Positions 1 to 64,000 of a stretch of 64,000 nucleotides of DNA are shown piece by piece. The first letter of the stretch is position 1. Every line of letters starts with the position of its first letter. This DNA is from Candidatus Brevefilum sp. (GTDB lineage: Bacteria > Chloroflexota > Anaerolineae > Anaerolineales > Anaerolineaceae), in the NCBI GenBank assembly GCA_029210815.1, contig JARGGB010000003.1, positions 16,643 through 80,642 of the forward strand, read 5' to 3'. The notes under the pieces are model-generated. The model was not told the DNA's origin and made no database searches. It was given only the letters and a program-made list of their open reading frames with translations. Both the position numbers and the translations under genes were made by a program.

Positions 1-1
1 A

Positions 2-958
2 CCTGTAGTTACTATGAAAGCGCTCCTCGAGAGCGGCGTCCACTTTGGTCACCGGACCAATAAATGGAATCCCAAGATGCGCTCTTACATCTTTACGGAA
101 CGCAATGGTATCCATATTATCGACCTTCAGCAAACTGTAAAATTGCTGGATGATGCTTACAATTTTGTGCGAGATCAAGTTGCCAATGGCGGAACCGTGT
201 TGTTCGTCGGCACCAAACGCCAGGCACAGGATACGATCCGTGAAGAAGCAGAACGCTGTGGAATGCCCTATGTCAATGAACGCTGGTTGGGCGGCACCAT
301 CACCAACTGGTTCACAATCCAAAAACGAATTTTTGAACTGGAACGTCTCGAACGCATGCGCGACAGCGGTCAAATTGACCTGCTGACCAAAAAAGAGGGT
401 CTGTTGATTGAGCGCGATATTGAACGATTGGATATGCGACTGCATGGTATCCGCACCATGAAACGACTGCCAGACGTCTTGTTTGTGGTTGATGTTATGC
501 GTGAGGACACTGCGGTGCATGAGGCGAATCTCAAGGACATTCCCGTGATCGCCATGATCGATACCAATTGTGATCCCAAAAACGTGGATTACGTGATCCC
601 CTCCAACGATGATGCCATCCGCGCGATCAAGCTGCTGGTTGGAAAAATCGCTGACGCAGTGATGGAAGGCAAAGCCATCCGCAGCAAGGATATTGAAGAT
701 GAGGAAATGTTGGCAGAATCCATGCCAGCAGAGGTTTCCATCTTTGTTGACGATGATGAAGACCTGGAAGATGAAGCGCTTCTGGGAGCATCGACCCTGA
801 AACACCTGGGAACCACAAAGAAAGCTAAACCCAAACGAAGCGATCTTGAGGACGAGGAAGAAGAAATCGTCGCCGAGGATGTCGAAGAAGAAATTGTCGC
901 CGAGGATGTCGAAGAAGAAATTGAAGCCGTTGTTGAAGACGACGACGAAGAAAATTAA
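2..958 (+). CDS. rpsB: 30S ribosomal protein S2 (5' end outside window)
   Basis: Structural protein of the small ribosomal subunit, bound near the head and bS1. The opening residues [20 protein letters not shown] match the S2 N-terminal signature, and the later FVGTKRQAQ and [12 protein letters not shown] blocks are also S2 hallmarks. The frame stays open upstream of the ATG at 14 (P-V-V-T-M), and S2 proteins normally have a few residues before this Met, so the true start lies outside the window. The conserved core ends near residue 230. It is followed by an acidic tail of about 80 residues, longer than most S2 proteins, with a short tandem repeat. First gene of rpsB-tsf-pyrH. Confidence 0.97.
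857..922 (+). repeat. 27-bp in-frame tandem repeat in the S2 acidic tail
   Basis: Two nearly identical 27-bp units (857-883, 884-910) and a partial third encode E-E-E-I-V-A-E-D-V repeated. The two full units differ at one position, which points to recent slippage. The tail is disordered and acidic by composition; any role is unknown. Confidence 0.85.
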
Positions 959-1000
959 AATTAGGATCCGCTAAAGGATTTGAGATAGGAATAATTTAAG

Positions 1001-1627
1001 ATGACAGAAATTACCACTGAAATGATTAAAGAGCTGCGAGATGCAACCGGCTGCGGTATCCTTGACTGCCGCACTGCACTGCGTGAATCCAACGGTGATT
1101 TTGAAAAAGCCAGCGACTTCTTGCGTGAAAAAGGCCTGGCAAAGGCTGCTAAACGCGCTGAGCGCGTTGCCTCAGAGGGTGTGATTGAAGTTTATACCCA
1201 CGGTGAAGGGCGGCTGGCGGTTATGGTTGAATTAAACTGCGAGACGGATTTTGTTGGTCGTTCGCCCGAGTTTCTCAACCTGGCGCATGAATTAGCGCTG
1301 CAGATTGCTGCTGCAAACCCGCTCTACCTGACAGAAGAGAACATCCCCGAGTCAGCACTTGAGCGAGAAAAGAAAGTTGCTGTTGCTCGTGCTATGGAAG
1401 AAGGAAAACCGGAAAAGATCGTCCCAATGATCGTGGAAGGTTACCTCAAGAAATACAAAGAAGAAACTGTTTTACTCAACCAGGCTTATGTGCGTGACGG
1501 AAGCAAGACCGTCCAGGACCTGATCAACGAGCAGGTTGTTAAGATGGGAGAAAAAATTCTCGTCAGGCGCTTTGTCCGCTGGGAGCTCGGCGCTCAATCC
1601 GGTGAGGAAGACGTCAAAGAAGAATAA
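1001..1627 (+). CDS. tsf: Elongation factor Ts
   Basis: Guanine nucleotide exchange factor that recycles EF-Tu-GDP during translation. The N-terminal UBA-like domain (about residues 1-55) contains the family block KELRDATGCGILDCR, and the EF-Tu-contact motif TDFVGR lies near residue 80. At 208 aa it is the short form with a single reduced dimerisation region, as in Thermus and many Chloroflexota, rather than the roughly 280-aa enterobacterial form. The gene lies 42 bp after rpsB and a hairpin follows its stop, so pyrH expression may be partly uncoupled. Confidence 0.97.
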   Translation: MTEITTEMIKELRDATGCGILDCRTALRESNGDFEKASDFLREKGLAKAAKRAERVASEGVIEVYTHGEGRLAVMVELNCETDFVGRSPEFLNLAHELALQIAAANPLYLTEENIPESALEREKKVAVARAMEEGKPEKIVPMIVEGYLKKYKEETVLLNQAYVRDGSKTVQDLINEQVVKMGEKILVRRFVRWELGAQSGEEDVKEE

Positions 1628-1641
1628 ATTTAGAAATCTGA

Positions 1642-1665
1642 GACCAGCCGAAAGGTTGGTCTTTT
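1642..1665 (+). terminator. Hairpin terminator or attenuator between tsf and pyrH
   Basis: GACCAGCC, a GAAA loop, then GGTTGGTC (one G-T pair) is followed by TTTT. The GAAA tetraloop and U-tract fit a modest intrinsic terminator, which would lower readthrough into pyrH. Confidence 0.65.
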
Positions 1666-1667
1666 GA

Positions 1668-2447
<780 letters not shown>

Positions 2448-2488
2448 CCGTAAGGGATAAATAGAATAGAATTTAACGCCTGAAAAAA

Positions 2489-2561
2489 GCCCTCGTAGCT
2501 TAATGGATAGAGCAACTGCTTGCGGAGTAGTAGGTTGTGCGTTCGAGTCGCACCGAGGGTA
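2489..2561 (+). tRNA. tRNA-Arg (anticodon GCG)
   Basis: A full cloverleaf can be drawn over 73 nt: acceptor GCCCTCG/CGAGGGT (G1-T72 wobble), T8-A9, D-stem GCTT/GAGC, anticodon stem ACTGC/GTAGT, loop TTGCGGA, T-arm GTGCG-TTCGAGT-CGCAC, discriminator A. The anticodon at positions 34-36 is GCG, which reads CGC and CGU arginine codons. No CCA is encoded, and a T-rich run follows directly. It sits 41 bp after pyrH. Most bacteria read these codons with an ACG (inosine) tRNA, so the GCG form is somewhat uncommon. Confidence 0.9.
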
Positions 2562-2680
2562 TTTTTTTATTTAACAGGGTGGAATTAAAAAATTTTTTTG
2601 GAGGAACAATCAGTTAACCTCAATTTTGGGATTAATCTGCATATATAAACTGGGAGTTTTAGTTGTTGAAGAAATTGTCC

Positions 2681-2709
2681 TTGACATCCCTTTTTTTATT
2701 GTGTAAAAT
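2681..2709 (+). promoter_or_regulatory. Sigma70-type promoter TTGACA-17-TAAAAT
   Basis: TTGACA at 2681-2686, a 17-nt spacer and TAAAAT at 2704-2709. The predicted start is about 40 nt before the ATG at 2754, and an AAGGAG ribosome site precedes that ATG. This is the clearest promoter in the first 20 kb and suggests strong, independent expression of the small secreted protein and the ORF after it. Confidence 0.8.
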
Positions 2710-2753
2710 GGATAAATACGGTCTAAAATATAATAATATAAAGGAGTGTTAAA

Positions 2754-3245
2754 ATGGTTGTAAAGAGAATTATGACTGGCCTTTTAGGCATTGTTGTCAT
2801 TGGGGCGGTTGCCTTTATTATTTTTGGCGGCAATTCTGATTTGGACAGCGTGCGTGCAGCTACGGAAGGATTGCAGACCGTTGAGGCTGCGCAGGCAGCA
2901 GGGCACGTCAATGTCAATGTTGATGGGTGTGTCGCCAGCCCCGAAGGTACAATGGGATACCACTATGTCAATTTCGACCTGGTTGATCTTGAATTGGATC
3001 CTGAGAAACCAGAAATCATGGTTTTTGTTCCTGACGAGGAAGGTGGGATGCGGCTGGGTGCTGTAGAGTTTGCCGTGCCGATTGATGCATGGGATGCCAA
3101 TAATGATGTGCTGCCAACAGTGTTGGGGCAAACCCTTCATCCGAATCCTGAATTGGGTTTGTATGTGCTGCATGCCTGGATTTTTGAAGAAAACCCATCC
3201 GGAGTTTTCGCTGATTGGAATCCTAATGTTGCATGCCTTGGATAG
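2754..3245 (+). CDS. Small secreted or membrane-anchored protein of unknown function
   Basis: Not recognised as a named family. The 163-aa protein has a charged start (MVVKR) and one hydrophobic segment at residues about 6-25, which is a signal peptide or membrane anchor. An extracytoplasmic domain of about 135 residues follows, with two cysteines (in VDGCVAS and near the C-terminus) that could form a disulfide. The C-terminal block GLYVLHAWIFEENPSGVFAD is conserved in a decayed second copy near 13.3 kb, so this is a real family duplicated in the genome. A strong promoter and AAGGAG site lie upstream. A 33-codon ORF with its own ribosome site follows 22 bp later, before the terminator. Confidence 0.75.
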   Translation: MVVKRIMTGLLGIVVIGAVAFIIFGGNSDLDSVRAATEGLQTVEAAQAAGHVNVNVDGCVASPEGTMGYHYVNFDLVDLELDPEKPEIMVFVPDEEGGMRLGAVEFAVPIDAWDANNDVLPTVLGQTLHPNPELGLYVLHAWIFEENPSGVFADWNPNVACLG

Positions 3246-3267
3246 GTCATAAATTAAGGAAGTAAAA

Positions 3268-3369
3268 ATGAAGTTTCAGATCAGGAACCTTGAAAGCGCA
3301 GAAAATTCAATTGGCAAAGACTCTGTTTTTGAAGAAGTCACCAAACCTGGCTTTGGTCCACCCTTATAG
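3268..3369 (+). CDS. Small ORF, 33 aa, possible secreted or processed peptide
   Basis: The ATG at 3268 is preceded by AAGGAAG (3256-3262) at 5-nt spacing, and 33 codons end at TAG 3367-3369, just before a strong terminator. The peptide starts MKFQIRNLESAENS and ends VTKPGFGPPL. It lies in the same predicted transcript as the 163-aa secreted protein. It is too short for the ORF track. It has no hydrophobic segment; the split into a charged leader-like half and a Pro/Gly-rich tail loosely resembles RiPP precursors, but no modifying enzyme is visible nearby. Function unknown. Confidence 0.5.
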   Translation: MKFQIRNLESAENSIGKDSVFEEVTKPGFGPPL

Positions 3370-3402
3370 CCCCAAAAAATAACATCTTCGATGTAGAAAA
3401 AT

Positions 3403-3430
3403 TGCCCCGGTTTGATGGCCGGGGCATTTT
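3403..3430 (+). terminator. Strong intrinsic terminator
   Basis: A perfect 8-bp stem TGCCCCGG/CCGGGGCA around an 8-nt loop is followed by TTTT. It closes the transcript that starts at the 2681 promoter. Confidence 0.85.
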
Positions 3431-3566
3431 GGGGATACGATCGGTAATCTTGATTTATCCTTTTCCAGAAAAGTATTGTTTGACATATTCAACAAGTTGA
3501 TCATGCGCTGATGGTGAAAAGCAAGCATCACCTGGAAAACAATCCCTTAATATTCAGGTCGATGCT

Positions 3567-5627
3567 TCAGGGTTGGTCCCTGACCCATATGGCATAGGCA
3601 CCTGCGAGGTTTTCGGCAATGGGTTTGCCCTGTACACGGTCCATATCATAAAGCCCCATGGTTTGTTCACGAGTGTGCGCAGTGTACCAGTCAAACATTG
3701 CCCACCATGTGATGCCGCCGATATAACCATTGGGATTAATCTGTTGGTCTGCACCCCAGGCAGCTGATTCCAAAAAGACAGGGAATAAAGCGTCGAATAG
3801 TTCCATCTGACGTTGTTTGCTGCTGTTCCCTCCTTTAGACCATATCCCGTATTCGGTGACCAGGATGGGCTTTTCGGGGAATGCGGCATGTGCCTCCTGT
3901 AAAAAAGTCATTGAATCATCGGCGTAATCTTCACCGTAGAACACACCAAAATACAATGTCCAACCAGCGATGTCCAGCGCGGTCTGTGTTGGGTCGCTGG
4001 ATCCGCCCCGGTCTGCAGCCGCGGATTGCATCAGCAGGCGACCATCTTGCAGATATTGCTCATAATCTTTGGTTAAGCGCTGTATGTATGCCTGCCGCTC
4101 CGGGACAGCCTGGGATTCGTTATGCATGCTCCATAGAATAATGGAGGGGCGGTTGCTGCCCATAAGAACCATTTCACGCCACATCTGGTCGGCGATCTGA
4201 CGCTGCTCCTGAGCAGCAAATTCAGCAGGACCATATTGCCAGACGGGTATCTCCACTGCGGCGAGCAAGCCCAACCGGTCAGTGAGCAGATAGGTGTAGG
4301 GGTGGTTAGGATAATGGGCGGTGCGCACAAAATTCGCATTGTGCGCTTTGATCATTTCCAGGTCGACAAGGATTTTGTCCCATGTGGCAGTACGTCCGCT
4401 GTCAGGCCATTCTTCATGACGGGCAATACCAGCCATGAAATAAGGATCACCATTTAGCAACCATTGATGACCGTTGGATTGCACCGTCCTGATGCCAAAT
4501 TGCGTCATAAAGGAATCGCTGGAATGGTTGGTCTTCAGGCTTGTTTCCAGTAGATAGAGGACAGGGCTTCCTGGGCTCCAAAGTTCGGGTTTGGGTATCG
4601 TGAGCTGAACATCGGGTATGACAAGCGCTTGACCAGGTTCAAGTTTTACCTCCATGCTGATTGGCTTGCCAGCGGCACTGGCTTTTATTGCGCTCGGCTG
4701 CGGGTTTGTCAGCCAGCCGGGTGCGTTTGGATCGGTAGAATGAACCTGCAAGGTGAGGGACCCTTTTTGGGATCGATCCCCGGAATTGTGTAGAACAACA
4801 TCGACCAGGATATCCCCTGATGTGTCAGGAATGCGCACATCTGTGCGCACGATCCACAGCGGTGGGGCAGCTTCCAGGTAAAAATCCTGAATGATGCCGG
4901 TATAGTTCCACCAGTCTGGGGTGAGACCGGGTACGATGTCGTTACGGCTGCCCCAGGGTGGATTATCCACCCGGATAGCGATTTTGTTTTCCTCACCGTA
5001 TATCAGCGATGGGGAGATATCCAAAGCAAAGGGTGTATAGCCGCCTTCGTGATACCCTACCCATTGATCGTTGACCCAAATATCGGCAACATAATTGATG
5101 GCTAAGGCATTAAAAGTCACACGCTGCCCTTTCCATTCAACGGGCACAAACACACTGCGGCGGTACCATACCCCGCCCTGGTAGTCTTCCGGTCCGTATG
5201 CAGTCATGACGTTCTCAGGCTTGGGCAGTTGGATTTCATCCCAATCACTGTCGTCATAATCAGCTTGGAAACGACCCATTGCTTCAGCTTCTAATGCAGT
5301 CAAACCATCACTACCGCGTCCGCTGAGGCTTAAAGAGCTGTCAGCTTCAAAGCGTTCCTTCAGCCAGGTTCCCGCAAGATCAATCCTTTGGCGCTCCTGT
5401 GGGTCGAAGCTTGCCAGGGGGTTACCCGCCTGCCAGGCGATTGGCACCGTTTCACCGTCAAGGGTTTCCGTCTCCTGGAAGCTCAGAGAGGGCAAAAGTG
5501 TATCGCTGTCCACACCTAGCGCAGCAGCACTTACTGATTCGGTTTGGGTGACCTGGTTTGGGGATTGACAACCTGAAAGTATCAACCCGAGACCAATAAC
5601 TATCAGAAACAAGAATTTTGCTTTCAT
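3567..5627 (-). CDS. Glycoside hydrolase family 2 lipoprotein (beta-galactosidase/beta-glucuronidase type)
   Basis: Probably removes terminal beta-linked sugars from oligosaccharides at the outer face of the membrane. The signal MKAKFLFLIVIGLGLILSGC ends in a lipobox with Cys20. The GH2 order is visible: a jelly-roll sugar-binding domain (about residues 80-250, with FNALAINYVADIWVND), an immunoglobulin-like domain (about 255-370), then a TIM barrel. The acid/base Glu is in WSMHNES (about residue 503) and the nucleophile Glu in VTEYG (about 591). At 686 aa it is shorter than LacZ and close to the compact glucuronidase/galactosidase group. Substrate cannot be read from the sequence. It is divergent from the GH3 gene, and the pair may act on the same glycan. 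Confidence 0.9.
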   Translation of the reverse strand: MKAKFLFLIVIGLGLILSGCQSPNQVTQTESVSAAALGVDSDTLLPSLSFQETETLDGETVPIAWQAGNPLASFDPQERQRIDLAGTWLKERFEADSSLSLSGRGSDGLTALEAEAMGRFQADYDDSDWDEIQLPKPENVMTAYGPEDYQGGVWYRRSVFVPVEWKGQRVTFNALAINYVADIWVNDQWVGYHEGGYTPFALDISPSLIYGEENKIAIRVDNPPWGSRNDIVPGLTPDWWNYTGIIQDFYLEAAPPLWIVRTDVRIPDTSGDILVDVVLHNSGDRSQKGSLTLQVHSTDPNAPGWLTNPQPSAIKASAAGKPISMEVKLEPGQALVIPDVQLTIPKPELWSPGSPVLYLLETSLKTNHSSDSFMTQFGIRTVQSNGHQWLLNGDPYFMAGIARHEEWPDSGRTATWDKILVDLEMIKAHNANFVRTAHYPNHPYTYLLTDRLGLLAAVEIPVWQYGPAEFAAQEQRQIADQMWREMVLMGSNRPSIILWSMHNESQAVPERQAYIQRLTKDYEQYLQDGRLLMQSAAADRGGSSDPTQTALDIAGWTLYFGVFYGEDYADDSMTFLQEAHAAFPEKPILVTEYGIWSKGGNSSKQRQMELFDALFPVFLESAAWGADQQINPNGYIGGITWWAMFDWYTAHTREQTMGLYDMDRVQGKPIAENLAGAYAIWVRDQP

Positions 5628-5960
5628 GATCGCCTTCTTTATGCAGTGATAATGGAATTGTATTATATATTTGGTTATGAGTAGACGATTTCAGCAATGA
5701 GTACATAATAATTTTGATCTTCAAAATCAATGGCTTTGTTAGTTTCATTACCAATTTAGAGTCCCCAAGTTTTGGAAGTCGTCAAGGCGATTTTTATTCG
5801 TAGTCTGCTGTGCTGATTTTTTACATTAAAATGATGGTATCTATATTACAATTCATATCATAGATTGACGCAAATAATTGATTGGATCAATCTGACCAAT
5901 CCATGATCCTCCAACTAGTTCTCTCTACATTGGTTCAAAATTGAGGAAGGAGTAATTATA
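5628..5960 (+). promoter_or_regulatory. Divergent GH2/GH3 promoter region with a candidate operator
   Basis: This 333-bp AT-rich gap separates two divergent glycosidase genes. It contains TTGAT-TGG-ATCAA (5878-5890), and an overlapping GATTGG-N10-CCAATC inverted repeat spans 5880-5901. Both would suit a dimeric regulator. AGGAAGGAG before 5961 is the GH3 ribosome site. No clear -35/-10 pair was found, so promoter positions remain open. Confidence 0.35.
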
Positions 5961-8582
5961 ATGTTTCGTAAAATAATTATTTTGATCATATTTCTGAGTT
6001 TTACATTACCAATTTCTGCCTGTACGCCAACGGTTGAAGAAACGCCTACTCAGACTGCTGAGAGTGATACTCAAACTGAACCCACTTCAACAGCGACGAT
6101 TTCACCTATCGAAGAAATGCAGCCCGTATACCTGGTCCCTGAAGGTGATCCCAATGAAACTTATATCGCGCCCTTCCCGGTGACTGTCAGTTTGGATGGG
6201 GATTTGAGTGATTGGGAAGGTGTCCCACAGGTATCCATGGGTAATCCGGACAGCACGCAGATCAGCTTTGCTGTGGCTTCTGATGGGGATTTGATTTACT
6301 TCATGGCGGATGTCCTTGATTCAGCAATCATTTCTGGTGAGCATGGCGATCAATATTGGAATGAGGACTCTGTTGAGTTCTATATCAATGGTACAGGTGA
6401 TCTGTCACTGGCTGGATATACTGATGGGGTGGCACAAATCACTGTGCCGCCGCTGAATATTGGGAAGAGCAGCGAGGAAATTATTCTTGCTGGTGTACGA
6501 GTAGAAACCACTGATGCTGAGGTGGTTGTTTCAGAGACTGAACAGGGATATGCTGTGGAGCTCTCTGTACCGGTCTCAAATGATGTTTGGGATATCCCAA
6601 TCGTCCATAACCGAAGCATCGGGTTTAATGTCCATCTTAACGGTTCCAACAGTGGGAGTCGGGATATCAAATTGATCTGGTCGGCAGCCGATCAATCCGA
6701 TCAGTCTTATTTTAACCCAGGTGTTTTTGGACAATTGATCTTTGCAGAAATTGGCAATCAAAACCCCGTAGGACCACAGCCGACTGCCACGCCAGTCCCG
6801 ACTTTAACGCCGTTGCCAGAGGACTCCGTTTATCTTGACCCGAACGCACCCATCGAGGATCGAATTGATAACCTTATCGAGGAGATGAGCATTGAAGAGA
6901 AGATCGGTCAGATGACTTTGGTTGAAAAAGACAGCCTTCCTCTCAAGGATGTTGGCCCCTTTGGGATTGGTGGGGTTCTGAGCGGCGGTGGGGGTTATCC
7001 TGAAACTAACACATCACAGGCATGGGCTGATATGGTGAACGCCTTTCAGAGAGAAGCATTGAACAGCCGTTTGGGAATCCCCATCATTTATGGCGTTGAT
7101 GCTGTTCATGGGCATAACAATGTGAAGGGTGCCACCATCTTTCCACATAATATTGGGTTAGGTGCAGCCAATGACCAGGATTTGATGACCCGCATTGGAC
7201 AGATCACAGCGCAAGAGATGATCGCTACCGGGATTTACTGGAATTATGCACCGGCAGTTTCGATCCCACAGGACATCCGCTGGGGACGAACATACGAGGG
7301 CTACAGCGAGGATGGCGAGATCGTGACCAAGCTTGCCACAGCTTACTTATTGGGTTTGCAGGGGGATGACCTCTCAGATCCATTGACTGTTTTAGCTACC
7401 CCCAAACACTTCTTGGGGGATGGCGGTACAGCCTGGGGCACCTCGAATGTTCCTGGTTATCTCATCGATAGAGGTGATACCCAACTGACCGAAGCGCAAA
7501 TGCGCGAACTGCATCTCTTACCTTATATCAAAGCGATTGAAAATGGCGCGCAATCCATCATGGTTTCCTTTTCCAGCTGGAATGGTGAAAAAATGCACGG
7601 TCAGAAATACTGGATCACAGATGTTCTGAAGGGGGAACTTGGTTTCGACGGCTTCGTAGTCTCAGATTGGGGGGGCGTCGATGAGGTTGATTCGGATTAT
7701 TACATCGCTGTGGTCAATGCAATTAATGCTGGCATTGATATGAATATGGTCCCTTATGATCATGGACGCTTCATCAAAACGATGTTGGAGGCTGTTGTAG
7801 CAGGCGATATTCCCATGACGCGCATCGATGATGCTGTAAGCAGGATCCTGAGAGTAAAATACGCGCTTAATCTGTTTGAACAACCTTATTCAGATCCCTC
7901 TTTACTCAGTTCATTTGGCTCAGATGAGCACCGTGCAATCGCACAGGAGGCTGTTGCGAAATCCCTGGTTCTCCTTAAAGATGAAGGATCGATATTTCCA
8001 ATTTCAAAGGATGTTCCTTATCTTTATATTGGCGGCTCAGCGATGGATGATATCGGCATCCAATCCGGCGGCTGGACCATCACCTGGCAGGGTGAAGCGG
8101 GTGATATCACGCCAGGAACAACGATCCTGGAAGCAATTGAAAACACAGTTTCGGAGGAAACACAATTAGTAATTAATCAAGCTGGCCAATTTCCTGAAAC
8201 AGAGGAGGAGCGGCCCAGCCTGTGTCTGGCAGTTGTTGGTGAAACACCTTATGCGGAAGGTGTGGGCGATAATGAAAACCCGACGGTTTCTCTTGCTGAT
8301 AAAAGAGCCTTAAACAACATGGAAGAGTCATGTGATAAGATGGCAGTCATCCTTATTAGCGGCCGCCCATTAATCATCAATGACAGAATTGACAACTGGG
8401 ACGCCCTGGTTGCCGCCTGGCTGCCTGGAACTGAGGGACAGGGTGTAGCAGATGTCATTTTTGGCGATGTGCCTTTCACAGGAAAATTATCCTTCACCTG
8501 GCCAGTGAGCACCGAGCAGTTGCCGATGGGGAGCGGCGATAGTGATCCTCTCTTCCCCATTGGTTTTGGCTTGGTTGAGTGA
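5961..8582 (+). CDS. Glycoside hydrolase family 3 lipoprotein with N-terminal CBM9-like domain
   Basis: Likely an exported beta-glucosidase or beta-xylosidase. A lipoprotein signal ends at Cys21 (TLPISAC), followed by a Thr-rich linker. Residues about 70-265 look like a CBM9/DOMON-type carbohydrate-binding domain (VSLDGDLSDWEGVP, NEDSVEFYIN). A second linker precedes the GH3 barrel from about residue 295 (RIDNLIEEMSIEEKIGQM). KHFLGDG (about 481) is the GH3 substrate-site motif, and the catalytic nucleophile Asp is in VVSDWGG (about 568). The GH3 C-terminal domain ends with the typical FTWP motif. At 873 aa it is longer than a bare GH3 because of the added binding module. AGGAAGGAG lies upstream. 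A terminator follows. Confidence 0.92.
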   Translation: MFRKIIILIIFLSFTLPISACTPTVEETPTQTAESDTQTEPTSTATISPIEEMQPVYLVPEGDPNETYIAPFPVTVSLDGDLSDWEGVPQVSMGNPDSTQISFAVASDGDLIYFMADVLDSAIISGEHGDQYWNEDSVEFYINGTGDLSLAGYTDGVAQITVPPLNIGKSSEEIILAGVRVETTDAEVVVSETEQGYAVELSVPVSNDVWDIPIVHNRSIGFNVHLNGSNSGSRDIKLIWSAADQSDQSYFNPGVFGQLIFAEIGNQNPVGPQPTATPVPTLTPLPEDSVYLDPNAPIEDRIDNLIEEMSIEEKIGQMTLVEKDSLPLKDVGPFGIGGVLSGGGGYPETNTSQAWADMVNAFQREALNSRLGIPIIYGVDAVHGHNNVKGATIFPHNIGLGAANDQDLMTRIGQITAQEMIATGIYWNYAPAVSIPQDIRWGRTYEGYSEDGEIVTKLATAYLLGLQGDDLSDPLTVLATPKHFLGDGGTAWGTSNVPGYLIDRGDTQLTEAQMRELHLLPYIKAIENGAQSIMVSFSSWNGEKMHGQKYWITDVLKGELGFDGFVVSDWGGVDEVDSDYYIAVVNAINAGIDMNMVPYDHGRFIKTMLEAVVAGDIPMTRIDDAVSRILRVKYALNLFEQPYSDPSLLSSFGSDEHRAIAQEAVAKSLVLLKDEGSIFPISKDVPYLYIGGSAMDDIGIQSGGWTITWQGEAGDITPGTTILEAIENTVSEETQLVINQAGQFPETEEERPSLCLAVVGETPYAEGVGDNENPTVSLADKRALNNMEESCDKMAVILISGRPLIINDRIDNWDALVAAWLPGTEGQGVADVIFGDVPFTGKLSFTWPVSTEQLPMGSGDSDPLFPIGFGLVE

Positions 8583-8594
8583 GTATCCCACAAT

Positions 8595-8632
8595 AAGGGA
8601 CTACGTACACTCACGGTCCCTTTTTCTTTTTT
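8595..8632 (+). terminator. Intrinsic terminator of the GH3 gene
   Basis: AAGGGAC (8595-8601) pairs with GTCCCTT (8616-8622) around a 14-nt loop, and TTTTTCTTTTTT follows. It lies between two convergent genes. Confidence 0.75.
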
Positions 8633-8749
8633 CCTTGAAAACCTGGCTGAACTTTTGAGTCACTCAAAGCCTGAATTTTGTTTATTTGTTCATTTCTTGT
8701 GGGTTTTAAATTACTGATTGGGACTTTTGATGTAACTGAAAATCCCTTT

Positions 8750-11700
8750 TTAGGCTTGCTTCAATTCAGCCAAAAGCAATTCAGCCATCTTCCATAGGGT
8801 ATCTTTTGGCTGTCGTTCTTTTACAATAATGTCTTCTGTGTCGATTAATGATAGCAATGGTTTTTTATAAACATCGGAAAACCAGACTGAATTTGAGACA
8901 AATTGCCAGCTGTTAATAAGGGAATAAACCTCCAAAGCTTTTTCGGTATTGCCGCGTACCGCCAGGAACAAAGCCGCCGATGCCAGGATATACAGCATAT
9001 TAAAAGGGAAGCCTGCAGTGATTGCTTCTTCCAGCCCTTCAATCAGTAATCTCTCAGCAACTTGATCGTTTCCATTGGCAATCTCTATCCGTGTCAATGC
9101 TGCCAGGCTTCCTGCAAGTTCGGGCTCTTCAGTTAATTCGCAAGTAATCTTCATAGCCTCAGACAATAAATGATTTGCTTGCTGATAGTCTTTTTTGGCA
9201 ATTAAAGTTAAGCCTAAAAACCAACGAGACCGCACTTCAAAATCTTTGAGACCCCCTTTTCCCATAACCGCTTTCCAACCATTCTTTTCTGCGCTGGCAT
9301 AATCGCCAATGTGATGATATGTTTCTCCAAGCTCCATATATACTACAGAAATACTGGCTGGGTCTCCTGATTTTTCCAGGAAGTGCAAACGTTTTTGCCT
9401 GAGTTCTAAAACTTCCTGGAAACGACCGTTGATATTGGCGATTTGTTCAAGGCAAATATTATAACGAATATAGCTATAGCCATCATCCAACTCAAGAAAA
9501 ATACGGCTGCTTTCTCGAAAGTAAGACTCAGCTTTTTCCAGGTCACCTTTACTATAGGCACAAAATACGCCTAACATCTCCAATGTCCTTGCCATCCCGT
9601 AGTGATCATTAAGTGTACGAGCGATCTTTAGGGCTTTTTGATAGTAAACATCGATTGTGTCAGATGCCATTTTTCCCGTCCAGGCAGCGTTGCCAAGAAA
9701 TCGATAAATGAGCTCACACCACCAATTTTCACCCAATTCCTCGAATAGATTGATTGATTGGAGGAAGAGTTTCTTAAAGACTGATAAATCTCCGTGAAAG
9801 CGATTGTAAATTCCTTTCAAAAATAAGTGAAAGGCTTGTGCATATTTTTCTTCACGCGTTTGGATTGGCTCTACGCGGTGCATTAAAGTAAGGCTTTCCC
9901 GGAACTTCTTTTCTCCCTGTTCATAATTTCCCAGGGAGAGATTGAGCCACACCAGATAACCTGTGAGCAAGGATAGAATCCGGACGCCCTGACGGGTTTC
10001 ATCTGAGATGTTTTTGGCTGCCATTTCAAACAGCGCAAGGCCTTCATCATCCCGAAAACTGTAATCAAAATACAAAATCAAGCCCCCAAGAGAGGTCTCT
10101 ATCAAATCCAGACGTTCAAAATGAAGGGCAACCTCCCAGGCATGACGGATGTTTTCAAAATCATCGCTGATTTTGATCATAGCCTGACGCAGTTTCCCGG
10201 TTTTTAAATCCTCTTGCCAACCCCCCATTTTTCTGGAATAATACTCAGCATAACGTGTTATTAAGTTTTGATAGCTTACCAGATTTGCTTGGAGCTTTTC
10301 AAACCCATACTGGCGAAGCAGTTCATGAATCTCAAACCTATCCTCTGGCGTGCGGTTGAGAATTGAGCGGTTAACAAATTTAACCAGTTGACGCAGAGAT
10401 ATTCCCACAATTCTTTCAGCTGCTTCGCGAGTAAATCCTCCTCGAAATATTGTGAGTTGGGAGAATTGTTCACGCTCTTTTTTATCAATTTTCTTCCATG
10501 AATAATCAAAAACTGCGTATAGGCTGCGCTGCCGTGCAGGTATATCGCAAAAATCCGTTTCAAAGAATGCAAGTCCACGGCGGATTTCCTTGACAATTTC
10601 TGATAGTGAAAGCATTTCCATCCATGAGGCTGCCATTTCAATGGCTAAAGGCATCCCTTCAACCAACCTGCATATTTCACCAATATATTGCCAGTCGTCC
10701 ATGGCAGGTATGAATAAGGGTTTGACTCGCTGTGAGGATCGTAAGAACAGCTTCACTGCACTAAAAGTACTAAAATCTTCAGTTGTTCCTTCCTCCGGAA
10801 AATTCAGTCCCTTTAAGTGGAAACGAGCCTCAGCTTTGATATTTAACGGAATTCGGGAGGTTGCCAGAATTTTGAGGTTTGGTGAAATTGCTAATAAATC
10901 TCTAATCCAATCTGACATAGTTGTCAAATGTTCAAGATTATCCAAAACCAGGAGCATTGATTTCTCCTGGAAGTAATCCATGAGTTGTTGGTTTAGGGGT
11001 TGCCCCCCAACACGCAGATAACCAATTGCATTGGCAAAATAACTTATAAACATCTCTGAGGTTTCAAGTGGGGCAAGGGGCACAAAAAGAATGCCATCTG
11101 AGAAATGTGACATCAATTTTCGGGCGATTTCAATGGCCAGACGGCTTTTTCCCATCCCGCCAGGTGCAAGGATGGTGAGTAGACGAGTGTCTGCACCTAA
11201 TAATAATTGTGAAAGCCTGGCAACTTCATCGATTCGCCCGACAAATGGGGTGACTTGAGCCGGTAATTTAGATCTTGTTAGTGGTTGGGATTCTTTAGGC
11301 TCGGTTTTTAGCTCAAGAGTACCACTTCGGATCATCTCATAAAGCTCCGTTGTAATACCTTCGGGTGAAATCTTGAGCTGCTGTTCAAGCAAGCCAACAC
11401 AACTGAGGTATTGTCGGATAGCAGCATTACGCTGCCCTTTGGCAGAATATAATCGCATCAATGCCCTGTGGGCATTCTCATTGAGTTCGTCCAACTGTAG
11501 CCAACGTCGGGCAAAGTAGATTGCTTGATCAAAGTCTTGTTTTTCTGAATACCAATCAACAAGTTGATTGTAAACACCACTAATTTCTCGGTTTAATTCT
11601 TCTTTTTGAAAATACTGCCAATTGTCAAATTCAGGGCTGTCTTTCAAGTTGAATCCAGCTAAAAAATCACCATTGAAGAGCAAAGACGCTTGTTTAAGAT

Positions 11701-12076
11701 TATCGAGACATTGTTCACAAACATTCCCGCTGGGATGACCATGCTTTTTTACCTTCTCTAATAGGTCATGAATTTCTGAGACATCTATGGAGATATTATC
11801 TCCTGGTGTCAACTGCAAGGATTCGCGACTTACTTCCAGCCCATTTTCTCCCAGAGAGCATTGAATATCCCAGATCGCCTGTCGAAGGTTGGCCAATGCT
11901 CTGGTTTGGGTATTTTCCGGCCAAAACATCGTTGCCAGGAATTCTCGTGAAGAACGTTCACCAGAGACAGCAAGAAAAACCAGCAGAGCTAAGGCTTTAT
12001 AGCGAGAAAAATTGATGGTTTCTCCTCCTAGCTCAACCCGGATACCCCCTAAGGTATTAATTCGCAATCTCTTCAT
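8750..12076 (-). CDS. SARP/AfsR-type regulator: winged helix, BTAD, NB-ARC ATPase, TPR repeats
   Basis: Large cytoplasmic transcriptional activator. Residues 1-95 form an OmpR-like winged helix (GGETINFSRYKALALLVFLA; LANLRQAIWDI) and about 95-260 the bacterial transcriptional activator domain, with TPR-like helices (LNENAHRALMRLYSAKGQ). An NB-ARC/STAND ATPase follows, with Walker A GGMGKSRLA (about 305-313), Walker B LLVLDNLEHL (about 377), sensor ILATSRIPL and a GMPLAIE motif. The last 450 residues are TPR-like helical repeats. At 1108 aa it matches AfsR-like regulators, whose ATPase and TPR parts sense ligands or partner proteins. The start codon lies just after a TATAAT, and direct repeats lie upstream. 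It is convergent with GH3 and divergent from a small secreted protein; either may be a target. Confidence 0.9.
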   Translation of the reverse strand: MKRLRINTLGGIRVELGGETINFSRYKALALLVFLAVSGERSSREFLATMFWPENTQTRALANLRQAIWDIQCSLGENGLEVSRESLQLTPGDNISIDVSEIHDLLEKVKKHGHPSGNVCEQCLDNLKQASLLFNGDFLAGFNLKDSPEFDNWQYFQKEELNREISGVYNQLVDWYSEKQDFDQAIYFARRWLQLDELNENAHRALMRLYSAKGQRNAAIRQYLSCVGLLEQQLKISPEGITTELYEMIRSGTLELKTEPKESQPLTRSKLPAQVTPFVGRIDEVARLSQLLLGADTRLLTILAPGGMGKSRLAIEIARKLMSHFSDGILFVPLAPLETSEMFISYFANAIGYLRVGGQPLNQQLMDYFQEKSMLLVLDNLEHLTTMSDWIRDLLAISPNLKILATSRIPLNIKAEARFHLKGLNFPEEGTTEDFSTFSAVKLFLRSSQRVKPLFIPAMDDWQYIGEICRLVEGMPLAIEMAASWMEMLSLSEIVKEIRRGLAFFETDFCDIPARQRSLYAVFDYSWKKIDKKEREQFSQLTIFRGGFTREAAERIVGISLRQLVKFVNRSILNRTPEDRFEIHELLRQYGFEKLQANLVSYQNLITRYAEYYSRKMGGWQEDLKTGKLRQAMIKISDDFENIRHAWEVALHFERLDLIETSLGGLILYFDYSFRDDEGLALFEMAAKNISDETRQGVRILSLLTGYLVWLNLSLGNYEQGEKKFRESLTLMHRVEPIQTREEKYAQAFHLFLKGIYNRFHGDLSVFKKLFLQSINLFEELGENWWCELIYRFLGNAAWTGKMASDTIDVYYQKALKIARTLNDHYGMARTLEMLGVFCAYSKGDLEKAESYFRESSRIFLELDDGYSYIRYNICLEQIANINGRFQEVLELRQKRLHFLEKSGDPASISVVYMELGETYHHIGDYASAEKNGWKAVMGKGGLKDFEVRSRWFLGLTLIAKKDYQQANHLLSEAMKITCELTEEPELAGSLAALTRIEIANGNDQVAERLLIEGLEEAITAGFPFNMLYILASAALFLAVRGNTEKALEVYSLINSWQFVSNSVWFSDVYKKPLLSLIDTEDIIVKERQPKDTLWKMAELLLAELKQA

Positions 12077-12082
12077 GTGGAA

Positions 12083-12088
12083 ATTATA
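12083..12088 (-). promoter_or_regulatory. -10 element of the SARP gene; probably leaderless mRNA
   Basis: Read on the minus strand, TATAAT is followed 6 nt later by the ATG of the 1108-aa regulator (GGTATAATTTCCACATG). No Shine-Dalgarno sequence fits in between, so transcription should start at or next to the ATG. A matching -35 is weak. Confidence 0.55.
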
Positions 12089-12103
12089 CCGCGCAGTTTA
12101 ATA

Positions 12104-12133
12104 TGAGACGTTCTTGAGACGATTTTTGAAACG
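12104..12133 (+). promoter_or_regulatory. Heptamer direct repeats, candidate SARP-binding site
   Basis: TGAGACG occurs at 12104-12110 and again at 12115-12121 (11-bp period, 4-bp gap), with a variant TGAAACG at 12127-12133 (12-bp period). SARP regulators are known to bind heptamer direct repeats on an 11-bp period near -35 regions. These lie 15 bp from the -10 of the SARP gene itself and upstream of the divergent gene at 12279. The link to this regulator is inference. Confidence 0.5.
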
Positions 12134-12177
12134 AAAAAATTACGCACCATCCATATACTGTAAGCAAATAAGAATAT

Positions 12178-12204
12178 AAGGAGGTAGTGATGCTTACTCA
12201 ATAA
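12178..12204 (+). other. Consensus Shine-Dalgarno with a 4-codon mini-ORF in the leader of the 12279 gene
   Basis: A perfect AAGGAGG (12178-12184) is followed by ATG CTT ACT CAA TAA (12190-12204). The real downstream gene starts 75 bp later with a weaker GGAG site. This could be a regulatory mini-ORF or a ribosome-loading site that stabilises the mRNA. Confidence 0.4.
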
Positions 12205-12278
12205 AGAACCATAATCCTTTGGTATCGCCTTGATCGAAATGGTAATAACTCAAATTAATTAGAAATCGGAGCAAAATC

Positions 12279-12785
12279 ATGATTAAGAAAACTAGTAAAT
12301 ACCTAATATTTTCAGGAGCACTGCTAATGTTTTCACTCTTGCTGATTTCGAGCCAATCAATGATAGCCTCCGCTGAAGAATATAAGCAGGCGAGTGAATC
12401 TCTAGGAGAATTGAGAGTGGATGATCCAACTGAAGCAGAGGTGATGTTGGATGCCTACTCACCTGGGATCGAAATGCGTCGAACATGGTTGGAATCAAGA
12501 TCTTTTTTGACTGTTTATACAGTTAGAAGTGATCGGCCAGCCTGGGTTGTCTTCCGTGCAGATGAGGATGGTTTACCCGGTGCAATTCTCCACTACATCT
12601 TTGTTGGAAGTGGAACCCACACAATTGCCAGAGTTGAAGACGCTCCAGCAATTAGTTCAGAACAAATTCATGTTATGCTGCATGAAGACTTTGGCAGGTC
12701 AAGTGTGTTTGAGTTCCCCGGCCCGGATGGACCAGTATACGTAGATAATAAGGTCGTCGATTTGCTTTGTTGCGGTCCCTATTAA
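12279..12785 (+). CDS. Secreted protein of unknown function, 168 aa
   Basis: Not recognised with confidence. A signal peptide is clear: positive start MIKKTSK, hydrophobic core at residues 8-28, likely cleavage near IASA-EE. The mature part of about 135 residues is predicted to be beta-rich (TVRSDRPAWVVFRADEDG, then VGSGTHTIARVED), resembling small exported domains annotated as DUF7282-like; that match is tentative. It ends in an unusual CCGPY tail with adjacent cysteines. GGAG lies before the ATG and a hairpin terminator follows. Its position opposite the SARP gene, across the direct repeats, makes it a candidate target of that regulator. Confidence 0.7.
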   Translation: MIKKTSKYLIFSGALLMFSLLLISSQSMIASAEEYKQASESLGELRVDDPTEAEVMLDAYSPGIEMRRTWLESRSFLTVYTVRSDRPAWVVFRADEDGLPGAILHYIFVGSGTHTIARVEDAPAISSEQIHVMLHEDFGRSSVFEFPGPDGPVYVDNKVVDLLCCGPY

Positions 12786-12813
12786 AATTTGGATAATTTA
12801 AACTAGCAGCATC

Positions 12814-12842
12814 AAGACCATCCGTTTTGCGGGTGGTCTTTG
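12814..12842 (+). terminator. Intrinsic terminator after the 168-aa secreted protein
   Basis: AAGACCATCCG pairs with CGGGTGGTCTT (11 bp, one G-T pair) around TTTTG; only a short T-run follows. Confidence 0.65.
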
Positions 12843-12865
12843 CTAATACCTCAATATAATGTAAT

Positions 12866-13384
12866 ATGGACAGAAAAAATGGATTTGCATTATCTGTACT
12901 GCGGTTGCAATAGCGTTTGCAGTATTTGCCTTGCTTTCAGTAATTGTGGTTGGCGTAGGATTCCTGGTAGGCTTTCATGACCTTGATAAGGTGCGAGTGA
13001 CGACCAGGCAATTTAAGGACGCTGAGGCAGCAGAAACCGTCGGCTATTTTAATGTCAATGTCGGCGAATGCGTGGAAAGTTCTGAAGGCGTGATGGTTTA
13101 TCAAATTCTGAAGGAAGACCTGTCAGACCTGGAACTTGGCTGAAAACCTTGAGATCCTGGTTTACGCGCCCCAACAGGATGGGTGTCTAAAAATCGTGAC
13201 GGTTGAATATGCTGTGCCAATCGAATCTAGGGAGGCATAAATGGAAGGCGTTCCCTCTGTCCTCGGGCAAGATCTGCATTCTAATCTGGTCCTGGGTCTC
13301 TATGTGCTGCACGGCTGGGTCTGGCAAGAGAACCCATCCGGTGTGTTTGCGGATTGGAACCCAAGCCTTTCTTGTGTAAACTGA
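12866..13384 (+). pseudogene. Decayed paralog of the 163-aa secreted protein gene at 2754
   Basis: The two genes align codon by codon across three reading-frame pieces. Piece one (ORF 12931-13143, running up to about 12870) gives FNVNVGECVESSEG, matching VNVNVDGCVASPEG of the intact gene. It stops at TGA 13141-13143, while the matching sequence continues in frame +1 from 13142 (ENLEILVYAPQQDG against KPEIMVFVPDEEG). An in-frame TAA at 13238 then replaces an Asn codon, and the same frame resumes with VPSVLGQDLH and ends GLYVLHGWVWQENPSGVFAD, with TGA at 13382-13384. A hydrophobic N-terminal segment is still present, but the original start is unclear: ATG 12866 is in another frame. At least one frameshift and one nonsense change make it non-functional unless recoded. 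Confidence 0.85.
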
Positions 13385-13462
13385 GGGTTAGCACATCAGG
13401 CGTTGGAGATGCTTGCCAGGGGGTGTTCTCCGCCTGATAATAAACAAATTTGCTTTATGAAT

Positions 13463-13485
13463 CACCCCGGATTCGGGGTGGTTTT
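13463..13485 (+). terminator. Intrinsic terminator after the decayed paralog
   Basis: CACCCCG-GATT-CGGGGTG is a perfect 7-bp stem with a 4-nt loop, followed by GTTTT. The remaining 170 bp before the next gene shows no other clear feature. Confidence 0.75.
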
Positions 13486-13659
13486 CTATTGCCTGATTTA
13501 CACCTTATGATCGAATTGGTTTTGCCGCGAATAAAGTCTATTTCAACTAATCAGGGTAAAATGACTGGGTGATTGGCTAGTCGTGGTTTTGTTAATGCAA
13601 CACAAAAAATCCAGTAGAATCGCCCATTCAAATGACTATCAGAGGCTATGAGATAAACG

Positions 13660-15711
13660 ATGCCCTCAAAACTTGAACGAAGAATCATTCAATCTTGTTT
13701 ACCGGTTCCTCTGTTCCTGCTGATCTTGTGCGTTTTGGCTTACGGGCTGTTGATCCCCACATTGGGCTTTTACTGGGATGACTGGCCTTATGCTTATATC
13801 AATCACCTGTTCGGTCCGAGTGGATATCCTGACTTTGTCGCTTTAGATCGACCCTACTCCGCCTGGATTTTTATGGGATTGACAGTAATTTTGGGCGAGC
13901 GTCACTTGGGATACCACATCAGTGCCCTTTTGCTTTTCTGGGCATGCGTTTTTTTGTTTTGGTATCTGCTTCGATTATTATGGCCTCAACATAAAAATGA
14001 GGCATTGTGGGCAAGCCTTCTTTTTGCTGTCTATCCCGGTTTTCTTGGTCATCCCCAGGCGATCATTTACAATCACCATTTTATTGGGATGGCACTTTAC
14101 CTGTTTTCTTTCATTGGGATGGTGCGTGCCATCAAAGTACCGCTGAAAGGATGCCTGCTCTGGCGTAAGGTTGCCTGGCACCTGCCAGCTCTGGGTGCGC
14201 TTGTTCTCAGCCAGTTTTCGATCGAGTATTTTTTGGGTTGGGAAGCAATCCGACCTATTGTTATATGGATTGCACTTAAACAAAGCGATATCGACCTGGA
14301 GCGGCGGATTGGGCGGGGCATAATGCATATGACACTCTACTGGTTGTCTGCCCTGGGTTTCCTGGTTTGGCGAATTTTTATCTTTGGTTTTCCAACCTAC
14401 CAACCGCTCGGCGGTGAAGAAACTAAATTTGTGCTCCGAGACCGGTTGATGGATTTCTTGCTGCAGATACTGGAGACGGTTTTTGTCGCATGGGGGCGAG
14501 CATTTCCGCGTTTATCAAATCAGGAATTTAGTCAACTTTTTTGGCTGGCTTATATTGGATTGATTGGATTGACAACCGGATTTGTTTTTATCGTGCTTTA
14601 TTTTTATTCTCGAAAGAAATCTGAATATCAAGAGATTGAAACTAGTAGGGGTGTTTCATTTGGAAGGTACGCATTGTTGATTGCCTTTGTTGGTATAGTT
14701 TTTGCTGGTTTGACTTTCTGGTTAACGGATCTAAAAATTGATATTTGGTCAACATTCTACAGCAGGTTCACAATGCCTTTCATGCCCTGGGTAGCGCTGT
14801 TATTTACGGTTGTCCTGCATTATCTTTTTCGAGCTCGTCTAAAGTTGCCAACCTTAGCTATCATTGCCATGCTAATCGGTGGATCAACGGGCTTTCACTT
14901 TTGGAATGCCAATTTCTATCGAAATGAATGGGTAGTACTTCAACGTTATTTTCAGCAAATGATAAGGCGAATTCCAGGCCTGGTTCCTGGAACTTCGTTG
15001 GTCATTAATGATTTGCGTTCACTCACACTTTACCAGGATGACTCCCTGACTGCTATTATGAACTGGACCTATGCACCTGATAATGCTACCAATGAGCTTG
15101 ATTACATGGTGCAATACCTGAGTGTGCGATTAGGTGACGAGATACCAGCCCTGAAACCCGGTCAGCAAATTGAACATCCTATCAGGTCGCTTCATTTTTC
15201 AGGGTCAACAGATCAGATACTGGTTGTTTACTACGAGCCACCGGGCTGTTTACGTGTACTGGATGATGCATACCCTGAACGTCTTCCGGATGAATTTCCT
15301 GCTTTTATGCTGCCCGCCCTGCCCCTTTCTAACCTTTCCATTATCGAAACTTCTCCTGAAGAAGAGGCGAGACCACCAGCGAATCTCTTTGATGCGGTTC
15401 CCGGCGATACCTGGTGTTTCTATTTTGAAGAAGCTGAACTTGCCGCACAGATAGGGGATTGGGCGCGTGCGGCTGAATTAGGCGATAAAGCCTTTTATTT
15501 GAAAGATCAGTCCAATGAAGTCACAGAGTTATTTGTATTCATTGAAGCTTTTTTACGGACTGGGCAGCTAGAATCGGCTCTGTTTGCAAGTGAATATTTA
15601 CATGAGCGCAGCGGCGGATCTTATGACGGGGTTATTTGTGATCTTTGGAAGCAGGTAGAGGGGGAGCAGCCTGAATTATTTGGTACGGATTATAAAAAAT
15701 TTTGTCCGTAG
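13660..15711 (+). CDS. GT-C-fold multi-pass membrane protein, putative lipid-linked-sugar glycosyltransferase
   Basis: About eleven hydrophobic segments span residues 15-430, followed by a soluble C-terminal part of about 250 residues. The first extracytoplasmic loop carries an acidic pair in FYWDDW (Asp40-Asp41) and then DRPYSAW, as in PMT/ArnT-type GT-C enzymes, which use polyprenyl-phosphate sugars on the outer face of the membrane. The C-terminal part includes a TPR-like stretch (AAQIGDWARAAELGDKAFYL). Donor and acceptor are unknown. It has no strong ribosome site and lies 84 bp before the DUF3048 gene on the same strand. Confidence 0.7.
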   Translation: MPSKLERRIIQSCLPVPLFLLILCVLAYGLLIPTLGFYWDDWPYAYINHLFGPSGYPDFVALDRPYSAWIFMGLTVILGERHLGYHISALLLFWACVFLFWYLLRLLWPQHKNEALWASLLFAVYPGFLGHPQAIIYNHHFIGMALYLFSFIGMVRAIKVPLKGCLLWRKVAWHLPALGALVLSQFSIEYFLGWEAIRPIVIWIALKQSDIDLERRIGRGIMHMTLYWLSALGFLVWRIFIFGFPTYQPLGGEETKFVLRDRLMDFLLQILETVFVAWGRAFPRLSNQEFSQLFWLAYIGLIGLTTGFVFIVLYFYSRKKSEYQEIETSRGVSFGRYALLIAFVGIVFAGLTFWLTDLKIDIWSTFYSRFTMPFMPWVALLFTVVLHYLFRARLKLPTLAIIAMLIGGSTGFHFWNANFYRNEWVVLQRYFQQMIRRIPGLVPGTSLVINDLRSLTLYQDDSLTAIMNWTYAPDNATNELDYMVQYLSVRLGDEIPALKPGQQIEHPIRSLHFSGSTDQILVVYYEPPGCLRVLDDAYPERLPDEFPAFMLPALPLSNLSIIETSPEEEARPPANLFDAVPGDTWCFYFEEAELAAQIGDWARAAELGDKAFYLKDQSNEVTELFVFIEAFLRTGQLESALFASEYLHERSGGSYDGVICDLWKQVEGEQPELFGTDYKKFCP

Positions 15712-15795
15712 AAGATATGCTGGCTTCAATTAAGTGTTTTTTCAACCAGAATGGATATGATTCGCTTAAAAATCTTGGGGTGTTACAATACTCCC

Positions 15796-17004
15796 ATGCA
15801 TAAAAATATTCTGTTCCCGGTCCTATTGCTTGTTTTTTTTCTAGCGTCTTGTACGACAGTCGGCACTCCGGATTCCGTCGCTATTCTTGAATCACAGGAA
15901 AAAGAAGGTGCTGATTTTACAGAAGAATTAGCAAGTCCAACATTGGTTCAAACTGCAACACAAATTCCCACAGCATTGCCAACAGCGACTGCCACGCCGG
16001 GGCCAAGCCCAACGCCGGCACCTGCGACGTACTTCTATTTTGAGCAGGGCGTGAATCCGCTGACGGGATTGCCCGTCAGTGACCCAAGCATTCTCAACAG
16101 ACGCCCGGCGATGATCAAGGTTTCCAACTGGCCGCGCGAGGGGCGTCCCCATGCAGGGTTGACCAGCGCGGACCTTGTTTTTGAGTATTTCATTGGCTAC
16201 CAGATGAATCGGTTCCTGGCGGTGTATTATGGTGCGGATGCGGAAGTCGTTGGACCAGTGCGGTCAGGACGTCTGGTCGATGCCCAGTTAGCCCAGCTTT
16301 ACCAGGGAATGCTGGCATACGGCAATGCAGATCCGCAGGTGGATGAGGTTCTGGTTGAGGTTTTGGGCGAGCGATCCCTGACCTTCAATGCTTTGCCCTG
16401 CCCGCCGATGTGCGGGGAGTCAACCCATTCTGCAACCGGCGTGTTTGCTGATTCAGGTGCCTTGACAGCATACGCTCGCGAAAATGGGATTGATAACAGC
16501 CCGCCGGATTTACGCGGTATGTATTTTCAACCCGAGCCTCCGGTGGGGGATGCCAGCGGATTGAAACTGCGTGTGGAATACGCCAATTTCAGCATTATGG
16601 AATGGCGCTATGATCCCGAAATGGAGAATTATCAATTATGGGAGGAGTTCGATCGGGAGGGTGTGTTGGAAATGGGCTTGATAACCGATCGCAACAACGA
16701 CAAAGCCGTGGCATTTGAAAATGTGATCGTGATGTATGCAGAATATTTGGAATATGCGCCAAGCTTGCATGATATTGTCCTTCAAGGCGCACAGGGGTAT
16801 CAACCAGCCTTATTGTTCAGAGACGGCAGGGTGAATTATGCCACATGGCGCGCCCCGGAAGGTGAGCGCCCGATTATATTTGAAACACCAGATGGGCAGC
16901 CGTTACCCCTTAAACCGGGCAGAACCTGGGTTGTGATTTTGGGACAGTCCTCGCGCACAACGCAACCGGCAGGTGGCGATTGGACGATCTATTTTGATTT
17001 GTGA
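15796..17004 (+). CDS. DUF3048 (YerB-like) lipoprotein
   Basis: Envelope lipoprotein of the YerB/DUF3048 family; its biochemical role is not established. I start it at ATG 15796 (MHKNILFPVLL) rather than the track's 15751, because this gives a clean lipoprotein signal ending FLASC (Cys19) and TACAAT lies just upstream. After a Thr/Pro linker (about residues 50-80), the N-terminal DUF3048 domain begins at VNPLTGLPVSDPSILNRRP and includes VGPVRSGRLVDAQLA. The C-terminal DUF3048 part runs to the end (GRTWVVILG). The 402-aa length is typical for Chloroflexota members with a linker. No visible operon partner; cdsA is convergent. Confidence 0.88.
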   Translation: MHKNILFPVLLLVFFLASCTTVGTPDSVAILESQEKEGADFTEELASPTLVQTATQIPTALPTATATPGPSPTPAPATYFYFEQGVNPLTGLPVSDPSILNRRPAMIKVSNWPREGRPHAGLTSADLVFEYFIGYQMNRFLAVYYGADAEVVGPVRSGRLVDAQLAQLYQGMLAYGNADPQVDEVLVEVLGERSLTFNALPCPPMCGESTHSATGVFADSGALTAYARENGIDNSPPDLRGMYFQPEPPVGDASGLKLRVEYANFSIMEWRYDPEMENYQLWEEFDREGVLEMGLITDRNNDKAVAFENVIVMYAEYLEYAPSLHDIVLQGAQGYQPALLFRDGRVNYATWRAPEGERPIIFETPDGQPLPLKPGRTWVVILGQSSRTTQPAGGDWTIYFDL

Positions 17005-17032
17005 AAGATGGTGAGTGGGGAAAAATGTTATC

Positions 17033-17075
17033 AGGTAGCAGGAATCAGGTATTAGGCTTTCACGACCCGTCCTGA
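17033..17075. repeat. Single copy of an intergenic repeat shared with 22.9 kb
   Basis: AGGTAGCAGGAATCAGGTATTAGG (17033-17056) matches 22867-22890 with one mismatch. GACCCGTCCTGA (17064-17075) is the reverse complement of TCAGGACGGGTC, present twice in the array at 22.9 kb. It is therefore a dispersed non-coding repeat family. Confidence 0.75.
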
Positions 17076-17126
17076 ATAATGTCTGTAGATTTGTTTTGGG
17101 ATAAGTGTTTATTATGCCTATAGGCT

Positions 17127-17151
17127 GGTGCGTGGAAACCCCCCACGCACC
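17127..17151. terminator. GC-rich hairpin between convergent genes
   Basis: GGTGCGTGG (17127-17135) pairs perfectly with CCACGCACC (17143-17151) around a 7-nt loop. There is no good T-run on either side. It lies between convergent DUF3048 and cdsA genes, so it may act as a bidirectional terminator or mRNA end. Confidence 0.5.
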
Positions 17152-17187
17152 TTACAGGAAAGATTTGATGAAATAAATCTCCGGGTG

Positions 17188-18006
17188 TTACCGGTTGAAT
17201 AATAATATGAGGTAATACCCCAGCATACCTGCCCAGATCCAGGTGTCGATTCGATCAAGGACGCCCCCATGGCCGGGTATCAAATTGCCGGTGTCTTTGA
17301 CGTTTGCGGTGCGTTTAATCAAACTGATGAAAAGATCTCCCAGGGGTGAAAGACACGAGACCACAATACCTGCCACCAAACCCTGCCAGAGCGGTGTATC
17401 GACCGCTAAAAATCCCACAGACCGCCACAGCAATAACAAAAGTAAGCCGCTCAAGCTGCCGGTGATGATGCCGCCCAGCAAGCCTGCCCAGGTCTTGCCG
17501 GGGCTGAGTCGTGGCGTCATCTTTCTTTTACCCAGCCAACGACCTATGGTGTATGCACCTGCATCTGCCAGCCAGGCTGCAGGGAGGGCGGTTAGCAGCC
17601 ATCCCAGACCTTCTGGCATCGCCCTTAACAATATAAAAAAGCTGCCAACCCATCCCAGGTAAAAGCCAACAACCAGGTGAATGGCCATGTTGAAGGAGGG
17701 GTCCTTTTCGCCGCGTTCATATGCAATCAGCGCAACGATGATCACCATCGTTAATAACAGTGTCAGGAATACGCCTGAATACTTTTCGCCAAAGAACCAG
17801 CGTTGAAAGACAATCAAGAGCATCCCGGCAGATGCAGTTAAAAAAGAAGGTCTGTAGCCGATGCGTTTAAACAATTGGATGAATTCATATGCAGCCAGGA
17901 GCAGCACAACAGCGATGAACAGGTTAAAGACCCACCCACCAATATAAATCAGGATTAAGACAAGCGGCACAAAAATCAGTGCCGCTTTTACTCGTTGGGA
18001 TAACAT
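17188..18006 (-). CDS. cdsA: Phosphatidate cytidylyltransferase
   Basis: Integral membrane enzyme that converts phosphatidic acid and CTP to CDP-diacylglycerol, the precursor of anionic phospholipids. The CDS signature is present near the C-terminus: LFISLIKRTANVKDTGNLIPGHGGVLDRID. The upstream LSPGKTWAG motif is also a family hallmark. About eight hydrophobic segments and 272 aa fit the family. It is the last gene of frr-uppS-cdsA, 19 bp after uppS. The CDP-alcohol phosphatidyltransferase at 25.5 kb would use its product. Confidence 0.95.
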   Translation of the reverse strand: MLSQRVKAALIFVPLVLILIYIGGWVFNLFIAVVLLLAAYEFIQLFKRIGYRPSFLTASAGMLLIVFQRWFFGEKYSGVFLTLLLTMVIIVALIAYERGEKDPSFNMAIHLVVGFYLGWVGSFFILLRAMPEGLGWLLTALPAAWLADAGAYTIGRWLGKRKMTPRLSPGKTWAGLLGGIITGSLSGLLLLLLWRSVGFLAVDTPLWQGLVAGIVVSCLSPLGDLFISLIKRTANVKDTGNLIPGHGGVLDRIDTWIWAGMLGYYLILLFNR

Positions 18007-18025
18007 TTGGTTTCGTCTGGAAGGC

Positions 18026-18754
18026 TCAGGATTCTTCTTTTAATCCGCCAAAACGTCGTTCTCGATCTGCGTAATTCTCAAGTGCCTTCCGTAACTCCTC
18101 CTCGTTGAAATCGGGCCAATAGACTTCCGGGAAGTACCATTCTGAATAAACAGTTTGCCAGGTCAGAAAATTGCTGGTGCGCTGTTCGCCTGAGGTGCGG
18201 ATCACCAGGTCCGGGTCTGGCAGACCTTTTGTAAACATGTAATTACTGACCAATTCCTCATCCACATTTTCAGGCTTGACCTCATCACGAATCATGTTTT
18301 TGATGGCAATGATGATCTCATCCCGCCCGCCGTAGTTGAATGCGATAACAATGGTGATGCGCTTGTTGTCTTTGGTCAGTTCAATAGCGTTTCTTACTTT
18401 TTTTTGAAGATTATTAGGAAGCCCATCCAGGTGACCAACATGCATCAGGCGAGCGCCTTCCTCATGTAATTCCTTGAGTTCTCGGTCAATGACGTCCGCT
18501 AAAATATGCATCAAGCCGGTAACCTCTGATTTAGGCCTTGCCCAGTTCTCCGTCGAAAAGGCGTAAAGTGTCAGGACCTCGATGCCAAATTTCGCACTGG
18601 CACGAATGATTGTGCGCAGGTTTTCAGTGCCTGCTCGGTGACCAGCCAGCCGGGGCAAGCCGCGAGCTTTTGCCCATCGGCCATTGCCGTCCATGATGAT
18701 GGCAACGTGTTTGGGGACTTTATTAAGTTCTTGTGGATTTTCCTGGTTGGTCAT
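18026..18754 (-). CDS. uppS: Isoprenyl transferase (undecaprenyl diphosphate synthase type)
   Basis: Cis-prenyltransferase that extends farnesyl diphosphate with isopentenyl diphosphate to make the C55 carrier lipid of cell-wall and surface-glycan synthesis. The catalytic Asp is in HVAIIMDGNGRWA, and the N-terminal GHRAGTENLR and C-terminal PDLVIRTSGEQR blocks are diagnostic. The 242-aa length is normal. It begins 6 bp after frr, so the two are co-transcribed. Its lipid product is needed by the GT-C enzymes and the glycan locus elsewhere in the window. Confidence 0.96.
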   Translation of the reverse strand: MTNQENPQELNKVPKHVAIIMDGNGRWAKARGLPRLAGHRAGTENLRTIIRASAKFGIEVLTLYAFSTENWARPKSEVTGLMHILADVIDRELKELHEEGARLMHVGHLDGLPNNLQKKVRNAIELTKDNKRITIVIAFNYGGRDEIIIAIKNMIRDEVKPENVDEELVSNYMFTKGLPDPDLVIRTSGEQRTSNFLTWQTVYSEWYFPEVYWPDFNEEELRKALENYADRERRFGGLKEES

Positions 18755-18760
18755 GAAGTT

Positions 18761-19318
18761 CTAAACTTCCATAATTTCTTTTTCTTTTTTATCACCGATC
18801 TCCTGGACTTTGTCATTTATCTTATCGGTCAATTCCTGGAGTTCCTTTTCGCCGCGTTCCTGGTCATCTTCTGAAATCAAACCTTCTTTTTCAAATTCAC
18901 GTAAGTCGCGGATCAGGTCCCGGCGGATATTGCGAATCTTAACCCGTGTTTCTTCCATCCGGTTGTGAACAACGCGGACAAGTTCGTGTCGCCGTTCTTC
19001 TGTCAGCTGGGGCATGGTCAAACGGATTGCTTTGCCGTCGTTATTCGGGGTCAAACCCAGGTCTGATGCCAGAATGGCACGGTCAATATCCTTGAGGGTT
19101 GAAGGATCGAAGGGGCGAATTAATAATTGCCGGGGTTCAGGTACGCTGATTGACGCCAGTTGAATCAGGGGCGTGTTGGTACCATAATATTCCACGGGCA
19201 TCCGCTCGATTAAGGATGGTGATGCGCGTCCGGTTCGAATGGTGGATAAATCTTCTTCGAGCATATCTAAAGCTGCTTGCATGCGTTCTAGAGCTTCTCG
19301 TAATGTGTCTTTGATCAT
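18761..19318 (-). CDS. frr: Ribosome recycling factor
   Basis: Splits post-termination ribosomes together with EF-G. The 185-aa sequence is standard, with RTGRASPSLIERMPVEYYG and the C-terminal LTDKINDKVQEIGDKKEKE block. A perfect AAGGAGG lies 8 nt before the ATG. It is the first gene of frr-uppS-cdsA. In most bacteria frr directly follows pyrH; here the half-operon is inverted and about 17 kb from pyrH. Confidence 0.97.
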   Translation of the reverse strand: MIKDTLREALERMQAALDMLEEDLSTIRTGRASPSLIERMPVEYYGTNTPLIQLASISVPEPRQLLIRPFDPSTLKDIDRAILASDLGLTPNNDGKAIRLTMPQLTEERRHELVRVVHNRMEETRVKIRNIRRDLIRDLREFEKEGLISEDDQERGEKELQELTDKINDKVQEIGDKKEKEIMEV

Positions 19319-19431
19319 GTCTTTAACCTCCTTGGTGCATAGCTTAGCTATGGGTATTCAGCATACGATAATAATTCTTACCAGTCAACAGTATTATATT
19401 TTCTTGCTTGCTAATACCCGGTGTACAATTT

Positions 19432-19710
19432 CTAATTTTGGGAAACCAGCCATTCAATCATGATCGTTTTTTCTTCCGGGCTGACATCAGCGCCTTTTTC
19501 GATCTTTTCATCGAAAACTTCTGACCATTCTTCCTGTGTGTAATCTCCACTGAAGACCCGGTCAGCAGAGTGGCATTCGCTGCATTTTTCGACAATCAGC
19601 GCGCGCGTATCCGTCGTGGCAGGTTCTGGCGTTGTCGATTGTGCACAAGCAGCAATCAGGGTTAATAAAATTAATCCGGTGAGTGAAATAATCATCCATC
19701 TCTTAATCAT
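19432..19710 (-). CDS. Small lipoprotein with a single c-type haem motif
   Basis: The 92-aa protein has a lipoprotein signal (MIKRWMIISLTGLILL, lipobox LIAAC) and one CSECH motif, the CXXCH pattern that binds haem c. I use ATG 19710 instead of the track's TTG, because AGAAAGG is well spaced from it. After CSECH, the region EEWSEVFDEKIEKGADVSPEEKT resembles the distal part of small cytochromes. The distal Met ligand is uncertain: the only Met after the haem motif lies in TIMIEW. It could be an extracytoplasmic electron carrier or a haem-containing sensor. No cytochrome maturation genes are in view. Confidence 0.7.
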   Translation of the reverse strand: MIKRWMIISLTGLILLTLIAACAQSTTPEPATTDTRALIVEKCSECHSADRVFSGDYTQEEWSEVFDEKIEKGADVSPEEKTIMIEWLVSQN

Positions 19711-19800
19711 TTTGAGCGCCTTTCTCAAGAAAAAATCGTTAACATCTACAATTATAATCTGAGATTTGTTCTCCTTGCAATTTTAATCAGAGATTTCCTG

Positions 19801-20616
19801 TTATTCCGGGCAGCGTTGGCAAAACCGGTGCAGTGCGAGTGCCCCCAGATAAAACGCACCGGAAACCAGGATGATGGTAGCGCCAGAAGAAAGATTGAAA
19901 TAATAAGAGATCAATAAGCCGCCAACGGTAAAGATCAGGCTCAGTCCCGTTGCAAGCCACATGATGTGTTTCATATTTTTTAGATACATGGCACCGATGG
20001 CAGCCGGCACAGTCAATAACGCAATGATCATAATCAGTCCGACAACCCGCATCAACATCACGACCGATAGTCCGATCATGGCAACCAGGATTACATACAG
20101 CAGGTCAACCGGCAAATTGCGCACCCGTGCAAAAGTTTCGTCAAAGGCAGTTGCCTGAAGTTCCTTATAAAAGAGAGCGACCAGGCTGATGACCAATATG
20201 TCAACTGCCAGCATCAACAATAAATCGGTGTTTGTCACAGCCAGGATGCTGCCGAAAAGATAACTCATCAGGTCTGCTTTGTAACCGGGGGTTAAATCGG
20301 CAAAGATGATACCGATTGCCATGCCAATAGCCCACATCACGCCGATCAAGGTGTCCTGTCGCTGTCGTGTTTTCCGCTGCACATAACCCATTAAAAAGGA
20401 AGCCGTCAGGCTGAAGGCGACTGCCCCAAATATTGGGTTGACACCTAAATAAAAGGCAAGCCCAACCCCACCATAAGCGGTGTGGGCAACCCCGCCCGAG
20501 ATAAAAACCATGCGTTTTAAAACGACCAGGGTCCCGATGATACCGCTTGCCAGGCTGACAAGAACAGCAGCCATAAGGGCATTTTGCATGAAGCCGTAAC
20601 TAAGCAGTTCAGTCAT
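19801..20616 (-). CDS. znuB: Zinc/manganese ABC transporter permease (ZnuB family)
   Basis: Membrane subunit of an ABC-3 family metal importer. The 271-aa protein has about eight hydrophobic segments, and FISGGVAHTAYGGVGLAFYLG near residue 35 is the family block around the coupling region. Its start overlaps the ATPase stop by 1 bp (ATGA-type junction). It is the last gene of zur-znuA-znuC-znuB. The Fur-family repressor and His-rich binding protein in the operon favour zinc over manganese. Confidence 0.92.
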   Translation of the reverse strand: MTELLSYGFMQNALMAAVLVSLASGIIGTLVVLKRMVFISGGVAHTAYGGVGLAFYLGVNPIFGAVAFSLTASFLMGYVQRKTRQRQDTLIGVMWAIGMAIGIIFADLTPGYKADLMSYLFGSILAVTNTDLLLMLAVDILVISLVALFYKELQATAFDETFARVRNLPVDLLYVILVAMIGLSVVMLMRVVGLIMIIALLTVPAAIGAMYLKNMKHIMWLATGLSLIFTVGGLLISYYFNLSSGATIILVSGAFYLGALALHRFCQRCPE

Positions 20617-21395
20617 TATCTTCCCTCCTGGTGTTCAGCTAAAACGCGGTGCGGCAAACCGTGGGCGATCAATTCAACGGGGCAGTTGTAGCCCGATTTC
20701 AGCATTTCTTCAGTGATCTCTTTTTTGCCGTGGTAGTGCAGGTTGCGATTCAAGCAGCCGATGGTTTTCACATAACTCGAGATCACATTCAGATCATGAG
20801 ACACCATCAGAATGGTCACACCTTGCCGGTTGATGTCGTGGAGTAGTTCATAGATCTTTGTCCTGGTTTCAAAATCGACGCTGACGGTTGGCTCGTCCAG
20901 CAAAAGTAATTCCGGCTCTGTCGCAAGTGCCCGGGCAATGTAAACCCGCTGGCGCTGCCCCCCGGAGAGCTCACGGATCCCCCGATTTTTAAAGTCGAGC
21001 ATGTCCATCCAGGCTAATTTTTCTTCAACAATGGCGTCGTCCTCATTGGTCAAGCGCTGAAAGACCCTCTTTCCGCTCAGACGTCCCATCTTAACAACAT
21101 CGAAAACGCTGATCGGAAAATCAGAATCAAAAATGGCAAACTGCGGCACATAACCAATGTGCTGACGTCCCTTTTGTGGCGGGTGACCCATCACCAGTAC
21201 ACTGCCCTTTTTGTAGGGCAGGAGCCCAAGGATGATCTTTAGCAAGGTTGTCTTGCCCCCACCGTTGGGACCAATTAATCCAATAAAGTCATTTTCATGG
21301 ATTGTCAGATTGATGTCTTCCAGGACGGTTTCATTGTCATAACCGCCAAATAAATTTTTGATTTCAACCTGTGTTGCAGATTTGATTTCTGTCAT
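20616..21395 (-). CDS. znuC: Zinc ABC transporter ATP-binding protein
   Basis: Cytoplasmic ATPase of the metal importer. It has Walker A GPNGGGKTTLLK, the ABC signature RELSGGQRQRVYIARAL, Walker B LLLLDEPTVSVD and the H-loop Asp-Leu context SHDLNVI. I prefer ATG 21395 to the GTG one codon earlier. The C-terminal tail has Cys/His residues (NRNLHYHGKKE, GYNCPVELIAHGLPHR), common in ZnuC-like ATPases. It is 44 bp downstream of the binding-protein gene. Confidence 0.93.
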   Translation of the reverse strand: MTEIKSATQVEIKNLFGGYDNETVLEDINLTIHENDFIGLIGPNGGGKTTLLKIILGLLPYKKGSVLVMGHPPQKGRQHIGYVPQFAIFDSDFPISVFDVVKMGRLSGKRVFQRLTNEDDAIVEEKLAWMDMLDFKNRGIRELSGGQRQRVYIARALATEPELLLLDEPTVSVDFETRTKIYELLHDINRQGVTILMVSHDLNVISSYVKTIGCLNRNLHYHGKKEITEEMLKSGYNCPVELIAHGLPHRVLAEHQEGR

Positions 21396-21439
21396 CACGT
21401 GCTCTCTTCTGTGTAAATGCGAATGGTGAATTACCTCTA

Positions 21440-22366
21440 TTAATCTTCAAGGGCAGCGGCAAACGCCTTTGCTGCTGCCTCAAGGTTCGCCAGCCAATCT
21501 TCAGCCAGGGGGTCGACAACGGCTACCTGTGCATTGATTTCCCTGGCAATTGCTTCTGCATTGGCGGTGCTGAATGTGGGTTGAACGAAGATTACCCTGA
21601 TGTTTTCTTCCTCGGCGAGCTTAATCAACGCTGCTAATTCACTGGCGCTCGGCTCCTGACCGCCGACCTGCACAGCGATCTCCTCGAGATCGTATTGCTT
21701 GGCAAAATATCCCCAGGCAGGGTGAAAGACCATGAATTTTTGTTCGGCAAGGTCGCTGAGAGCAGCGTTAATGCGGGTATCTAATTCTTCAATATCTTTA
21801 ACCAGATTGTCAAAGTTTTCCTGAAATTCCTCGGCATGTTGAGGTGCAAGTTCACTTAACGCATTGAGGGTGTTTTCAGCAATGATACGGCCGTTGTCGG
21901 GGGACAGCCACATATGTGGATCTAAGCCCTCCTCCAAATCTTCTTCATCGTGATCCTCATCATCTTTGCGCGCATGGTCGGATGAAAGTGGGATTCGCTG
22001 GATTCCTTCAGCAGAGTCGATGATTTCTAAGCTCGGGTTGATATCTTCGAAACGCGGTACCCAAACGTTCTCATATTCGAGTCCAATGGTGAATAGAATC
22101 TGCGATTGAGAGAGGGATTTCATCTGCTCTGGTTTTGGTTCATAAGTGTGGGCTTCCTCGCCCGGACCAACCATGACATTCACGTCAACGAGATCACCTG
22201 CGATGCGTTCCACAAAATAGGCTTGCGGGAGAATGCTGACAGTTACCTGAAAATTCTCCTCGTTTGTCGAAAGCTCTGTGTTTGAAGGTTGACAGGCTGA
22301 TACGATAACCGCTATTAGAAAAAGGATGAAAATTCCAATAATTTTTTTGTAATTTAAATTGGTCAT
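21440..22366 (-). CDS. znuA: Metal-binding ABC transporter lipoprotein (ZnuA-like)
   Basis: Cluster A-I substrate-binding protein that captures zinc outside the membrane. The signal ends AVIVSAC (Cys25). Typical blocks are GPGEEAHTYEPKPEQM (first His ligand), GLDPHMWLSPDNGR (second) and MVFHPAWGYFA (third). Between the first two ligands lies an acidic His-containing loop (HARKDDEDHDEED), the charged flexible loop seen in zinc-specific members. At 308 aa it has the normal length. It starts directly after the zur stop codon. Confidence 0.93.
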   Translation of the reverse strand: MTNLNYKKIIGIFILFLIAVIVSACQPSNTELSTNEENFQVTVSILPQAYFVERIAGDLVDVNVMVGPGEEAHTYEPKPEQMKSLSQSQILFTIGLEYENVWVPRFEDINPSLEIIDSAEGIQRIPLSSDHARKDDEDHDEEDLEEGLDPHMWLSPDNGRIIAENTLNALSELAPQHAEEFQENFDNLVKDIEELDTRINAALSDLAEQKFMVFHPAWGYFAKQYDLEEIAVQVGGQEPSASELAALIKLAEEENIRVIFVQPTFSTANAEAIAREINAQVAVVDPLAEDWLANLEAAAKAFAAALED

Positions 22367-22789
22367 TTACTGCCTTTCTTCCTGGCATTTTGGACAGATG
22401 CCATAAAGCTGCAAAATGTGCTCGTTGATTTTGTAACCCGTTTCCTTCTGGATTTTAGTAATGAATTCCGATAAGTCAGCTGAGCCGGAGAACTCGACAG
22501 CTTTGCCGCACTTTCGGCAAACGAGGTGATGATGATGCCCCGGGGAGGCTAAAACATAACCGTGACATCCATCACGGCCGTGAACTCGGCGAACCAGGTT
22601 GAGTTCAGACAGCAATTCAAGCGTGCGATAAACGGACACAAGCCCGATGTCGGATTTTCTTTCAACTGAGCGTTGATAGATGGATTGCGGCGTCAGAGGG
22701 CTGGCGGCTGCGTTAAGGATCGCGACCACTTCACGGCGTGGTTGTGTAAGGCGTAAGCCTTTGTTGTGTAATTTTTCTTGCAATTCCAT
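22367..22789 (-). CDS. zur: Fur-family zinc uptake regulator (Zur-like)
   Basis: Dimeric metal-dependent repressor of 140 aa. The N-terminal winged helix includes LRLTQPRREVVAIL and SVYRTLELLSELNLVRR. The dimerisation domain contains the HHHHLVCRKCGKAVEF metal block, and a second CXXC sits near the end (GICPKC), so the structural zinc site is complete. It is the first gene of the zinc-uptake operon. A perfect palindrome immediately upstream fits autoregulation by the Zn-bound protein. Assignment as Zur rather than Fur comes from the operon, not from residues. Confidence 0.9.
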   Translation of the reverse strand: MELQEKLHNKGLRLTQPRREVVAILNAAASPLTPQSIYQRSVERKSDIGLVSVYRTLELLSELNLVRRVHGRDGCHGYVLASPGHHHHLVCRKCGKAVEFSGSADLSEFITKIQKETGYKINEHILQLYGICPKCQEERQ

Positions 22790-22794
22790 TTAGT

Positions 22795-22825
22795 TTCCTT
22801 ATTGAAAATGATTTTCAATAAGGAA
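22795..22825. promoter_or_regulatory. Fur/Zur operator, 31-bp perfect palindrome
   Basis: TTCCTTATTGAAAAT, a central G, then ATTTTCAATAAGGAA: two perfect 15-bp arms. The core TGAAAATGATTTTCA has the 7-1-7 layout of Fur-family boxes. It begins 5 bp before the zur start, so a bound dimer would block expression of the whole operon. Confidence 0.9.
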
Positions 22826-22866
22826 TTTTATTGGGTATATGGTTGAAAGTCAAGAGGTGGTGAATG

Positions 22867-23020
22867 AGGTAGCAGGAATCAGGTACTAGGAATCAGGTAC
22901 TAGGAATCAGGTACTAGGAATCAGGTACTAGGAATCAGGACGGGTCAGGTCAACACAGGGTCAATCAGGACGGGTCACCAATACCCAATACCTGATTCCC
23001 AATACCCAATCACTAATACC
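22867..23020. repeat. 14-bp tandem array with flanking inverted copies
   Basis: AGGAATCAGGTACT repeats four times exactly (22874-22929) and a fifth partial copy begins at 22930. TCAGGACGGGTC follows twice (22935-22946, 22965-22976), and then an inverted form (AATACCTGATTCCCAATACC, about 22987-23006), so the region can fold on itself. Related sequence lies at 17.03 kb. The rest of the 366-bp gap down to 23155 holds a GC-rich imperfect hairpin (23032-23058) and no gene. Confidence 0.85.
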
Positions 23021-23155
23021 TTTAAAAAAATTACCCCCGGCCGGCGTAAACCAGGGGTGAGGAGAATTGCAAGTTTATGGATTGAACTTTCTTTGATTGC
23101 CGAAAAGATTATATCATAAAAATTTTCTTGTGGTGATTTTTCCTGCTAACAATTT

Positions 23156-24022
23156 TTAATCCGGTGGATTCGTTTGCAAATCTTTGATCAATGGTATGAA
23201 TTTTTCTTGCAAGTCATCACGGGTATCAGTACCCAGGATTTCTGCCACCTCGCTGGACAACCGCGTAAAAAGCTTAATGGAATCTTCCAATGCGCGCCAG
23301 CTGTCCGCAGGATAAAACCGTCCAAACACGGTCATCAGGCTGGTGAAGGTTTCAGGCTCAATCCATGATTGTAAGCCTTTACCCTCATAGGCTGTGAAGG
23401 CTTGTTCTCTCCCCTTGAGCACGGCATGCCAGCCCATCATCTGAAGCAGGTCATCCTTAAGACGCCAATCGTGATGTTTTGCACGCCAAAGGTCTCTGCG
23501 CCATAAGTATTTTGCAACATGGTAGGCATCCAGCCAGAAACTTGCGAGGCTTTTCTGAAATATCTCAACCGAAGGGCTTTCAGGAGGTCGAGGGGTGCCT
23601 TCAGCCCGGGGTAGGGATTTTGCCCTTTTATCCTTATCAACCAGAACATCAAATCCCGGCTCAAAATGCTCTGGCAATTTATTCCGCAAGGTTTCCAAAG
23701 CCGTGATTGGATACATGAAAAATTCGACCAACAATCCGCCTTCATAGATGATGTTCCATGTAATATGGTCACTTTCGTCGTTGATGACAGCAAGCCACAC
23801 GGGGCCAAAGGTCTTGAACCAATCCTGGTTTTCCTTGAAATCATTAAGATTTTCGACAAACAGGTATAAATCAATATCAGAAAGGCGATCTGTCTGACCT
23901 TTATGAACGTGGGATCCCAGCAGGATCAAGGTTCGAATATTCGGCTGGTTTTTCGCCCATTTTTCGATTTTTTTTAGTAGTTTCCTGGGATTATCCATCA
24001 TAAATCTGCTTTTGATTTTCAT
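23156..24022 (-). CDS. Aminoglycoside 6-adenylyltransferase-like nucleotidyltransferase
   Basis: 288-aa nucleotidyltransferase-fold protein. It has the GS-X(n)-DXD core (LILLGSHVHKGQTDRLSDIDLYLF, residues about 28-55) and the following YEGGLLVEFFMYP strand that supplies the third acidic residue. Overall order and length fit the AadK/ANT(6) family (Adenyl_transf). Many distant chromosomal members have no demonstrated resistance role, so the substrate is unknown. The start is uncertain: ATG codons near 24001 would remove seven or eight residues. It stands alone, next to tRNA-Asn. Confidence 0.75.
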   Translation of the reverse strand: MKIKSRFMMDNPRKLLKKIEKWAKNQPNIRTLILLGSHVHKGQTDRLSDIDLYLFVENLNDFKENQDWFKTFGPVWLAVINDESDHITWNIIYEGGLLVEFFMYPITALETLRNKLPEHFEPGFDVLVDKDKRAKSLPRAEGTPRPPESPSVEIFQKSLASFWLDAYHVAKYLWRRDLWRAKHHDWRLKDDLLQMMGWHAVLKGREQAFTAYEGKGLQSWIEPETFTSLMTVFGRFYPADSWRALEDSIKLFTRLSSEVAEILGTDTRDDLQEKFIPLIKDLQTNPPD

Positions 24023-24056
24023 GTATTGCGATAATCTTACCCTTAAAACAAAAAAG

Positions 24057-24129
24057 CTCCTCGACCTGGACTCGAACCAGGAACCTAGCGGTTAACAGCC
24101 GCTCGCTCTGCCAATTGAGCTATCGAGGA
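24057..24129 (-). tRNA. tRNA-Asn (anticodon GTT)
   Basis: On the minus strand a 73-nt cloverleaf reads acceptor TCCTCGA/TCGAGGA, D-arm GCTC-AATTGGCA-GAGC, an anticodon stem closed by GCGG/CCGC with loop CTGTTAA (GTT), T-arm CCTGG-TTCGAGT-CCAGG and discriminator G. CCA is not encoded. A T-run follows the 3' end and probably ends transcription. Confidence 0.95.
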
Positions 24130-24213
24130 AGGCGATAGATATTATACGAAAAAGCCCTCAAGGTGTCAAGCAAGTCATGGCAAAAATTGGCACCAATTCG
24201 TCACTTTTTTAGC

Positions 24214-25455
24214 TCAATCTCCGCTTCTGACATCGTCAATAATTGATCTTGCAAGCTGGTTCAGTTTTTCTTTTTTCTCCCTGTCCATGTCCTGACTGCT
24301 GGCATCCCAGTAGATGTCCAGAAGTTCCATCACGTCCAGGCTGCTGGCAGCGCGACCTTCTGGCAGTCGAACGCGCGCTTGCATTAACGGGCGTTTGACA
24401 AAATGAAATTCAAAAGTGGATGCTGTCAGTGTCCGTAAAGCTGCCTCGTCAATTAGCGATTCCCAATCTCGCTGATATTCCACCACCATCCGAACGATCG
24501 CATCTTTTAGCTTACCCTCAGGAGGTAAGGCGTCTTGCAGTTTTTGATTGATCCCCTGATCAGATTCGAGGTTAATGTGAATATCGATAAATGGGCGAAT
24601 ATTCTTTAATTCCCGCCATTCAACCTCGGTTTTCCCTTTGCTGACCTCTGCAATGATGTAATATTTTTTGTCGCCTGCTTCGCCGAAATCAACTCGTTCA
24701 ATAGAACCGGGGTAAATGATCGGTGGGTGGCTGTGTTCGTTGAGGTTTTGCGGTTTGTGAATGTGCCCCAGGGCAACGTAATCCAGCCTTTTGTCTTTGA
24801 CCAGGGCAGGCGGAAGGACCATATCATTCCCCAACATAACCATTCTCTCACTGCCGTACTGTGCTCCCTCAACTGAGGCGTGCGCGGTGAAAATAACAGG
24901 CAGCGTCGGGTCGGCTTCTAACAGCCAGTTTTCGATAAGTTCGCTGATCTGTTCCCCGAGGATTTTGTAAGTTTCGGAAGGATCAGTGCTGTCTATTTCG
25001 AGGGCAGCCACCATCCCGGAGCGTGATATCCAGGGCAGCGCGATCACCTGGATGGGCAAACCGCCCAGGTCATCCGTGGATAAGAATTGGGGTTTGTCCA
25101 GGACTTTCACATAGGGGACATCCAGGGTCTCAAATTCCTGGATCGCGTGGGCACGCCCGGTCGCAGGTGATATATCGTGGTTGCCCGTCAATAAAAGCGT
25201 TTGAATGCCTGCTCGTGACAGCTGCATGATGCGTTTTCCCCATTCACGCTGATAAGTCGGCGCAGGTGAGCGATCTTTATAAGCATCGCCAGCAAATATT
25301 ACCAGGTCAACTTGCGCATCAATCGCAGCCTGAACGATTTCGTCCAGAGACTTAAGAAAATCCATCACCCGCATGGGGAGACCTGATTCAGGGTCATGGC
25401 GGCCGTAATTAGCCATATCGATATGTGCATCTGCAAAGTGAAGTATTTTAACCAT
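24214..25455 (-). CDS. sbcD: SbcD/Mre11-type DNA repair exonuclease
   Basis: Calcineurin-like metallophosphoesterase acting on DNA ends. The metal-binding motifs are in order: HFADAHID (residue 6 on), VIFAGDAY, LLTGNHDIS, FTAHASVEG and LGHIHKPQ. The C-terminal capping region of about 130 residues is typical of SbcD/Mre11. At 413 aa it has full family length. The usual ATPase partner sbcC is not next to it: the downstream side is a tRNA and the upstream gene makes lipids. It either works with a partner encoded elsewhere or belongs to a stand-alone branch. Confidence 0.85.
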   Translation of the reverse strand: MVKILHFADAHIDMANYGRHDPESGLPMRVMDFLKSLDEIVQAAIDAQVDLVIFAGDAYKDRSPAPTYQREWGKRIMQLSRAGIQTLLLTGNHDISPATGRAHAIQEFETLDVPYVKVLDKPQFLSTDDLGGLPIQVIALPWISRSGMVAALEIDSTDPSETYKILGEQISELIENWLLEADPTLPVIFTAHASVEGAQYGSERMVMLGNDMVLPPALVKDKRLDYVALGHIHKPQNLNEHSHPPIIYPGSIERVDFGEAGDKKYYIIAEVSKGKTEVEWRELKNIRPFIDIHINLESDQGINQKLQDALPPEGKLKDAIVRMVVEYQRDWESLIDEAALRTLTASTFEFHFVKRPLMQARVRLPEGRAASSLDVMELLDIYWDASSQDMDREKKEKLNQLARSIIDDVRSGD

Positions 25456-25523
25456 CTTTTATTTATTTCTTGTTGCGATGTTGTTTTTTATGTTGAAGCG
25501 TTAATCCCAAAACAAATTTTTGG

Positions 25524-26276
25524 CTAGTGGTTACTTTCTGCCGGTGCAATTGTTTCGTGATTTTCTGCAGCATTTTTTTGTTTTTCTTGTTTTCTTTCCA
25601 ACCGCTTTTCATCCAAAAGCTGCAGCTTGCGCGCTTGAATGCTCGTATTGATTAAGAAGTACAGCGTCATTAACAAAGCGATAAACCCGACAAATAATGT
25701 ATATAAGGTTGTAGGCCCAAAAATTGGCAGGTTGACCTTTGGATTCCCAATAATCAGCATGACTGTGTTTGCAAGGATTGCCAATACGCGGATCTCGGTT
25801 GGCCCGATTTTTGCGCTGGTGATATTGAATACCCCGGTGACATAAGTGATCAGGTACACCATGATCGAGACCAGCAAATAAGCGATCACGCCCATACTCG
25901 CAACAGTTATATCGACATAAGGTGAAATTCCTAAACCAATAAAAATGAGTACTGTACTGATAGCATCGACAAAATGGTCAATTAAGAATCCGAAACGCGG
26001 CCTTTCAATGTGTCTATAACGTGCCAGGGTCCCATCAAGACTGTCTCCGAACCAATTCAAAACAAAGCCAAAACTGGCCAGGATCAAGAAATATTCGCTG
26101 ACATTTGTAAGCGCATAGCTGATAAAAATCAGGATTGATGCAAGAATGCCGATCCATGTCAGAACATCCGGCGTGACCCAGGCAGGCATATGCGCCGCAA
26201 GCCATTTCAAGGCTGGCCTTTCAAGAAATCCCAACAGGATATCATTTTCTCTCTTATGATTTTCGACTTTTGACAT
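25524..26276 (-). CDS. CDP-alcohol phosphatidyltransferase family membrane protein
   Basis: Transfers a phosphatidyl group from CDP-diacylglycerol to an alcohol such as inositol phosphate or glycerol phosphate. The signature DG-x2-AR-x9-G-x3-D-x3-D is visible as DGTLARYRHIERPRFGFLID and on to HFVD. About six hydrophobic segments follow the usual plan, with a charged C-terminal tail of about 40 residues. AAAGG lies before the ATG. It follows an LpxL/PatA-type acyltransferase by 27 bp, the order seen in actinobacterial phosphatidylinositol mannoside loci, so a phosphatidylinositol-phosphate-type product is possible. The exact alcohol is not readable. Confidence 0.88.
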   Translation of the reverse strand: MSKVENHKRENDILLGFLERPALKWLAAHMPAWVTPDVLTWIGILASILIFISYALTNVSEYFLILASFGFVLNWFGDSLDGTLARYRHIERPRFGFLIDHFVDAISTVLIFIGLGISPYVDITVASMGVIAYLLVSIMVYLITYVTGVFNITSAKIGPTEIRVLAILANTVMLIIGNPKVNLPIFGPTTLYTLFVGFIALLMTLYFLINTSIQARKLQLLDEKRLERKQEKQKNAAENHETIAPAESNH

Positions 26277-26303
26277 TTTTACCTTTCATTTTCTCTTGTA
26301 GGG

Positions 26304-27230
26304 CTACACACCCAAAAATTTTGGCCAAATTGGATAGAACATTGCCCATTGATTTGAATATTCTAAGATTATTTCTTCTGCTTCTTTCATTACCCGGTTG
26401 GCATTATGAATGATTTCTGTTTCAAGTTCGTCCTGGGATTCCATCCAGATCGGATCGGTTGCTTCGAGCATATACCTTCCACCGGGTTGGGAAGTTGCTG
26501 CAACAACGATCACTGGCGCCTCAGCTTCAATCGCCATTCTTACGTAGGTCACAGGCAGGTTTGCCTCATGACCAAAAAAGGTTGGCTGGTATTTATTTTG
26601 CTGATCCTCAGGCAGCGGCCTGTCCAAGCCCGTCAGGATGCTGCCGCCATTTTGAAGTCGCTTCCTGGCTTGGCGAAATGCACTCAGGGTCATCGGGGTA
26701 ACAATGATCCCCAGGCTCTCCCTCAACTGGTTCTGCATTTTATAGGAAGAAACCGGTTCAGGGTAAGAAAGCACCTGAACCTCAAAATTATTGAGCGCCA
26801 ATGCATAGCCCATCAAATCAAAGTTGCTCAGATGTGGGCATACAAATACAGAGGGCTGGTTTTTCCTGATTCGCTCAAAAGCCATTTTTGCCCTGGGGCT
26901 GAAATCAACAACTTCCTGGAGTCGGTCTGGCCTTGACAGGAAGTAAAAGTAATCAAAAATGCAGTTTGAAGCGGAGCGAAAAACAATTTTAGGTAGTTCT
27001 ATAAGCTCTTCCTGGCTGAGTGATTTATCTTTGATCACAAATTGGTTAGCACGGATTGCCCTGACCATTGAACTTTTCTTCCTGCGACCTAAAATGGTGC
27101 CAATCCAGGAGGAAATTTTTAGACCCGTCTGGCGGGATAATACGCGTCCCAGAAGAATTGCTATTTGTATAACAATTGATTGTTGAAGCAAATTTCTTAA
27201 TGATATTGCGCGCTTTTTGTTCTTTTTCAC
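26304..27230 (-). CDS. LpxL/HtrB/PatA-family lysophospholipid acyltransferase
   Basis: Membrane-associated acyltransferase of 308 aa. The catalytic HX4D is in FVCPHLSNFDLM (about residue 135), followed by the family block GGSILTGLDRP and later LPVTYVRMAIEAEAPVIVV. One hydrophobic N-terminal segment likely anchors it. Related proteins acylate lipid A in Gram-negatives and phosphatidylinositol mannosides in actinobacteria. Next to a CDP-alcohol phosphatidyltransferase, a glycolipid acceptor is more likely than lipid A. It starts with GTG and a weak ribosome site. The GT4 gene at 27535 is divergent and could supply the sugar. Confidence 0.85.
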   Translation of the reverse strand: MKKNKKRAISLRNLLQQSIVIQIAILLGRVLSRQTGLKISSWIGTILGRRKKSSMVRAIRANQFVIKDKSLSQEELIELPKIVFRSASNCIFDYFYFLSRPDRLQEVVDFSPRAKMAFERIRKNQPSVFVCPHLSNFDLMGYALALNNFEVQVLSYPEPVSSYKMQNQLRESLGIIVTPMTLSAFRQARKRLQNGGSILTGLDRPLPEDQQNKYQPTFFGHEANLPVTYVRMAIEAEAPVIVVAATSQPGGRYMLEATDPIWMESQDELETEIIHNANRVMKEAEEIILEYSNQWAMFYPIWPKFLGV

Positions 27231-27534
27231 GTTTCAGATTCCGATGATTTTGATAATGTTGTTGATCCGCCATTTTATCTGAGACTATATTTTACTTCAA
27301 ATATAAAAAAACATTAAAGCTGTGCGGATTATGTGACATGACGTGATTGAATTCTTATCCATTGCGAACTTTTTTCTTTGGATTATTCCATCATATTCCC
27401 ATCGCGGTCTTTAGAGAGTGCCCACGTTATGAGCTGAAAAAATTTGATTTATGGTATAAATGCAATTGAAAGTAATATAAGAACAAGCTTATTTCCTGAC
27501 AATTTTATTTTATTGCCCGCATCAAGGTTTGATG
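27231..27534. promoter_or_regulatory. Divergent intergenic region, AT-rich
   Basis: This 304-bp gap separates the acyltransferase and the first glycosyltransferase of the large glycan locus. A TATAAA at 27455-27460 could be a -10 for the plus strand, but no convincing -35 was found. AAGG at 27524-27527 is the ribosome site of the GT4 gene. I saw no RNA gene or strong hairpin. Confidence 0.4.
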
Positions 27535-28656
27535 ATGAAAATTTTTTGTATCGCAGCCTCTTTTGTGCCTTCGAACACCGCTAACAGCATTCAGGTTGTT
27601 AAAGCTGCTCATGCCCTGGCAGAAGTTGGCCATGACGTGCGTTTATTCGTGCCCGGGGACAACCCGGTATCCTGGGAGAATTTAAAAAATCATTATGGAT
27701 TAAGGCAGCCCTTTGAAATCCAGTGGGTCCATGAAAACCTGGCTTTTAAGCGGTATGATTTTGCCTTCAAGGCTGTTCAGGCTGGGCGCAGGATGGATGC
27801 GGATCTGATTTATACCTGGGCATTACAGGCGGCAGTATTGTCCTTATGGGGAGGCGTCCCAACGGTTTTAGAGCTGCATGACCGTGTCACCGGACGTATT
27901 GGACCCTGGCTTTTCCGTCAATTTTGGAAAAGCAAAACAAAAAAACGTTTACTGACCAATTCAAAGGCTTTAAAGACGCGATTGATCTCAGATTTTGACC
28001 TTGCGGCACATCAGGAAGAAATTCTTGTAGCGCCAAACGGGGTCGAACTGGAACGTTATGAAGACCTGCCTGCACCAGAAGAAGCCAGAAACCGTTTGGG
28101 TCTGGCGCCAGGGTTTACTGCCGGATACACCGGGCATTTTTATGCGGGTCGGGGAATGCAGTTAATGTTTGACCTGGCAAAAGCCTTGCCGGAGATCAAT
28201 TTTTTATGGGTGGGTGGTCAGCCGGAGGATGTGTCACTTTGGGAGAATCGCGCCAAATCTGCTGGACTGGCTAATTTATATTTGACGGGATTTGTCGATA
28301 ATGCGGATTTGCCGCTGTTCCAGGCTGCGGCTGATGCGCTTTTGATGCCTTATGGGCAGAAAATTGAAGGCAGCGGTGGTGGCAATTCGGCAGAAATTGC
28401 AAGCCCAATGAAAATGTTTGAGTATATGGCTGCTGGGCGGGCGATCATATCAAGCGACCTGCCAGTCATCCATGAAGTCCTGGACGCGGCAACCGCAGTT
28501 TTTTGTCCGCCGCAGGATCTTGCATCCTGGAAAGAGGCGCTGATTGACCTGAAAAATAATGAAGAAATGCGTATTGAACTTGGCAAGGAAGCACGGTCTT
28601 ATTCTCAAGCATTTACCTGGAAAAATCGCGCAATAAAGGCACTGGAACGTTTTTAA
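27535..28656 (+). CDS. GT4-family glycosyltransferase
   Basis: Retaining GT-B glycosyltransferase that moves a nucleotide-activated sugar to an acceptor on the cytoplasmic side. The N-terminal domain has the flexible loop FVPSNTANSIQVVKAAHAL. The C-terminal domain has APNGVELERYEDLP and the donor-site EX7E region EIASPMKMFEYMAAGRAIIS. I start at ATG 27535, 7 nt from AAGG; the track used TTG 27529. Length 373 aa. It opens a plus-strand series running to 56 kb. Opposite the acyltransferase it might act in glycolipid synthesis (PimA-like), or it may simply be the first enzyme of the glycan locus. Confidence 0.85.
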   Translation: MKIFCIAASFVPSNTANSIQVVKAAHALAEVGHDVRLFVPGDNPVSWENLKNHYGLRQPFEIQWVHENLAFKRYDFAFKAVQAGRRMDADLIYTWALQAAVLSLWGGVPTVLELHDRVTGRIGPWLFRQFWKSKTKKRLLTNSKALKTRLISDFDLAAHQEEILVAPNGVELERYEDLPAPEEARNRLGLAPGFTAGYTGHFYAGRGMQLMFDLAKALPEINFLWVGGQPEDVSLWENRAKSAGLANLYLTGFVDNADLPLFQAAADALLMPYGQKIEGSGGGNSAEIASPMKMFEYMAAGRAIISSDLPVIHEVLDAATAVFCPPQDLASWKEALIDLKNNEEMRIELGKEARSYSQAFTWKNRAIKALERF

Positions 28657-28667
28657 TTCGTTGGCAT

Positions 28668-30011
28668 ATGAATAAATCGGGATCAAACAAAAAGCTGGGA
28701 ATATGGTTGGGGCTGGTTTTGATTTTAAGCCTCGTTCTCAGGGTGATGTTATTTGCGATCTATTCTCCGGTTTCCTTTAGTGATACCGGGGGCTATCAAC
28801 GATCTGCGCAAGCGGTCCTGAACGGCTTTGCAAATTACGACGGCACTCGCACCCCGATTTACCCAATTCTGATTGCCCTGACAGGTTCTGAAAAAATGCT
28901 TTATCTCAGCCAATTGTTTCTTGGGCTGGGCATGACGCATGCCTGGTTCATTATTGGATGGAAAGCAAGTGAAAAGCCTTTTATTGGGGCGCTAATTGCC
29001 TTAGCGCACACCCTGAACCCGGGTCAAATTTTCTTTGAAGCCAACCTGTTGACAGAAACACTGGCAGCTTTCTGGTTGATTTTATCTCTGCTTGGCGCTT
29101 ATTTTTGGCTAGCGGACAGGAAATACCAAACGATCTGGCTGGCACTGGGGATTGGGATTTCTGCATCCCTGGCAGCCCTGACCCGACCGCAGTTTATTTT
29201 TATGCCACTGTGGCTGGCGATTTTTCTGTCTTTTTCAAATCAGGTTCGAAACCCCCGATTTAATTTCAAGCCATTTGTTGGGGTAATGTTACCCGCACTC
29301 GTGCTAATTGGCGGCTGGATGGGCTGGGTTTATTCGCGGTATAACATTCTCAGCGTGACGACCATGTCCGGTTATCACCTTGTTCAGCATGCCGGTTATT
29401 ACTTTGAAGACCTTCCAGATGAATATGCTGCAATTCGTGATACTTACATAGCCTTTCGTGACACGCGGCTTGATACCTTTGGCACCCAGAGCAACACCAT
29501 CTGGGAAGCCATCCCCGCGATGCAGGAAGCCTCTGGATTGAACTTTTATGACCTTTCGAAAACCCTGCAAGATTTGTCATTAAAGCTGATCATTACTCAC
29601 CCATGGCAATATTTGGCAAGAATCCTTAAAGGGTGGATGTGGTTCTGGCGGGCACCGGTTTACTGGCGTCAAAGTGCTTTTTCTTTGCCAGGTATTTCAA
29701 GCGTAATGGTGTTGTGGGTTTGGCTTGCAAGGGGTTTAATGGTATTGATGAACCTTGTTTTTGTGCTTTCCAGCATTGCAGCCTTGATCTCTAAATGCCT
29801 GCGACATTTTTTCAACCTGAGCTCATTTCACTGGCTTTTAGCTGGTACTGTTTGGATAACGTCCATATTTACATCTTTGCTCGAGCATGGTGAAAATCAG
29901 CGTTTTCTCATTCCCCTGCAGACAGCAGTCATTTTTTGGACTTTGTGGATTATTTACTTCACATGGCAGGCACGGACGCTAAATCGTGACAAAGTAAGGT
30001 CTATCATTTAG
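28668..30011 (+). CDS. GT-C-like multi-pass membrane protein, first
   Basis: 447 aa with about ten hydrophobic segments. The first outer loop contains FSDTGGYQRSAQAV and TRTPIYPILIAL, the arrangement of acidic residue and Arg-Thr-Pro-x-Tyr-Pro seen in ArnT/PMT-type sugar or phospho-polyol transferases. A central extracytoplasmic loop (residues about 230-300) is soluble. It starts 12 bp after the GT4 stop, so co-expression is likely. The substrate is unknown. It is less likely a polymerase of the Wzy type, because the conserved motif lies in the first loop. Confidence 0.7.
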   Translation: MNKSGSNKKLGIWLGLVLILSLVLRVMLFAIYSPVSFSDTGGYQRSAQAVLNGFANYDGTRTPIYPILIALTGSEKMLYLSQLFLGLGMTHAWFIIGWKASEKPFIGALIALAHTLNPGQIFFEANLLTETLAAFWLILSLLGAYFWLADRKYQTIWLALGIGISASLAALTRPQFIFMPLWLAIFLSFSNQVRNPRFNFKPFVGVMLPALVLIGGWMGWVYSRYNILSVTTMSGYHLVQHAGYYFEDLPDEYAAIRDTYIAFRDTRLDTFGTQSNTIWEAIPAMQEASGLNFYDLSKTLQDLSLKLIITHPWQYLARILKGWMWFWRAPVYWRQSAFSLPGISSVMVLWVWLARGLMVLMNLVFVLSSIAALISKCLRHFFNLSSFHWLLAGTVWITSIFTSLLEHGENQRFLIPLQTAVIFWTLWIIYFTWQARTLNRDKVRSII

Positions 30012-30027
30012 TAAATGGAAAAAGAAA

Positions 30028-31575
30028 ATGAAGAAAATAGTAATTCACATCATTTTAGCAGCTGTGTTGAGCTTTGCTTTAGCTTTATTTATCCAAGTGC
30101 TCTTGCCATTTGGCGATTTCTGGAAAGGTACATTCGCTGCATTTTATTTATTGTTTTTTGTGAGCCTTTTCCTTTATCTGGCATGGTGCCTTTTTGGGAG
30201 TTCAAAAAATCTTGCAAGGTTGATGATCCTCGCTTTTATTCTTCGGCTGGGACCGGGAATGTTCTTAACCTGGGGCTTGCCTCAATTCGGTTATGAGGAA
30301 GCGCCGCAGCAAGCCGGCTTTGTGTTTCAGGATGCTTATCTTCGGGAGGGAAGCGCCTGGAATTTAGCCCAATCGGGCGAGCCATTGACCAGGGCATTCA
30401 GTGATGATTACACTGCCGATCAATACGGGGGGCTTTTAGCACTGGATGCCTTTGTTTACCGCTATATCAGTCCGGATGCTTATCGACCTGTTTTAATTTT
30501 AATTCTCACTGCTGGGGCTATGGCATTAAGTCTGCCATTTTTGATGGCAGTGGTAAGGCGCAGCATTGGCGAGACCGCCGCTTTATGGGCAGGATGGATT
30601 TTTGCCCTGTATCCTGAAGGCATCTTACTGGGCGCCGCCCAGATGCGGGAACCATATTTGATTTTGTGTTTTAGTTTATTAACATGGTCCGTGGCACAAT
30701 TTTTAGATCGTCGACGTTTGAAAATTGCTGTTCCTGTGATGATTGCAGGCACACTGGGCTTGTTCCTGTTTTCGTACCGGGTAGCCCTGCCCCTTGTGGG
30801 GATCATTTCCGCCTGGATTTGGCTGATGGAATCGGCTAAAGTGAAACAAAACTGGGTGAAAGGTGTGATCTGGTTTCTTGCATTCGCAGCCCTGGGGGGG
30901 ATTGCCTGGTTTTACAGGGATTGGGTTCAGGAGGTAATGTCCTGGGATGCAAAATTAACATTACTTGCCTCTGGCAGGATTCAGTTTGAGCTTGAATCCC
31001 TGCCAACATGGCTTCATTTTCCCTTTATTGTGGCTTACGGCGTATTTCAGCCGGTATTGCCTGCCGCAATTGCTGCGCCAGCACCGTGGATATGGCGGGG
31101 TTTAGGGATTTTTAGAGCTGCGGGTTGGTACGCACTCCTGTCGCTTTTGGCTTATGCTTTTGTGCGAATCCTGCGTTTGCCGTCTTCGCGCAAAAAACGC
31201 TGGTTAGCAGTGATGATTTTTTTTGTCTGGGTATGGGTGTTCGTCGCGTCCGCTCGAGCGGGGGGTGATCAATGGGATAACCCTCGTTACCGAACGATCC
31301 TTCTCCCCTGGATGGCAATCACGGCTGCATGGGTGATCAATTTTGTCAAGGAAACAAAGGATCGCTGGTTGGGCAGAGCTTTATTGATAGAAGGGATCTT
31401 TCTCGCCTTTTTCACGGAATGGTACATCAGCCGATATTATCCAGTCATTCCGCGTTTGGATTTCTGGTTGATGATCGTGTTGATAATCCTGTTGAGCTTG
31501 TTGGTCATCATTGGGGGATGGCTGCGGGAAAAAAAGCAAAAGAAACAAGAACGAGAGTCTTTGATTAAGCGTTGA
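30028..31575 (+). CDS. GT-C-like multi-pass membrane protein, second
   Basis: 515 aa with about eleven predicted membrane segments. The first outer loop (about residues 90-145) has acidic clusters (YEEAPQQAGF, SDDYTADQYGG) in place of a classical DXD. A short positive tail (EKKQKKQERES) ends in the cytoplasm. It follows the previous GT-C gene by 16 bp, and the two may act in sequence on the same lipid-linked glycan. The family is not firmly named; glycosyltransferase or flippase-associated roles are possible. Confidence 0.6.
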   Translation: MKKIVIHIILAAVLSFALALFIQVLLPFGDFWKGTFAAFYLLFFVSLFLYLAWCLFGSSKNLARLMILAFILRLGPGMFLTWGLPQFGYEEAPQQAGFVFQDAYLREGSAWNLAQSGEPLTRAFSDDYTADQYGGLLALDAFVYRYISPDAYRPVLILILTAGAMALSLPFLMAVVRRSIGETAALWAGWIFALYPEGILLGAAQMREPYLILCFSLLTWSVAQFLDRRRLKIAVPVMIAGTLGLFLFSYRVALPLVGIISAWIWLMESAKVKQNWVKGVIWFLAFAALGGIAWFYRDWVQEVMSWDAKLTLLASGRIQFELESLPTWLHFPFIVAYGVFQPVLPAAIAAPAPWIWRGLGIFRAAGWYALLSLLAYAFVRILRLPSSRKKRWLAVMIFFVWVWVFVASARAGGDQWDNPRYRTILLPWMAITAAWVINFVKETKDRWLGRALLIEGIFLAFFTEWYISRYYPVIPRLDFWLMIVLIILLSLLVIIGGWLREKKQKKQERESLIKR

Positions 31576-31699
31576 GTTCCTGATCATTCTACGTAAATGA
31601 TGATGAAAACAACTTTACCTGGAAGCTCAGTAATCGGACTTCTAAAGCCGATAATGTTCCTATTTCCAAGGCGGATATATTATTGAACAACAGGTTTGC

Positions 31700-32792
<1,093 letters not shown>

Positions 32793-32801
32793 TTTATCGT
32801 T

Positions 32802-33650
32802 ATGGAAAACAGCCACCAGCAGGGTAAACAAAGTCCCATCATCTATTTGCGACCGTCCAAAGGATGGTTGTCGATTGATTTTAAGGAATTGTGGCGTTAT
32901 CGGGAATTGATTTTTTTCCTGACATGGCGAGATATCAAGGTGCGCTACAAACAGGCTGTCCTTGGGATTTCCTGGGCAGTATTGCAGCCTTTACTGACCA
33001 CCTTGATTTTCACAGTGATTTTTGGAATTTTACTCAAAACCCCATCACAGGATTTACCCTACCCTTTGTTTTCGATGTCAGCTTTGCTGCCCTGGCAGTT
33101 ATTTTCAACGGCATTACAACGGTCGAGCGTCAGCCTGGTTGGCAACGCCAACTTGCTTACAAAAATTTATTTTCCACGGCTTGCAATACCGCTCTCATCG
33201 GTTTTTGCTGCCCTCGTGGATTTTGCCGTATCTTTCGTGGTCTTACTGCTTGTGATGGCTTATTACCAGTATTGGCCGGGATGGAACATTCTCTGGCTTA
33301 TTCCCATTGTGCTGCTGGCATTGCTGACAGCGCTGGCGGTTGGACTGTGGCTGTCTGCCCTCAACGTGCAGTACCGGGATATTCAACACATGGTGCCATT
33401 CCTTATCCAGGTCTGGATGTATGCGTCCCCCATTGTTTATCCCATTGAGACCATCCCGGAAGGTATTTGGCGCTCATTATACGGCCTTAATCCCATGGTG
33501 GGTGTGATCCAGGGTTTCCGCTGGGCTTTATTAGGCGGCACACCCCCTGATATCACCATGCTGATCTCGATTATTGTGGTCGTGGTGCTTTTAATCAGCG
33601 GTTTGTATTATTTCCGGCGGATGGAAAAGACCTTCGCCGATGTTGTTTAG
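32802..33650 (+). CDS. wzm: Polysaccharide ABC exporter permease (Wzm/TagG type)
   Basis: ABC-2 type membrane subunit of 282 aa with six hydrophobic segments. The N-terminal LWRYRELIFFLTWRDIKVRYK motif and the GISWAVLQPLLTT segment are typical of Wzm/TagG/KpsM permeases. It pairs with the ATPase that follows 6 bp later to move a completed lipid-linked glycan across the membrane. Confidence 0.93.
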   Translation: MENSHQQGKQSPIIYLRPSKGWLSIDFKELWRYRELIFFLTWRDIKVRYKQAVLGISWAVLQPLLTTLIFTVIFGILLKTPSQDLPYPLFSMSALLPWQLFSTALQRSSVSLVGNANLLTKIYFPRLAIPLSSVFAALVDFAVSFVVLLLVMAYYQYWPGWNILWLIPIVLLALLTALAVGLWLSALNVQYRDIQHMVPFLIQVWMYASPIVYPIETIPEGIWRSLYGLNPMVGVIQGFRWALLGGTPPDITMLISIIVVVVLLISGLYYFRRMEKTFADVV

Positions 33651-33656
33651 GAACTT

Positions 33657-34940
33657 ATGTCAGAATTAGCAATACGTGTTGAAAACATATCAAAACAGTA
33701 TCGCATTGGTTTAGCCCAGGAACGCCCAGACACCTTGCGAGACTTGTTAACGATGGGTTTTCGACGTTTCAAACATAAACTAAGCCGAAAAGGGAGCGGA
33801 AGATACGATGACCCCGGGCATATCTGGGCATTGAAAGATGTCTCCTTTGAGGTTGAACGCGGCCAGGTTTTGGGGATTGTCGGTCGGAATGGCGCAGGGA
33901 AAAGCACGCTTCTAAAGATCCTTTCCCGTGTTACGGACCCGACGGAAGGCTATGGGGAAATTCATGGTCGTGTTGGCTCCTTGTTGGAAGTAGGCACGGG
34001 TTTTCATCCTGAACTTTCAGGAAGGGAAAACATCTACTTAAATGGCGCAATACTGGGCATGCGCCGTGAAGAAATTAACCGGAAGTTTGACGAAATCGTT
34101 GAATTTTCCGAAGTTGGTAAATTTATTGACACCCCGGTCAAACGTTTTTCGAGCGGCATGTATTTAAGGCTGGCTTTTGCCGTTGCTGCCCATCTGGAAC
34201 CGGAGATCCTGGTTGTGGATGAGGTTCTGGCGGTCGGTGATGCTGAATTCCAGCGCAAATGCCTGGGGAAGATGAACGATGTCGCCCAGGAAGGCAGGAC
34301 GGTTTTATTCGTCAGCCATAATATGTCCGCCATACTGCGCCTGACGCAAGAAACCATTGTTCTTGACCAGGGCAAGATTGTATTACGGGCGCCAACGCCA
34401 GAAGCTGTGGACCATTACCTGAACATGGGCTTGACCAAGCAGGGGGAACGTTTTTGGACGGAGGAAGAATTGGGCGGCAAATCGGACGCCTTCAAGCCAG
34501 CGGCATTGCGGGTTTTGAACACGGGTGGCAAAGTCGTTGACACCGTCAACGCTGCTGAAGGTTTTTCTGTCGAATTTGAGTATCAGCTAACAGAAGCAAT
34601 CAGCGGTTTAAGAGTTGGTTTGTATATGATGACCACCCGTGGGGAGTATGTTTTCACCACCTTTGATACCGATGATCCTGAGCTTTACCAGGAATACAGC
34701 CTTCGACCCGCCGGGTATTATATGAGTAAATGCCATATTCCGCCGAATTTGATGAATGAGGGACGTTTCATATTGGGCTTGAACGCCAGTGTCTATCGCA
34801 TTCGAAGATATTTTCAAGAAGATAAAGCATTAACCTTCACCGTGGATGCAACAGGTGCCCCGGGGACCCATTGGCCAGAACAGCGATTGGGACCTGTGCG
34901 TCCTCAATTTGACTGGTACATTGAGCACAAAGAAAAATAA
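33657..34940 (+). CDS. wzt: Polysaccharide ABC exporter ATPase with Wzt-type C-terminal domain
   Basis: 427 aa: an N-terminal ABC ATPase (Walker A GRNGAGKSTLLK; LLEVGTGFHPELSGRENIYL; signature KRFSSGMYLRLAFAVA; Walker B ILVVDEVLAVGD), then from about residue 265 a beta-sandwich domain of the Wzt_C kind. In O-antigen exporters this tail recognises the chemical cap on the finished chain and couples chain length to export. A cap-recognising exporter beside nonulosonic acid genes suggests the glycan may be terminated by such a sugar; this is inference. Confidence 0.93.
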   Translation: MSELAIRVENISKQYRIGLAQERPDTLRDLLTMGFRRFKHKLSRKGSGRYDDPGHIWALKDVSFEVERGQVLGIVGRNGAGKSTLLKILSRVTDPTEGYGEIHGRVGSLLEVGTGFHPELSGRENIYLNGAILGMRREEINRKFDEIVEFSEVGKFIDTPVKRFSSGMYLRLAFAVAAHLEPEILVVDEVLAVGDAEFQRKCLGKMNDVAQEGRTVLFVSHNMSAILRLTQETIVLDQGKIVLRAPTPEAVDHYLNMGLTKQGERFWTEEELGGKSDAFKPAALRVLNTGGKVVDTVNAAEGFSVEFEYQLTEAISGLRVGLYMMTTRGEYVFTTFDTDDPELYQEYSLRPAGYYMSKCHIPPNLMNEGRFILGLNASVYRIRRYFQEDKALTFTVDATGAPGTHWPEQRLGPVRPQFDWYIEHKEK

Positions 34941-34942
34941 TT

Positions 34943-36526
34943 ATGGAAAAACGTGCGATCAAAAAAGTTCTAGGCGAACTGCCTTATACCGTTGAACTCT
35001 ACTGGCAGCTCATCCAGCGGCACAAGCCCTGGCAGGCGCATTTCAATCTTGACTTCCTTGAAGCAGAATTAGCCGAGGCTGTTGCACAGGTGCAGCCCTT
35101 TGTTGAAAAAGCCCCGCGAGGCAAACGGATTTTTATTTTTGCGTCCCTTCATTATTGGATCGAGTATTCAACTTTCCTGGCGCTTGCACTGGCAGGAAAG
35201 GGGCACCAGGTGACATTTTCTTACATGCCCTATGGCAGCTGGGATAAACCGATCGAGAAGTTTGACCTTCGAGGGCAAAATTTATATGCTCGCCAGGTAT
35301 TAAGCCGGGCAGCTTCAGCAATAAAAATACAATCTTTGCTGGATATTCAGCCTTTATCAAGAAATTTACCGGTCGAATTAGAAGCTGCTGTAGAGGAAGT
35401 GAGCACTTTTGATACCCAGTACACCTTGCAAGTTGAGGATATTGACACCAGCAATCCCCTCTACCAGCTCCGATATGAACGCAACAATGAAGCCGCATTG
35501 AATGGGCGGGCATGGCTGTCGGCGCATAAACCGGATGTGGTCATATTGCCCAACGGTACCATTCAGGAGATGGGCGTCCTGTTCAGGGTGGCGAAATATT
35601 TAAAGATTCCAACAGTCACCTTTGAATTTGGCGATAAGCGTGAACATATCTGGCTGGCGCAAGACTCAGAGATTATGCGCCATGAGACGGACAGCCTGTG
35701 GAATGCACGTGGTGATCAAGCCCTTGATGAAGCTCAGCTTGAGCAATTGCATGCCTTGTTCTCTGCACGTGTGGATGCAAAAACATGGAAAAATTTCACA
35801 CGGAAATGGCAGGACACACCAACAAAAGGCGGCGCGTTTATCAGGAAAAAACTGAATCTGGATGATCGCCCTGTTGTTCTTTTAGCAACCAATGTCCTTG
35901 GGGACAGCTTAACCCTTGATCGCCAGGTCTTCAGTAAAACGATGGCGGATTGGATTGAGAAAAGTGTGCGTTTTTTTGTTGATCGCAAAGATGTCCAGCT
36001 TTTAATCCGCGTGCATCCCGGTGAAATGCTGACACACGGCACATCCATGGTCGATGTTGTTAAGGCTGAACTCGAGGAAATCCCTGAGCATATTCACCTG
36101 ATTGAGCCAGATGAAAAAATTAACACCTATGACATCATGGATATTGCTGACTTAGGGATGGTTTATACGACAACCGTTGGTTTAGAAATGGCAATGCGCG
36201 GCATCCCTGTGATTGTTGCAGGACAAACGCATTACAGAAATCGCGGATTTACCCATGATCCCGTTACCTGGGAAAGCTATTTTGACACTCTAAATGGACT
36301 ATTAGGAGATTTGGCTACTGCGCCTTTATCCCAGGATCAAATTGAACTTGCATGGCGCTATGCTTATTTATTCTTTTTTGAATTTCCCAAGCCTTTCCCG
36401 TGGCATTTGGTTGACCTCAAGAAGGATATTAAATCAAGACCCCTGGGCTTTGTCCTGGGTGAAGAAGGACAGCAGCGTTACGACCAAACCTTTGAGTATC
36501 TCACCGGAACCCCGCTTAAGTGGTAA
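34943..36526 (+). CDS. Capsule-synthesis-type glycosyltransferase-like protein, first copy
   Basis: 527-aa cytoplasmic protein. The C-terminal half carries LLIRVHPGEM followed by MVYTTTVGLEMAMRGIPVIVAG, the arrangement found in capsule polysaccharide synthesis (KpsS/KpsC-like) and related GT-B proteins. KpsC/KpsS enzymes transfer Kdo from CMP-Kdo, so a CMP-nonulosonic acid donor is conceivable here. It begins 2 bp after the exporter ATPase, so the coupling is tight. A similar protein lies at 48.7 kb. The N-terminal half is not recognised. Confidence 0.65.
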   Translation: MEKRAIKKVLGELPYTVELYWQLIQRHKPWQAHFNLDFLEAELAEAVAQVQPFVEKAPRGKRIFIFASLHYWIEYSTFLALALAGKGHQVTFSYMPYGSWDKPIEKFDLRGQNLYARQVLSRAASAIKIQSLLDIQPLSRNLPVELEAAVEEVSTFDTQYTLQVEDIDTSNPLYQLRYERNNEAALNGRAWLSAHKPDVVILPNGTIQEMGVLFRVAKYLKIPTVTFEFGDKREHIWLAQDSEIMRHETDSLWNARGDQALDEAQLEQLHALFSARVDAKTWKNFTRKWQDTPTKGGAFIRKKLNLDDRPVVLLATNVLGDSLTLDRQVFSKTMADWIEKSVRFFVDRKDVQLLIRVHPGEMLTHGTSMVDVVKAELEEIPEHIHLIEPDEKINTYDIMDIADLGMVYTTTVGLEMAMRGIPVIVAGQTHYRNRGFTHDPVTWESYFDTLNGLLGDLATAPLSQDQIELAWRYAYLFFFEFPKPFPWHLVDLKKDIKSRPLGFVLGEEGQQRYDQTFEYLTGTPLKW

Positions 36527-36766
36527 GTGCATTTATATTTTTTTTATTGATCTTTTTCCCTAAAAAATCCCACTTGTTGTTTGAAATGCTTGCCCAATAG
36601 GTCATTGGCTGGGATAATAAAAGCTTGTCTGGGAAAGGATTATTTGTTCTCCCTGAAACGATTTTGTGGATTTTGAGAAATTGACGTTTTTCCAGAAGAC
36701 CCTAAGTGAATAGAACCGCCTATGCTAATTTGACGCGGACCAATTATAATGACTGCAGGTAAATAA

Positions 36767-37675
36767 ATGATGACTAAAGAAGACTCGAAAAAGGATGTTA
36801 AAGAATTTTTCAACCAGGTCGGCTGGAAACTCATAGACCAATCCCTGTATCAAAACGCTCAATTTGAGGATTTGCGACCCGTATCAAAAGAATACATCCA
36901 TCGCTGCCATATGAGGGTCAATAAACATCTCTCGCCAAAGGGGCGTTTCTTCCTGGATGCAGGGTCAGGGCCGGTACAATATCCAGAATACCTGACGTAC
37001 TCTGAAGATTATGATGCCCGTGTATGTATGGACATTTCTATTGTAGCATTGCAGGAAGCAAGGAAGCGGTTAGGGGATCACGGCAGGTATATTGTTGGAG
37101 ATATTGCTCGTCTACCTTTCAAAAAGGATGCTTTTGACGGGATCGTTTCCTTGCACACGATTCATCACGTCTCAATGGAAGACAAATTGCCTGCCTACGA
37201 GGAGCTTTATCGAACACTGACCCCTGGTCACTCGATGGTGGTTGTTAATGGCTGGACGAAAGCGCCCCTGATGACCCGGCTTTCACCTTTTATGGACTTT
37301 ATGAAACGCTTTAGGGGTTGGTGGCTGCGAAAAGTTAAAAAACAGCCATTAAAAGGTGCTGAGGCTATGGATAAGGCGGCGGATTTGAGCGAAGCCGCAG
37401 AAGCAGAGACGACAAAGCCGCCAGAAGGGACATATGTGCAAAAACTGACTGCAGCCTGGCTGACACAGGCTTTAGAGGGAAGAATGGATTACGAAATTCT
37501 TGTCTGGCGCAGCGTCAGTGTTCGGTTCTTACGCTCTGTAATTTACCCGGATTGGGGTGGACGTTTTTGGCTCAAGGTCTTGTTCTTGCTCGAGGAGATA
37601 TTCCCCCGTCTTTTGGGACGCATTGGGCAGTATCCCCTGGTCGTTGTCAATAAACCTCCAGAAGAAAAGAAATAA
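36767..37675 (+). CDS. Class I SAM-dependent methyltransferase
   Basis: 302 aa. The SAM-binding site is FFLDAGSGPVQYPEY, with an acidic second strand (RVCMDISI) and YIVGDIARLPFKKDAFDGIVS typical of Methyltransf_11. The C-terminal third is hydrophobic and basic and may touch the membrane. It follows a 240-bp gap that contains a TATAAT (36745-36750), so it probably begins a new transcript. ATG codons at 36767 and 36770 are both possible. Likely methylates a sugar or lipid-linked intermediate. Confidence 0.8.
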   Translation: MMTKEDSKKDVKEFFNQVGWKLIDQSLYQNAQFEDLRPVSKEYIHRCHMRVNKHLSPKGRFFLDAGSGPVQYPEYLTYSEDYDARVCMDISIVALQEARKRLGDHGRYIVGDIARLPFKKDAFDGIVSLHTIHHVSMEDKLPAYEELYRTLTPGHSMVVVNGWTKAPLMTRLSPFMDFMKRFRGWWLRKVKKQPLKGAEAMDKAADLSEAAEAETTKPPEGTYVQKLTAAWLTQALEGRMDYEILVWRSVSVRFLRSVIYPDWGGRFWLKVLFLLEEIFPRLLGRIGQYPLVVVNKPPEEKK

Positions 37676-37723
37676 GAAATCGCAAGTAAAGTATAATTTT
37701 GTCAAAACCCCAGGAGTGATACT

Positions 37724-38731
37724 ATGGATTGGAAAGATAAAAGCGTATTGGTAACCGGTGGGACGGGTTCTTTTGGCCGAAAATTTGTTGAGGTCATGAT
37801 GAAATCCTACCATCCCCACCGCTTGATCGTTTACAGCCGTGACGAACTCAAGCAGCATGAAATGCGCACGTCCGGTTTAGACTATCCAAACTTACGCTAT
37901 TTTATTGGCGATGTGCGCGACTTGCCAAGGTTAACGCGCGCTTTTAATGGTGTTGATATTGTTGTCCACGCAGCCGCACTCAAACAGGTACCGGCTTGTG
38001 AATATAATCCGATGGAAGCAGTTAAGACCAACATTTTGGGCAGCAGCAATGTTGTTGACGCTGCGCTGGATGCAGGCGTCGAAAAGGTTCTTGCATTGAG
38101 CACGGATAAGGCGGTCAACCCGGTGAATTTGTACGGTGCAACAAAACTGGCTGCAGAAAAATTAATGGTTCAGAGCAACGCTTATGCCGGCGGGATGACA
38201 ACCCGATTTAGCTGTGTTCGCTATGGCAATGTGGTTGGTTCACGCGGCAGCGTTGTTCCATTGTTCATTCAGCAGCGATCCAAAGGCGAAATCACCCTGA
38301 CGGATGAGCGCATGACACGATTCTGGATTTCACTGGACCAGGGTGTTCAATTTGTGATTCGATGTATTGAAGAAATGCAGGGCGGTGAGGTCTTTGTCCC
38401 AAAGATCCCCAGCATGAAGATGGTCGACCTGGCGCATGCCCTTGCCCCGAGTGCTGAGATTAAAATTATTGGCATTCGTCCCGGCGAAAAGCTTCATGAA
38501 GTCTTGATCTCAGAGGATGAAGCGCGTTCAACCATTGAGCTGGAAGATATGTATGTTGTACAGCCGGCAGCGGCATTATGGTTTGGTCACGCATGGTCAG
38601 AAGCTGGCAAACCACTGCCTGACGGCTACCACTACGCCAGCGATAATAATGAAGATTGGCTAACCGTTGATGAGATCCACAAAATGGTCGCGCCAATTGA
38701 GATAAAAATGGAGAAAGGCATGCGCGCATAA
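37724..38731 (+). CDS. pseB: UDP-N-acetylglucosamine 4,6-dehydratase (inverting)
   Basis: First enzyme of pseudaminic acid synthesis: dehydrates UDP-GlcNAc with C5 inversion. The PseB pattern is clear: VTGGTGSFGRKF, IVYSRDELKQHEM, HAAALKQVPACEYNPMEAVK, LSTDKAVNPVNLYGATK and RYGNVVGSRGSVVP, then FVPKIPSMKM. Length is 335 aa, and GGAG lies upstream (ccaGGAGtgatact). The aminotransferase PseC, acetyltransferase PseH and hydrolase PseG that would complete the pathway are not seen in the window. The related FnlA/CapE route to UDP-FucNAc was considered, but the sequence is closer to PseB. Confidence 0.88.
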   Translation: MDWKDKSVLVTGGTGSFGRKFVEVMMKSYHPHRLIVYSRDELKQHEMRTSGLDYPNLRYFIGDVRDLPRLTRAFNGVDIVVHAAALKQVPACEYNPMEAVKTNILGSSNVVDAALDAGVEKVLALSTDKAVNPVNLYGATKLAAEKLMVQSNAYAGGMTTRFSCVRYGNVVGSRGSVVPLFIQQRSKGEITLTDERMTRFWISLDQGVQFVIRCIEEMQGGEVFVPKIPSMKMVDLAHALAPSAEIKIIGIRPGEKLHEVLISEDEARSTIELEDMYVVQPAAALWFGHAWSEAGKPLPDGYHYASDNNEDWLTVDEIHKMVAPIEIKMEKGMRA

Positions 38732-39648
38732 TGCGTTTGCTGGTTACCGGTGTCAGCGGTCTTTTGGGCTTGAATTTGGGTCTTCTGGCGCATCATTTGG
38801 GGTACGAGGTTATTGGGCTGGTACATTCGCATCAACTGCAAGGCGTCCCATTTAAAATTGAAGCAGTTGACCTTTTAGAAACACCAAAAGCGCTTGACAC
38901 TATAAAGGGCTTGCAGCCTGATGCGATTATCCACTGCGCTGCAATTGCCAATTTGCATCAAGCCGAGAAGTTCCCGGATCTTGCACTAACATTAAATGCC
39001 GACGTACCGGGGGAACTTGCCGAAGCCGCTTTTGAATGGGGTTTCCCTTTTTTGCATATTTCGACTGACGCAATTTTCGACGGAGAAAAAGGTGCATACG
39101 TTGAAACCGATCCCCCAAATCCATTGAGCGTCTATGCCCGCAGCAAACTGGCTGGTGAGCACCGTGTTCAAGAAGTAAATCCAAACGCCCTGATTGCCAG
39201 GGTGGTTTTTTATGGTTGGAGTCTTTCAGGGAATCGCAGTTTATCTGAATTTTTTTATAATAACTTAAAGAACCAGGTGCCGCATAAGGGATTCATTGAC
39301 ACCTTTTTCAGCCCGCTCTACGTGGAGGATTTGGTTGAAGTCTTGCTTGAAATGCTTGAGAAAAATCTAAAGGGTGTGTATCATGTGGTTAGCCCGGAGC
39401 ATTTGAGCAAGTATGAATTTGGTGTCAGGATTGCAGAAAAATTTGGTTTTGATCCAAACCTGGTCCAGCCCATTAAAATGAGCGAGATGAAGCGTGAAGC
39501 CCCACGTTCGCTAAAACTCATATTGGATCCTGGAAAAGTACAAAAAGACCTTGGTCATCCGCTGCCCTCTGTGGAGGGCGGTATTGATCGATTATATCAA
39601 CGATGGCAGGAAGGCTATCATCTAAAACTTCAGCGTTTTTCATGTTGA
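38731..39648 (+). CDS. RmlD-like sugar nucleotide reductase
   Basis: 305-aa extended SDR resembling dTDP-4-dehydrorhamnose reductase. It has LLVTGVSGLLGLNLG (NAD(P) site), HCAAIANLHQAEK, STDAIFDGEKGAYVE and VYARSKLAGE (YXXXK). Its ATG overlaps the pseB stop (TAATG), so the two are translationally coupled and probably act in series on a 4-keto sugar nucleotide. No other rhamnose genes are present, so the substrate may be the PseB product rather than dTDP-4-ketorhamnose. Confidence 0.8.
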   Translation: MRLLVTGVSGLLGLNLGLLAHHLGYEVIGLVHSHQLQGVPFKIEAVDLLETPKALDTIKGLQPDAIIHCAAIANLHQAEKFPDLALTLNADVPGELAEAAFEWGFPFLHISTDAIFDGEKGAYVETDPPNPLSVYARSKLAGEHRVQEVNPNALIARVVFYGWSLSGNRSLSEFFYNNLKNQVPHKGFIDTFFSPLYVEDLVEVLLEMLEKNLKGVYHVVSPEHLSKYEFGVRIAEKFGFDPNLVQPIKMSEMKREAPRSLKLILDPGKVQKDLGHPLPSVEGGIDRLYQRWQEGYHLKLQRFSC

Positions 39649-39678
39649 ATCATTTTCTTTTGAATTGAGAGGCGAGAT

Positions 39679-40749
39679 ATGACTTTAATAATTGGAAAAA
39701 ATCTGATTGGGAAAGATCATCCAACGTATTTCATTGCAGATATTGCAGCAAATCACGACGGGAGTTTAGAGCGTGCCAAGCTCTTGATACGTTTGGCAAA
39801 AGAAGCAGGGGCGGATGCGGCGAAATTCCAAAATTTCCAGGCACCAAAGATTGTTTCTGATTACGGATTCACACATATGAATGCCCAGGTTTCTCACCAG
39901 GCAAAATGGGAGAAATCAGTTACCGAGGTATACGCCTCAGCTTCGATCCCATTTGAATGGACACCGATCCTCAAAGAAACCTGTGATGAGGTTGGCATTG
40001 ACTATTTCTCGTCACCCTACGATTTTGAGGCGATTGATATGCTGGATTCCTATGTGCCGGCGTACAAAATCGGATCCGGTGATATCACCTGGATTGAAGC
40101 CTGTGAGAGGATCGCAAGCAAAGGCAAGCCCGTTCTGCTTGCCACGGGAGCGTCTGATATTAGCGATGTTCAGCGAGCAGTGCATGCCATCGTAAACATA
40201 AACCCTCAACTGGTTTTGATGCAGTGTAATACAAACTACACCGCAGCAGATGGCAATTTTGACAATATCCATTTGCTTGTCCTCAAAACCTACCAAAATA
40301 TGTTCCCGCAACTGGTTCTGGGATTATCAGACCACACCCACGGGCATGCCACCGTTCTGGGCGCCGTTGCTTTAGGCGCAAGGGTGATTGAGAAGCATTT
40401 TACTGATGACAATAATCGTGTCGGGCCCGATCATCCCTTTGCTATGAACCCTCAAACCTGGGCGGAAATGGTTACAGCCACCCGCCAGCTGGAGCGTGCA
40501 CTGGGCTCAGGGGATAAATTTGTCGCAGATAACGAGCAGGAGACGGTGATCATCCAGAGGCGCTGCCTCCGGGCTGCCCGGGCAATTCAACGCGGCGAAA
40601 CGATGATGCGCGATATGATCGAAGTTCTCAGGCCGGCAACACAGGGTGCGATCATGCCCTATGAAATTGAAGATCTGCTTGGGTTGAGAGCTATAGAACA
40701 AATTCCTGCCGGGCAGGAATTGCGCTGGACCCAGTTTGGTAATCCCTAA
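39679..40749 (+). CDS. NeuB-family nonulosonic acid synthase with SAF domain
   Basis: Condenses phosphoenolpyruvate with a six-carbon sugar to give a nine-carbon acid (sialic, legionaminic or pseudaminic type). The TIM barrel shows FIADIAANHDGSLERAK, DAAKFQNFQ, YKIGSGDITW and SDHTHGHATVLGAVALGARVIEKHFT, all NeuB hallmarks. The C-terminal antifreeze-like SAF domain (RRCLRAARAIQRGE to the end) is present, which distinguishes it from the second NeuB at 47.8 kb. At 356 aa it has the usual length. Following pseB and a reductase, a pseudaminic-like product is plausible but unproven. Confidence 0.88.
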   Translation: MTLIIGKNLIGKDHPTYFIADIAANHDGSLERAKLLIRLAKEAGADAAKFQNFQAPKIVSDYGFTHMNAQVSHQAKWEKSVTEVYASASIPFEWTPILKETCDEVGIDYFSSPYDFEAIDMLDSYVPAYKIGSGDITWIEACERIASKGKPVLLATGASDISDVQRAVHAIVNINPQLVLMQCNTNYTAADGNFDNIHLLVLKTYQNMFPQLVLGLSDHTHGHATVLGAVALGARVIEKHFTDDNNRVGPDHPFAMNPQTWAEMVTATRQLERALGSGDKFVADNEQETVIIQRRCLRAARAIQRGETMMRDMIEVLRPATQGAIMPYEIEDLLGLRAIEQIPAGQELRWTQFGNP

Positions 40750-40778
40750 AATCACACCCCTGTCATAAGGATAATAAA

Positions 40779-41870
40779 ATGCGTGTGCTTTATTTCACGG
40801 AAGGGGACAGCCCACATGATCAGCGCTTTTTACGCGCCCTTTCTGGAACGGCTCATAATGTTTATGCCTTAAGGCAAAAAGAATGCACTCCAACCACACC
40901 AGATGGAATTGTTGAATTAGATTGGCCTGGCGGTCAACCCAATTGGCGCTATTGGGGTGGATGGGAAAAGGCTTTAATCCAATTTCAAAAGATCCTGGAT
41001 GAAATTCAACCAGATGTCGTTCATGCAGGACCCATACAGGGACCTGCCTTGTTGACTGCGCTTTCAGGTTTTCAGAACCTGGTGACCATGTCCTGGGGGT
41101 CAGACATATTAGCACGGGCACAGCGCAGCCCCTGGACACGGTGTGCAACAAAATATGCTCTTGATCACACAAAAGTGTTTTTAGGCGACTGCCAAACTGT
41201 GATTGACGCGGCAAAAACTTACGGCTTTCCCGAAGAAAGAAGCCTTCGTTTTCCATGGGGCGTTGACCTTCAACATTTTTCACCCCAAAATGGAAAAGCT
41301 GAAGGAGAGGCATTGCGGAGAAGCCTGGGATGGGACGATAAATTTATCATTCTGTGCAATAGAAGCTGGTATCCAATTTACGGTGTGGATGTTCTTGCAA
41401 AAGCTTTTGTGGCAAGCGCAGAGGAGAATAACGAATTACGATTGCTGCTTGTGGGCGATGGACCCCAATCCGATTATATCCACAGTATTCTAGTCCCTGT
41501 TGAGGATAAGGCGCATTTTCCCGGCTGGGAGGATCAAACGGATTTGCCAGGCGTCTATTGTGGGGCAGACCTTTTTGTTAGCCCCTCGCATTGTGATGGC
41601 TCATCCATCTCATTACTTGAAGCCCTGGCATGCGGACGTCCCGTGCTGGTTTCGGATATACCCTCGAATAAGGAATGGATCAAGCCGGGAGAGACAGGTG
41701 AACTTTTCACCGATGGAGATCCGGCAGCATTAATAGAAAAAATCTTATTGATGGCAGGTCATTTTGATCTGGCGCATTACGGCGAGAATGCGAGGTTTTT
41801 GGCCGAGGCGCAAGCAGATTGGGATCAAAACTTCGAAAAATTATTGCAGGCTTATCATATGGCTTTGTGA
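40779..41870 (+). CDS. GT4-family glycosyltransferase
   Basis: 363-aa GT-B enzyme. The N-terminal part includes IQPDVVHAGPIQGPALL, and the donor-binding region is SPSHCDGSSISLLEALACGRPVLVSD. AAGGATAAT precedes the ATG. It probably adds one sugar of the surface glycan; donor unknown. Confidence 0.85.
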   Translation: MRVLYFTEGDSPHDQRFLRALSGTAHNVYALRQKECTPTTPDGIVELDWPGGQPNWRYWGGWEKALIQFQKILDEIQPDVVHAGPIQGPALLTALSGFQNLVTMSWGSDILARAQRSPWTRCATKYALDHTKVFLGDCQTVIDAAKTYGFPEERSLRFPWGVDLQHFSPQNGKAEGEALRRSLGWDDKFIILCNRSWYPIYGVDVLAKAFVASAEENNELRLLLVGDGPQSDYIHSILVPVEDKAHFPGWEDQTDLPGVYCGADLFVSPSHCDGSSISLLEALACGRPVLVSDIPSNKEWIKPGETGELFTDGDPAALIEKILLMAGHFDLAHYGENARFLAEAQADWDQNFEKLLQAYHMAL

Positions 41871-41947
41871 ATTTTGTTTCTGGTGATGATTGCATTAGAA
41901 TTTAAATCACAGATCAATAGAAAAGAAAAAGAATGCAGGTTAACCTA

Positions 41948-42658
41948 ATGAATAAAAAGAAAAAAGCTTTATTTGCTTCCATTTGTTTGGTATTAATGCT
42001 GACAATCATGGCCTGTCACATCCCATTGATCAGCCGTGCAACTAGCCCTGAAACTAAGGCGGTTGGAAATACCCCCACAGAAACAGTTGAACAACAGCCA
42101 ACGGAAGAAGCAGAAACCGCAGCTCTGCTGCAAGAAAAGGTATATCAGGATAATGGGGTTGAGATGACATTGCCAGCGACCTTTGTTTTGAGTGACGTTG
42201 AAAATGATTTCGAATCTCTCATGAATCAAGGTCAGTCACTTGGGGAGGAACAGGCTCAAACAATAAAGGGAATCTTTGAACATTATAAAGAAGATATCCT
42301 TATGTGGGCTTATGATCCTGTGGGTGATGGTCAATACGGCACTGGTTTGCTGGTGATGAAAAATGACCAATTCGCCGGAATGTCATTGATGCTCATTTCT
42401 ACATTTGCCAAATCGATCATTGGTGATCAGCTAGATCTTGTGGATCAAGAACGCATAAAGATGGACGACCGGGATGTCCTGAGATTTGAGACATCGACCG
42501 GGGACCTGGGCGTAAAGAGTTCCCAGGCGTTTTACATCTTCAATGAATCGGGCAAGTTGTGGATCATTGCATTTTTCACAGATTCTGACCAAATCCAGGA
42601 ATCTTTGCTGGAATTTGATCGGGCTGTGGAATCCTTTGAATTTGTTGGGGATGAGTGA
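41948..42658 (+). CDS. Lipoprotein of unknown function, PsbP/DUF1795-like fold possible
   Basis: I start at ATG 41948 (MNKKKKALFAS); the track start adds five residues. The signal ends TIMAC, a lipobox, followed by a Thr/Glu-rich linker. The mature domain (about residues 65-235) has short beta strands and one long helix (ENDFESLMNQGQSLGEEQAQ), reminiscent of PsbP-like stress or secretion proteins, but this is only a fold impression. It is unusual inside a run of cytoplasmic sugar enzymes. The next gene starts 9 bp later, so it is probably in the same transcript. Confidence 0.6.
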   Translation: MNKKKKALFASICLVLMLTIMACHIPLISRATSPETKAVGNTPTETVEQQPTEEAETAALLQEKVYQDNGVEMTLPATFVLSDVENDFESLMNQGQSLGEEQAQTIKGIFEHYKEDILMWAYDPVGDGQYGTGLLVMKNDQFAGMSLMLISTFAKSIIGDQLDLVDQERIKMDDRDVLRFETSTGDLGVKSSQAFYIFNESGKLWIIAFFTDSDQIQESLLEFDRAVESFEFVGDE

Positions 42659-42667
42659 GATAAGCAA

Positions 42668-43441
42668 ATGTTAAGAACCAGAGATCCCGGGGTGATAGCA
42701 ATTATCCAGGCACGGATGGGGTCCAGCCGTCTGCCGGGAAAAGTCTTGCTGGATATTGGCGGTGAAACCATGCTTTATCGGGTTATTGTCCGCGCCAGGC
42801 GAGCTCAATTTGTAGGGCAGGTTGTGGTGGCGACAACAACAGACCCGAGCGATGACCCTGTCGAAGCTTTTTGCAAATCAAAGGGTTTTCCCTGCTTTCG
42901 GGGTGATCCCTTTGATGTGCTGGATCGCTATTACCAGGCTGCGCGCCTGTATGGCGGCAGCACGATTGTGCGCCTTACCGCAGACTGTCCATTGATCGAT
43001 CCGGCGGAGATTGATCGGACCGTGCAAGCTTTTTTCCAGGCAGACGTAGATTTTGCAGCCAACCGCCTTCCACCTCCCATGAAGCGCACCACGCCGATCG
43101 GGATGGACACGGAGGTCGTTAGCAGTAAGGCACTTAATATTGCATGGCAAGAAGCTGAGGAAAAATATGCCCGGGAGCATGTGATGCCCTATCTATACGA
43201 GACCCCTGGGCGATTTAAAATCTTGCTTGTGAATCACGATCCTGATTTGAGCCATTTACGATTGACGGTTGATACGCCGGAGGATTTAGCCTTAGTGAGA
43301 AAAATTTACCATCATTTTGATAACAGCGATGATTTTTCGTTGACTGAAATAATTGATTTTCTATATGATTCACCAGAATTGTTAGATATTAATGCAAATG
43401 TGACGCATAAAGGTTACCAGGACATTGACCAACGCGCGTAA
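42668..43441 (+). CDS. SpsF-like cytidylyltransferase family protein
   Basis: 257 aa with a nucleotidyltransferase fold: VIAIIQARMGSSRLPGKVLLDIGG is the SpsF/PseF signature, and RLTADCPLIDP carries the metal-binding Asp. Members are found in spore-coat glycan and pseudaminic or legionaminic acid loci, where they are thought to use CTP. It is the first of three cytidylyltransferase-like genes here. The start at 42668 has only a weak site (GATAAGC). Confidence 0.8.
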   Translation: MLRTRDPGVIAIIQARMGSSRLPGKVLLDIGGETMLYRVIVRARRAQFVGQVVVATTTDPSDDPVEAFCKSKGFPCFRGDPFDVLDRYYQAARLYGGSTIVRLTADCPLIDPAEIDRTVQAFFQADVDFAANRLPPPMKRTTPIGMDTEVVSSKALNIAWQEAEEKYAREHVMPYLYETPGRFKILLVNHDPDLSHLRLTVDTPEDLALVRKIYHHFDNSDDFSLTEIIDFLYDSPELLDINANVTHKGYQDIDQRA

Positions 43442-43452
43442 ACCGCCGGTGG

Positions 43453-43458
43453 TATAAT
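43453..43458 (+). promoter_or_regulatory. -10 element before the zinc-ribbon methyltransferase
   Basis: TATAAT, 30 nt before ATG 43489. The track's GTG start at 43459 touches this hexamer, which supports the later ATG. No good -35 was found at 16-18 nt. Confidence 0.45.
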
Positions 43459-43488
43459 GTGAAACCTTTTAAAAATAAAGAAGTGCAT

Positions 43489-44370
43489 ATGGATTGCTTG
43501 TTGTGTGGATCAGATCAAAAAAAAATCTTTACCCGCGTGGAATCATTTGGGTTTCCATTGGTTTATTATCAGTGTAAAAATTGTGGTTTGATTTATCAGT
43601 CACGAAAAGAGAGTCAGGCTGCGAACCCGGAATTTTATCGGAGGACATATCGCAGAATCTACCAGGCATGTGAGGAACCAACCCCAAAGGACCTTTGGGT
43701 TCAGGAGCAGCGCGCCCAGCACTTAAATGATATTCTCAGGTCTCATTTGGAAATCTTTCCTGAGAAAGTTTTGGATATCGGTGCGTCTGCAGGTATTTTA
43801 CTGCAGCAATTTCGAAACTCATTTGGCAGTGAGGTGGTTGGTGTGGAGCCGGGAGATGCTTACCGTGCTTACGCAGAAGAGTCTGACATTGAAATGAAGG
43901 AGTCGATAGGGGCTTTGTTAGCATCTGAGCATGGGAAATTTGACCTGGTCAGCATGAGCCATGTTTTGGAGCACCTGACAGAGCCTGTGGAAGACCTCAA
44001 AAGAATAAAATTGGAATTATTGAAAGACGGGGGAATCTTGCTGCTGGAAGTTCCTAATTTTTATGCCCACGACAGTTACGAGCTGGCTCATTTAGCCTGT
44101 TATACGCCCCATACACTGCGTGAAGTTCTGAAAAAAGCTGGTTTCAGATTGGTTTTTTTGAAAAGACATGGGGTGCCGCGATCAAAATTATTAAACTTGT
44201 ATTTGACGGGTGTTGCAAAAGTATCGCCAGAAGCGCATGGGACAGTCGAAATTAAAAATGATCGATTTGTTGGATTAAAACGAAATGTCAGCATGCTTTA
44301 TCGTCGATTGATGCAGAAAATTTCCCCACATAAAGCCTGGCTGCCGATACCCGTTATTGATCAAGAGTGA
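43489..44370 (+). CDS. SAM-dependent methyltransferase with N-terminal zinc motif
   Basis: 293 aa. The N-terminus has two Cys pairs (MDCLLCGSDQ and YYQCKNCGLIYQ) forming a zinc ribbon, as in sugar C- and O-methyltransferases of the Methyltransf_23 type. The SAM site is KVLDIGASAGILLQQF, followed by VVGVEPGD and DLVSMSHVLEHLTEP. I use ATG 43489 with AAGAAG 5 nt upstream rather than the track's GTG. Likely methylates an NDP-sugar or glycan. Confidence 0.85.
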   Translation: MDCLLCGSDQKKIFTRVESFGFPLVYYQCKNCGLIYQSRKESQAANPEFYRRTYRRIYQACEEPTPKDLWVQEQRAQHLNDILRSHLEIFPEKVLDIGASAGILLQQFRNSFGSEVVGVEPGDAYRAYAEESDIEMKESIGALLASEHGKFDLVSMSHVLEHLTEPVEDLKRIKLELLKDGGILLLEVPNFYAHDSYELAHLACYTPHTLREVLKKAGFRLVFLKRHGVPRSKLLNLYLTGVAKVSPEAHGTVEIKNDRFVGLKRNVSMLYRRLMQKISPHKAWLPIPVIDQE

Positions 44371-44374
44371 AATT

Positions 44375-45301
44375 ATGCCGCTGATAACCTTATTTACTGC
44401 ACCCAAACCCTTTCTTGATCCCCATATAAAGATCATTCAGGAGAACACCCTGGACAACTGGCTTGCCCTGGGTGAGGCTGTTCAGGTTGTAGTAATTGGC
44501 GATGAGCCAGGCATTGCAGAGGCTTGTACCGAACGCGGTATTTTGCATTTGCCAAATGTATGCTGCAATAAGATGGGAACCCCATTAATCAGTTCAATTT
44601 TCCAGCTTGCCAGGGATGTCAATGTTTCGCCATTTCTGATGTACAGCAATGCGGACATCTTGTTTTTTCCTGAGCTTTCATCCGTGGTCGAGATATTGTC
44701 ATCCAAAGCGGATCGGTTTCTTGGTGTGGGCGAACGATGGGATCTCGATATTGACCATCCTGTGGATTTCTCGGGGGATTGGGAGAAGTCATTAAGGACA
44801 GAATTGCAAGCAAACGGGAAACGGCATAAACGAACAGGCAGTGATTATTTCATTTATCCGCGCTCTTGTTTTACAGAAATCCCCGACTTTGCTGTTGGCA
44901 GGGCTGGCTGGGATAATTGGATGATCTTTAACGCCCGTTGGCAGGATTGCCCCCTGGTTGATCTTTCAAAAGGTTTAACCATTGTCCATCAAAACCACGG
45001 TTATGGGCATTTGCCAGACGGCATCATTCATTATTATCAGCCTGAAACAGAAGAAAATGTTAAGCTTGCTGGGGGTCGACGGACGATATTCACCTTAAGT
45101 GATCATACGCACACATTTGATGGTGAAGAACTTACCAGGAAAAAATTAGACTGGCAAGCATTTTGGCGGGAGGTAGAAATCTTTCCGCTGGTGAAACTGC
45201 ATTCGCACACTCTGGGATTCTTATTCTTTGCAATTTTCCATCCTCTAAAAGCCTATAAAGAGCTCAGGGGACGCTTGAAATATAAACTTGGGAAAAAATA
45301 A
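44375..45301 (+). CDS. Putative GT-A-type glycosyltransferase
   Basis: 308 aa; I start at ATG 44375 (MPLITLFTAPKPF), 4 bp after the previous stop, rather than at the track's TTG. Opening strands (VQVVVIGDEPG), then YSNADILFFPEL where DXD metal motifs lie in GT-A enzymes, and GRAGWDNWMIF suggest a glycosyltransferase with a galactosyltransferase-like acceptor region. It is not a standard GT2. The C-terminus has a hydrophobic stretch (LGFLFFAIFHPL), probably membrane-associated. Confidence 0.6.
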   Translation: MPLITLFTAPKPFLDPHIKIIQENTLDNWLALGEAVQVVVIGDEPGIAEACTERGILHLPNVCCNKMGTPLISSIFQLARDVNVSPFLMYSNADILFFPELSSVVEILSSKADRFLGVGERWDLDIDHPVDFSGDWEKSLRTELQANGKRHKRTGSDYFIYPRSCFTEIPDFAVGRAGWDNWMIFNARWQDCPLVDLSKGLTIVHQNHGYGHLPDGIIHYYQPETEENVKLAGGRRTIFTLSDHTHTFDGEELTRKKLDWQAFWREVEIFPLVKLHSHTLGFLFFAIFHPLKAYKELRGRLKYKLGKK

Positions 45302-45329
45302 ACTCATTTTGAATTATTAGGATGACCTT

Positions 45330-46328
45330 ATGCCACGTATTGGAATGAACCCTTCAAGAGGGGTAAGCCTTGATTTTGAACCGGCGCGTACAACGGTTGC
45401 CGTTCTTGTATATGCGCCGCACCAAGCGGGATATTTTGAGAATCGGATGGACGTCACGAAGATGACCCTCCAGAGCATCCTCACAAATACAGAAGAGCCC
45501 TTTGACTTGCTTGTGTTTGATAACGGCAGCAGTCCTGAAATGGTTGAATATCTTCAAGGACTTTATAAAAATGGTTCGATTGATTACTTGCACCTTTCAA
45601 AAAGCAATATTGGCAAACTGAATGCGCTTAACATAATCTATAATATAGCACCCGGTGAAATTGTTGCCTATTGCGATGACGATGTTTTTCATCTTCCTGG
45701 TTGGTTGGGCAAGCACCTGGAAATCATTGACACCTTCCCGAATGTCGGGGCGGTGACAGGCTTTTACATTCGGGAACGGGTGGCACTCAGCTCGGAAAGC
45801 ACGCTGGCTTTTGCGAATCAGCCTGATGTAGAAGCTGTGCGAGGTTTGTTGATGCCCCGAAAGTGGGAAGAGGAATATCTCATCAATACGGGGCGCACCT
45901 GGGAACGCTATGAATCCGAGGTGGCAGGGATTGAAGATGTGATCGTCAAATATCGGGGATTGGAAGCCTGGGTTTCTGCGCATCATTTCCAGATGGTCAC
46001 GCCAAAAAAAGTGATGCAAGAAATTCTGTCGGAGATGCTGCCTGAGGGCTGGACCGACAGGGTCATGGGGCGGATGATTGAGATGGATGATCTCATGGAT
46101 GCAAAAGGTTACTTGCGGTTTTGTACCCGGGAGCAGACGATGCGCTTGATGGGAAATGCCATTTCCGATGAGGTTGCCCAAATCGCTCAAAAATCTGGTC
46201 TGACGGTCAATCCCGCCAACACAGGGAAGAAATCCCGTGGATTGATGAATCGCCTGGCACAGGTAAAGTGGATTCGGTACATCCTGCAAGGCACAGTCAA
46301 CCGCATCTACCGGTGGTTGAATAATTGA
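45330..46328 (+). CDS. GT2-family glycosyltransferase
   Basis: 332-aa GT-A enzyme with FDLLVFDNGSSPEMVEYL, SNIGKLNALN and the metal-binding YCDDDVFHLPGW (DXD). Residues about 170-260 are an unrecognised acceptor domain. It lies 28 bp after the previous putative transferase. The downstream gap of 263 bp ends this run of genes. Confidence 0.82.
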   Translation: MPRIGMNPSRGVSLDFEPARTTVAVLVYAPHQAGYFENRMDVTKMTLQSILTNTEEPFDLLVFDNGSSPEMVEYLQGLYKNGSIDYLHLSKSNIGKLNALNIIYNIAPGEIVAYCDDDVFHLPGWLGKHLEIIDTFPNVGAVTGFYIRERVALSSESTLAFANQPDVEAVRGLLMPRKWEEEYLINTGRTWERYESEVAGIEDVIVKYRGLEAWVSAHHFQMVTPKKVMQEILSEMLPEGWTDRVMGRMIEMDDLMDAKGYLRFCTREQTMRLMGNAISDEVAQIAQKSGLTVNPANTGKKSRGLMNRLAQVKWIRYILQGTVNRIYRWLNN

Positions 46329-46467
46329 ATTTTTTAAAGACTTCAATCTAAATCATCCAGATAATGATGCCGCATATAAACATCATTCATTCTTAATGCC
46401 GTTATAACCGGGCATCCCACTGGTATAATATCAGTCTGATAAAGATGCTTTTGAAGGATTGTTATTG

Positions 46468-46602
46468 TTGAATAAAAATGAATTTTCGTTGGAAAATATT
46501 ACACCTGAAGAATGCCTTTTCACGATCTACTGCAGAGTAGAAAGAAACCATTCTTTTTATCAACTGTCTTTACAGAACGGAGGGATATCCTATGGCAACT
46601 AA
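46468..46602 (+). CDS. Possible 44-codon leader ORF overlapping the CMAS-like gene start
   Basis: TTG 46468 is 9 nt after AAGGA (46454-46458), and the frame stays open to TAA 46600-46602, overlapping the next gene by 11 nt. The peptide (NKNEFSLENITPEECLFTIY at its start) is not recognised. TATAAT at 46424-46429 lies upstream. It could couple translation to the synthase gene, or be a chance ORF. Confidence 0.25.
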   Translation: MNKNEFSLENITPEECLFTIYCRVERNHSFYQLSLQNGGISYGN

Positions 46603-47815
46603 ACCAGAGGTTCTTGGAATTATCCCAGCCAGGGGTGGATCAAAAGGGATTCCACGCAAGAATATCCGAGATTTTGCCGGCTATCCCTTGATTGCGTATA
46701 GTATTGCGGCAGGACTGCAGTCCGAACACATCACCCGTTTAATTGTTACAACGGATGACCCTGAAATTGCTGAAATCGCACGATCCTTTGGTGCAGAAGT
46801 GCCATTTATACGCCCAAAATCCCTGGCACAGGATGACACCCTGGATTTGCCTGTTTTTCAACACGCCCTGAATTGGCTTGCAGAAGCGGAAGGATATCGA
46901 CCAGAGCTGGTTGTTCACCTTCGGCCGACTTCTCCCGTGCGGCCGGTTGGACTGGTTGACGAATCAATTGAGATCTTATTGGCGCATCCAGAAGCGGACT
47001 CAGTGCGGGGGATTGTCCCTGCAGGGCAGAACCCATATAAGATGTGGAAAATTAACGGCAATGGTCAGATGACCCCACTGCTTACGGTTGAGGGCATGGA
47101 TGAGCCTTATAATTCACCCCGCCAGTCTTTGCCAAAAGTTTACTGGCATACAGGAATTATTGATGTAATCCACCCCCGGGTAATTCTGGAAAAATCCTCA
47201 ATGAGCGGCGATCTGATTTTACCGGTCCATGTTGACCCGGTTTTTTCAGTGGATATTGATACACCCCTGGATTGGGCGCATTGTGAAAGCCTTATACGAG
47301 AACGAGATTTAGAGATGGTCTATCCCGGGAAACCTTTGCGGAAGTGGCCAGAGAAAGTTTCACTCGTAGTATTTGATTTTGACGGCGTTATGACGGATGA
47401 CAGGGTATGGGTGGACCAGGATGGGATTGAAAGTGTGGCTGCCAAACGCGGTGACGGCATGGGTATTGAACTCCTCTTAAAAGCGGGCTTCAATGCGGTT
47501 ATCATCTCGACTGAACCCAACCCGGTTGTTGCTGCACGAGCGAAAAAAATTGGATTACCTTATTTTCATGGTGTGGGTGACAAAACTAAGACACTGCAGG
47601 CTTACTGGGAGAAAGAAAATCTTTCCCCGGAAGAAACAATTTATCTAGGCAACGATATTAATGACGTGCCTTGTTTCCCACTGGTTGCCTTTGCTGCGGT
47701 CGTTGCCGATGCTCATCCTGATGCGCGCCGAAAAGCAGACATTGTTCTTAAGCGAAAGGGCGGGCACGGCGCAGTGCGGGAACTTTGTGATCTTTTGATA
47801 AACCGATATCGATAA
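46592..47815 (+). CDS. neuA: CMP-nonulosonate cytidylyltransferase fused to a HAD phosphatase (CMAS-like)
   Basis: Bifunctional-looking 407-aa protein. Residues 1-235 are a CMP-sialic-acid synthetase: GIIPARGGSKGIPRKNI (CTP site), HLRPTSPVRP, and YNSPRQSLPKVYWHTG. Residues about 255-407 are a KdsC/Kdn-9-phosphate-phosphatase-like HAD domain with VVFDFDGVMTDD (nucleophile DXD intact), the ISTE region and YLGNDINDVPC. Animal CMAS has the same two-domain order. GGAGGG precedes the ATG. An intact HAD domain suggests that a 9-phosphate intermediate is dephosphorylated, before activation of the acid by CTP. A NeuB-family gene follows 32 bp downstream. Confidence 0.9.
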   Translation: MATKPEVLGIIPARGGSKGIPRKNIRDFAGYPLIAYSIAAGLQSEHITRLIVTTDDPEIAEIARSFGAEVPFIRPKSLAQDDTLDLPVFQHALNWLAEAEGYRPELVVHLRPTSPVRPVGLVDESIEILLAHPEADSVRGIVPAGQNPYKMWKINGNGQMTPLLTVEGMDEPYNSPRQSLPKVYWHTGIIDVIHPRVILEKSSMSGDLILPVHVDPVFSVDIDTPLDWAHCESLIRERDLEMVYPGKPLRKWPEKVSLVVFDFDGVMTDDRVWVDQDGIESVAAKRGDGMGIELLLKAGFNAVIISTEPNPVVAARAKKIGLPYFHGVGDKTKTLQAYWEKENLSPEETIYLGNDINDVPCFPLVAFAAVVADAHPDARRKADIVLKRKGGHGAVRELCDLLINRYR

Positions 47816-47847
47816 TTCGGTGATGAAATAAAAATTTGGAGGAAAAT

Positions 47848-48723
47848 ATGACCCGAGAAATCAAGATTGGAAATCGCCTGGTTGGTGCCGGGCATCCAAC
47901 CTATATTATTGCAGAAATTGGCATCAATCACAACGGGAGTGTGCAGGTAGCCAAGGATTTGATCAAGTCTGCAGCTGACGCGGGCGTAGACGCTGTTAAG
48001 TTCCAAAAGCGCACGCCTGAAATTTGTGTGCCCGATCATCAAAAGAGCCAGATGCGAGATACGCCCTGGGGTTATATTTCTTATCTTGATTATCGTTACA
48101 AGGTTGAATTTGGCCAGGATGATTATGAGGAGATTGATGAATACAGCCGATCTCTTGGTATTGATTGGCTGGCATCCTCATGGGATATTCCATCCTTATC
48201 TTTTATAAATTCCTTTGATCCGCCAGCACATAAAGTGCCTTCTGCTTTATTGACGGACCATAAATTATTGAGGGCGATTAAGGATACAGGAAAACCCGTT
48301 ATTTTATCAACCGGCATGTCGACGATGGAGGAAATCCAGGAAGCTGTGGATATCCTGGGGACAGACAAGCTGGTTATTTGTCATACGACCAGCAGCTATC
48401 CCTGCCCGCCAGATGAATTAAACCTGAAAATGATCCAGACCTTGCAAGAACATTTTGACTGCCCGATTGGTTATTCCGGGCATGAGGTCGGCCTGGTAAC
48501 TTCTGCCCTCGCCGTAGCGATGGGTGCCTGTTTGCTGGAACGCCATGTGACCCTTGACAGGGCGATGTGGGGGTCTGACCAGGCGGCTTCAGTTGAGCCG
48601 CAGGGTGTGCGAACCCTTGTAAAATACATCCGTGTTACGGAAAAAGCGCTCGGAGACGGCAAGAAGAAAGTTTATGAGAGCGAACAATCTTCCCTGAGCA
48701 AGCTGCGCCGATACAGCGTTTAG
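47848..48723 (+). CDS. NeuB-family synthase lacking the SAF domain
   Basis: 291-aa TIM-barrel synthase (AEIGINHNGSVQVAKDLIK, DAVKFQKRTPE, HKVPSALLTD, CHTTSSYPCP, GYSGHEVGLVTSALAVAMGACLLERHVT). GGAGG lies 5 nt before ATG 47848; the track's TTG 47836 is rejected. The usual C-terminal SAF (antifreeze-like) domain, which helps close the active site of the partner subunit, is missing. It sits beside a cytidylyltransferase-HAD fusion, so a sugar-phosphate acceptor as in Kdn-9-phosphate synthase is plausible. Confidence 0.87.
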   Translation: MTREIKIGNRLVGAGHPTYIIAEIGINHNGSVQVAKDLIKSAADAGVDAVKFQKRTPEICVPDHQKSQMRDTPWGYISYLDYRYKVEFGQDDYEEIDEYSRSLGIDWLASSWDIPSLSFINSFDPPAHKVPSALLTDHKLLRAIKDTGKPVILSTGMSTMEEIQEAVDILGTDKLVICHTTSSYPCPPDELNLKMIQTLQEHFDCPIGYSGHEVGLVTSALAVAMGACLLERHVTLDRAMWGSDQAASVEPQGVRTLVKYIRVTEKALGDGKKKVYESEQSSLSKLRRYSV

Positions 48724-48725
48724 AA

Positions 48726-50351
48726 ATGGGTTTCAGTATGAAGCTCTCGAATATTGCCCACGAATTTTTGCAAGAGCGACCCCAGCGAATGCAAATTAAT
48801 AAAGAACTCAAGCGCATGGCAAAAGAAGTTGCAAGAAATGCGCATGAAGCGGATGACCAAAAAATTATCGTTTCATTCAATGCATCGACCCGTATTACCG
48901 GATTGAGCGTCAATGCTGCTTTTGCTATGCTGACCGGCTGGTCACTTCGGCTGCAAGGGGCGAGGGTGGTGCATTTTGTGTGCAAGCGGGGAATGCCTCG
49001 CTGTGTATTGGGAACCGATCAGGATGATGTGTACCAGCTGCCGCCGTGCCAAAAGTGCCTGACGCAGACATCCGCGATTTATCACAAATCAGAGGTAAGC
49101 TGGTTGGATTATTTTCCCAGCGAAGACCTCGCGAAATTGCTGCAGAATACCAGCCTCTCAACACTGAGAAACTTTGTATTCGAGACCATTCCTTTAGGAA
49201 AATTATGCTTACCCTCGATGCGATGGCGCCTGCGCCTGCATCATTTGGAGGATAATGAGGATACACGAATTCTGTATCGATATTTCATCCTCTCAGCTTA
49301 TAAAGTTGCCAGGCAATTTGACCTTTTGTTGAAAGAATTGAATCCCGATTCGGTGATGGTTTTTAACGGGATGCAGTTCCCGGAAGCGACGGCAAAATGG
49401 GTGGCAGGGCTGCATGATATCCCTGTGTATTCCTATGAGGCAGGCATCCGCCCCTTTTCTGCCTTTTTTACTGAAGGCGAAGCAACAGCTTACCCGGTGA
49501 ATATTCCGAATGACTTTGCGCTGACGCCTGAACAAAATCAGCAATTGGACGACTATCTGTCAAAGCGTTTTGAAGGCAATTTCAGCATGGCTGGTGTGCA
49601 GTTTTGGCCTGAAATGTCCGGCCTGGATGAGGCATTTTTGAATAAGATCAACGCCTTCAAACAGGTTGTGCCGATTTTCACCAATGTGATTTTTGACACC
49701 AGTCAACCCCATGCGAATGTGATCTATCCGCACATGTTTGATTGGTTGGATGAGGTGTTAAATACAGCTAAAAAACACCCTGACACCTTGTTCGTCATTC
49801 GTGCGCACCCGGATGAGATCAGGCCCGGGAAAGCCAGCCGCGAGAGTGTTGCAGGATGGGTACGGGATCGGGATGCTGAGTCACTGCCGAATCTTGTTTT
49901 CATCAATTCTGATCAGTATTTCAGCTCTTATGAGATGATCCAGCGGGCGAAATTTGTGATGATTTACAATTCCACCATTGGGATGGAAGCATCCATTATG
50001 GGAAAACCGGTATTATGTGCCGGCAAGGCGCGTTTCACCCAGCTGGATACCGTATATTTTCCGCAATTTCGCTCGGAATACCTGGCTCAATTGGAGGAAT
50101 TTCTTGCTGCGGATGAGGTCCCAGTACTGCCGAAATACCAGGAAAATGCAAGACGATTTCTGTATTTTCAGCTTTATCACACGTCCCTTCCCTTCGATCG
50201 CTTTATCGAACCGGATAAAATCTGGCCTGGATTTGTCAGGTTGAAAGAATTCAATTTGGAGGATTTGCTGCCCGAAAATTCAGAAACGCTGAAGGTGATT
50301 TCGGAAGGCTTGCTTGAAGGGAAAGAATTTCTTCTTCCGTTAAATCAATGA
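48726..50351 (+). CDS. Capsule-synthesis-type glycosyltransferase-like protein, second copy
   Basis: 541 aa. The C-terminal GT-B half (LFVIRAHPDEIRPG; MIYNSTIGMEASIMGKPVLCAG) matches the layout of the 34.9-kb protein, so these are distant paralogs. The N-terminal half includes a Cys-rich stretch (HFVCKRGMPRCVLGTDQ; LPPCQKCLTQT) not present in the first copy, possibly metal-binding. It begins 2 bp after the NeuB gene; ATG 48738 is an alternative start. Use of the CMP-nonulosonic acid made next door is possible but is inference. Confidence 0.65.
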   Translation: MGFSMKLSNIAHEFLQERPQRMQINKELKRMAKEVARNAHEADDQKIIVSFNASTRITGLSVNAAFAMLTGWSLRLQGARVVHFVCKRGMPRCVLGTDQDDVYQLPPCQKCLTQTSAIYHKSEVSWLDYFPSEDLAKLLQNTSLSTLRNFVFETIPLGKLCLPSMRWRLRLHHLEDNEDTRILYRYFILSAYKVARQFDLLLKELNPDSVMVFNGMQFPEATAKWVAGLHDIPVYSYEAGIRPFSAFFTEGEATAYPVNIPNDFALTPEQNQQLDDYLSKRFEGNFSMAGVQFWPEMSGLDEAFLNKINAFKQVVPIFTNVIFDTSQPHANVIYPHMFDWLDEVLNTAKKHPDTLFVIRAHPDEIRPGKASRESVAGWVRDRDAESLPNLVFINSDQYFSSYEMIQRAKFVMIYNSTIGMEASIMGKPVLCAGKARFTQLDTVYFPQFRSEYLAQLEEFLAADEVPVLPKYQENARRFLYFQLYHTSLPFDRFIEPDKIWPGFVRLKEFNLEDLLPENSETLKVISEGLLEGKEFLLPLNQ

Positions 50352-50384
50352 TTCTTTCTGACCCATTGTTGGCGTATGCTGAAA

Positions 50385-50401
50385 TTTGATTGCGTTATAA
50401 T
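50385..50401 (+). promoter_or_regulatory. -10 region GATTGCGTTATAAT of the NeuA-like gene
   Basis: TATAAT at 50396-50401 is preceded by GAAATTTGAT, the same decamer found before the TATAAT at 56155. It lies 43 nt upstream of ATG 50444 and shows that the track's start (50390) is too early. Confidence 0.5.
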
Positions 50402-50443
50402 ACCTATTTAAATGAACGAAATAACATTTGTGGAAGAGATTTT

Positions 50444-51121
50444 ATGAAACCGAAAATTATCGCATTTGTGCCAATGCGACACCATTCAGCCCGAGTCCCT
50501 CAAAAAAATTTTCGGCAATTCGCAGGAAAGCCGCTGTACCATCACATTCTTTCAACCTTGATTGATGTTCCTGAAATCTCGACGATCCTTGTGGACACGG
50601 ACAGCCCTGTGATTTTGGAAGGTTTGGCAGGACATTTTCCTGAGGTCAAGGCTGTTTTACGCCCGGAGCACCTGCGCGGCGATATGGTGCCGATGAATGA
50701 CATTTTGCTGCACGACACCTCGCTGGTCGAAGCGGATTATTATCTGCAAACCCATTCTACTAATCCGCTGTTGAAAGCAGAAACGATCTCAAAGGCAATT
50801 GATACTCTTCTTGGCAGCACACCAGATTATGATTCTTTGTTCGGTGTGACACGCCTTCAAACTCGATTATGGGACCAGCAGGGTAAACCAATCAACCATG
50901 ACCCCGATATTTTGCTGCGAACACAGGATTTACCGCCCGTTTATGAGGAGAATTCCTGCGTTTATATTTTTCAACGGGAAACTCTTGTTGAGCGGCAAAA
51001 TCGCCTGGGTTATCACCCACTGATGTTTGAAATCCCCGCTTTGGAAGCCTGGGATATTGACGAAGAATCAGATTTTATTATGGCAGAGAACCTATATCGC
51101 CATTTGCACGAAGCGGAATAA
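50444..51121 (+). CDS. Acylneuraminate cytidylyltransferase-like protein
   Basis: 225 aa, starting at ATG 50444 (MKPKIIAFVPMR). The CTP-site region VPMRHHSARVPQKNFRQFAG is a divergent form of the PARGGSK loop, and YLQTHSTNPLL corresponds to the LRPTSP block. PPVYEENSCVYIF and AWDIDEESDF match the C-terminal part of the family. It is the third cytidylyltransferase in the locus and belongs to the branch found next to dehydrogenases in glycan clusters. The exact acid activated is unknown. Confidence 0.8.
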   Translation: MKPKIIAFVPMRHHSARVPQKNFRQFAGKPLYHHILSTLIDVPEISTILVDTDSPVILEGLAGHFPEVKAVLRPEHLRGDMVPMNDILLHDTSLVEADYYLQTHSTNPLLKAETISKAIDTLLGSTPDYDSLFGVTRLQTRLWDQQGKPINHDPDILLRTQDLPPVYEENSCVYIFQRETLVERQNRLGYHPLMFEIPALEAWDIDEESDFIMAENLYRHLHEAE

Positions 51122-51155
51122 TCTTTTTTGCCGACCTTTGCACAGGAGTAAGACG

Positions 51156-52130
51156 ATGAAAACAATTTTGGTTTCAGCACCATATATGCTGCCAGTCTTA
51201 GATCGATTTCGACCGGTTTTTAAGAAGTTTGACATTGAACTGATTGTCCCCGAAGTCAATGAACGCCTTTCTGAGGATAAAATTTTAATCCACGCAGGAA
51301 AGTTTGACGGTACGATTTGCGGCGATGACAGATATACACGACGGGTGATTGAAGCATGCGCGCCGCGCTTGAAAGTGATTTCCAAATGGGGGACAGGGAT
51401 TGATTCCATTGACCAGACAGCGGCAAGAGATTTTGGCATCATGGTTGGCAATACACCCAATGCTTTCACGGTTCCGGTTTCCGAAAGTGTGATTGGGTAT
51501 ATGCTGGCATTTGCACGCCAAATCCCCTGGCTGGACGATGCCATGAAAGCAGGGCGTTGGGAAAAGATCAACGGCAAAACCCTCAGTGAATGCACTTTAG
51601 GCGTGGTTGGTGTTGGCAACGTTGGTAAAGCAGTGTTAAGACGGGCGCGCGGCTTCGGAATGGAACTATTGGGCAATGATATTGTCGAAATGCCCCCTGA
51701 TTTTTTGCTTGAATTCGGCGTGGAAATGACCAGCCTGGAAGACTTGATGGCGAGGTCGGATTTTATCAGTGTCAACTGCTCGCTTAACCCTACCAGTTAT
51801 CACCTGATAAATCAGGACAGCCTGCAATACTGTCAGCCGACAGCCGTCCTGATCAATACTGCGCGCGGCCCAATTGTAGATCAGGGTGCTTTAGTTGATG
51901 CGCTGCAGGAAGGACGCCTGCGGGGTGCCGCGTTGGATGTGTTTGAAGAAGAACCCCTGCCCTTGGACAGCCCCTTGCTTACGATGGACCAGGTATTATT
52001 AGCGCCCCACAACACAAACGCAAGCCCCAGGTTTTGGGAAAGAGTTCATTGGAATACAATAAAGAACCTATTGGTTGGTTTGGGTTTACCCCTGGCTGAT
52101 TTTAATGAATTTGTTGGGGAGAGCCTTTGA
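51156..52130 (+). CDS. D-2-hydroxyacid dehydrogenase (phosphoglycerate-dehydrogenase-like)
   Basis: 324 aa from ATG 51156 with AGGAG 7 nt upstream; the track begins 43 codons too early, inside the previous gene. The NAD site is LGVVGVGNVGKAVLRRA. The catalytic triad is visible: Arg in NTARGPIVDQG, Glu in VFEEEPLP and His in LAPHNTNAS. It may reduce a 2-keto or 2-hydroxy acid linked to the glycan precursor. Its place between a cytidylyltransferase and an SDR argues against a role in serine synthesis. Confidence 0.87.
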   Translation: MKTILVSAPYMLPVLDRFRPVFKKFDIELIVPEVNERLSEDKILIHAGKFDGTICGDDRYTRRVIEACAPRLKVISKWGTGIDSIDQTAARDFGIMVGNTPNAFTVPVSESVIGYMLAFARQIPWLDDAMKAGRWEKINGKTLSECTLGVVGVGNVGKAVLRRARGFGMELLGNDIVEMPPDFLLEFGVEMTSLEDLMARSDFISVNCSLNPTSYHLINQDSLQYCQPTAVLINTARGPIVDQGALVDALQEGRLRGAALDVFEEEPLPLDSPLLTMDQVLLAPHNTNASPRFWERVHWNTIKNLLVGLGLPLADFNEFVGESL

Positions 52131-52197
52131 TAAACAGGCTTTTTCCTCATGATAAGGATTAAATTGGAATGGAAAATTTAAATAAAAAGGAAGCGAT

Positions 52198-52968
52198 ATG
52201 ATATCCGAGAAGAAGTCACGAATCCTGTTGATCACCGGCGCGGCAGGTGGGATTGGGAAAGCGACGGTTAAGGTTTTTACTGAGGCAGGCTGGCAGGTGA
52301 TCGGGGTTGATCGTAAGCCAAAATATGAGGGTTTTCCTGAAAATGGAATCTATATCCAATCTGATATTTCACTGCCGGAGGCGATGGAAGAAATTTATGA
52401 AAAGGTTGAGGAATTCACCGAATCCCTGGATGCCGTCGTTCATAATGCGGGCGTCCAGGTTGCAAAACCCCTGATTGAAACCACAGCCGAAGAGTGGGAT
52501 CTGGTGATGGCGTCAAATTTGCGATCTGTATTTTTGGGTGCAAAGCTGGCATATCCTTTATTGAAGGCAAAGGACGGCGGTGCGATTGTCAATGTTTCTT
52601 CCGTTCATGCTATAGCCACATCGGCTGACATCGCCGCCTATGCCGCCAGTAAGGGCGGCATCCTGGCGCTTACCAGGGCGATGGCGATTGAGTTTGCAAA
52701 GGATGATATTCGGGTGAACGCAATTTTACCCGGTGCAGTGGATACGCCGATGCTGCGTGCAGGGCTTGGTCGGGGGCATGTGGGAGACGGCGATTTGATG
52801 GAACGCCTTGAAAACCTGGCACGAAAAACGGTCAATGGGCGCATCGGTCAACCAGAAGAGATTGCAAAGGCGATCTACTTTTTAGCGGATAACACCCAAT
52901 CTTCCTTTATGACCGGGCAGGCGCTGGTGGTAGACGGCGGTGCGACAGCCCGATTGAGCACGGAGTAA
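52198..52968 (+). CDS. SDR-family oxidoreductase
   Basis: 256-aa classical short-chain dehydrogenase: LLITGAAGGIGKATV (cofactor site), HNAGVQVAKPL (NAG), INVSS-type Ser before YAASKGG (YXXXK), and FMTGQALVVDGG at the end. AAAGGAAG lies before the ATG. It is followed 3 bp later by the DUF115-like gene. The substrate is likely a sugar or keto acid of this pathway. Confidence 0.88.
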   Translation: MISEKKSRILLITGAAGGIGKATVKVFTEAGWQVIGVDRKPKYEGFPENGIYIQSDISLPEAMEEIYEKVEEFTESLDAVVHNAGVQVAKPLIETTAEEWDLVMASNLRSVFLGAKLAYPLLKAKDGGAIVNVSSVHAIATSADIAAYAASKGGILALTRAMAIEFAKDDIRVNAILPGAVDTPMLRAGLGRGHVGDGDLMERLENLARKTVNGRIGQPEEIAKAIYFLADNTQSSFMTGQALVVDGGATARLSTE

Positions 52969-52971
52969 ACT

Positions 52972-53811
52972 ATGTCAATTAAAGAGAGCATCAAAAAGAT
53001 TCTCCCTGAACCGGTATGGAAGCTGGCCTCTGACCGCTATTGGGCATGGTACAACCGTGACCGGCATTTGCTGGCACGTATTTTCTCGCCGGAATGGATG
53101 AGAAACAAAGGGCAATTGGAAACATGGCGTAATAAGTTTGAGGGGCAGCGCTGTTTTATTATTGGCAATGGACCAAGCTTGAAGCAAACGGATCTCAGTA
53201 AGCTGTCAAATGAATTCACCTTTGGGATGAACCGTATTTACCTGGCTTTTGACCAGTATGGTTTTATGACTTCCTGCCTTGTTTCCGTGAATGACCTGGT
53301 GCTTGAGCAGTGTCACGAGGATATGCGTGCTTTAGACCTTCCCAAATTTGTGACCTGGCGGTCACGTAAATATTTCCAAGCTTCGCCCGATACCATGTTT
53401 TTGGATACAGATTACACATTGCCCGAGGATTTTAATGGCGATGCCACAGGGCGCTTATTTGAGGGCTTTACTGTTACTTATGTATGCCTGCAGCTGGCGT
53501 ATTACATGGGTTTTAAGGAAGCAATTTTGATAGGTGTGGACCATAATTTTGTCACCAAAGGTCCAGCCAATACCACCGTTACTTCCCAGGGTGAGGACCC
53601 CAATCATTTTGCGGCGAATTATTTTGGCAAAGGATTCCGATGGCAGCTGCCGGACCTGGAAGGTTCAGAGCGTGCTTACCATATGGCAAAACAAGCCTAT
53701 CAGGTTGATGGGCGGCGAATTTTAGATGCAACTTTTGGCGGCAAATTAACAATTTTTCCCAAAGTTGATTATGACAAGCTTTTTAAAGGTGGTAAATCAC
53801 TAGATGAATGA
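52972..53811 (+). CDS. DUF115/Maf-like protein, possible nonulosonic acid transferase
   Basis: 279 aa. [18 protein letters not shown] near residue 62 and, later, [16 protein letters not shown] form the pattern shared by DUF115 (MptE-like, Maf flagellin glycosylation factor) and related to the GT42 sialyltransferase fold. Maf proteins attach pseudaminic or legionaminic acid to flagellins. No flagellar gene is in the window, so the acceptor may be another surface protein or glycan. It overlaps the next GT2 gene by 8 bp, showing tight coupling. Confidence 0.75.
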
Positions 53812-54796
53812 TTTAACAAAGCAGCCCCTCGTTTCGATCATCACCCCTTCGTTTAACCAGGCGGCATACCTGGAAGATACGATGCTTTCTGTGCTTTGTC
53901 AGGATTATCCAAAGATTGAATATATCGTGATTGACGGCGGGTCAACTGACGGCAGCCAGGAAATCATTCGCAAATACGAGGATCGGCTGGCTTACTGGAC
54001 CTCTGAAAAGGACCGGGGACAGGCGGAAGCGATCAATAAGGGCTTTCAACGGGCTTCCGGGGAGATCGTCGCCTGGATCAATTCCGATGACATGTACTAT
54101 CAATGTGATGTTGTTACCCAGGCAGCAGCGGCATTAACGGCTGAACCGAATCTGGGCATGGTTTATGGCAACGGCGTTATGGTGGATGGGGAAGGGTATT
54201 TACTTGACTGGCACCCTTATCGACAATATTCATTGGCGGATCTGCTGGCATTCAATGTCTTGCTGCAGCCAGCCGTATTCATGCGGCGTAGTGCATTGGA
54301 AAAAGCCGGCTACCTCAGGGCTGAAAGCCATTTGATCCTTGACCATGAATTGTGGGTTCGGATTGCCGCTAACTATCCCATTCATCATGTGGATGCCTAT
54401 TGGGCGGTTGAGCGAACCCATGAGGATGCAAAAACGATTGCACAGGCGGAGAACTTTGTTGACGAAGCCTTTGCCTTTATTGAAGAATTACGAACAAAAC
54501 CAGCATTTGCAAGTGTTTTTGAAAACCATCATCAAAAAATACGATCGGGTTTGCATGTTTTCTCCGCCCGGCGGTTGATTGATTCCGGCAAGCCAAAAGC
54601 AGCCCTCAGGCATTTTAAATATGCCTGGCATATTGAACCGGAATCTGTGCTTTCCGTCTGGTATAAATGGCTGCAAGCCCTGGGAGGGGCAATTGGACTG
54701 CAGGGTGTGTTTATTAAATATCGAGAAATTCGTCGTAAATTGCAGCACAAGAGGAAAAAACTTGTTGTGCAGGACAACAGGATTTATTGGGAATAA
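53804..54796 (+). CDS. GT2-family glycosyltransferase
   Basis: 330 aa. [33 protein letters not shown] and INSDDM (DXD equivalent) are classical GT2 motifs; [19 protein letters not shown] marks the WcaA-like branch. The C-terminal 100 residues are basic and partly hydrophobic. It overlaps the DUF115-like gene. Close relative of the gene at 54.9 kb. Confidence 0.88.
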
Positions 54797-54898
54797 TAAT
54801 TAATTTTGTTTACCTGCTTTTTATCAGCCCCCCAAGTATAATAAGGGCAATTTTAAAAAGTTCAATTTTCATATTATTTTATTGATCAGGCTGTTTTT

Positions 54899-55681
54899 AT
54901 GTCAACACCCAGGGTTTCCATCATAACACCATCCTTCAACCAGGCGAAGTTTTTACACCGCACGATTGAGTCTGTCCTGTCACAGGATTATCCAGATATT
55001 GAATACATCATCATAGACGGCGGGTCAACGGATGGCAGCCTTGAAATTATTAAAGACTTTGAAAGTCGGCTGGCATATTGGGAATCGATCCCCGATCATG
55101 GCCAGACGGATGCCATCAACAAGGGCTTTGCTAAGGCAAGTGGAAAATACCTGGCATGGTTAAATTCCGATGATATTTACCAGCCAGGGGCAATTACAGA
55201 GGCGGTGACTTACCTGGAAAATCACCCCGACGTGGGGATGGTTTATGGTGACTGCACTTTCATTGATGCCCAGGATCAGCGGATTGGGCTTTTCCCGGCT
55301 GCCCAAACGGATTATGCCCGTCTGCGGCGTGGTTATGTGCATATTCCCCAGCAGTCTTCGTTTTTCAGAACAGATCTTTGGAAAAAGGTTGGTCCATTGG
55401 ATCCATCCTTTTATTTTGCAATGGATTATGATTTGTGGGTCAGGCTGGCAGGTGAAGCGCCCCTGGTTTATTTGCCCGGTCATTTATGGGCAAGTTTCAG
55501 GCTGCACGGCGATGCAAAAACCATCGCGGCTGATGATCGCTGCTGGCCGGAGATGCTGCGAGTGCATTACCGTGAGGGCGGACACTGGCTGTCACCCATC
55601 GTGATTAAATATGGCATCCGACGTATGGTCGCGCCGCTGATCAACTGGCGGCGAAAACGGATGTTTGATAAAAATCACTAG
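54899..55681 (+). CDS. GT2-family glycosyltransferase, paralog of the previous gene
   Basis: 260 aa with [33 protein letters not shown] and LNSDDIYQPG. It shares most motifs with the 53.8-kb gene but lacks its C-terminal extension, so the pair probably arose by duplication. A TATAAT at 54837-54842 in the 102-bp gap suggests an extra promoter. Confidence 0.88.
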   Translation: MSTPRVSIITPSFNQAKFLHRTIESVLSQDYPDIEYIIIDGGSTDGSLEIIKDFESRLAYWESIPDHGQTDAINKGFAKASGKYLAWLNSDDIYQPGAITEAVTYLENHPDVGMVYGDCTFIDAQDQRIGLFPAAQTDYARLRRGYVHIPQQSSFFRTDLWKKVGPLDPSFYFAMDYDLWVRLAGEAPLVYLPGHLWASFRLHGDAKTIAADDRCWPEMLRVHYREGGHWLSPIVIKYGIRRMVAPLINWRRKRMFDKNH

Positions 55682-55725
55682 CATCAATAAGGCCAATTAT
55701 GTTTGCACCAAAATCGGAGGATAGG

Positions 55726-56091
55726 ATGAAAGAACAATTTACTAGGTTCCTGGATAAATTTCGAAAAGATGATCAACTAAGTTTTGGCGGGATCATCGAA
55801 AATCTGCGTTTGATCTTTCGCTTAATGAAGGATCCGCGTGTCAACTCGCTGTTGAAACTCCTGCCGATTGGGGCATTGCTTTATTTGATTATCCCGATTG
55901 ATTTTCTTCCGATCAACCCGCTGGAGGATGCTGTTGTCCTGTGGTTGGGTGGAGCCCTGTTCATTGAGCTCTGCCCTGATGCTATCGTGCAGGAACATCG
56001 CCTTGCTTTGCAGCAATCAAAAAGCGGTGTGGAAATTGGCGAGGAGAAATCATCCGATGTGGTGGATGCTGAATACAAAGATGTTCAATAA
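55726..56091 (+). CDS. DUF1232 membrane protein
   Basis: 121 aa from ATG 55726, where GGAGG lies 5 nt upstream; the track start 55699 lacks a site. One or two hydrophobic segments include LLYLIIPIDFLPINPLED, the DUF1232 signature, followed by an acidic tail. The family has no settled role. It closes the long plus-strand series. Confidence 0.85.
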   Translation: MKEQFTRFLDKFRKDDQLSFGGIIENLRLIFRLMKDPRVNSLLKLLPIGALLYLIIPIDFLPINPLEDAVVLWLGGALFIELCPDAIVQEHRLALQQSKSGVEIGEEKSSDVVDAEYKDVQ

Positions 56092-56132
56092 ACTGACGGG
56101 CAGCATTTTGGGTTCTTTTGATTGAAAAAGTT

Positions 56133-56160
56133 TTGATGATGAAATTTGATGTGTTATAAT
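56133..56160 (+). promoter_or_regulatory. Promoter TTGATG-16-TATAAT
   Basis: TTGATG at 56133-56138 and TATAAT at 56155-56160, 47 nt before the GTG start of the Cys-rich gene. The sequence GAAATTTGAT just before the -10 is repeated at 50385. Confidence 0.55.
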
Positions 56161-56207
56161 CTGTTTATCATTTATTGGTAGTTGCGTTTTCTAAACCGGA
56201 GGTAAGT

Positions 56208-56453
56208 GTGGCTTATCGAAATTGGGAAGTATTAAAAATCTCCTATTGTGAACGTGCAGGGGAAGAAGTTGCTCTTGAAGCTGAGATCGTTTATCCTGCA
56301 ACCTTTTTACCCGAACAAGCACCCAGGATCATGGCGCACCGCTGTTCGCGTGGGCTTGCCTGCAACAGCTTCCATCAGCCGGGATGCTGCTGGTCGGGAA
56401 CCAATCCCGGATATGATCCCTTCAAAGAACCCGAGGTTGAAAAACCTGCGTAA
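56208..56453 (+). CDS. Small Cys-rich protein of unknown function, 81 aa
   Basis: GTG 56208 has GGAGG at 5-nt spacing, so I prefer it to the track's TTG 56175. The product begins AYRNWEVLKISYCERAGEEV. It has a C-terminal Cys/His cluster HRCSRGLACNSFHQPGCCW with five cysteines, which suggests metal binding or a redox site. No signal peptide. It has its own promoter and a terminator. Not recognised. Confidence 0.7.
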   Translation: MAYRNWEVLKISYCERAGEEVALEAEIVYPATFLPEQAPRIMAHRCSRGLACNSFHQPGCCWSGTNPGYDPFKEPEVEKPA

Positions 56454-56468
56454 AAATAACCTCACCAA

Positions 56469-56506
56469 CACAAACTCAAAACGCCCGCAAGGGCGCTTTG
56501 TGTTTA
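56469..56506 (+). terminator. Intrinsic terminator of the Cys-rich gene
   Basis: CACAAA and TTTGTG arms enclose the inner stem CGCCC-GCAA-GGGCG, followed by GTTT. The GCAA tetraloop makes it stable. Confidence 0.65.
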
Positions 56507-56578
56507 AATGCATGTTAGTTATGTATGGCTGCGTCATCCCACGCAGTTTCACTTCGCTCCAAGGGAAGGATTGTTTTA

Positions 56579-56742
56579 TCAGGTTGGAAACCTGACCTAC
56601 GGAAGAGTAATTGGTCCTTTGTAGGTCACGTATGGTTGCGTTAGCAACCTACGTGACACTGTTGCTGTAACTCTTATTCTAATCCGCAGGGTTAAAGAGC
56701 ATCTAAACTTATGGTTTTGTCAGGTTGGAAACCTGACCTACG
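56579..56742. repeat. Duplicated palindromic intergenic element with a hairpin between copies
   Basis: TCAGGTTGGAAACCTGACCT and ACG follow each other at 56579-56601 and identically at 56720-56742; each contains the palindrome CAGGTT-GGA-AACCTG. Between them GTCACGTATGGTTGC and GCAACCTACGTGAC (about 56625-56657) can form a long imperfect hairpin that reuses GTAGGTCA pieces of the element. No gene is seen in the 415-bp gap. Confidence 0.75.
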
Positions 56743-56823
56743 AAGTCTTTGGTGTTTTCGCGCTAGCAACTTTCGTTAAAAGATTAATTAATCTGCATTG
56801 GCGCTTATTCGCCCTGTTAAATT

Positions 56824-56850
56824 AAAAAGGGCAGGCACGGAGACCTGCCC
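56824..56850 (-). terminator. Intrinsic terminator of kbl
   Basis: On the minus strand GGGCAGG-TCTCCGTG-CCTGCCC is followed by TTTTT, 18 bp after the kbl stop. Confidence 0.8.
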
Positions 56851-56868
56851 CTACGTTTGAATGGAGAC

Positions 56869-58050
56869 TTAGATTACTTCAAGTTCCTTGCCGACTTTTT
56901 CAAAGGCTTTCAGTGATTGCGCAATGTCGTCATCGGTATGCGCAGCCGAGATCATCACACGGATGCGTGCCTGACCCACGGGAACCGTTGGGTAGCCTAA
57001 AGCCATCGCAAAGACTTTTTCTTCATACAGCTTGCGGCTGAATTCTCTTGCCAATTTGGCACTTCCCAGCATCACTGGCGTGATCGGGGTCATGCTTTTG
57101 CCGGTGTCAAAGCCCAGAGATTCCATTTCACCCTTGAAGGTGGCGGCATTTGCCCAGAGTCTGTCAACCAGTTTGGTGGATTCTTCAAGAATATCAATGG
57201 CTGCAATGGTCGCAGCAACATCGGGCACGGTCACAGCAGACGAGAACAGGAAGGGCCGCCCACGCTGGCGCAGCCACTGGATGATCTTTGCATCTCCGGC
57301 AACGACGCCGCCCATGACGCCAAAGGCTTTTGAAAAGGTACCAACCTCAATATCAACCTTGCCGTGCAGCTTGAAATGATCCACAATACCGCGGCCACCT
57401 TCACCCAGCACACCTTCACCGTGGGCATCATCTACCATCAATATCAAGTCATATTTCTCTGCGATTTCAGTTAGCTTGTCCAGCGGCGGGTAGTCGCCAT
57501 CCATGGAGAAGACGCCATCCGTTACGATCAATCCTCTGCGATAACTGCCTTTGTTTTCCATGATCACAGTTTCCAATGACGCCGGGTCAGCGTGATCATA
57601 GCGCTTGATGGTCGCTCCAGAAAGCCGGCAGCCGTCGATGATCGAGGCATGATTGAGGGCATCCGAGAAGATTATATCCTCCTTGCCCATCAATGCAGGA
57701 ATGGTCCCCGTGTTGGCGGTAAAACCAGATTGGAAGGTGATTGCATCTTCCACCCGCTTGAATTTGGCAATGCGGCGCTCCAATTCAAGGTGCAGGTCCA
57801 TGGTGCCGGCAATGGTGCGGACTGCGCCGGGTCCAACGCCGTATTTTTCCATGGCTTCTTTGGCTGCGTTGACCAATCGGGGGTGGTTGGCTAAACCAAG
57901 ATAATTGTTCGAACAAAAATTGAGGACTCGTTTTCCGTCAACGACAAGCCAGGCGCCCTGTGGTGAGCCCAGGGTGCGGATTTCATTGTAAAGCCCGGAA
58001 TCTCTCAGGCTTTGCAGTTCCTCGTCGATCCATTTGAGTTTAGATGACAT
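56869..58050 (-). CDS. kbl: Glycine C-acetyltransferase (2-amino-3-ketobutyrate CoA ligase)
   Basis: PLP enzyme that, with threonine dehydrogenase, converts threonine to glycine and acetyl-CoA. Motifs include [45 protein letters not shown] and the PLP-lysine block [14 protein letters not shown] (about residue 240). The 393-aa length is standard. Closely related alpha-oxoamine synthases (KAS/BioF/SPT) are alternatives, but the sequence matches Kbl best. No tdh is nearby. Single-gene transcript with its own terminator. Confidence 0.9.
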
Positions 58051-58167
58051 AGCTCCCTCTATCGGTAGTGGTTGAATAAATGATTACGATAACATTATAC
58101 AGTAAATCTTTTGCCCACTGGAAGTTTTTATCAGATTTTTCTGATGATTGGCAAAAGCACTTTGAAT

Positions 58168-60306
58168 CTACTCAAAGGAAACTTCCCATAAATGAACATG
58201 GGCAATTTCACCATCATGGGGGTTTAAGATCTCGATTTCCAATTGGTCTATTGAAAGGGTAGTTCCAAATGTGAAGCTGATGTCCCTGGCGGTCGGCGAA
58301 CTCCCCACCTGGCGGGTAATCTTTTGGCGTTGATTTCCGCCTGAAACTGCGCTGACGGTGATTTGGGTGGGTGTGCCGCCGATTCTGAGGGTCACTGAAT
58401 TGATCGGCTTCATTTCGGAAAATGTCACAATGAGTTTAAGGGGGTTTGCCTCAAAGGTGCGGATCAGGCTGGTTGGATCACCATCAAATGCAGCCTGGAT
58501 TTCATTAATATCCAGTTCGGGATAGGCAACCTGGACATTTTCACCATGCCATACGACGTCTTCTGAGCGCAGCGTCTGGCGCGCTTCCCGTTCAACAGCC
58601 AGGATTTCTTTGATGTTTGGTACGTATGCCAGTCTGACGAAATAAAAACCTGTACTGCCGTCCGGATACGGAAGGGTTTCTTCTATTCTGACGTCAGTGA
58701 ATTTGCCGGACTCCGCAATCCATGCCAGATCTTCTTCGGTCATGATGAACAGGGTATGCGCATCAAGAGGCTTGTAGCTCAGCCCATAGGCGTTGATATT
58801 GCCCATTTCCAGGTTGGGAATCCCATCCCCGAAAAAGCGCAGGAACACATCGGTGCCGTTCGCCCAGGTTGAACTGACCAGCACCTTTGTGTCTGGTTGG
58901 AACCGGGCAATCTCAACCGCCCGGGTAAAGACCTGCTGCGCCCCGTACTGCATACCGCTCAAGCCGTAATCGGTGTACCATGTCGGGCTGTTTACCAGGG
59001 CGTCGGACAACATCCAGAAGCTGCTCAAAGCCAGGAGCAAAAAGGTGAGGCTACCAAGGATTTGAGGTTTTATATGCCACTGAAGGATAATCCAGGTATA
59101 CACTTTATCAAACCCAATAGCAATTAGCAGTGCTGCTGGGAGGATGAAAACCAAGCCCCGAGTGATGCCCCAATCCACGATGGCAGCACCGCTGGGAGCT
59201 GCAAGTAAAGCAAACAGCAGCACGCGATGTGCTGGGTCTTTGAAGCGCTTGATGGTGTGGACCAGGCCTATGATGAAGAAGGGAAAAGTCCCCCACAGGA
59301 TATGCCCATAGGCTTTCATGGTATGGCGGTCCAGATCGAACTGATTGGAAAACAGCCAGGTGGGAAGCGTAATATTCGGTGCCAGTCTCTCAAGGATTGA
59401 AGGCCTGGGATAAAACCAGTAGAAGGGGTTGAATCCTTTGAGATAGCGAATTGTAAAAGCAGCGAGCTTTTCTGTAGGCGGGATGTTTTTTACCCAATAT
59501 GAATTGAGCAGGCTCAGGTGGTAGAGGAGCTCATTTTTGTGAGTTAGCGTGAATCGGAGGTAAGGGAATGCAAGCAAGCCCAGCAAAACCATGCCAAGCA
59601 GGGCGGTCTTTCTATGCTTGAGGTGATAGCGGGCATCTGCGACCAGCAAGCACAGACCGGTCAGGACGACAATCATCTGTCCCGGACTGTAGGCGTAAAA
59701 AGCAAGCGCACCAAAGATCAGGGCAGGGTAGAGTCTGTTGAGTTTCCCCTGCCTGTAGGACAGGTAGCAATACAAAAAAGGGGCAAACATGGATGCCATC
59801 AGAACAGTTTCAAAGGCTGTTCTTGAATGAAGGAACCAGGCGGGTGTGATAGCAAGCAGGAGCGGTGCAGTCCACCAAAGCCGATTCTTCACGTGGTCCC
59901 GCAAGATCAAACCCAGGAAGATGGGGGTAAACAGGCTCAGGACAGCGGATGTAGCCCGGGTGACCCAGACGGATTTGCCAAACAGCAGGGTGGGGATCAC
60001 CTGGGCATAGACCGAAAGGCTCAGGTTGTACGGACCGCCGTTTTCAAAAAAAGTCGGCAGGAAGAACCCTTGAGGGTCGCGGAAACCGTTGGCAAGCAGG
60101 TCGGCAGCATGCTGGGATTGAATGGCTTCATCGGTGAAAAAGAAGATCGGGAAATCTGGCAGGCGGATCAGTCTAGTGAGGAGGTAGACGGCAAGGGAGA
60201 GAATAAATAAGCCTACAGCCAAGCATTTCTCATTTTCAGGTTCAACTTTGTGCACCTGTTCGTCTGTTATTTGCAGTGAGGGATGGTGGTTGTCATTAAA
60301 GGACAT
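58168..60306 (-). CDS. GT-C membrane glycosyltransferase with C-terminal beta-sandwich
   Basis: 712 aa. About eleven hydrophobic segments fill residues 30-430. The first outer loop has FFFTDEAIQSQHAADLL, with the acidic pair typical of PMT/ArnT-type GT-C enzymes, and later FLPTFFENGGPYNLSL. The soluble C-terminal half ends in a discoidin-like or carbohydrate-binding beta-sandwich (NSVTLRIGGTPTQITVSAVS). Probably glycosylates proteins or lipids from a polyprenyl-phosphate sugar on the outer face. It is divergent from the large secreted repeat protein 755 bp away, a possible acceptor. Confidence 0.75.
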   Translation of the reverse strand: MSFNDNHHPSLQITDEQVHKVEPENEKCLAVGLFILSLAVYLLTRLIRLPDFPIFFFTDEAIQSQHAADLLANGFRDPQGFFLPTFFENGGPYNLSLSVYAQVIPTLLFGKSVWVTRATSAVLSLFTPIFLGLILRDHVKNRLWWTAPLLLAITPAWFLHSRTAFETVLMASMFAPFLYCYLSYRQGKLNRLYPALIFGALAFYAYSPGQMIVVLTGLCLLVADARYHLKHRKTALLGMVLLGLLAFPYLRFTLTHKNELLYHLSLLNSYWVKNIPPTEKLAAFTIRYLKGFNPFYWFYPRPSILERLAPNITLPTWLFSNQFDLDRHTMKAYGHILWGTFPFFIIGLVHTIKRFKDPAHRVLLFALLAAPSGAAIVDWGITRGLVFILPAALLIAIGFDKVYTWIILQWHIKPQILGSLTFLLLALSSFWMLSDALVNSPTWYTDYGLSGMQYGAQQVFTRAVEIARFQPDTKVLVSSTWANGTDVFLRFFGDGIPNLEMGNINAYGLSYKPLDAHTLFIMTEEDLAWIAESGKFTDVRIEETLPYPDGSTGFYFVRLAYVPNIKEILAVEREARQTLRSEDVVWHGENVQVAYPELDINEIQAAFDGDPTSLIRTFEANPLKLIVTFSEMKPINSVTLRIGGTPTQITVSAVSGGNQRQKITRQVGSSPTARDISFTFGTTLSIDQLEIEILNPHDGEIAHVHLWEVSFE

Positions 60307-60804
60307 GGACGTGTTCCGTGTGAAGGTTTGTCCAGATTATAGCACGATAAAGGTCGAGACCTGCTGAACCAACCAAGTATGAGGTGGAATAATCGAATGA
60401 ATCTAAATCTAATTAACTGAAATAATATGTAGAACTATTAATTATCTCTTAAATAACCTGATATTTTAAGGTTGTTCTATACCAAAACAGTGGAAAAGAT
60501 CAGGGAAATTTTATATAATAGCGGTATCAGAAATAAGTAGGGATTATCGAATTGTTGATCAGGGGATTGACGTTCATTTTCACCTTCATTGTTGTTTATC
60601 ATGCTCCCTCCTCACTATAAATAAATATATCCTTCATCGTGGACGACGTCCTGCCTTAATTTCTTTAATCGGAAGGCATTGGTTTTAAGTTCAGCGATAT
60701 TTTTGCTAAGCCATCCTTATTTTTGCATATGAAAAGGATGACATTCCTCCTGTTTTTAGGATATTTTAAGGTTAAAGATTAATATTACTCTGGACAAATA
60801 ATAA

Positions 60805-60832
60805 AAGGAGGTTTATGATTAAATTCAGTTAA
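60805..60832 (+). other. Consensus Shine-Dalgarno with a 5-codon mini-ORF
   Basis: AAGGAGG (60805-60811), then ATG ATT AAA TTC AGT TAA (60815-60832). The spacing is only 3 nt. The sense codons encode MIKFS. Confidence 0.4.
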
Positions 60833-60972
60833 ACATTTAGGGCAATTGATGCCTGAGGTGGAAATTAGACGCATCGACATTCATTCCATCTACCCTTTGT
60901 AAAAAGCTCCTGATTGATCCTGCAAGGTGATGATTTTGTCCAGAAATCTTTACCGGTTTTGGTTTCGTGTTT

Positions 60973-61027
60973 AAGGAGGTGCATGGGAAAAATAATTTTT
61001 CAAGAAAAACTCAATTTTTCACCATAA
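60973..61027 (+). other. Consensus Shine-Dalgarno with a 14-codon mini-ORF
   Basis: AAGGAGG (60973-60979), then ATG at 60983 and 14 codons (MGKIIFQEKLNFSP) ending TAA 61025-61027, 34 nt before the large gene. It could be a leader peptide or a ribosome-binding stabiliser of the mRNA. Confidence 0.4.
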
Positions 61028-61061
61028 AATTTTGAGAGAACTGATAAGGGAGAGTGATGAA

Positions 61062-64000
61062 ATGAATACGAAATTAAGTTTTAGGACAGCGGGGCTAATG
61101 GCTTATCGCGTGTTGAACTTGCTGCTGATATTGATGATGAGCGTTGGCTCGCCGTTGTCCGTAATTGCACAAACGATTGATGTGGAGGGAACGGAGCCCC
61201 CCGAGGCTGTCCCTGAAGTAGAGCAGCCTGACCCGGGTTTGGAATGGACGGAGCCGATTCCGCCGGATGCGCCGCCAGGCAGTACGATAACGATCAAAGG
61301 CGGCAACAGCGATGGCGCGGCTTATTTATTAGGTGAAACTGTTCATGTGGATGTTGTTGGTCCAAATGGATCCGAGTCGTTCTTTGAGGGAATAGACTAT
61401 TGTGATGCCGTTGTAATGGATGATCCTGCATCAGAATACTTGATCTGGGAATGTGATATCGTCCTGGCTGACAGCCCACTGGCGGTTGGTGACTATTCCT
61501 ATACAGCCACAGGTCTCACCAGCGGCGTTGTAGAAACCGGCATATTCAAAGACGCTTTTTCAGTCACGCCGCAGCATGTGAACCTTGATCCTGGTTATAG
61601 TGTAATCTTTGTTGCTTCAGGAGGATTTGAACCTTACTCCTTTGGTTTGTACCAAGATCAATCTGGTGCAACCATCAATGCAACTACCGGTGAATACACG
61701 GCTGGATTTTCTGGTTTAGGTACGGACATCATTGACATTGTCGAGGTCACGGATGACAACGGGAACAAATCCTATGCATATGTCTATGTTGGCGATATGG
61801 GCAATGGTGAGACGGTCGTGGATGCAGGTTGCGTAGGAGATCTATATGGTGATCCAACCCTGAACTGCACAGCGAATGATGTAGGTCTTGCCAGCGTCAC
61901 CAACATAATCATTGAAGATGATGGTTGTACTGCACCTGGTGATACGGTAACTTTTACTGCTGATTATGAGGTTATGACGACTGCCACAGAACGTTACGAT
62001 ATTGGATTGTATTTTTCCACAGATGGCGATCCAAATGGTGATGGCGCTTACACCGGCACCTGCAGTATTGCAACACTACCCTATGCCCCTGATCCACCAT
62101 GGCTCGATCTAGATGGAACAATTGCCGGTGTTCAGGACACTTGCGGAGATATTGGGACAAAAGCGCATGACAACGGTTCTGTTAATAACCCGGTTTATCA
62201 TTCCATAACATTAACTGTTGAGTGTGTTGACCATACAGGTGATGGCTATCTGGATCTACCCTATGTCGTTACCTGGTCGCAGGGTGCGGATTGGCTTTGT
62301 ACAAGCCCTCTGGATGCAATTGTGGGAACAACGTCAAAATGCAGTGGAGATGCTGGATATGATGTTCCTATACCGGTGCCCGGACAGATCATTGTGGATA
62401 AAGTGACAGTCCCCTCTGGTTCGTCACAGAGTTTTAACTTCTCAATCACAGGATCTGGCAGCTATCTCGATCCGTATGGGGACCCGGTTGAGGTTCCTGT
62501 CAATGATACCTTCGCACTTACAGATGCAGCAGTTCCCTGGGAGAGCGCAAGTTTGTATGCAGGAACATACACATTAGGAGAAACCTTACCAACAGGCTGG
62601 GATTTGACCTCGGTTGTTTGTACGAGTGACTTTGGGGATATTGAAACATATTCAGCTATTGATTTGGATCCCGGTGAGACGGTTACCTGTGTTTTCACTA
62701 ACACTCAAAAAGCCGATGTGACAATTGTCAAGGATACCGTGCCTGACAGTGAACAAGATTTTGATTTCGCTTTTACTGGCGGTCCTGACACAATTAATGA
62801 ACTTTTCTCACTGGATGATGATATCGATGAAACACTCCTTAATTCAAGGCAGTTCTTTGTAAAACCTGGGACCTATGATATTGTGGAGACCCCTGTAACG
62901 AATTATGCCACCAACTGGGCTTGTACTCAGGGTGGCACAGCATGGTTGTCAGGAAGCGGCGGGACCATTGACGATATCGTATTTGCAGCTGGTGGTACTT
63001 ATGTCTGTACCTTTACCAACCAGTTCCAATATGGTTACTTAACCCTGGAAAAGACAGTGGTCAATGATAACGGCGGTACTCTGGGGGCTGGCGATTTCCC
63101 TGTGTACATAAATGGTGAGTTGAAAGCCTGGTCTACGGAGTATCAATTGGAGCCGGGCACATACACTGCCAGTGAAACAGTACAGCCAGGCTATACAGCC
63201 TCTGTTTGGGGTGGTGATTGTTCTGAAGGCGGTGTGGTTACTATTGCAGCAACTGACCATAAGACCTGCACCATTACCAATGATGACCAGGCACCGAGCC
63301 TGACATTGATCAAGTCTGTCACTAATGACGACAGCGGCAATTCAGTCGAAAGTGAATGGACGCTGACGGCGACCGGCACAACCGGATTTAGTGGGTTGGG
63401 ACCTTCTGTAAGCAATGGTGCAAGCTTTGATGCAGGTACTTACGATCTGAGCGAAAGCGGACCTGGTGGTTACACAGCCAGTGACTGGGTATGTGTGGGT
63501 GGAACTCAGGATGATGCTGATACGATCACCCTTGGTTTAGGTGAGTCTGCAACTTGCACGATCAATAACGATGATATAGCCCCGACCTTGAAACTGGTTA
63601 AAGTTGTGAACAACAATGATGGCGGTGATGCGGTTCCTAATGATTGGACCTTATCTGCAACGGCAGAAGCGCCGGATGACGGACATAACTTCAGCAACCT
63701 GGGAGGATCAGGCGTCTTTGAGACGGTGTATGCCAATGTGGCATATACGTTGACGGAGAGCACAGTTGCTGGATACACAGAAGGAACATGGATATGCACA
63801 GGCGGCACGCTGGTTGGCAATGTACTGACCCTTGTTGAAGGCCAAACCGGGGTAACCTGTACGATCACGAATGATGATGTAGCACCGACCTTGAAACTGG
63901 TTAAAGTTGTGAACAACAATGATGGCGGTGATGCGGTTCCTAATGATTGGACCTTATCTGCAACGGCAGAAGCGCCGGATGACGGACATAACTTCAGCAA
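61062..64000 (+). CDS. Large secreted multi-domain repeat protein (3' end outside window)
   Basis: Reading from ATG 61062, the frame stays open for more than 979 codons to the window edge. The ORF track omits it, apparently because no stop is present. The N-terminus has a long signal peptide (hydrophobic RVLNLLLILMMSVGSPLSVI, cleavage near IAQ-T). Residues about 75-290 hold beta-rich domains of unknown type. From about residue 445 on, domains of about 80-100 residues repeat, each with a motif such as GYTASVWGGDCSEGG and an ending C-T-I-T-N-D-D. These look like prealbumin/SpaA-type or DUF5979-like stalk domains with paired cysteines. It is probably a cell-surface adhesin or stalk, or S-layer-associated. 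Gly/Asp/Thr-rich composition suits an extracellular, possibly glycosylated protein. Confidence 0.9.
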   Translation, partial: MNTKLSFRTAGLMAYRVLNLLLILMMSVGSPLSVIAQTIDVEGTEPPEAVPEVEQPDPGLEWTEPIPPDAPPGSTITIKGGNSDGAAYLLGETVHVDVVGPNGSESFFEGIDYCDAVVMDDPASEYLIWECDIVLADSPLAVGDYSYTATGLTSGVVETGIFKDAFSVTPQHVNLDPGYSVIFVASGGFEPYSFGLYQDQSGATINATTGEYTAGFSGLGTDIIDIVEVTDDNGNKSYAYVYVGDMGNGETVVDAGCVGDLYGDPTLNCTANDVGLASVTNIIIEDDGCTAPGDTVTFTADYEVMTTATERYDIGLYFSTDGDPNGDGAYTGTCSIATLPYAPDPPWLDLDGTIAGVQDTCGDIGTKAHDNGSVNNPVYHSITLTVECVDHTGDGYLDLPYVVTWSQGADWLCTSPLDAIVGTTSKCSGDAGYDVPIPVPGQIIVDKVTVPSGSSQSFNFSITGSGSYLDPYGDPVEVPVNDTFALTDAAVPWESASLYAGTYTLGETLPTGWDLTSVVCTSDFGDIETYSAIDLDPGETVTCVFTNTQKADVTIVKDTVPDSEQDFDFAFTGGPDTINELFSLDDDIDETLLNSRQFFVKPGTYDIVETPVTNYATNWACTQGGTAWLSGSGGTIDDIVFAAGGTYVCTFTNQFQYGYLTLEKTVVNDNGGTLGAGDFPVYINGELKAWSTEYQLEPGTYTASETVQPGYTASVWGGDCSEGGVVTIAATDHKTCTITNDDQAPSLTLIKSVTNDDSGNSVESEWTLTATGTTGFSGLGPSVSNGASFDAGTYDLSESGPGGYTASDWVCVGGTQDDADTITLGLGESATCTINNDDIAPTLKLVKVVNNNDGGDAVPNDWTLSATAEAPDDGHNFSNLGGSGVFETVYANVAYTLTESTVAGYTEGTWICTGGTLVGNVLTLVEGQTGVTCTITNDDVAPTLKLVKVVNNNDGGDAVPNDWTLSATAEAPDDGHNFS
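63582..64000 (+). repeat. 303-bp tandem coding repeat
   Basis: The 116 bases at 63582-63697 recur without change at 63885-64000, an offset of exactly 303 bp or 101 codons. The unit encodes one stalk domain beginning P-T-L-K-L-V-K-V-V-N-N-N-D-G-G. The copy continues past the window, so further units are likely. Exact identity points to recent duplication or gene conversion. Confidence 0.9.

Follow-up and report, generated by a model that had tools for sequence, protein, structure and literature searches.

A long frame at the end of the contig

The window, by which we mean the whole stretch of 64,000 nucleotides analysed here from a Candidatus Brevefilum sp. assembly, corresponds to positions 16643-80642 of contig C33 (JARGGB010000003.1; genome G000). 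C33 is 80642 bases long, and window position 64000 is thus the physical end of the contig. The features at this end, which belong to the gene that we call gene 1 and to its divergent upstream neighbour, are as follows.

58168-60306, minus strand: PMT_2 membrane glycosyltransferase, divergent upstream neighbour; found in the same place in a same-genus relative (84% identical) and used as synteny anchor
61062-64000, plus strand: N-terminal 979 codons of gene 1, open at the contig end; the continuation very probably lies on contig C46
61062-61169, plus strand: putative signal peptide (residues 1 to about 36, judged by eye)
61239-61571, plus strand: first Ig-like domain, residues ~60-170, common to relatives in other genera
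61572-61826, plus strand: residues ~171-255, a beta-rich module that looks Big-like by eye, with weakly predicted secondary structure
61827-62381, plus strand: Cys-containing beta-rich module, residues ~256-440, missing from the closest relative
62388-62708, plus strand: prealbumin-fold repeat R1 (SpaA_4), from Pfam and repeat alignment
62709-63023, plus strand: prealbumin-fold repeat R2 (SpaA_4/SpaA_2-like), from Pfam and repeat alignment
63024-63284, plus strand: prealbumin-fold repeat R3 (SpaA_2), from Pfam and repeat alignment
63285-63569, plus strand: prealbumin-fold repeat R4 (SpaA_2), from Pfam and repeat alignment
63570-63872, plus strand: prealbumin-fold repeat R5 (SpaA_2), from repeat alignment
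63873-64000, plus strand: start of R6 (near-identical to R5), ending with the contig

Translation of the plus strand from the ATG at 61062 runs to 64000 without a stop, over 979 codons, and this confirms the open secreted frame of at least that length described in the first-pass annotation. When open-ended frames are permitted, the ORF listing gives the same frame as an ORF of 989 aa at 61032..63998, open at its 3' end. The ATG at 61062 is the more probable start codon, as the closest relative begins with the same MNTKL and signal peptide. The gene had also been described as missed by the ORF track; this reflects a listing convention, since frames running off the end of the source are left out of the default list, and the frame is merely cut by the contig end. 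That end falls inside a direct repeat (63551-63697 versus 63854-64000, 95% identical over 147 nt, spacing 303), and assemblies commonly stop inside tandem repeats. The window covers the N-terminal two thirds of a long, secreted stalk protein of an Anaerolineaceae bacterium (Chloroflexota).

Relatives have a similar signal peptide (..YRVLNL..IL.MT..SPLSV.A), and the first Ig-like domain shares 45% identity over 112 aa with that of G022. Between this domain and the repeats, residues ~171-440 gave no match in a Pfam scan, and the module at ~256-440 is missing from the same gene of the closest relative, where another module sits. A search with this module gave no match in plasmids or viral contigs, and against 400 Chloroflexota genomes nearly all matches fell in the SpaA_4 part. 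Residues 39-560, modelled as a single sequence, reached a pLDDT of 36, at which the middle modules are readable merely as beta-rich, and a PDB sequence search with the window protein returned nothing beyond short matches to designed Kelch proteins, which look like chance and of which no stretch passed by itself.

The rest of the window part is a row of prealbumin-fold repeats of SpaA type, five of them complete and the sixth cut. SpaA_2 (PF19403) matched six stretches with an E-value of 4e-67 and 223 bits against a curated cut-off of 25, and SpaA_4 (PF24514) matched two stretches with an E-value of 4e-15 and 57 bits against a cut-off of 27.3. The giant, beta-rich secreted repeat protein proposed earlier is real, large and secreted, with repeats that score far above chance. 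Each complete repeat has two Cys, as had been noted; the ending CTITNDD given there applies to the later repeats (CTITNDD or CTINNDD), while R1 and R2 end in CVFTN and CTFTN. Moreover, the alignment shows that a Lys in the first strand (strand A), a Glu (GTYTLxE or GTYxxxE) and an Asn in the last strand (TITN) are kept in every complete repeat. Such a Lys/Glu/Asn pattern is the mark of intramolecular isopeptide bonds in CnaB-type domains, and in each repeat we predict one disulfide and one intramolecular isopeptide bond between Lys and Asn, which would lock it.

The missing C-terminus

On contig C46 of the same genome, a minus-strand frame (20605 to 19283) is already open at the contig end and extends for 440 aa. 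It codes for two repeats, one closing with CTITNDD and one with CTITNYY, followed by DUF7507 and an end domain of 153 aa (YWAFTPGFWKNH...FDWSWPVP), and terminates in ..NNGYEYFDWSWPVP-stop (..YFDWSWPVP). In the Pfam scan the DUF7507 match on this part is a single domain, and DUF11 stays below its cut-off. An exact 28-nt repeat-junction sequence is common to C46 and the repeats in the window. In G012, which belongs to the same genus, one contig carries glycosyltransferases, KBL, the PMT_2 glycosyltransferase, gene 1 with one 10-N gap inside its repeats, the end domain (WKNH) and genes 2, 3 and 4; identities to the C33 and C46 genes are 96% for KBL, 84% for the PMT_2 glycosyltransferase and 84, 89 and 70% for genes 2, 3 and 4. 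Because the genes upstream on C33 and those downstream on C46 flank a single gene in G012, we infer that the two contigs join within gene 1, and we place the missing C-terminus of the window protein on C46 with high confidence. The two contig ends have no overlap, and the repeat units at both ends are just ~46% identical, which would leave room for the C46 frame to be part of another repeat protein, the window protein ending elsewhere. This is highly improbable in view of the single gene of G012 and of the distribution of SpaA_2, which outside C33 was matched in the present genome (G000) on C46 only, with two of the three matches in the frame that enters from the contig end.

With the two parts combined, at least ~1,420 aa of the gene 1 product are observed; completing the cut repeats once would bring the length to ~1,500 aa. 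HGW-Chloroflexi-3 (L066) has the same gene set and order on one contig, with gene 1 split into three frames, and HGW-Chloroflexi-2 has the same gene order, with gene 1 again broken at two contig ends. The three frames in L066 (6700-10471) overlap around a repeated TCTDYT(Q)CV, and reflect either misassembly of repeats or genuine frameshifts. The internal repeats of gene 1 cause it to break at a contig end or a gap in three assemblies or more, and as a rule it will be annotated as two fragments or lost. The end domain and the genes that follow it could not be seen in the first-pass annotation, because the contig stops before both.

The WKNH end domain

Loci with the end domain were collected with the patterns PGFWKNH and [SAN]GHDAW[QK]Y. 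The resulting 40 loci lie in Chloroflexota, Acidobacteriota, Actinobacteria, Pseudomonadota, cyanobacteria, planctomycetes and archaea, and 12 of 399 Chloroflexota genomes have the domain. It is C-terminal at 36 of the 40 loci and internal at four; at seven of these 36 the protein is small and consists mostly of the domain, which also occurs alone as a small secreted protein. Because it can stand alone or internally, the domain need not be an anchor. Scans of 36 members gave no consistent match to Pfam, NCBIfam or PHROG models, a search in viral contigs gave no match, and the motif strings were not found in the literature searched.

The AlphaFold2 model built from the 36-member alignment has eight helices (pLDDT 93.7, pTM 0.91), and the best Foldseek match of this fold in the PDB had an E-value of 1.7 and a TM-score below 0.3. 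That PGFWKN is invariant in alignment A2 stems largely from the search seed, and we draw nothing from it; a profile search yielded the variants PGYWKNH and PGFWKNP. A Cys just before TPGFWKNH and another near the end of the domain are both present or both absent in 34 of the 36 members (Fisher p 6e-8, to be taken as a guide only, as the members are related), and this co-occurrence suggests that the pair forms a disulfide clasp. The Anaerolineaceae members are without both Cys. Uncharacterised proteins of Pithovirus LCPAC001 and LCPAC202 (BFVD A0A481Z1W0 and A0A481Z9G6) resemble the fold, with Foldseek E-values of 2e-3 and 4e-3 that are too weak to rely on, at probabilities of 0.99-1.0. A tentative and rather speculative reading is that WKNH is an undescribed extracellular domain family of bacteria and archaea, perhaps also of pithovirus-like giant viruses, with a fold not in the PDB, and that in Chloroflexota it may dock a four-protein surface machine to a sortase-free envelope.

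A cassette of four secreted-protein genes

Gene 1 heads a cassette of four co-oriented genes for secreted proteins, spaced by 19-140 nt, in which it is followed by these three.

Gene 2, ~480 aa: propeller-like, one SpaA_2 repeat, tail IYLPLILK
Gene 3, 582 aa: SBBP-like propeller, C-terminal membrane helix
Gene 4, 1,835 aa: DUF7948, SBBP, nine DUF7507 repeats, tail KLFLPLLLR

Genes 2-4 follow a WKNH end in L065-L070 as well, which together with the present genome makes seven Chloroflexota genomes. Within the genus, the cassette was found in this genome and G012 only, among 16 genomes; because it is rare there, it is not an essential part of the envelope. Between these two genomes the flanking genes and the cassette genes are 70-96% identical, while the stretch that separates the first Ig domain from the repeats holds different modules, and the repeats are of different type. 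This variable middle of gene 1 is consistent with an adhesin that exchanges its outer part, and a drifting structural protein could give the same pattern.

In this genome the tails of genes 2 and 4 match the C-terminal pattern xxLPLxxK/R exactly. We had considered an 'FLPLIxK' tail of these two proteins as something new and dropped the idea, as NCBIfam already names the YLP-box as a putative sorting motif. Against the YLP-box models (NF050076 / NF053834), the HGW-Chloroflexi-2 tails score below the cut-off or just over it, and the two tails of this genome have no match. Many long secreted proteins here end in a tail of the form (F/Y)LP(L/I)(I/V/L)x(K/R/H), on contig C46 at L013:10381-15888 and L013:17696-19144 and at 13 more places in this genome. 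In 12 genomes chosen for high counts, the DNA pattern of such tails had 189 matches versus 21 for the reversed pattern; the matches fetched were mostly long frames, many with visible signal peptides. Within Chloroflexota the tail looks clade-restricted.

A model of the gene 1 product

The gene 1 product is very probably on the cell surface. The reading that we favour, with moderate confidence and from sequence features and comparison, is that it would be a rigid surface stalk or adhesin with an exchangeable middle, the C-terminal domain and the cassette serving to hold or assemble it. The signal peptide would export the protein; the beta-rich module near the N-terminus, which differs between relatives, may be exchangeable; and the row of prealbumin-fold repeats, whose residues are in place, may be stiffened by isopeptide bonds and disulfides. 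DUF7507 and then the compact, all-alpha WKNH domain, placed at this position by synteny, would end the stalk. The N-terminal part might bind, in adhesion, aggregation or envelope structure.

The phylum offers a precedent for surface structures built from such proteins. Litorilinea aerophila (Chloroflexota) has GhlA, a 6,596-aa DUF11 repeat protein that forms surface hook filaments fitting three chains (PMC13319060), and GhpA of Aureispira is cited there as its grappling-hook counterpart. Like these, gene 1 codes for a large, probable surface protein with Ig-like repeats in a member of the Chloroflexota, of the DUF11-type beads-on-a-string kind, and its relatives carry DUF7507/DUF11-type repeats in place of SpaA. 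On an alternative view, gene 1 would build a multi-chain surface filament, grappling-hook-like or pilus-like, instead of single stalks. This is unlikely: GhlA is made of DUF11 throughout, with 49 such domains, has a predicted N-terminal membrane helix and is without a signal peptide, whereas the gene 1 product is much shorter, has a signal peptide, mixed modules and repeats with a single DUF7507 and no very long DUF11 tandem array, and stands in a four-gene cassette. No assembly motif was identified in gene 1.

A further proposal, made in the first-pass annotation, was that the protein is an acceptor for the glycan locus, a surface-glycan locus of the window. By eye, this locus has two frames resembling NeuB-like sialic/legionaminic-acid synthases (39679-40749 and 47836-48723, plus strand) and an ABC-type export pair (32802-34940). 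In this genus gene 1 does adjoin glycosyltransferase genes in two genomes (the window and L030), and Thr makes up 12% of the mature part of its product. The proposal rested on adjacency, and this is not conserved: in HGW-Chloroflexi-2 and -3, which belong to other genera, the same cassette has as neighbours formate-THF ligase, an MFS transporter and a phosphoesterase. Hence glycosyltransferase adjacency does not follow the cassette, and with no glycosylation signal or dedicated transferase shown, it is very unlikely that the gene 1 product is chiefly a carrier of the neighbouring locus's glycan.

Returning to the stalk, we looked for what would hold it at the surface, as the earlier annotation had proposed to look for a sortase, S-layer or other C-terminal anchor. 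No sortase (PF04203) was matched in the ~96%-complete genome, in a search that was positive in control genomes; Pfam scans of the gene 1 parts gave no SLH domain; and the C-terminus on C46, if the join holds, has no LPXTG, hydrophobic stretch or membrane helix, basic tail, xLP-box or YLP-box model match, ending in WPVP. A sortase-assembled or sortase-anchored SpaA-type pilin, suggested by prealbumin-fold repeats with the isopeptide residue pattern and by a SpaA_2 repeat protein of G024 (another genus of the family) that ends in an apparent fused sortase domain, is exceedingly improbable and largely refuted by the absent sortase gene and LPXTG terminus (..YFDWSWPVP). The G024 protein itself (L033:1-3702, contig C229) has by eye a sortase-like end (ITAHVW..LVTCEF..RR), a possible self-anchoring design. 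Compared with known SpaA_2/SpaA_4 proteins, the repeats of gene 1 are above curated cut-offs and have the CnaB-type pattern; they differ in an extra Cys pair per repeat, in the WKNH cap and in lacking sortase and LPXTG. Because the genome gave no sortase and gene 1 has no LPXTG, SLH or C-terminal membrane helix, we infer that the end domain, or partners from genes 2-4, would hold its product at the surface. These partners would be the products of genes 2 and 4, beta-propeller/repeat proteins with YLP-box-like tails, and of gene 3, a propeller that ends in a membrane helix; gene 1 itself is without the YLP-box tail type (NF050076 / NF053834) in which genes 2 and 4 end.

Tad/type IV pili have been proposed as an adhesion system of Anaerolineae, with a role in cell aggregation, in the part of PMC4877987 that was available. 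The proposed aggregation role is the same, and the proteins are unrelated to those of the gene 1 cassette; a four-gene cassette of this type is not described in that part of the paper. Of wider interest are the end domain (~110-150 aa), which occurs across many phyla, has no name and matched neither a family model nor a solved fold, and the conserved cassette; gene 1 itself is an uncommon variant among prealbumin-fold surface stalks. Anaerolineaceae are abundant and mostly uncultured in digesters and sediments, and their surface biology is nearly unknown; what is described here would give the family a conserved, testable four-gene surface cassette.
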